Virus record (IMG/VR): IMGVR_UViG_3300022200_002144
Location: 1-21,376 of that record
Strand: one strand, 5' to 3'
DNA length: 21,376 bases
DNA from: a virus
The notes beneath the pieces were generated by a model, which was not told where the DNA came from, searched no databases, and saw nothing but the letters and a program-made list of their open reading frames with translations. This document shows positions 1 through 21,376 of this stretch, one piece after another. The position numbers and the translations under genes were made by a program. Within the stretch, counting starts at the first letter, position 1; each line of letters opens with the position of its first letter.

Positions 1-44
1 GTGCCGTCTGTGTAAACTTTACAAACTGTTACATGGCCCTTCAT
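1..44 (-). CDS. Fibre-like protein, second tandem copy (5' end only)
   Basis: Only the first 14 codons lie in the window. They read MKGHVTVCKVYTDG, clearly similar to the start of the preceding 362-residue protein (MKGNVEVYGILDDS), so a paralogous fibre or adhesin gene probably follows. The ATG at 44-42 shares a base with the TGA stop of the upstream gene (TGATG), which suggests translational coupling. An in-frame ATG lies directly before it at 47-45 and could be used instead. A GGAGG lies at 66-62, rather far from either start. Everything past the N-terminus is outside the window, so the assignment rests on this short similarity and on position. Confidence 0.65.
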   Translation of the reverse strand, partial: MKGHVTVCKVYTDG

Positions 45-1132
45 CATGATCTAAAGTCTATCCTCCAAACTATTTTCAATCTTGAATAATTTAAATTTGA
101 TCGTATTGCTAAATTCTCTGTAAATGTTTTTTTAGCGAATAGTCTGTATCTGAGTCCTGTGTCTCCATTCGCGTCAGGAACTAAATCATACGGTGCTGTC
201 GTATTACCTAAACATCTTTTATTATCGTAGGTCCATAAGCCAATGTGATGAATACCTCCATAGGCATTCATAGTAAAGATATCTTTACCGTGAATATAGG
301 TTGTAACTTCTACGAATCCCTGAGTTATTTGGTTAGGTAAAGATGTTTCTGTACCTTTAAAAAAGGTTGCGGGTGCGGTTGTTCCCGTAACAGTGGAATC
401 ATCTTCGTGTTGTAGTGTTACAAACCCGTGCTTATCAACTAAAGACTGTCCGTTGTATGTGTTGGTACTGTATGTTGTTGCGGATGCTAAAAAATTAAGG
501 TCCGCATCGGCAGAAAAATCTCCATCTAAAGAATCAACGATATAAATATGTGTAAAGTTTGAATTCGTATTTACAGAACCAAACGCCCCTATACACCAAC
601 TTGATGCGTCTGAATTAAAGTATGGCCTGTTTTCATGATGCCCGTAAAAGGTTTGACCATCAGCACTAGCAGAGACATACTCGTATTCCGCTTTAGGCTC
701 TAAATCTGTATCTAAAGGATCGGGGTATGAAGGGAGCTTATCTGGAGGTAAGTGATAAAGTAACCCGTCAGGCTGAACTACTCTAATAATTTTTTGAGTT
801 GGTCCTACATTTATCCAAGAGTTTGGGTCGTTGATCGCGGCTCTTGTTACATACGAGGCGTTGGCTCCTAAAAACTCAACACTTCCGTCAGCACAAGAAG
901 TTTGTGCATATACAGGTTGACCAAAAGAATCTTTAGCGGGTGCAAAAGTTATCGCAGCAAAATTCCAGTTAGATGCGTCTAAGACTTCTGGTGCATGGGC
1001 CAAAGTTGATGAAGGTGTTGCCATCATCTCAGCTATGGTTTCACCACCAGCGTCAACAATTAGATTAGACTCTGAAAGAAGTAGTTCCTCAGAGTCATCC
1101 AATATTCCGTAAACTTCAACATTACCCTTCAT
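44..1132 (-). CDS. Tail fibre-like / baseplate-distal structural protein, 362 aa
   Basis: The protein follows the baseplate wedge genes, the usual place for receptor-binding fibres. The N-terminal stretch (residues about 1-45) has a short beta-rich opening followed by SNLIVDAGGETIAEMM, a pattern I associate with tandem phage fibre-type proteins. The rest is rich in Ser, Thr, Asn, Gly and aromatic residues, as in beta-structured virion surface proteins, with no catalytic motif, signal peptide or membrane segment. The ATG lies inside the last codons of the 1483-residue gene (11-base overlap) and no good SD precedes it, so it is probably translated by coupling. The next gene begins with the same type of N-terminus, which suggests duplication. 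The structural role is fairly safe. The exact role as fibre, connector or adhesin is inferred from position. Confidence 0.7.
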   Translation of the reverse strand: MKGNVEVYGILDDSEELLLSESNLIVDAGGETIAEMMATPSSTLAHAPEVLDASNWNFAAITFAPAKDSFGQPVYAQTSCADGSVEFLGANASYVTRAAINDPNSWINVGPTQKIIRVVQPDGLLYHLPPDKLPSYPDPLDTDLEPKAEYEYVSASADGQTFYGHHENRPYFNSDASSWCIGAFGSVNTNSNFTHIYIVDSLDGDFSADADLNFLASATTYSTNTYNGQSLVDKHGFVTLQHEDDSTVTGTTAPATFFKGTETSLPNQITQGFVEVTTYIHGKDIFTMNAYGGIHHIGLWTYDNKRCLGNTTAPYDLVPDANGDTGLRYRLFAKKTFTENLAIRSNLNYSRLKIVWRIDFRS

Positions 1133-4100
1133 AGAATTCTAGTGCTGTTACTTGTAGGCTGGCAGTGGCGGTTGTGTACGCCATATTTTTATTGCTTCTG
1201 TAGTTCAGTCTACTACCACCACTGACCTCAAATGTACCAGAAGTGTTTCTAGCGTCTCTACTAGCTAACCCGTTTCTTAAGCTGTTGAAGTATCTAAAGA
1301 TTGCTCTCATGTCTTCAACATTAATCTCTACCTCACCGTACTGAGAAGATACTACAGCCCTTCTCTTGCGAGTTAGGTCTACAATCTCTATGCTCTCTAT
1401 TACAATGAACTTTTCATCATCTCCTGTTGTTGTAAAGAATTCTAAGACATACTTCTGGTTGTTCCTATGTACCTTGCCGTAATCTCTCTGGTACTGTGCA
1501 GTAAGCTCACTAACAGGAGATTCTACAGTGCGGAACTTGTAGGTCAGAGTTTCTCTAGTATTCTCTGATATATTTATTATAGCGTCAGGGTTGGTGCCCT
1601 CGATGATTGTTGTTTCAGTAAGAGGTTCGTAACAGCGATAGTCCGTGGTTCTTATCGTACCGTCTGGAGTATTAGCAGAAGTGTTGAGGTTGTTAAGGTT
1701 GCCTTCCGTAAACTTTCTTACCTGAGCGTAGTTCTTAGCCTTGGAGATACCGTTACGGCCTGCGAAGGAGCTACAGTCTGATCTTTCCCAGTAATCTGTT
1801 CCCGTTACAAAAACCTCATCAGGGATACAGTTGTAAGGTCTTGGGACATAGGAGTAAGTTTTTCCTCCCTCAGCCTCAGTGTGAACCCACATAGCTAACC
1901 CTTGTCCACCGATTCCTCGCCCTCTAGTGGATAGGTTGTGTCCAGTAACCTTAACCTCATACTCATGACCGGGACTCAAAAAGTTTCTTGCGTCGTTGGT
2001 GGAGTCTGAGTTATCAATCTTAACTCTAATTCTTGGAAGCTTATCCCTAGAAGTTGACCTGTGATACTTAAGGATTGTGTTGTTGATTAAGTAGTTAGCG
2101 AATGAATATTTACTCTGCTCATTCCTACTTAAACGGAATACTGAGAAAATGGGGTGAGGAGAGGCATCATCAGAAGTTGAAGAGGTATCTACTAAATCTA
2201 TACCGCTAATGATGTGTTCGTTTCTAAACTCAGGAGCGCCTACATAAATATCGTCTGTGGTCGAGGCTGCTACCGTCCCTAGTCCAGAACCCTCGCTACT
2301 CAGAAGACCACTTCCATCATAGAAAGAGATATCTACCTCTACTTCTGCGGAGCTTGCTTGGATGTATGCACTGGTGTCTATTGCAGATCCGTCTACATCA
2401 AAGTTGTGGTTATAGATGTAGGGTCCGAAAGTGTGAGAGAAGATGTTTGGTCCACCTACGAGATCGTAAGAGGAGTTTGTGGGATGGTTTAGATAATTAC
2501 CAGCAAGCTCAGTATAGTCTTTATACAGAGATTGTAGCTTCTTTCCAAACTCAAAATGCTCAAGATCCTTTATAGAGAAGGAGTCTATTGAGTTGTTTAT
2601 AAGCTGGTTGCCTATGGAAAGTATTGGATCTGCTGAACGCTCCATCCAAGCACTAAGATCTTTAGGAGTAAGTAGCTCACTAGTGGTCGGCCAATCCTTG
2701 TCTCTACTGCCATCCTCGTCGTAATACCCTGAAACAATCGAACTTGCCTGTAGATAATACTTCTTCTCATTTAGGCGATGCATGGTCGCCATAATCTCAT
2801 CTAGCTCATTCCTGCGTCCATAGCTTACACAATCTGAGCTTGTTAGATCTTGCTTCTCTCGGTAAGGGAATGTTTGGCTAGTATCCACACCATAGTAGGT
2901 GTTGGATGAGTTTAGGTTTTCGCAAATATCCCATACATCAGGAATGTTCTTGTGATCTAATAGTGTACCTATTCCGTTACCTATAGTGTTCTGTACGGTC
3001 GGTACATGAGCGAAATCTAAAGTTGAAGCTATGTATCCTAATGGGTTTACCGCAGATGTCGTTGACCAGAATGTAGACGACATCTCAAGCTTTCCGGGAC
3101 TACCTGTACCGTTCCTAGTTACCATTCTAGACTCTGGTAGTAGGTTTCTAAAGTTTCTTCTTCTTATAGAATTTCTAGGTAAAGATAGGTAAGTGCTTCC
3201 ACCCGATGCGAACAGCGCATCATTTATATTGTCTACCTCAATTCGCTTGAACCTATTGTCAGACATATCGACCGCGCAGACTGCATAGCCTGCTACATGA
3301 GAAGATCCCTCATACAGGCTAGTGAATCTAGCATTTACACCATAGCAAGGATTGTCTTGGATACCTGAAGCTGAGTCTGTGGTGTCGGATACTGTAAGTA
3401 GAATGTCTGGTATTGCGTGAGCGGGTGCTACTTCATTAACAACACTTCTTAGTTTTCTAACTCCGTAAGACCCGTCAGAGTTTAGTTTTCTTGATGAGAA
3501 ATCAAAGGAACTTGCAGCAAGAGAAATTAGGAAGTGAGAAGATTTACCGTTCCAAAGAGTTAGCAAGCTAACCTGATCAATCTCTCTGTTGCCTGTTGCA
3601 GCCTTCACTACCTCCTCGTAGTTTGGAGCATACTTGCGTTCCTTTGTGAAAACTACAAAGTTATTAATGACAGATGCGACATCCGTATTGAAGTTTGTGT
3701 TTTCAGTTATGAAGGTTGTAACTTGTTCTGCAAACTCAGTAGGTACTCCGTAACACTTTAGGTAATACTCAATTCTCTCTAGCATTACAGGAGTAATCTG
3801 AGCTTGAGAGTAGAACTGTCTCTTTTCGTATGGAGGAATATAGTTCACACCTCCACGATAACGATACACATAATCAGGATGATACCAGAGTCTAAGATCT
3901 TTTGAGTCTTCCTCATGGCGAGATCCTGTCATGTACTTGTATGATCCGCTCCCGTCAGGGTGAAGGTGATAAGGTCCGAACCATACCTCGTAGTCTTCTG
4001 GGCGAACCTCTATTCTCCTACCATCCCTTCCAAATACCTCTCTGTTAGTTGGTAGGACCGTAAGCTTTGGAGTTGGGTAAGGCTTGTTTCCTAAGAAGAA

Positions 4101-5573
4101 CGAATCAGGGAACTCTAGCATTAGATCAAATATAATCTTGTCTACTAGGAGTTTTATATTCTCTTCCAGACTTTCGTTTGAATACTTAGTTACGCCAAAC
4201 TGTTTAGCAAGCTCTGGAGTGTATGTTTTAGAATCCTTTAATGCCTCGGACTTTGTGGCAAGCGTGTAGAAAATCATATCAGGAAGATACGACTCCCAAA
4301 GCTCAAATATCTTCTCTCCATCAACAACATTAAATACACCTTGAGAGAAGATTAAATCAAGAAGAGTTTGAATGGATGATTTTGTTCCCTTCTTCTTATA
4401 AACTTCTACTGCGTTACGAAGCTGTACTCTCCACTTATCGGGATCAGTTCCGATCAACCTCCAGCCAATTAAATCAGCTAATAACTCTAGATATTGGTCA
4501 GGGCATCTGCCAATATCATATAGAATGTTTATTTCATTATCTTCGGTAATACGGTCTGCCATGCTGAATGACATGGCTTGTAAAAACTTAATAAGAGGAC
4601 CATCAGCCTCTTCGTCCTCAATCAATCCTCCTCCAGCTAAATAATCAATAAATGCGTCTCTAACTTTGTGGTCAGAGGAGTCCATATAATGTGGAGAATA
4701 TACTATCTCGTTTAAAGTTTTTAGTCTATCTAGCAACTGCGTTCCACTAGTATATGTTCCGTTATCTGTTGTTGCACCAGAGACATAATCAACTGGAATA
4801 ATTTGATCTGCTAACGCAAAGGTTGCGTTGTGTCTCCATAAATACTCTTGGAATATGTTGATGAAATCAACAAACTCGACAGGTCTTCCGCTCCAAAGAT
4901 TTTTTGTAATTAGCTCTGCTACTGCGTTTGAGGGATCATATACTCCTGCTGCGGGACCCTCACGGTTTAAGAAGTAAATCCATCCTAAATTTTCAATCAG
5001 ATACTTGTGGGTTCCACTACTATCTGCTGCAAATACTCCTGATGTTCTGGTATCATCTACAAGACTAGTGTGAGCGCCAGTTGTAGGTACTGGAAACTTG
5101 GCTAGGGTAGTTTTTATATGATCCAAGAATGTCGTACTTGAATCAAAGTCTCTATAAAAATTACCAAGAGGAGCTAAGATGTTTCTTTCAAAATCATCAG
5201 AAGTGATTATGTTTGGAACATTCTGCTTATAGAAGAACCTTGAAATACCTTCCTGAGTATTAATTGCAGACAGTTCCTCTACTCCAGCTAACGATGATAC
5301 TGGTAGGATTGAGTTTATGTTCTTAGCAGCAAGTATGTGCGAGTTGATTAGCTGGTTAGTATAACTAATGCTTTGCCCAGATATCTCAATCTCATCATCA
5401 AAGTATACTTGAGGTATGATCTTCTTAAGCGCATCTAAGTAGTTTCGTTTGAAAAACTTTTGGTTGCTTTCATAGTTCTCAAAAGATCTACCAGTAGATA
5501 CGACAGAGACTAGCTTGCTACTAGTTTCGCCTAAATCATTTATTCTACTGGATTTTACTACTCTTCTGGTCAT
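1122..5573 (-). CDS. Giant gpI-like baseplate wedge / tail protein, 1483 aa
   Basis: Residues about 325-470 resemble the P2 tail protein I family. A segment about clustered negative and aromatic residues (CPDQYLELLADLIGWRL) is followed by a Trp-Arg helix and the hallmark YKKKGTKSS at about residues 391-400, leading into a helix (SIQTLLDLIF). gpI proteins follow gpJ, as here: the gene starts directly after the gp6/gpJ homologue through a TAATG overlap. P2 gpI is under 200 residues, so this copy carries about 320 extra residues before and more than 1000 after the core. That makes it closer in scale to the large T4 wedge protein gp7. The C-terminal part is Ser/Thr/Asn/Tyr-rich and probably beta-structured. 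It would act in the baseplate wedge, possibly carrying fibre-attachment domains. The family call is good; the role of the extensions is unknown. Confidence 0.8.
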   Translation of the reverse strand: MTRRVVKSSRINDLGETSSKLVSVVSTGRSFENYESNQKFFKRNYLDALKKIIPQVYFDDEIEISGQSISYTNQLINSHILAAKNINSILPVSSLAGVEELSAINTQEGISRFFYKQNVPNIITSDDFERNILAPLGNFYRDFDSSTTFLDHIKTTLAKFPVPTTGAHTSLVDDTRTSGVFAADSSGTHKYLIENLGWIYFLNREGPAAGVYDPSNAVAELITKNLWSGRPVEFVDFINIFQEYLWRHNATFALADQIIPVDYVSGATTDNGTYTSGTQLLDRLKTLNEIVYSPHYMDSSDHKVRDAFIDYLAGGGLIEDEEADGPLIKFLQAMSFSMADRITEDNEINILYDIGRCPDQYLELLADLIGWRLIGTDPDKWRVQLRNAVEVYKKKGTKSSIQTLLDLIFSQGVFNVVDGEKIFELWESYLPDMIFYTLATKSEALKDSKTYTPELAKQFGVTKYSNESLEENIKLLVDKIIFDLMLEFPDSFFLGNKPYPTPKLTVLPTNREVFGRDGRRIEVRPEDYEVWFGPYHLHPDGSGSYKYMTGSRHEEDSKDLRLWYHPDYVYRYRGGVNYIPPYEKRQFYSQAQITPVMLERIEYYLKCYGVPTEFAEQVTTFITENTNFNTDVASVINNFVVFTKERKYAPNYEEVVKAATGNREIDQVSLLTLWNGKSSHFLISLAASSFDFSSRKLNSDGSYGVRKLRSVVNEVAPAHAIPDILLTVSDTTDSASGIQDNPCYGVNARFTSLYEGSSHVAGYAVCAVDMSDNRFKRIEVDNINDALFASGGSTYLSLPRNSIRRRNFRNLLPESRMVTRNGTGSPGKLEMSSTFWSTTSAVNPLGYIASTLDFAHVPTVQNTIGNGIGTLLDHKNIPDVWDICENLNSSNTYYGVDTSQTFPYREKQDLTSSDCVSYGRRNELDEIMATMHRLNEKKYYLQASSIVSGYYDEDGSRDKDWPTTSELLTPKDLSAWMERSADPILSIGNQLINNSIDSFSIKDLEHFEFGKKLQSLYKDYTELAGNYLNHPTNSSYDLVGGPNIFSHTFGPYIYNHNFDVDGSAIDTSAYIQASSAEVEVDISFYDGSGLLSSEGSGLGTVAASTTDDIYVGAPEFRNEHIISGIDLVDTSSTSDDASPHPIFSVFRLSRNEQSKYSFANYLINNTILKYHRSTSRDKLPRIRVKIDNSDSTNDARNFLSPGHEYEVKVTGHNLSTRGRGIGGQGLAMWVHTEAEGGKTYSYVPRPYNCIPDEVFVTGTDYWERSDCSSFAGRNGISKAKNYAQVRKFTEGNLNNLNTSANTPDGTIRTTDYRCYEPLTETTIIEGTNPDAIINISENTRETLTYKFRTVESPVSELTAQYQRDYGKVHRNNQKYVLEFFTTTGDDEKFIVIESIEIVDLTRKRRAVVSSQYGEVEINVEDMRAIFRYFNSLRNGLASRDARNTSGTFEVSGGSRLNYRSNKNMAYTTATASLQVTALEFYEG

Positions 5574-7174
5574 TAGACTGTTACGGTTTTAATAACAAAG
5601 TTGTTTAGCTGTATAATTTCGTTGAAATCTACATCTATCACTGGGTCAGTGTTGTCCACTGTGGCGAACCTAACATTAGATAGGTTGAATATTTCTTTAC
5701 TTAAATCTGCGGCGACAAATGATTTCCCAAAGTCGGTGTTATCTACATCAAAGTAAGTTAGAATTACATCAGAAACCTCTTGCTCAATTGCTCCTTTGAT
5801 ATCTTCTAACTCCTTATCAATACGAATTGTAATGATGAGATCTAAAGTTCTAATCAAACCATCAACAACTACTACCTCATCGGTAATCATCTTCTTCTCT
5901 TCTATCTCATCTAGAAGCTGCTTCTTAAAAGTTATCGAAGCCTTCTGGAGTTTTGTCTGTGATGCTCGTTCCAAAGTATATACATCAATAACATTAGCAG
6001 AACTGTAAGCATCGCGCACTACTGCTGTAGTCTTACCTAAAGTTCCTTGTTTTGATCTGAAGGTGTTTCCGAAAGCGATGTAATCCTCAAGGGTTACAAT
6101 CCTATCCTGTCTTCTGAATGTTAGAGGAGCATACTTTTTAGCGTGTTCTGCTGTCTCTGCCTCAGCGCCACCAGTCATAGGTGTGCGGTTTTCTACAGTA
6201 AACTTAAGTGTGCCAGCAGTGTCGGTATCGGCAGTAAGAGAAACATTGATTGTATCAGATGGAAGATTACCTCTACTTCCTCCTCCGACTCGATAAGCTA
6301 CGGTAAACTCAGCATTTGGTGGTGGGCCTATTCCTACGAAGTTGTCACCAAATAAGATTGTGGCTGCATAATCATCATCGTACACTACTTGAAAAACTCT
6401 ATCATTTGCTCCTGATGCTGAATACAACCTCTCAACCTGCTCGTACTGCCCCGTTGCAGGGTTGCCGACACCAGCATCAACATAAACATCAACACTACCA
6501 TCAATGATCGGTGAGTCTGTCAAAGTAATAGTTTTATTACCTTCAGTGGCATCAAAGGTTCCATTCTGAGTTACTAATGCACCTTCGATGAGCGCCAGAT
6601 TTGTAAATAAAGAACTCGCGGCATTGTCTGCCTCACTACCCTCAAGCGTAATAGTAGCGTTTAAAGAATCTAAGCTTTGAATTAAATTGTTCTCTATCTT
6701 GTACAGCGTATAGTTGACTGGTGCTCCGTCCTCTTGTGATATAATTGAGAATACTCTAGAAGATGGTTGAAACACTAGGGGGAAGTCTGCGGCTATGGGG
6801 TCTGTATCTGCCTGTAGCCTTGCTCCACCTACAGAAGCCAGAGGACCGCGAAGATCTACTCCAATAAGCTCTAACAGCTTCTTCAAGTTGTTTCTAGTCT
6901 TTACAGTTCTTAGGAAGTTCTCATTGGCAAGCATGTCAGCCTTTAGTGAGGATACTGCGCCCATATATGAAACAAGCTCGATGAGCATCATTCCTAAATC
7001 CGACTCAGCAAAGTTTTGATAATCATTAGGGTACACGGCCTTTACATAATTAATCAAATCTTGTCTAATCGTGTAGAAATCATTTCCAGCATAGTTAATA
7101 TACTGCTGCTTCTTCCTGTCTGGAATAACAGCAAGTTTCATAAAATCCGAATCTGTAGTTCCTGAAAATGACAT
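5573..7174 (-). CDS. Baseplate wedge protein, gp6 / gpJ family, 533 aa
   Basis: The N-terminal 110 residues have the typical opening of the gp6/gpJ family. They include YVKAVYPNDYQNF, ESDLGMMLIELVSYMGA and a following helical region that ends in LLELIGVDLRGP. Residues about 270-420 fit the conserved baseplate_J core (FGDNFVGIGP, YRVGGGSRGNLP, then LTFRRQDRIVTLEDY). The protein forms the inner wedge ring that clamps around the hub and triggers sheath contraction. It follows gp25 through a TAATG overlap and precedes the gpI-like gene through another TAATG, keeping the gp25-gp6/gpJ-gpI order known from P2-type and T4-type baseplates. An AGAGG SD lies 9 bases before the ATG. Length is usual for the family. 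Confidence is high. Confidence 0.93.
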   Translation of the reverse strand: MSFSGTTDSDFMKLAVIPDRKKQQYINYAGNDFYTIRQDLINYVKAVYPNDYQNFAESDLGMMLIELVSYMGAVSSLKADMLANENFLRTVKTRNNLKKLLELIGVDLRGPLASVGGARLQADTDPIAADFPLVFQPSSRVFSIISQEDGAPVNYTLYKIENNLIQSLDSLNATITLEGSEADNAASSLFTNLALIEGALVTQNGTFDATEGNKTITLTDSPIIDGSVDVYVDAGVGNPATGQYEQVERLYSASGANDRVFQVVYDDDYAATILFGDNFVGIGPPPNAEFTVAYRVGGGSRGNLPSDTINVSLTADTDTAGTLKFTVENRTPMTGGAEAETAEHAKKYAPLTFRRQDRIVTLEDYIAFGNTFRSKQGTLGKTTAVVRDAYSSANVIDVYTLERASQTKLQKASITFKKQLLDEIEEKKMITDEVVVVDGLIRTLDLIITIRIDKELEDIKGAIEQEVSDVILTYFDVDNTDFGKSFVAADLSKEIFNLSNVRFATVDNTDPVIDVDFNEIIQLNNFVIKTVTV

Positions 7175-7668
7175 TACTTGACCTCTATATCAGCCTCAAA
7201 AGTATCTAGGGATGAATCGCGTAATTGTAGTGTGAGCGATATTTTTAATAAGTGCTCGTTGCCTTCTTCGCCACCCATAACGGATACGGCAAGAATTTGA
7301 GCTTGTGGGAAATATTTTGTTATAGCTCCAAGCACCTCTTGTTTAATTAATATAAAAGTTACTTCGTCCATAGGCTCGAAGATATACTTTCTCAAGCTTA
7401 CTCCAAAATCGGGCAGCATGACTCGCTCACCCCTCTCAGTTCTCAAAAGCTGTCTAAGATTATTCTTTATTAAGTTTATCCCATAAGCCTTGCTAAAATA
7501 CGCTCCTGTTCTCTTTCCAAACAGAGTAGCGTCTCCAGTAACCTTGTTTAGGTTAGCGGATAGAGGGTATGCCATACCCGATTTTTTTCTGTATTGAGAC
7601 TTGACGGCCTTTTGTACAGATATAGAAACCTCTCTTCCGTATTTATTAAATGTGGTTGTGGTAGCCAT
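7174..7668 (-). CDS. Baseplate wedge protein gp25 (GPW/gp25/TssE family), 164 aa
   Basis: Residues 71-101 show the family signature: an LRTERGERVMLPDFG stretch followed by a short helix and IFEPMDE. In the family this glutamate/proline/arginine region packs against gp6 and helps to start sheath assembly. The C-terminal half is an alternating helix and strand domain ending in a beta strand (LRDSSLDTFEADIEV), again usual. There is an N-terminal extension of about 60 mostly polar, basic residues, so the protein is somewhat longer than T4 gp25 (132 residues). Both ends use TAATG overlaps, upstream with the LamG protein gene and downstream with gp6/gpJ. No strong SD is visible, which fits coupled translation. 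Confidence 0.92.
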   Translation of the reverse strand: MATTTTFNKYGREVSISVQKAVKSQYRKKSGMAYPLSANLNKVTGDATLFGKRTGAYFSKAYGINLIKNNLRQLLRTERGERVMLPDFGVSLRKYIFEPMDEVTFILIKQEVLGAITKYFPQAQILAVSVMGGEEGNEHLLKISLTLQLRDSSLDTFEADIEVK

Positions 7669-10652
7669 TATGTTCTAATATTCTCAAAGAAGCCTCGTTG
7701 TGCTTTGTAGTTTGCTGAAACCTCATCAGCAGTTAGTGGACGGTTGTAGAATTTTACACTTCCTATGAATCCGTGAAATCCGCTTTTCTTTCCTCCCCAC
7801 TCTCCACCTAAGAAGTTCATACCTGTGTTAGATCCTTCTGTATACCAATCAGTCCCTTTAGAGTCCATACCGTCTGTATATCCTCCACCTATAATGAATG
7901 GCGTAATATTCACTCTGCTTCTATCAGCAGCGTTAGGGCCTTCCCAGTACCAAAAATCTTTTTGGCCTACGCGGTTTCTAGGGAATCTAGGTGCGACAAG
8001 TGGTAGATCATCATGAGTTATTCCGTAGCGGAAACTTGATGCATCTAGCTTACTTGGGATATTTGGAGGACCCTCAACGCCGAAAGTATCAAACGCACCG
8101 GAAGTAACCATAGTGTTACCGTTTAGATAAATTTTAACTTCATCGTTTGTATAATCGACCGTTATAGTAGCAAGCGCAAACGAACCTGATACATCATCAA
8201 ACTTTACTCCATTAACGGTTGTGTCTGTAGGAACAGAGGTTCCGTGATATCCATCAATCTTATGCTCTATCCCATACTCACAGTCTTTTGGGTTTCTACC
8301 GATACCTACGAAACCGATTCCGCTAGTGCTGTAGCTTTGAGTTGGGAATATGCCGAAATTAATTCCGTTAGTAATATCATTATCAGCAGGATCATTTGAG
8401 GGCACAGATCCAGAAGTTAATCTCCTATCTCTAGTGAACCCAATTAACAACCCTTTGGTTGCAGCGGGAGTCGGATAGGTATTAATTCCATCTGTGTCGT
8501 CTGTGCCTCCTCTGTTTTCACAACCCAGAATAACTCGGGTTAGTGACGAGGTACTTTGATCAGCAGCCCATCCAGCGCCCGTTGCTTCATGAAGATCTGG
8601 GACATGGACCCATGCCTCGAATGACATACCTGTGCGCTTGTAGAATAGACTATCCATATCATCGTAGCCTGTCTTTACTTCTGCATACCCGTAAGGTCTA
8701 TAAGGGCTAAACAGGTACTCATCATTTGCTGTGTATGTAGAAGCTTTTGGACTCCCATCACTTCCTGAGAAGAAATTACACACCCCTCTGAAGTAAGGTA
8801 TACCAATACCTGAAGGGAACAGAGAGTCTACTGAAGAGGCTACGAGCTTTGCTGGCTTGTCCGATACTCCAGACACCGCGCAGTTAATGGCTAGATACTC
8901 ATTAGAATCGGGGTTAACTAAGTCTGCATCTAAGAAGTTATAGATTGCTACAAGGCCACTAGTCGTAATCGCATCTTGAAGACCTAGCACAGTGCCCGAT
9001 GTTCCAGTTACATCAGGATCAGATGTTATAATTTGACCAGTTCCTACATCTGGGACCATGATGTCTGTGTAGGAGAATTTTTCCTTCTCTAGCTCAACGG
9101 TTATGAATTTTGGACATACGGGCAGAACTATTCCAGAAACTTCACCGGGACTGAACATTATGTCCTCCTGCGCTCTCTTAGCGATACCTATCTTAGTATC
9201 ATCAAGAGAGGTTAGGTCATTGATTGGAATCTCTCCGGGTTTTGGTATTCTACCGTCTGGAGATAGAGTAACTATGACCTCGATTTGCTTCTTTCTTCTT
9301 TTGATCTTTCCATCGTGAGCCGCAATCTTAGAGTACAAAGTCTCTCTAGCATTGACGACCTCAGCAGAATCTTCTGTGTATACGCCTGCTAATAGCTGAC
9401 CGACATAAGAAGATAGGTCATATATTTCTCGGTTTCTTTGATCAATCAGAACTTGCAGGAAGTGATCTTCGTCATAATACTCCTGCATAGGAGCGGACTC
9501 ATTAATATATGCTGTATCAAATATTGTGTTAGCATACTCATTGAAAGTCTTAAGATCAATCATCTTACCCTTACCGCCTAGGTTAGGGTTGTAATCTAGC
9601 ATCCACTTTACTGCTGCATCGGGAATTTCATCAGGAGAGTATGGGTTGCCATCTTCATCGAAATAGACAGCACTGACTATGGATTCGACGCAACCATCGG
9701 GTATGTCAAGCCCTCCGTAGTTGATGTCGTAGTAGATACCATTTTGAGAATAAAGGAAGACACCTTTACGAGCCACAGGAGGTTTTTGCCCTTCTGCATA
9801 AATAATTTCTGGGCGTCCCTCAAACTCATCAGCCTCGTCTAGATCAGTAAGTAGTGTGAATGTAGTTCTACCATCTAACGCTTCTTGAAGTGTTAATCCG
9901 AAGAATGGGCTGTTAGGATCGCGGTTTACTGCTCTAGCATCGAAGACTGGTTCAGGGTTGTTCTCGGGGTCCAGTTTACGAGCTTTTAGTATTTCACGAA
10001 TATTCTTCTGTTGTTGAGCGCACTTTTCACTAAAAGCTATAGCATTCTCAAGGTCCTTTTTATTTTCTTCAAATACCAAACTCTTCGCCTCATCAGCAGG
10101 AGAAGGAGGGAAGAACTCTACTGGATCTCCAGTGGTGGGATCTATTGCCGTGAACCCTACAAGATCTTGTGCATTAGCTGAAATACCTTTCTGTAAGCCA
10201 GTGAAGGAGGCCAGTTTGTTCATGCAGTTACTTATATCTTCAAACTGTTCTGATATGTTTTGTGCTGTAAGGTAGATTTGGGAGCCGAACCCTAACGCAG
10301 TTCCTAGTCCCTTTAGGTTGTCAGCGGATTGCCCAGCAGCATTCTCTAAACCGAACTTGTTTGATTGAGATACGAAAACAAGCTTTCCTAAATTAGTATC
10401 ATACTCTACAATACCTGTATCGAAGAATAGTTTCTGTGTAACATCCTTAACAAGAGAGTTCGCAGCACGCTTGCCTTCCCCTATACCACTGTTGAGTGAT
10501 TCTAACACTGGAGATGGGAATGCAGACAACGCCTCTTTGGCAAAATTTATAGCACAGGTGGGCACACCAAACTGAACCTCTAGTGCGTCTAGAATAGGTG
10601 TAGGTGATGTCGTTATAACCGAAGCTGCTTTTGCGTAATCCCAAGATGCCAT
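7668..10652 (-). CDS. LamG / concanavalin A-like virion protein, 994 aa
   Basis: Residues about 560-990 read as a LamG-type (concanavalin A-like) beta-sandwich. They open with LVAIYNFLDAD, continue with GMSFEAWVHVPDL and a YTNDEVKIYLNG strand pair, and close with IGSVKFYNRPLTADEV, the common last strands of this fold. Residues 1-240 are mostly helical. Residues about 240-480 form a mixed region containing GVFLYSQNGIYYD and WMLDYNPNLGGKG. LamG domains bind carbohydrate or protein surfaces. The gene sits between the spike and gp25, which suggests a baseplate-associated or host-surface-binding part rather than a typical distal fibre. It has one of the best SDs of the cluster (AAGGAG, 6 bases before the ATG) and the only intergenic gap (10 bases). 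The LamG assignment is good; location in the virion is inferred. Confidence 0.78.
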   Translation of the reverse strand: MASWDYAKAASVITTSPTPILDALEVQFGVPTCAINFAKEALSAFPSPVLESLNSGIGEGKRAANSLVKDVTQKLFFDTGIVEYDTNLGKLVFVSQSNKFGLENAAGQSADNLKGLGTALGFGSQIYLTAQNISEQFEDISNCMNKLASFTGLQKGISANAQDLVGFTAIDPTTGDPVEFFPPSPADEAKSLVFEENKKDLENAIAFSEKCAQQQKNIREILKARKLDPENNPEPVFDARAVNRDPNSPFFGLTLQEALDGRTTFTLLTDLDEADEFEGRPEIIYAEGQKPPVARKGVFLYSQNGIYYDINYGGLDIPDGCVESIVSAVYFDEDGNPYSPDEIPDAAVKWMLDYNPNLGGKGKMIDLKTFNEYANTIFDTAYINESAPMQEYYDEDHFLQVLIDQRNREIYDLSSYVGQLLAGVYTEDSAEVVNARETLYSKIAAHDGKIKRRKKQIEVIVTLSPDGRIPKPGEIPINDLTSLDDTKIGIAKRAQEDIMFSPGEVSGIVLPVCPKFITVELEKEKFSYTDIMVPDVGTGQIITSDPDVTGTSGTVLGLQDAITTSGLVAIYNFLDADLVNPDSNEYLAINCAVSGVSDKPAKLVASSVDSLFPSGIGIPYFRGVCNFFSGSDGSPKASTYTANDEYLFSPYRPYGYAEVKTGYDDMDSLFYKRTGMSFEAWVHVPDLHEATGAGWAADQSTSSLTRVILGCENRGGTDDTDGINTYPTPAATKGLLIGFTRDRRLTSGSVPSNDPADNDITNGINFGIFPTQSYSTSGIGFVGIGRNPKDCEYGIEHKIDGYHGTSVPTDTTVNGVKFDDVSGSFALATITVDYTNDEVKIYLNGNTMVTSGAFDTFGVEGPPNIPSKLDASSFRYGITHDDLPLVAPRFPRNRVGQKDFWYWEGPNAADRSRVNITPFIIGGGYTDGMDSKGTDWYTEGSNTGMNFLGGEWGGKKSGFHGFIGSVKFYNRPLTADEVSANYKAQRGFFENIRT

Positions 10653-10662
10653 AATGTTCTCC

Positions 10663-11814
10663 TTAGTTTAGATCAATTCTGCTGCCGTCAATATCTACAA
10701 TTGTACTCCCATTAATATCTACCTGATCTGCGGATAATTCTATAATATCAGATGTTAATGAAATCTTTTTTGAAGCTCTGAGGTCGATAGTGCCTCCACT
10801 GTCAACCAAAACTTTACCATTAGATCCGGGCGTCAGCACGCGGATACAAGAATCATCCTCAAGCCCTCGTATGATGATGTTGTTGTGCTTGGACTCGATG
10901 ATCACGCAGCCGTAATCCTCTGGTCCTATTTGGCCGTATCTGCCACCATCGCCCTCATCTAGACCTCCAGCAGCACTTTGAGGCTGCTTGCCTCCAGATC
11001 CCGGTCTACGCGATCCTGTGGACTCATTGACGATCTCAATGTTCTGACCCTCCTGCACCCAATGACGAATAAAGGACTCAGAGGTCCACTGCTTGATAGG
11101 TCCGTGTGTTCTTAGGTGAACCTCGCCCTCTGCGTAGAAATCATTTTCGCTAGTCTGCCAGACAAACTTGTCCTTACCTTTGTGCTCGTTCTCAATAATG
11201 ATTGCATCAATAGCAGGAGTATCAACACACTTGATCTTCTTTCCTGCTCCACTTCTCATCTCAATACGGTGGTCTACAAAATCATCAGCATCACCAACTC
11301 GGAATCTGTTGTTAATTGTGAAGGCATCTCCGTGAGTAGATGTGAATCCTATCTTTTCGGGAATAGCTCCCTTTGCTTCATATAGCTCCTCCGCAAACTC
11401 TTTTGGGAATACGCTCTTGTTTTCGAGCTTGGCAACCTCTCCTGCTGCTGGGCTAATTCCCGGAGGAGCAGAAGCAGTATCAATAGGGTCTTGCGATAAT
11501 GAGCCATCAGTCTCTTTTACTAACTTCTCAAAAGCTGTTCCTCCTAAACCTCCATAAATAGAGCCTAAATAAAAGTAGCCTCCGGGGGCTCCGTTAGCGA
11601 GGTCTTCGCTGGCTGCCTCGCCTACCAACACATAACTTCCTTTTTGAGGGATAGATACCCAGCCAGCCGCATCACTGCCATAAGGGGAGACATAGCGAAC
11701 GGTTTCGGGTTCAGCATTACCAGTCTCAGGATCCTTAAGATTAAAAGAAACCTTGAAGCTTCCTAATCTGCGGATGTCAAAATTTGATGTTACATATCCT
11801 ACTTTTATATTCAT
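10663..11814 (-). CDS. Baseplate spike protein, gp5/gpV-like, without lysozyme domain, 383 aa
   Basis: Residues about 1-90 form the OB-fold of phage spikes: GSFKVSFNLKD, then VRYVSPYGSDAAGW, IPQKGSYVLVG and a GYFYLGSIYGG strand. A middle domain (about 125-262) follows, then a Gly/Ser/Pro/Arg-rich linker (264-293). Residues about 300-383 have short regular strands alternating IIIRG, VLVDSGG, IDLRASKKISLTSD and IDIDGSRIDLN, as expected for the trimeric beta-helix of a membrane-piercing needle. T4 gp5 has a lysozyme domain between OB-fold and helix; here no Glu/Asp/Thr lysozyme signature is visible. No HxH iron-binding tip is seen, and no PAAR gene is in the window. The start overlaps the hub stop (ATGA) without a clear SD. 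It would sit on the hub at the tail tip. Confidence 0.85.
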   Translation of the reverse strand: MNIKVGYVTSNFDIRRLGSFKVSFNLKDPETGNAEPETVRYVSPYGSDAAGWVSIPQKGSYVLVGEAASEDLANGAPGGYFYLGSIYGGLGGTAFEKLVKETDGSLSQDPIDTASAPPGISPAAGEVAKLENKSVFPKEFAEELYEAKGAIPEKIGFTSTHGDAFTINNRFRVGDADDFVDHRIEMRSGAGKKIKCVDTPAIDAIIIENEHKGKDKFVWQTSENDFYAEGEVHLRTHGPIKQWTSESFIRHWVQEGQNIEIVNESTGSRRPGSGGKQPQSAAGGLDEGDGGRYGQIGPEDYGCVIIESKHNNIIIRGLEDDSCIRVLTPGSNGKVLVDSGGTIDLRASKKISLTSDIIELSADQVDINGSTIVDIDGSRIDLN

Positions 11815-14417
11815 ATCTTTGATGGCCTGTGGATCCTAAACTCAGAGAACGCATTGTTCTTATTTATCGTATGCCTAAAGCCTGTTATATAATATAGTCC
11901 TGAATAAAAAGTGGAGCCGCTGTTTTGAAGCTCTACGCCCTGAAATCTAGGTTCTCTAGAATAAACATAGCAAGACTTATTAGCTACTCTCTTATAATTA
12001 GACAGTTGAAATAGTGGTAAGGTTTTTACAGAACCTACTATCGCCATTTCAGCTAGTCTTTTTTTTGTATGAGCTAGTTTACTAATTGTCATTTTTCCAT
12101 TAGCTCCAATAGGCTCAATCTCTTCTGCTCTCGGAAAATCATTAACAAGACCTAGTAGTAGTGCATAAATCTTTTTGTAATAATCTTCTTGGTCGGTGTC
12201 TTCTGATGCAGCTTGTTTAAACTCTTCAGCAAACTTTTCATTAATAGCTTCAAACACTTCTAGAAGACCGTCAAAGGTTTCGTCATCATCTCGATCAGTT
12301 CCCCAGAACCACGCACCTTGATCTTTCATAGGATCAACAAGGGCCTTGAATTTTTCAAAATTTGGGCCTGAGCCTTTTTCGATTTCTTTGCCTAATTGAC
12401 CTAAGTTCAAATCAGAAAAATCATTTACTAAATTTAATGCAGACTTTTCTTTGTCTTCGTCTGTAATGATTCCTTTTATCTTGGTTTGAACTGTCATGCG
12501 GTTTGGGACCTGTAGCAGCGCAGCTAGATACTGTTTATTGAAGTCTAGCTTTAGTTCCATCGTGTTAGCATTTCTTGTACCCATAGCAAAGATGGGCATA
12601 GTGAAATCATTAACTTGTATCTCGTCAATCTCCTCTTGAATGCTGTTCGATATCGCTGGGAACCCAAAAGGCGAGTTGCTCATATTAGGCTCTTGGTAAA
12701 ACGCCATAGCCTTTATGTATTTTTGATCTAAACCTTTTAACCTATCAAGAGGGCTAACCCTACTATTTATCTCAGACTCTATGTGCGGGGGGATAGATTG
12801 ATTATCGGTGTTCTTCTTTTTTATCTGTACAAAGCTACTAGACTTACCATCTTCTGTTTTGTAAGCTATCTTACCGAAGATAAAATCCTCTATAAACTTC
12901 TTTGATCCGAAAACATATAATGGCTCGTTTGCTGTATCAATCAAACCTTTTCTAGCAAGAGCAGACAACATTATATAATCATTAATTACATACTCAGCGA
13001 CTTCGTAGTCTTCTATATTTTCAGACTCACCAAATGCCTGCTCTGCACCTTGCTTGATTTTTTTAAAAACCTTCTCTAACACTGTCATGTAGCTTTCGCT
13101 CTCTATAGTGGACGATAAAACTACATGAATTATTTTCTTCTTTAATACCTCTACCATTTGGCTTGGACTAGTACACTCATTCTCTAGCTCTGAAAAAATA
13201 TCACTATTGACACTTTGTACTCCGTCAATAGATTCAGTAATTTTCATACCTAAAGATTCAAAGAAGGTTCTAGCAGCTTCAAGATAATTACCTAGTTCGA
13301 GTGCAGTGTTGTCAGTAAAAACTTGAAAGATGTCCCAGTCCTTAGCGTCCTCTACATTCTCGTCGTATAATCCTTTTAATACTTTGTCTAGATCTGGTAA
13401 TGCTACTAGGACATTTTTTCTAGCAGTAGCCTTTTGAATGTACTGGGTTAATACTCCCGTTATAACATCATGAATACTATAAGATAAGTAATCTTTAAAA
13501 TATGGGTGATCAATATTGCCTTCCGTATTTAGCTTGTCATAAAAATCTTTAGCAGCCTTCATTGATTCGTCATTGAATAATCTTCTAGATCTTCCAGTAC
13601 AAATAACTCGTTTTCCTAAAGTTTTAAGTATCGAAGTAGGGATGGCAGATCCGGGCATGGCTTCCATACCAGAATAGGTTAATCTAAGTATTCTAGGTTG
13701 GCCTGACCCTACATCATATTCGGCACCTACAGCTTGTCCGAATACCATAGGAGGACACCAGTTCTCTAATCTATCCCCTATCCCATATGTAATCCATACA
13801 GATTGTTTTAATAGAGATGCGTTGAAATCTTGGACTGCTTTTCTAGTTGCATCATCTTCGGCCCCAATATCATCATCATCTATCTCACCTCCGTCAAATA
13901 ACCCATCATCTACGGCATCATCCAACTCCTCTTCAGCAGCCTCTAAAGCCTGTTCAATAGTATCAGCCTGATCTCTTAAATCTTTGGCTCTAGCAAAGTC
14001 TTCAGATGCTCCAGATTTCCTAGCCGCTCTCTGGGCGTCTACTGCTGCTTGCTCTTTCTGCTCTAAAGCTATCTCTGTGTCCCTTACTTTTTGCTGTAGC
14101 TTCTTTATTTGATATGATGTTAATTGTGACTCAACGGGCATTAAACCTTCAACGGTAAAACTGCTCATCTTCTTTTCAAAGACTTCTTGAGGATCCACGA
14201 ATTCTATTTTCACTTTTGGACCATCATCTTTAGACATACCTATTTGGTGAGAAAATGATAAAAAGTTTGATGCAGGGCCATTATTAAATACTAAAGTGTC
14301 TTTAGTTCCTATTCCTTGAGCGTCTTGTACAAATAATGCCAATGTCTCACTTCCCAAAAAGGTTAATATATCCTTTGGGTTCGTAGACATTACAATATTT
14401 ACTGTAGGAATATTCAT
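11811..14417 (-). CDS. Baseplate hub protein (gp27/gpD-like) with coiled-coil insertion, 868 aa
   Basis: This is the tail hub that would join the tube to the spike. Residues 1-90 and about 205-250 read as one beta domain split in two. The first part ends in KVKIEFVDPQEVFEKKM, and the second resumes with VWITYGIGDRLENW and PRILRLTYSG, as in phage hub first domains. Between them lie a charged coiled coil (about 95-170) and an acidic stretch (about 165-190) with ten or more Asp/Glu. The middle (about 260-560) is mostly helical. The C-terminus (about 800-868) returns to beta structure, including YYITGFRHTINKNNAFSEF, a usual hub ending. The gene is between the LysM protein and the spike, with ATGA overlaps on both sides. 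It is much longer than T4 gp27 (391 residues). The hub call relies on order and these motifs. Confidence 0.75.
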   Translation of the reverse strand: MNIPTVNIVMSTNPKDILTFLGSETLALFVQDAQGIGTKDTLVFNNGPASNFLSFSHQIGMSKDDGPKVKIEFVDPQEVFEKKMSSFTVEGLMPVESQLTSYQIKKLQQKVRDTEIALEQKEQAAVDAQRAARKSGASEDFARAKDLRDQADTIEQALEAAEEELDDAVDDGLFDGGEIDDDDIGAEDDATRKAVQDFNASLLKQSVWITYGIGDRLENWCPPMVFGQAVGAEYDVGSGQPRILRLTYSGMEAMPGSAIPTSILKTLGKRVICTGRSRRLFNDESMKAAKDFYDKLNTEGNIDHPYFKDYLSYSIHDVITGVLTQYIQKATARKNVLVALPDLDKVLKGLYDENVEDAKDWDIFQVFTDNTALELGNYLEAARTFFESLGMKITESIDGVQSVNSDIFSELENECTSPSQMVEVLKKKIIHVVLSSTIESESYMTVLEKVFKKIKQGAEQAFGESENIEDYEVAEYVINDYIMLSALARKGLIDTANEPLYVFGSKKFIEDFIFGKIAYKTEDGKSSSFVQIKKKNTDNQSIPPHIESEINSRVSPLDRLKGLDQKYIKAMAFYQEPNMSNSPFGFPAISNSIQEEIDEIQVNDFTMPIFAMGTRNANTMELKLDFNKQYLAALLQVPNRMTVQTKIKGIITDEDKEKSALNLVNDFSDLNLGQLGKEIEKGSGPNFEKFKALVDPMKDQGAWFWGTDRDDDETFDGLLEVFEAINEKFAEEFKQAASEDTDQEDYYKKIYALLLGLVNDFPRAEEIEPIGANGKMTISKLAHTKKRLAEMAIVGSVKTLPLFQLSNYKRVANKSCYVYSREPRFQGVELQNSGSTFYSGLYYITGFRHTINKNNAFSEFRIHRPSKI

Positions 14418-14722
14418 CTCTTAGTAGGTATGACGATTCTTTCGCCAACATTCATTTGTTCAAATACATCAAAAAAATTATTCTTCTCACACAAAATCCA
14501 CCACGACGCTGGTGTACCGAAGAATAGATTAGAAATTAAATCAGGTCTATTTTCATAACCCAGAGGGATCTTTCCAATTTTATTATAGCGACCAACATTA
14601 GCTCTAATCCCTGAGAAGCCTTTCTCATAAGCCTTAGAGCCTACACTAGTAAGTAAGGTCTTGCCTTTGTGAGTTACCTCTATCAGGCCAGCCTGCTCGC
14701 GTCCACCTTTTTTACCTCTCAT
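14414..14722 (-). CDS. Baseplate wedge protein, gp53-like with LysM-type domain, 102 aa
   Basis: Residues 57-98 match the gp53/LysM-like pattern: ENRPDLISNLFFGTPASWW, then CEKNNFFD and a closing GERIVIP. T4 gp53 clips neighbouring wedges together around the hub. I place the start at the ATG at 14722, not at the in-frame ATG at 14776. The chosen start forms an ATGA overlap with the preceding stop and has a perfect GGAGG six bases upstream. The longer version would add 18 residues rich in Arg and overlap the upstream gene by 58 bases. A short basic N-terminus (RGKKGGR) remains. The downstream hub gene starts in the last codon (ATGA). Confidence 0.82.
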   Translation of the reverse strand: MRGKKGGREQAGLIEVTHKGKTLLTSVGSKAYEKGFSGIRANVGRYNKIGKIPLGYENRPDLISNLFFGTPASWWILCEKNNFFDVFEQMNVGERIVIPTKR

Positions 14723-15576
14723 AATAATCCTCCGGGATCTAATGATCCTCCGCCTGTGCTTATGACTGACTCCCATCCAGTTAAGTTGTCTCTAGATATA
14801 GGCATTGACCTCTGATACTCACCAAAGTTAGAAGCTCTAACCTCATCCAAAGTTAACCCAATCTTCAATCTGTTAGGAGTTAGTGTTTCTACATTGTATC
14901 CCGCTTCGTCCATGCCCCCAATATCATAACTCTTTACTATGCAAGGTATGTCTTGATACATTGTACCAAACTTAAGTCTGACCAGAGGAGGTCCGAAAAG
15001 GGGATTAGTTGCGTTGTTATATACTGACGATCTTAGTATGTTAACAAAGAAAAGCATAGTATCAATAACTTTAGTTTGCTGGTCCTTTGTGAATTTTTGC
15101 ATCCCGTACTTGGCTAATAAGGTAGTGTCAGAATGAATTCTTTCAAACATTTCCATGTACTCATCTCTAAGCTCCTCAGCTTGACCTCTTCGGATTACTG
15201 AATTGTTATCGCTTATATCAAAGAATTTTTTTCTAGCGTCTTGCTCAGTCTCCAACAGCTTCATGAATCTTGATTGCGACACTGACATAGCTAATAAATT
15301 ATGTAAGGTCAAGTACATATCAAGTTTTATTCTACGAGACTTTGCACCAGTGTATGCATACAGACTAGACGATCTACCTAAGACATCATACTCAGCATAG
15401 TTAGCAGATTTTGATTCAGTAATTATAGGGTTCTCAAAAAATGGAACAAATACAATTATCGGTCCTCCGTCTGAAGAGGCTCTTGGATAAATGAACTCAA
15501 GCCTAGCTCTCTGCTCTAGTAGCCTAAAGTCTACACTATGCTCCTCGTTATTGTTAGTTGTTGCTTTTATAAACAT
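14719..15576 (-). CDS. Tail tube-baseplate junction protein (gp48/gp54 or XkdP-like position), 285 aa
   Basis: The protein lies directly after the tape measure gene and before the LysM and hub genes, the place of tube-initiator proteins. Residues 45-95 contain VPFFENPIITESKSANY, GRSSSLYAYTG and an SRRIKLDMYLTL strand. Residues about 194-250 contain VRLKFGTMYQDIPCIVKSYDI and TLTPNRLKIGLTLDEVR, both patterns I associate with phage tube-to-baseplate adaptor proteins. These beta strands suggest a tube-like fold that would seat the first tail tube ring on the hub. The start overlaps the tape measure stop as TAATG. The C-terminus is a short Gly-rich tail. The structural call is fairly strong; which of the T4 proteins (gp48 or gp54) it corresponds to cannot be told. 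Confidence 0.68.
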   Translation of the reverse strand: MFIKATTNNNEEHSVDFRLLEQRARLEFIYPRASSDGGPIIVFVPFFENPIITESKSANYAEYDVLGRSSSLYAYTGAKSRRIKLDMYLTLHNLLAMSVSQSRFMKLLETEQDARKKFFDISDNNSVIRRGQAEELRDEYMEMFERIHSDTTLLAKYGMQKFTKDQQTKVIDTMLFFVNILRSSVYNNATNPLFGPPLVRLKFGTMYQDIPCIVKSYDIGGMDEAGYNVETLTPNRLKIGLTLDEVRASNFGEYQRSMPISRDNLTGWESVISTGGGSLDPGGLL

Positions 15577-17963
15577 TATCTACTCGTAGGCTCTATACCT
15601 GCCATCTGTGAAGGTCTTGTTTTATCCTCTCTGGTTGCTACAAGCTGGGCTTGTCTCGCTTCCTCCGCATTTTCTGCAAGGCTTAATTGCTTTTCTTGTG
15701 CTTCCTTTGCTGCCATCATCGCATTATAAATATTATTCGCAGTATAGGCGCTCTCCCGGAAAGCCTCCGCTTGTTCAAAATCGCCTCTAGCCCTAGCGTT
15801 ACTAGCGGATCTTAGTGAATCAACTATCTCTACTTTTAGGTCTTGTGCGATCTGTCTATTGTAGCGGGCCTTTGGTAGGTTAGGTTCCACTGCTGATTTC
15901 ATAGGGCTTTTATCTCCCTCATCGCCGCCAAACCAATTAGCTGGGTTTAGCTTATTTCCTACCCATTTGAGTCCGTCCCAAATAGTCTTCGCTAACCAGC
16001 TTAGGGCACCCCAAACCTTAGACCATATCCACTTTATAGCGCCCCATATTTGGTCCTTGAATTTATATATAATCACGCCTAATGCGGCAATTCCTGCAAC
16101 AATCAATGTGATTGGGGAAGTTATGACTGCGGCGGCTGCTGAAAGGGCTGCTCCTATTCCGGCTAAAAGAGTTGAACCTAAGCCTATCAACATTGGTCCA
16201 ATGAATTTTATAGCACTAAAAAACTTAGAACCTAAACCTTTAACTAATCCGCCAGCCTTGCCTGCTCCGGGAAGTGATCCAACCTTACTCAAACCTTGCT
16301 TTGCTGTTTCGAGTGTAAACTGCTTACCTGTTATTGTCGTATAAAGTGTAATTGCTGTCTTTAGCGCACCAAAGGCGGTAATAAGCTGACCTATTCCGTC
16401 CGCGAAAGGTTGAACGGCGTCTTGCATACCTTTAGGTAACAGTTCTACTGCGGCTGGTAATACTGTTCCTACTAATAGCAACCCTCCTGCTACTTTTGCG
16501 CTTTTTTTATTCGACTCTGCTATTTGTTTAGCCTGATCTTTAGAAGCCTTCAATATGTCTTTATTCTTGTCTTCACTAACGAATCGACCTGTCAGATTTC
16601 GCAGGCGACCACCCTCGTCACGCATTAAGCCCTTGGCCCTCATTTGCGCTCTGATGGTATTTTCCTTAATTGCAAGCTTTAATTCTTTAATCGCTATTTG
16701 CAGTTCACTTTGTTTCCTTGTTGCTTGTTTTCTGCTATTAAGTAAATCTGTTGATGATTTTATTAGTGTTGTTAAGGCATTCTTTAGACCTCTAAACGCC
16801 ATAACTAAACCTAAAGTTCCAGAAACTAGAAGCCCGACTATTACGCCGACCTTACCTAAATTTTCAATAAGCTTGCCGATCACAGGAAGCTCAAGCACTT
16901 TTATCAATATACGAGCTAAGAATGTTACTGCCTCTTGGATTGGGCTAAATATCTTCTCTCTAAGCGAGCCTAGAGTTTTAGTAAAGTTTTCATTTATCTC
17001 TGCTTGTTCTTTTAGAGATTTCACATACTCATTAACATTCTTAAATCCTGCCTCTGTGGCTTTATTCTCTAGCTGCTGTCTAGCCTTTGCAGCCTTAACA
17101 ATCTCCTGCCCATAAACGGAACCTGCTAACTCCAAGGCAAATGCAGCATCAGTTGTTCCTGCTGTAAACTGTTCTATTATTTTTTGAGACTCTGTGCCTG
17201 CCTTTAAGACTAAATCAATACCTGCGTTAGCTGCCTGCTCACCTCCTGCGAGGAATGCTCGACGCTCGTTACCTAAGTTGAGGATTTCCGTCTGAATCAA
17301 GCTAGAGCCTTTAGTGAACGACCCTAGTAGTTCGGGACCTAGAGCAGCCATCTCGGGACCTAAAGCGGCAGCAAGTTTCTGAGAAGCCTCTAAAGCCTCC
17401 GCACCTAGATTCAAAGCCTTAAGGCTATCTAGCTGGTTCCCTAAAGCATCGACTGCCCCAACAATCTTCTCTGCACTAATACCAAATCTCTGGGATAGAG
17501 AAATTGTATTCATTCCTAGATTGTTTAACTCTTTGTCTGTAACCTGTCCTCCAGCTAGGTTTTTAGCTAACTGCTTTGCGAGTGCTGCGCTATTACCACC
17601 AGTCGCCTTGGTAAATTGAGCAAGCGTAACTAAGCCATCGTTATTTCTTCTAATACCCGCGTCGTATAGTTCAAAGGAGGTCTTTAGTGCTTGAGAGTAC
17701 CCTGTTAATCCAGAGTTTAGCGTCTCAATATTTTTGCCCATCCTGTCTGTGAAATTACTTAAAGAGGTGCCGACAGCTAGGCCCTTTTTCTGTAGTTCGT
17801 TTGCCTCAGAGAAGGTCTTAGATATTTCTTTATCTATAGACTTTAAAACAGCCCCAACCCCCGCAAGCTTCTTTATTTCACGATCAATTTTCTCCAAGGG
17901 AGCCCTATTCTCCCTGAGAGCTATTTCGATGCGTTCTAAAAGTTCCTCTTGTCTACTTACCAC
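15576..17963 (-). CDS. Tape measure protein, 795 aa
   Basis: The gene is long, mostly helical and placed before the baseplate genes, as tape measures are. Residues 1-360 are Ala/Leu/Lys/Glu-rich helices. A hydrophobic segment follows at about 360-395, another at about 490-510, and a long one at about 585-635 (Gly/Ala/Ile-rich). A Trp-rich amphipathic stretch follows at about 638-682, with segments such as WGAIKWIWSKVWGALSW. The last 110 residues are charged and polar. Such proteins set tail length and are ejected into the envelope; with about 0.15 nm per residue this one would predict a tail near 120 nm. Translation starts at GTG (17963), inside the previous gene (11-base overlap), with only a weak AAGG upstream. 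Several long open frames on the opposite strand are shadows. Confidence 0.88.
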   Translation of the reverse strand: MVSRQEELLERIEIALRENRAPLEKIDREIKKLAGVGAVLKSIDKEISKTFSEANELQKKGLAVGTSLSNFTDRMGKNIETLNSGLTGYSQALKTSFELYDAGIRRNNDGLVTLAQFTKATGGNSAALAKQLAKNLAGGQVTDKELNNLGMNTISLSQRFGISAEKIVGAVDALGNQLDSLKALNLGAEALEASQKLAAALGPEMAALGPELLGSFTKGSSLIQTEILNLGNERRAFLAGGEQAANAGIDLVLKAGTESQKIIEQFTAGTTDAAFALELAGSVYGQEIVKAAKARQQLENKATEAGFKNVNEYVKSLKEQAEINENFTKTLGSLREKIFSPIQEAVTFLARILIKVLELPVIGKLIENLGKVGVIVGLLVSGTLGLVMAFRGLKNALTTLIKSSTDLLNSRKQATRKQSELQIAIKELKLAIKENTIRAQMRAKGLMRDEGGRLRNLTGRFVSEDKNKDILKASKDQAKQIAESNKKSAKVAGGLLLVGTVLPAAVELLPKGMQDAVQPFADGIGQLITAFGALKTAITLYTTITGKQFTLETAKQGLSKVGSLPGAGKAGGLVKGLGSKFFSAIKFIGPMLIGLGSTLLAGIGAALSAAAAVITSPITLIVAGIAALGVIIYKFKDQIWGAIKWIWSKVWGALSWLAKTIWDGLKWVGNKLNPANWFGGDEGDKSPMKSAVEPNLPKARYNRQIAQDLKVEIVDSLRSASNARARGDFEQAEAFRESAYTANNIYNAMMAAKEAQEKQLSLAENAEEARQAQLVATREDKTRPSQMAGIEPTSR

Positions 17964-18387
17964 GGATGTTTACCTTATGTAAATTGTTGCCCATTCCTTG
18001 AATGTTGTAGGTTCTGAATGAGTCTTTACCGATTAAAGCTTCTAACGACTTTACAATCTTGCCGTAATAGGAAGCTTTCCTCTTCTTATTATATAGGTTT
18101 TCTATTATAACTTCTCTAGAAGCCCTATTAGTATCTAGCTTAACGCCCATGACCAAGGTATTACCTCTGGTGCTTTTGAATATTCCCGGCCCTCTTCTTC
18201 CCTTCAAAACCAAGAATATTCGCTCCTCCCCACTGGTGACTCCTAAAGCCCCCGGCATTTTATAAGTAAACAGTAGAATATCTCCGGGAGCTATACTGCT
18301 GGGGTTATTAGTTATCGGGGTAATGATCTTCCTCATATCTGGTCCGATATTACTAAGAAAATCCACAGCTTCTTTTGAAAACTTCAA
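17953..18387 (-). CDS. Small SH3/KOW-like phage protein of unknown role, 144 aa
   Basis: I do not recognise a named family. Residues about 33-90 look like a small beta barrel: PGDILLFTYKMPGALG, ERIFLVLKGRR, NTLVMGVKLDTN. The remainder is basic and helical with a C-terminal VNIRGK. There is no membrane segment. It is the first gene of the minus-strand tail cluster and overlaps the tape measure gene by 11 bases, so a tail or neck assembly role is likely but not shown. It starts at TTG (18387) with GAGGTG five bases upstream; no ATG or GTG suits better. It does not have the look of the G/GT-type chaperone usually found before tape measure genes, and no -1 slippery site was noticed. Confidence 0.72.
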   Translation of the reverse strand: MKFSKEAVDFLSNIGPDMRKIITPITNNPSSIAPGDILLFTYKMPGALGVTSGEERIFLVLKGRRGPGIFKSTRGNTLVMGVKLDTNRASREVIIENLYNKKRKASYYGKIVKSLEALIGKDSFRTYNIQGMGNNLHKVNIRGK

Positions 18388-18423
18388 TCTGTCACCTCTT
18401 ATAGTATATATGAGGATATAAGC
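18388..18423. promoter_or_regulatory. 36-base divergent spacer with two SD sites
   Basis: The spacer separates two divergent TTG-started genes. On the minus strand GAGGTG (18398-18393) lies five bases before the TTG at 18387. On the plus strand GAGG (18412-18415) lies eight bases before the TTG at 18424. The centre is TA-rich (TATAGTATATATG). It is too short to hold two complete promoters with leaders, so transcription in each direction must start within the opposite gene or farther upstream. No reliable promoter could be identified. Confidence 0.6.
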
Positions 18424-18723
18424 TTGAGTGAAGAATCCGACCTAATAGATTTTATAGACCTAATCAACCATACTTTACATGCTGATTTCGTAGAGAAATG
18501 GAGATACAAGTATTCTGAGAAGTTTATTAAGCACTTTCAAATAAAGATACTTGAATCATTGAGTAAACAGAAGACTGTAAAGAAGACTAGTCTATATAAT
18601 TACCTTCATAAGAAGTGTAGGTACTCAGAAGATCAAATCATTAATTTCTTTGAAACCATAGAGATTGAACTCTATCATCCATTAATCACCAATGACAAAC
18701 CACGACCGAAACGAAATACTTGA
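18424..18723 (+). CDS. Unknown small acidic-to-basic helical protein, 99 aa
   Basis: No family is recognised. The N-terminus is acidic (SEESDLIDFIDLI) and the rest is Lys/Tyr-rich and probably all helical. KKTSLYNYLHKK and SEDQIINFFETIEIEL could form a helix-turn-helix-like C-terminal half, which would allow a nucleic-acid or RNA polymerase-binding role, but this is only a guess. It starts at TTG with GAGG eight bases upstream; no internal Met exists, so no alternative ATG start is possible. It is divergent from the tail cluster and on the same strand as the primase. A possible membrane-protein gene overlaps its last 32 bases in another frame. It is real in all likelihood because both start and codon content look normal. 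Confidence 0.65.
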   Translation: MSEESDLIDFIDLINHTLHADFVEKWRYKYSEKFIKHFQIKILESLSKQKTVKKTSLYNYLHKKCRYSEDQIINFFETIEIELYHPLITNDKPRPKRNT

Positions 18724-18850
18724 TGTAGCCCACCTATCTGTACTAGTATCCTCTCTTGGAGGACTCGGAGCAGTTCTGGGCGGATTAGCGTACTGCCTAT
18801 ACTTTTCATTTATTCTTCTTGTCGGAGTTCTTTCTCTTTTCTTCTTTTAA
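18692..18850 (+). CDS. Possible small membrane protein, 52 aa
   Basis: An ATG at 18692 opens a 52-residue frame with a polar N-terminus (MTNHDRNEILDVAHL) followed by an almost wholly hydrophobic stretch (residues about 13-52) that could make two membrane helices. It overlaps the 3' end of the 99-residue gene by 32 bases and the 3' end of the antisense nuclease gene by 45 bases, and it fills a gap otherwise empty. The final hydrophobic residues are partly forced, because they lie opposite the lysine-rich codons of the nuclease tail. No SD is visible. A small membrane protein, perhaps a holin or superinfection factor, is possible. The call is uncertain. Confidence 0.4.
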   Translation: MTNHDRNEILDVAHLSVLVSSLGGLGAVLGGLAYCLYFSFILLVGVLSLFFF

Positions 18851-19600
18851 ACACTCGATCCTCTTGTTCACGACCATCTGATCGTTGAACTCAGGACAGA
18901 GCTTCTTATATCCGCACCAGTTGCAGAAGTTATTACGGATGGGTTTGAACTCGTCCGTTTTCTTTTTACGGATCTCCCAGACTTGCTTAACCTTCTCATT
19001 CAGGTATTGTTTGATTTGATTAGGGAAAAACTTAACATGTACGAAGTTACCAGTCAGGGGATAGAAATGTGCAGCCACGATCTTGTCGATAGGCACCTTC
19101 ATCATCTTGTGGATAGCGTAGGCATAGCCCTGTAACTGTCGGTCCTGAAACAGGTCTACATTGGAAAGCTCCCTCTTGGAGGTCTTGTAGTCGATGATCA
19201 GATAGGACCCATCCTTACCCTTGACGATACGGTCGATGATCCCATTCAGTTTGATGTCCTTCTCCTGATCGTACACTACCTCGTACACCATTTCAGTGGC
19301 GACCGTCTCAGACAGGTTCTTGTTGAACTCGAAGAAGTTGGTCAGACACTTATCGACCTTCTTGAGCATAGAATCAGGAAAAGAGTAGTTATTTCTCTCC
19401 TGATCGGCTATTATACGGAGAGCATCAACGCTACTAGCATCAACCCCCAACTCAAGAATCCTATGAATGTACGAACCAAAATGCAGAGCATCGGCGTTTC
19501 CAGCCTCCTCTTCAAAGCGGTTAATGTAGCGATACTTGTACTTCAAGTGGCATTCAGCGTAAGTTTTTGATTTCGATTCGGAGATAGTATTTATGAACAC
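18806..19600 (-). CDS. Cas4/RecB-like PD-(D/E)XK exonuclease with Fe-S cysteines, 264 aa
   Basis: The nuclease core is clear: a GxxxH at 42-46 (His46), Asp123 in GIIDRI, Asp137 and Lys139 in IIDYKTS, and a Gln-Leu-Gln-Gly-Tyr motif at 155-159. These are the metal-binding and catalytic residues of RecB/Cas4/AddB-type nucleases. Cys17 near the N-terminus and Cys226, Cys229 and Cys235 (C-x2-C-x5-C) form the four-cysteine set that holds a 4Fe-4S cluster in the Cas4/AddB group. The role is probably DNA end resection in phage recombination or replication. Translation starts at GTG (19600) with GAGGTG five bases upstream, both inside the opposite primase gene. The tail is Lys-rich. No CRISPR genes accompany it, so adaptation is not suggested. 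Confidence 0.88.
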   Translation of the reverse strand: MFINTISESKSKTYAECHLKYKYRYINRFEEEAGNADALHFGSYIHRILELGVDASSVDALRIIADQERNNYSFPDSMLKKVDKCLTNFFEFNKNLSETVATEMVYEVVYDQEKDIKLNGIIDRIVKGKDGSYLIIDYKTSKRELSNVDLFQDRQLQGYAYAIHKMMKVPIDKIVAAHFYPLTGNFVHVKFFPNQIKQYLNEKVKQVWEIRKKKTDEFKPIRNNFCNWCGYKKLCPEFNDQMVVNKRIECLKEEKRKNSDKKNK

Positions 19601-19611
19601 GGTTTCACCTC
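19580..19611. promoter_or_regulatory. Overlapping divergent starts of nuclease and primase genes
   Basis: The nuclease GTG (19600-19598) and primase ATG (19593-19595) overlap by eight bases while reading away from each other. The minus-strand SD GAGGTG (19611-19606) is five bases before GTG. The plus-strand SD GGAGA (19580-19584) is eight bases before ATG. Each SD lies within the other coding sequence, so both messages must be transcribed through the opposite gene start and would overlap antisense at their 5' ends. No intergenic promoter can exist here. Confidence 0.75.
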
Positions 19612-20564
19612 AGTTTATTAGAGATTACCTTCTTGAAAAGTTCAAGGGTAATCGGAGAATATCCTCTGACAACACTGAGCTTATCGTCCCTTCTGTATTT
19701 ATAGCTAACGACTGGAAGAAGCACATGTCGATCAATCTTAATACAGGGATGTTCCAGTGCTTCAAGACAGGCAACCGTGGAAACTTCATTTCTCTGTACG
19801 CTTTCCTAGAGGGAAAGACTTACAAGCAGGCTGCAAACGACATCAGCTTCAAGCACATGATGGACGAGGACTCCTACACAGAGGATGTCATTGAGGAGCC
19901 TGTAGAGCGTGTTGACCTTACTCTCTCCGAGATTACTGAGCATGATGCGATCTCCCCAGAGAACCACCGCCAGCGTGCGTGGGCCTTCCTACAGTCCCGT
20001 AAGCTCTGGGACGGGAAGAAGAAGTATTACCTATCCGAGTCTGGTCGTACTGCTGGTCGTCTGATTATTCCATATGGAGAGGAGATTTTTTACTATCAAG
20101 CACGCACTTTGCGTGACGAGACACCTAAATACCTAAACCCAGCCTCTTCTGAAGGCTGGCCCAATTCATCCCATGTACTCTACGACTACGATGAATCCGC
20201 TGATCACCTTGTAATTTGCGAAGGTCCGCTTGACGCGATTGCCCTCCAGATTCAGGGCGTCAATGCAACCTGCACGCAAGGCTGTTCGGTTTCCGATCAC
20301 CAGATCGAACAGCTATCTACCTTCAAAGGCAAGATCATTATCGGCTATGACAATGACGATGCTGGTAAGAAGGGTATTACTCGGTTCGATTATCTGCGCC
20401 GACTAAAAAGGATGGCAGACCTCTACATCTGCCATCCTACTTCGGAATTTAAAGACTGGAACGAAGCACATATCCAAGGGCACAACCTACAGGATTATGT
20501 TCGTAAACACACGAAGCCGTATGATTACGACTACCTCATTGATCACCTCCTTACGACACTGTGA
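19593..20564 (+). CDS. DnaG-type phage primase (zinc-site remnant and TOPRIM), 323 aa
   Basis: Residues 156-183 (GRLIIPYGEEIFYYQARTL and PKYLN) fit the region of DnaG-like primases just before TOPRIM. The TOPRIM domain follows: Glu210 in EGPLDAIAL and Asp253/Asp255 in GYDNDDAGKKG give the Glu and DxD metal ligands. The N-terminal part (about 28-70) aligns by eye with the CHC2 zinc finger, ending in QCFKTGNRGNF, but Val32, Val35 and Thr59 stand where cysteine or histidine ligands are expected and only Cys56 remains. The product would make RNA primers at the replication fork. It lacks a helicase domain. Length is similar to gp61-type phage primases. It starts with ATG at 19593 (GGAGA upstream) and converges on the next gene with a 14-base overlap. 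TOPRIM identification is secure; primer synthesis is inferred. Confidence 0.88.
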   Translation: MNTVSPQFIRDYLLEKFKGNRRISSDNTELIVPSVFIANDWKKHMSINLNTGMFQCFKTGNRGNFISLYAFLEGKTYKQAANDISFKHMMDEDSYTEDVIEEPVERVDLTLSEITEHDAISPENHRQRAWAFLQSRKLWDGKKKYYLSESGRTAGRLIIPYGEEIFYYQARTLRDETPKYLNPASSEGWPNSSHVLYDYDESADHLVICEGPLDAIALQIQGVNATCTQGCSVSDHQIEQLSTFKGKIIIGYDNDDAGKKGITRFDYLRRLKRMADLYICHPTSEFKDWNEAHIQGHNLQDYVRKHTKPYDYDYLIDHLLTTL

Positions 20565-21376
20565 AGTAGTACAGTGGACTTATTATCGTCTGGTTAAGTA
20601 AATTATACTTTACCTGCACGCTGTAAGTCCCGGTCACACTCCCGAAGTTCCCTAATTGGAATGCCCCCAAGCTGGTTAGATTAGTAGTATCAAAATTCAT
20701 TGTGATAGTATTATCTGAGCTTATGCTTGTGAGGCTAGATGTATCGGCGTACCCACTAACAGTAAATGGTCCGTCGAAGTTGTGATCTTGATTCACCTTC
20801 TTGATCTCAAGCGAGGCGTTGTTAATTACAGAAGTTTTAAATATATTCTTTATTTCCTCTGTAATATCTTGATTCATTATACCTATCTCTGTTCCAAATC
20901 TGAGATCGACCTTTTCGCCTAGTCTCAAATGTTTGTTGTACAGAGTGTTGCTAGGTTTGAACTGTAATGGTTCGGTTATGGCGAAGAAGGTATCTTCATA
21001 TAACTTGAAGTCATTAATGATTACTTGATACTTAGATGCTGAGGTCAGCTTTACCGTCCAAATATCTACATAGTCAGTAACAGCACTTAAGGTGTTTGAA
21101 TGACCTACGCTTGCTGTCGTTTGATCATAACCAGAGCTATCTAGAATTTGATCTAAGACAACCACATACTCACCTTTGCTTATGCGGAATATTCCGCTGG
21201 CATCGGTTGCTGGGGTATAGTTACTAGTATCAAATGCTGAATCCGATGTAAGCGTAGAACTAGCCGCAAAGGTCATAAGCGGAGTTGCGCTAACAAGTCG
21301 TTCTTCAGAGTCTAGTGCGGTCCCAGAGGTAACAACAGACTTCTTTAAAAGTTTTACGCTACTAACCTCGTATGGA
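20551..21376 (-). CDS. Virion-like structural protein, 5' end outside window
   Basis: The frame remains open through the window edge. Upstream of the Met at 21276 it continues with codons that read as normal protein (for example SVKLLKKSVVTSGTALDSEE), so the Met is probably internal and the true start lies beyond 21376. The visible product has more than 270 residues rich in Ser/Thr/Asn/Asp with regular beta-strand patterns. Segments such as GIFRISKGEYVVVLDQ and a C-terminal PLYYFTVS look like phage structural proteins. No enzyme motif, signal peptide or membrane segment is seen. It could be a fibre, whisker or decoration protein. It converges on the primase gene with a 14-base overlap and is separated by the island from the tail cluster on the same strand. 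Confidence 0.7.
   Translation of the reverse strand, partial: PYEVSSVKLLKKSVVTSGTALDSEERLVSATPLMTFAASSTLTSDSAFDTSNYTPATDASGIFRISKGEYVVVLDQILDSSGYDQTTASVGHSNTLSAVTDYVDIWTVKLTSASKYQVIINDFKLYEDTFFAITEPLQFKPSNTLYNKHLRLGEKVDLRFGTEIGIMNQDITEEIKNIFKTSVINNASLEIKKVNQDHNFDGPFTVSGYADTSSLTSISSDNTITMNFDTTNLTSLGAFQLGNFGSVTGTYSVQVKYNLLNQTIISPLYYFTVS
20557..20576. terminator. Small hairpin at convergent gene ends
   Basis: CACTGT (20557-20562) and ACAGTG (20571-20576) form a perfect six-base inverted repeat around an eight-base loop. It covers the primase stop and lies just inside the opposing gene end. There is no clear T-run on either side, so it is only a weak candidate for a bidirectional terminator. Confidence 0.3.

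Follow-up and report, generated by a model that had tools for sequence, protein, structure and literature searches.

We analysed the full length of a virus record of 21,376 bases (the window), which is probably a fragment. Within it, a nuclease gene and a primase gene lie head-to-head amid minus-strand tail and baseplate genes, and overlap by eight bases at their starts. The features of the region are as follows, by window position.

18388–18423, between divergent genes: AT-rich spacer separating F and G (CTTATAGTATATA)
18424–18723, plus strand: G, a 99-aa helical protein head-to-head with F, 35–92% identical in relatives
18692–18850, plus strand: H, a 52-aa hydrophobic small ORF predicted from sequence, with a convergent 45-bp overlap with the nuclease 3' end
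18806–19600, minus strand: nuclease, PD-(D/E)XK of the Cas4/AddB/RecB type, with a GTG start at 19600–19598
19580–19585, plus strand: primase Shine-Dalgarno (SD)-like GGAGAT inside the nuclease gene (ΔG −6.6 kcal/mol), found in the window's clade and not conserved
19593–19600, both genes: 8-bp divergent start overlap ATGAACAC, combining the primase ATG and the nuclease GTG
19593–20564, plus strand: primase, DnaG/T4 gp61-type TOPRIM, with its ATG at 19593
19606–19611, minus strand: nuclease SD GAGGTG, antisense to primase codons 5–7 (ΔG −6.9 kcal/mol)
19616–19623, minus strand: putative nuclease −10 element CTCTAATA, 15 nt upstream of the start and antisense to primase codons 8–11
20551–20564, between convergent genes: 14-bp overlap between the end of primase (3') and gene I, which is on the minus strand

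The initial annotation had reported the 8-bp overlap of divergent starts and had placed the pair between structural genes. The overlap coordinates were exact and the flanking genes are indeed structural, but the plus-strand insert is larger than described, as G and H also lie on the plus strand.

Assignment of the nuclease was based on matches to PF12705 (E = 3.2e-28; 99.8 bits against a gathering threshold of 22), PF01930 (E = 5e-6) and the exonuclease family phrog_69, with UvrD/Rep-type helicase-nucleases (6ppu and 7sjr) and 4ic1 as relatives in the PDB. Its catalytic motifs (D123, D137-Y-K139 and Q155xxxY159) and four cysteines (Cys17, 226, 229 and 235) were invariant in the alignment of relatives. 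Against the Cas4 equivalog model TIGR00372 it scored 44.3 bits, below the cut-off of 65, and we did not assign it to that equivalog.

The primase matched Toprim_2 (PF13155; E = 3.7e-14; 53.3 bits against a gathering threshold of 22.1), the DNA primase family phrog_47 and, by profile, DnaG structures. The TOPRIM residues are intact, with E210, D253 and D255 (the E and DxD residues) invariant, and the predicted model (pLDDT 90) matched T4 gp61 (8gao_G) with a TM-score of 0.56. The DnaG equivalog TIGR01391 was rejected (85.7 bits compared to a cut-off of 283.6). Most of the DnaG-type zinc-finger cysteines have been lost, C56 being the only one remaining in the N-terminal region of the window's primase.

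The protein encoded by G is among the best conserved of the region. Its predicted model is all-helical (pLDDT 92); profile searches gave no family match and structure searches gave no fold match in the PDB or BFVD, including any that would identify it as T4 gp33.

Isolated phages gave no nucleotide match to the window, and tblastn returned distant matches only, with no close isolated phage. Scans of viral contigs yielded about 190 loci, 177 of them with both genes. Apart from one distant jumbo-phage locus, those with both genes represent a single group of uncultivated marine T4-like myoviruses that carry baseplate genes resembling gp6, gp25 and gp53. Wherever enough flank was available, the gene order was F(−), G(+), nuclease(−), primase(+) and then I(−), either adjacent or one gene further on; this cassette lay between the tape-measure side and further structural genes. 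The nuclease is thus an antisense gene interspersed between same-strand G and primase in these relatives.

Almost every gene is on one strand in three long contigs (100–130 kb). The few minor-strand genes include primase, G, a UvsW-like helicase, a RusA-like resolvase and a gp55-like sigma factor, the last weakly matched (phrog_234; E = 0.0037). Short sigma-70-like/gp55-like ORFs were seen on the minor strand at L200:3041-3385 and L208:13291-13698, and gp33 was not found in the group. A 130-kb contig from the Prochlorococcus single-cell genome AG-409-P03 (QCKN01000003.1; L212) carries the same nuclease–primase cassette, a tentative hint that Prochlorococcus may be the host of these phages; the cyanophage marker psbA was found in none of 12 phage contigs. 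In the distant locus, from a 595-kb jumbo phage (LR756511.1; L048), the two genes are ~25% identical to those of the group and head-to-head about 0.65 kb apart, with a methyltransferase-like gene and a 54-bp gap between them. This pair suggests that the linkage may be old; no relatives of its primase were found in viral contigs.

We then compared the start junctions. All related loci with both genes had them head-to-head, down to ~36% identity, in line with the earlier proposal that the pair is linked in evolution, and the overlap reads ATGAACAT or ATGTACAT in most relatives. Dereplication left 77 junctions. Primase had its first in-frame ATG at position −8 in 53 of these, −2 in nine, −17 in two and 0 or +1 in a few; in three more the nuclease start had moved by one codon so that CATG is shared. 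A survey for relatives with separated genes, suggested by the initial annotation as a challenge to the overlap, turned up only three (L030, L106 and L178), with gaps of 9–46 bp. Since the overlap is present in most of the 77 loci, it is a conserved feature and not a mis-called start, and a chance origin is excluded by the same conservation. Both reading frames are conserved as proteins and their starts are either kept or replaced nearby, as expected of a true divergent overlapping pair. Almost all loci that lost the ATG at −8 have another ATG no more than a few codons away, an argument for these being true primase starts.

The nuclease start, which might have lain downstream and away from the overlap, does not: the N-terminus M-F-I-N-T-I-S is kept from residue 1 in relatives, and an in-frame TGA four codons before the GTG means that translation cannot begin further upstream. 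In a phylogeny from which the N-termini had been left out, at least 14 changes of primase start state were needed, and at least six between overlap and non-overlap. What is conserved is therefore the nuclease start, not the length of the overlap, which drifts.

Synonymous sites in the primase gene were examined using 36 disjoint sequence pairs. Synonymous identity was 132 compared to 83 expected in codons 1–7 (z = 8.4) and 172 compared to 115 in codons 6–12 (z = 8.5), and was ordinary from the window of codons 11–17 on, so that the freezing ends at codon 12. Constraint peaked at Pro6 (32/32, 13.9 expected), Ile9 (34/36, 20.6 expected) and Arg10 (26/27, 12.3 expected), and these peaks map to the antisense nuclease SD and −10 motif. 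No significant excess was found by the same method in codons 2–8 of genes I, E and gp53, and F and G, another head-to-head pair, had a milder excess than primase. Two further stretches were constrained: nuclease codons 2–8 (z = 6.7), for which the leader does not account, and the last primase codons, at the overlap with gene I (z = 7.7).

A GAGG-type nuclease SD of −4 kcal/mol or stronger was found in 76 of the 77 relatives. The initial annotation held that each gene hosts the other's SD; this is true of the window, where both are strong and lie inside the partner's ORF, and across relatives it stands for the nuclease only. A strong primase SD was present in just 4% of them, the window included, and we rejected it as a conserved feature. 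SD energy taken alone was not significant when synonymous codons were resampled per locus (mean rank 0.44), because the amino acids encoded there (A/S-P-Q) already favour an SD.

The octamer CTYTAATA occurs 15 nt before the nuclease start in 71 of 77 relatives and differs at a single base from CTATAATAG, a promoter-like motif of these phages. Its mean mismatch to CTATAATA was 1.2, compared to 2.8 in synonymous resamples; for a single relative p was only about 0.1, so the strength of this result lies in the sum over related sequences. Most relatives have an inner mismatch, the second base of TATAAT being C or T instead of A. The motif is a perfect CTATAATA in L030 and L106, where the spacer is no longer coding, and in L080, where Arg10 is replaced by Ile; spacing and motif differ in the deepest clade (L032, L186 and L190). 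No −35 element is conserved, and no synonymous constraint was detected at the −35 position for the nuclease.

Similar elements occur elsewhere in the group. In the long contigs, TATAAT occurred upstream of genes 26 times compared to 8.1 expected, a three-fold enrichment, and several genes share a layout in which the motif is followed by 12–16 nt containing GAGG. At the head-to-head junction of uvsW, ACTATAATAGT-type sites were present in 53 of 55 dereplicated loci. The near-invariant ACTATAATAGT there typically ends ~3–7 nt before the uvsW ATG (for example, in L191, L059 and L182), which suggests that the uvsW mRNA may be leaderless and, as the site is near-symmetric, that it may act as a bidirectional promoter also serving the SD-bearing neighbor. 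In another contig (G002:C1:64291-64320; L204), the resolvase and its neighbor start immediately next to each other (CATATG), and the neighbor's first codons (M-E-P-Q-N-Y-Y-S) contain both the SD and the CTATAATA motif of the resolvase (motif, 15 nt, GAGG). Judged by its sequence, this junction provides an independent second example of the design. From these patterns we infer that the CTYTAATA element is probably the nuclease promoter.

Our preferred explanation, which we consider probable, is that the nuclease has a 5' regulatory module of its own, written on the strand opposite the primase gene and embedded in that gene's 5' end, and that primase is expressed by read-through from F/G. The module would comprise the −10-only promoter-like CTYTAATA, a short leader and the GAGG SD; because it lies inside the primase 5' end, primase codons 1–11 would carry two messages. 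The overlap would persist because, with the nuclease start and module fixed, only a few positions (−17, −8, −2, 0 and +1) let primase start without damage to them. The F/G spacer is a probable promoter both of F and of a plus-strand unit that would take in G, H, the antisense strand of the nuclease gene and primase, and primase would most likely be read through from there in the manner of a noncontiguous operon. Such read-through is likely in a nearly unidirectional genome whose minor strand codes for primase, a gene that has no promoter-like motif beside its start and usually lacks an SD. Mutual interference would follow from the anatomy of the junction; mutual antisense control, akin to the antisense coupling proposed in the initial annotation, is a hypothesis.

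A plus-strand primase promoter inside the nuclease gene was also considered. It was rejected as a universal feature, as 67 motif matches compared to 44 expected contained one clade-specific cluster only, ~190 nt upstream of primase in 27 loci. In the window this site (19407–19416, plus strand) reads CTATTATA, and in clade relatives CTATAACA, with mild synonymous constraint. It is a possible clade-specific primase promoter and, if so, would weaken the read-through idea.

Several other explanations deserve consideration. One is that polymerases or ribosomes on one strand block those on the other, which would keep nuclease and primase production apart in time. Such a mutual-exclusion switch is compatible with the preferred explanation and adds a function to it. 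The opposite strands, with a promoter and SD inside the partner gene, would make interference likely, and excludons and noncontiguous operons have precedents that include phages (PMC7154746); the separated variants L030, L106 and L178 nonetheless survive, and we regard a switch as possible but doubtful. A broader form of the idea, which we consider unlikely, is that head-to-head junctions throughout the group encode one gene's full promoter and ribosome-binding site in the other's first eleven codons, and that at nuclease/primase this would form a strand-exclusive switch from end resection to priming or back, with CTATAATAG as a phage-specific −10-only promoter. Evolutionary inertia would instead require no regulation: a compact genome made the overlap once, and indels in the shared bases break both starts. 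Compact junctions are usual in these contigs, the synteny of the whole block is conserved and closely related overlaps are inherited, but the nuclease leader stayed in place through all the changes in primase start state, and the synonymous freezing reaches ~25 bp past the overlap and stops at codon 12, with control genes lacking it. These observations make inertia improbable as the explanation.

The constraint could also serve translation initiation of primase, through an AU-rich, unstructured start, and have nothing to do with the nuclease. Start regions are often AU-rich, and an open one may matter for a primase without an SD. We nevertheless find this very unlikely, as the frozen codons coincide with the antisense SD and −10 motif, the Pro6 codon (CCT) is not rich in A and U, such constraint is missing from genes I, E and gp53 and the separated variants keep the SD and motif outside the primase gene. 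We give equally little credence to a joint task of the two proteins, for which the initial annotation had proposed priming at resected ends, with the overlap co-regulating the complex. The genes are linked in every relative, and the distant LR756511 pair is also head-to-head with one gene between; F, G, I and the adjacent tail genes are equally syntenic, however, so that linkage is weak evidence. Moreover, the related nuclease of Campylobacter phages abuts uvsW on the same strand instead, and Arthrobacter phage Kitkat has no annotated primase within 5 kb of its related nuclease. These settings speak for recombination-linked replication broadly and do not single out resected-end priming.

With the nuclease module inside the primase gene as the preferred explanation, the junction is a deeply conserved case in which base-resolution evidence places the start signals of a second gene in synonymous positions of the first, the free parameter being the other gene's start codon. 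Start regions need promoters and ribosome-binding sites, the presumed reason why divergent overlaps are avoided; the junction shows how such conflicting signals can fit, offers a clean and recodable test system and gives a probable promoter motif for a widespread group of uncultivated marine phages.

The proteins themselves resemble known families. The nuclease has the catalytic motif and four cysteines in common with Cas4/AddB/RecB-type PD-(D/E)XK nucleases and phage exonucleases (phrog_69), but falls under the NCBI cas4 equivalog cut-off and is stand-alone, with no CRISPR. The primase is like T4 gp61 and DnaG in its TOPRIM core and overall fold, but mostly lacks the zinc-binding cysteines and falls under the dnaG equivalog cut-off. 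T4 late promoters are 8 bp long, lack a −35 element and depend on gp55/gp33 (PMC2988020). The putative nuclease promoter would likewise be a −10-only 8-bp element without a −35, and the group encodes a weak gp55-like sigma, with gp33 not found; its motif, however, is CTATAATA(G) and not TATAAATA, and we therefore do not claim membership of that class.

At the level of gene arrangement, divergent gene overlap is already a known kind. The initial annotation called it rare, and published surveys agree: divergent cases make up ~1% of well-characterised prokaryotic overlaps, with all 75 long ones (over 60 bp) that were checked being misannotated (PMC2478687), and they are strongly under-represented, which has been put down to the start signals that genes require (PMC2174442). 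The present pair is alike in having two opposite-strand coding regions with common 5' ends, but here a short overlap is kept to ~36% identity and the antisense constraint is mapped; what is new is a well-conserved form with start signals in the partner's codons. The noncontiguous operon/excludon menE-menC-MW1733-ytkD-MW1731 of S. aureus (PMC7154746) offers a parallel in gene order: here an interspersed gene, the nuclease, runs antisense to flanking genes that share a strand (G, H and primase). In contrast to that operon, the interspersed nuclease also overlaps the start of the next gene and has its putative control region inside it.
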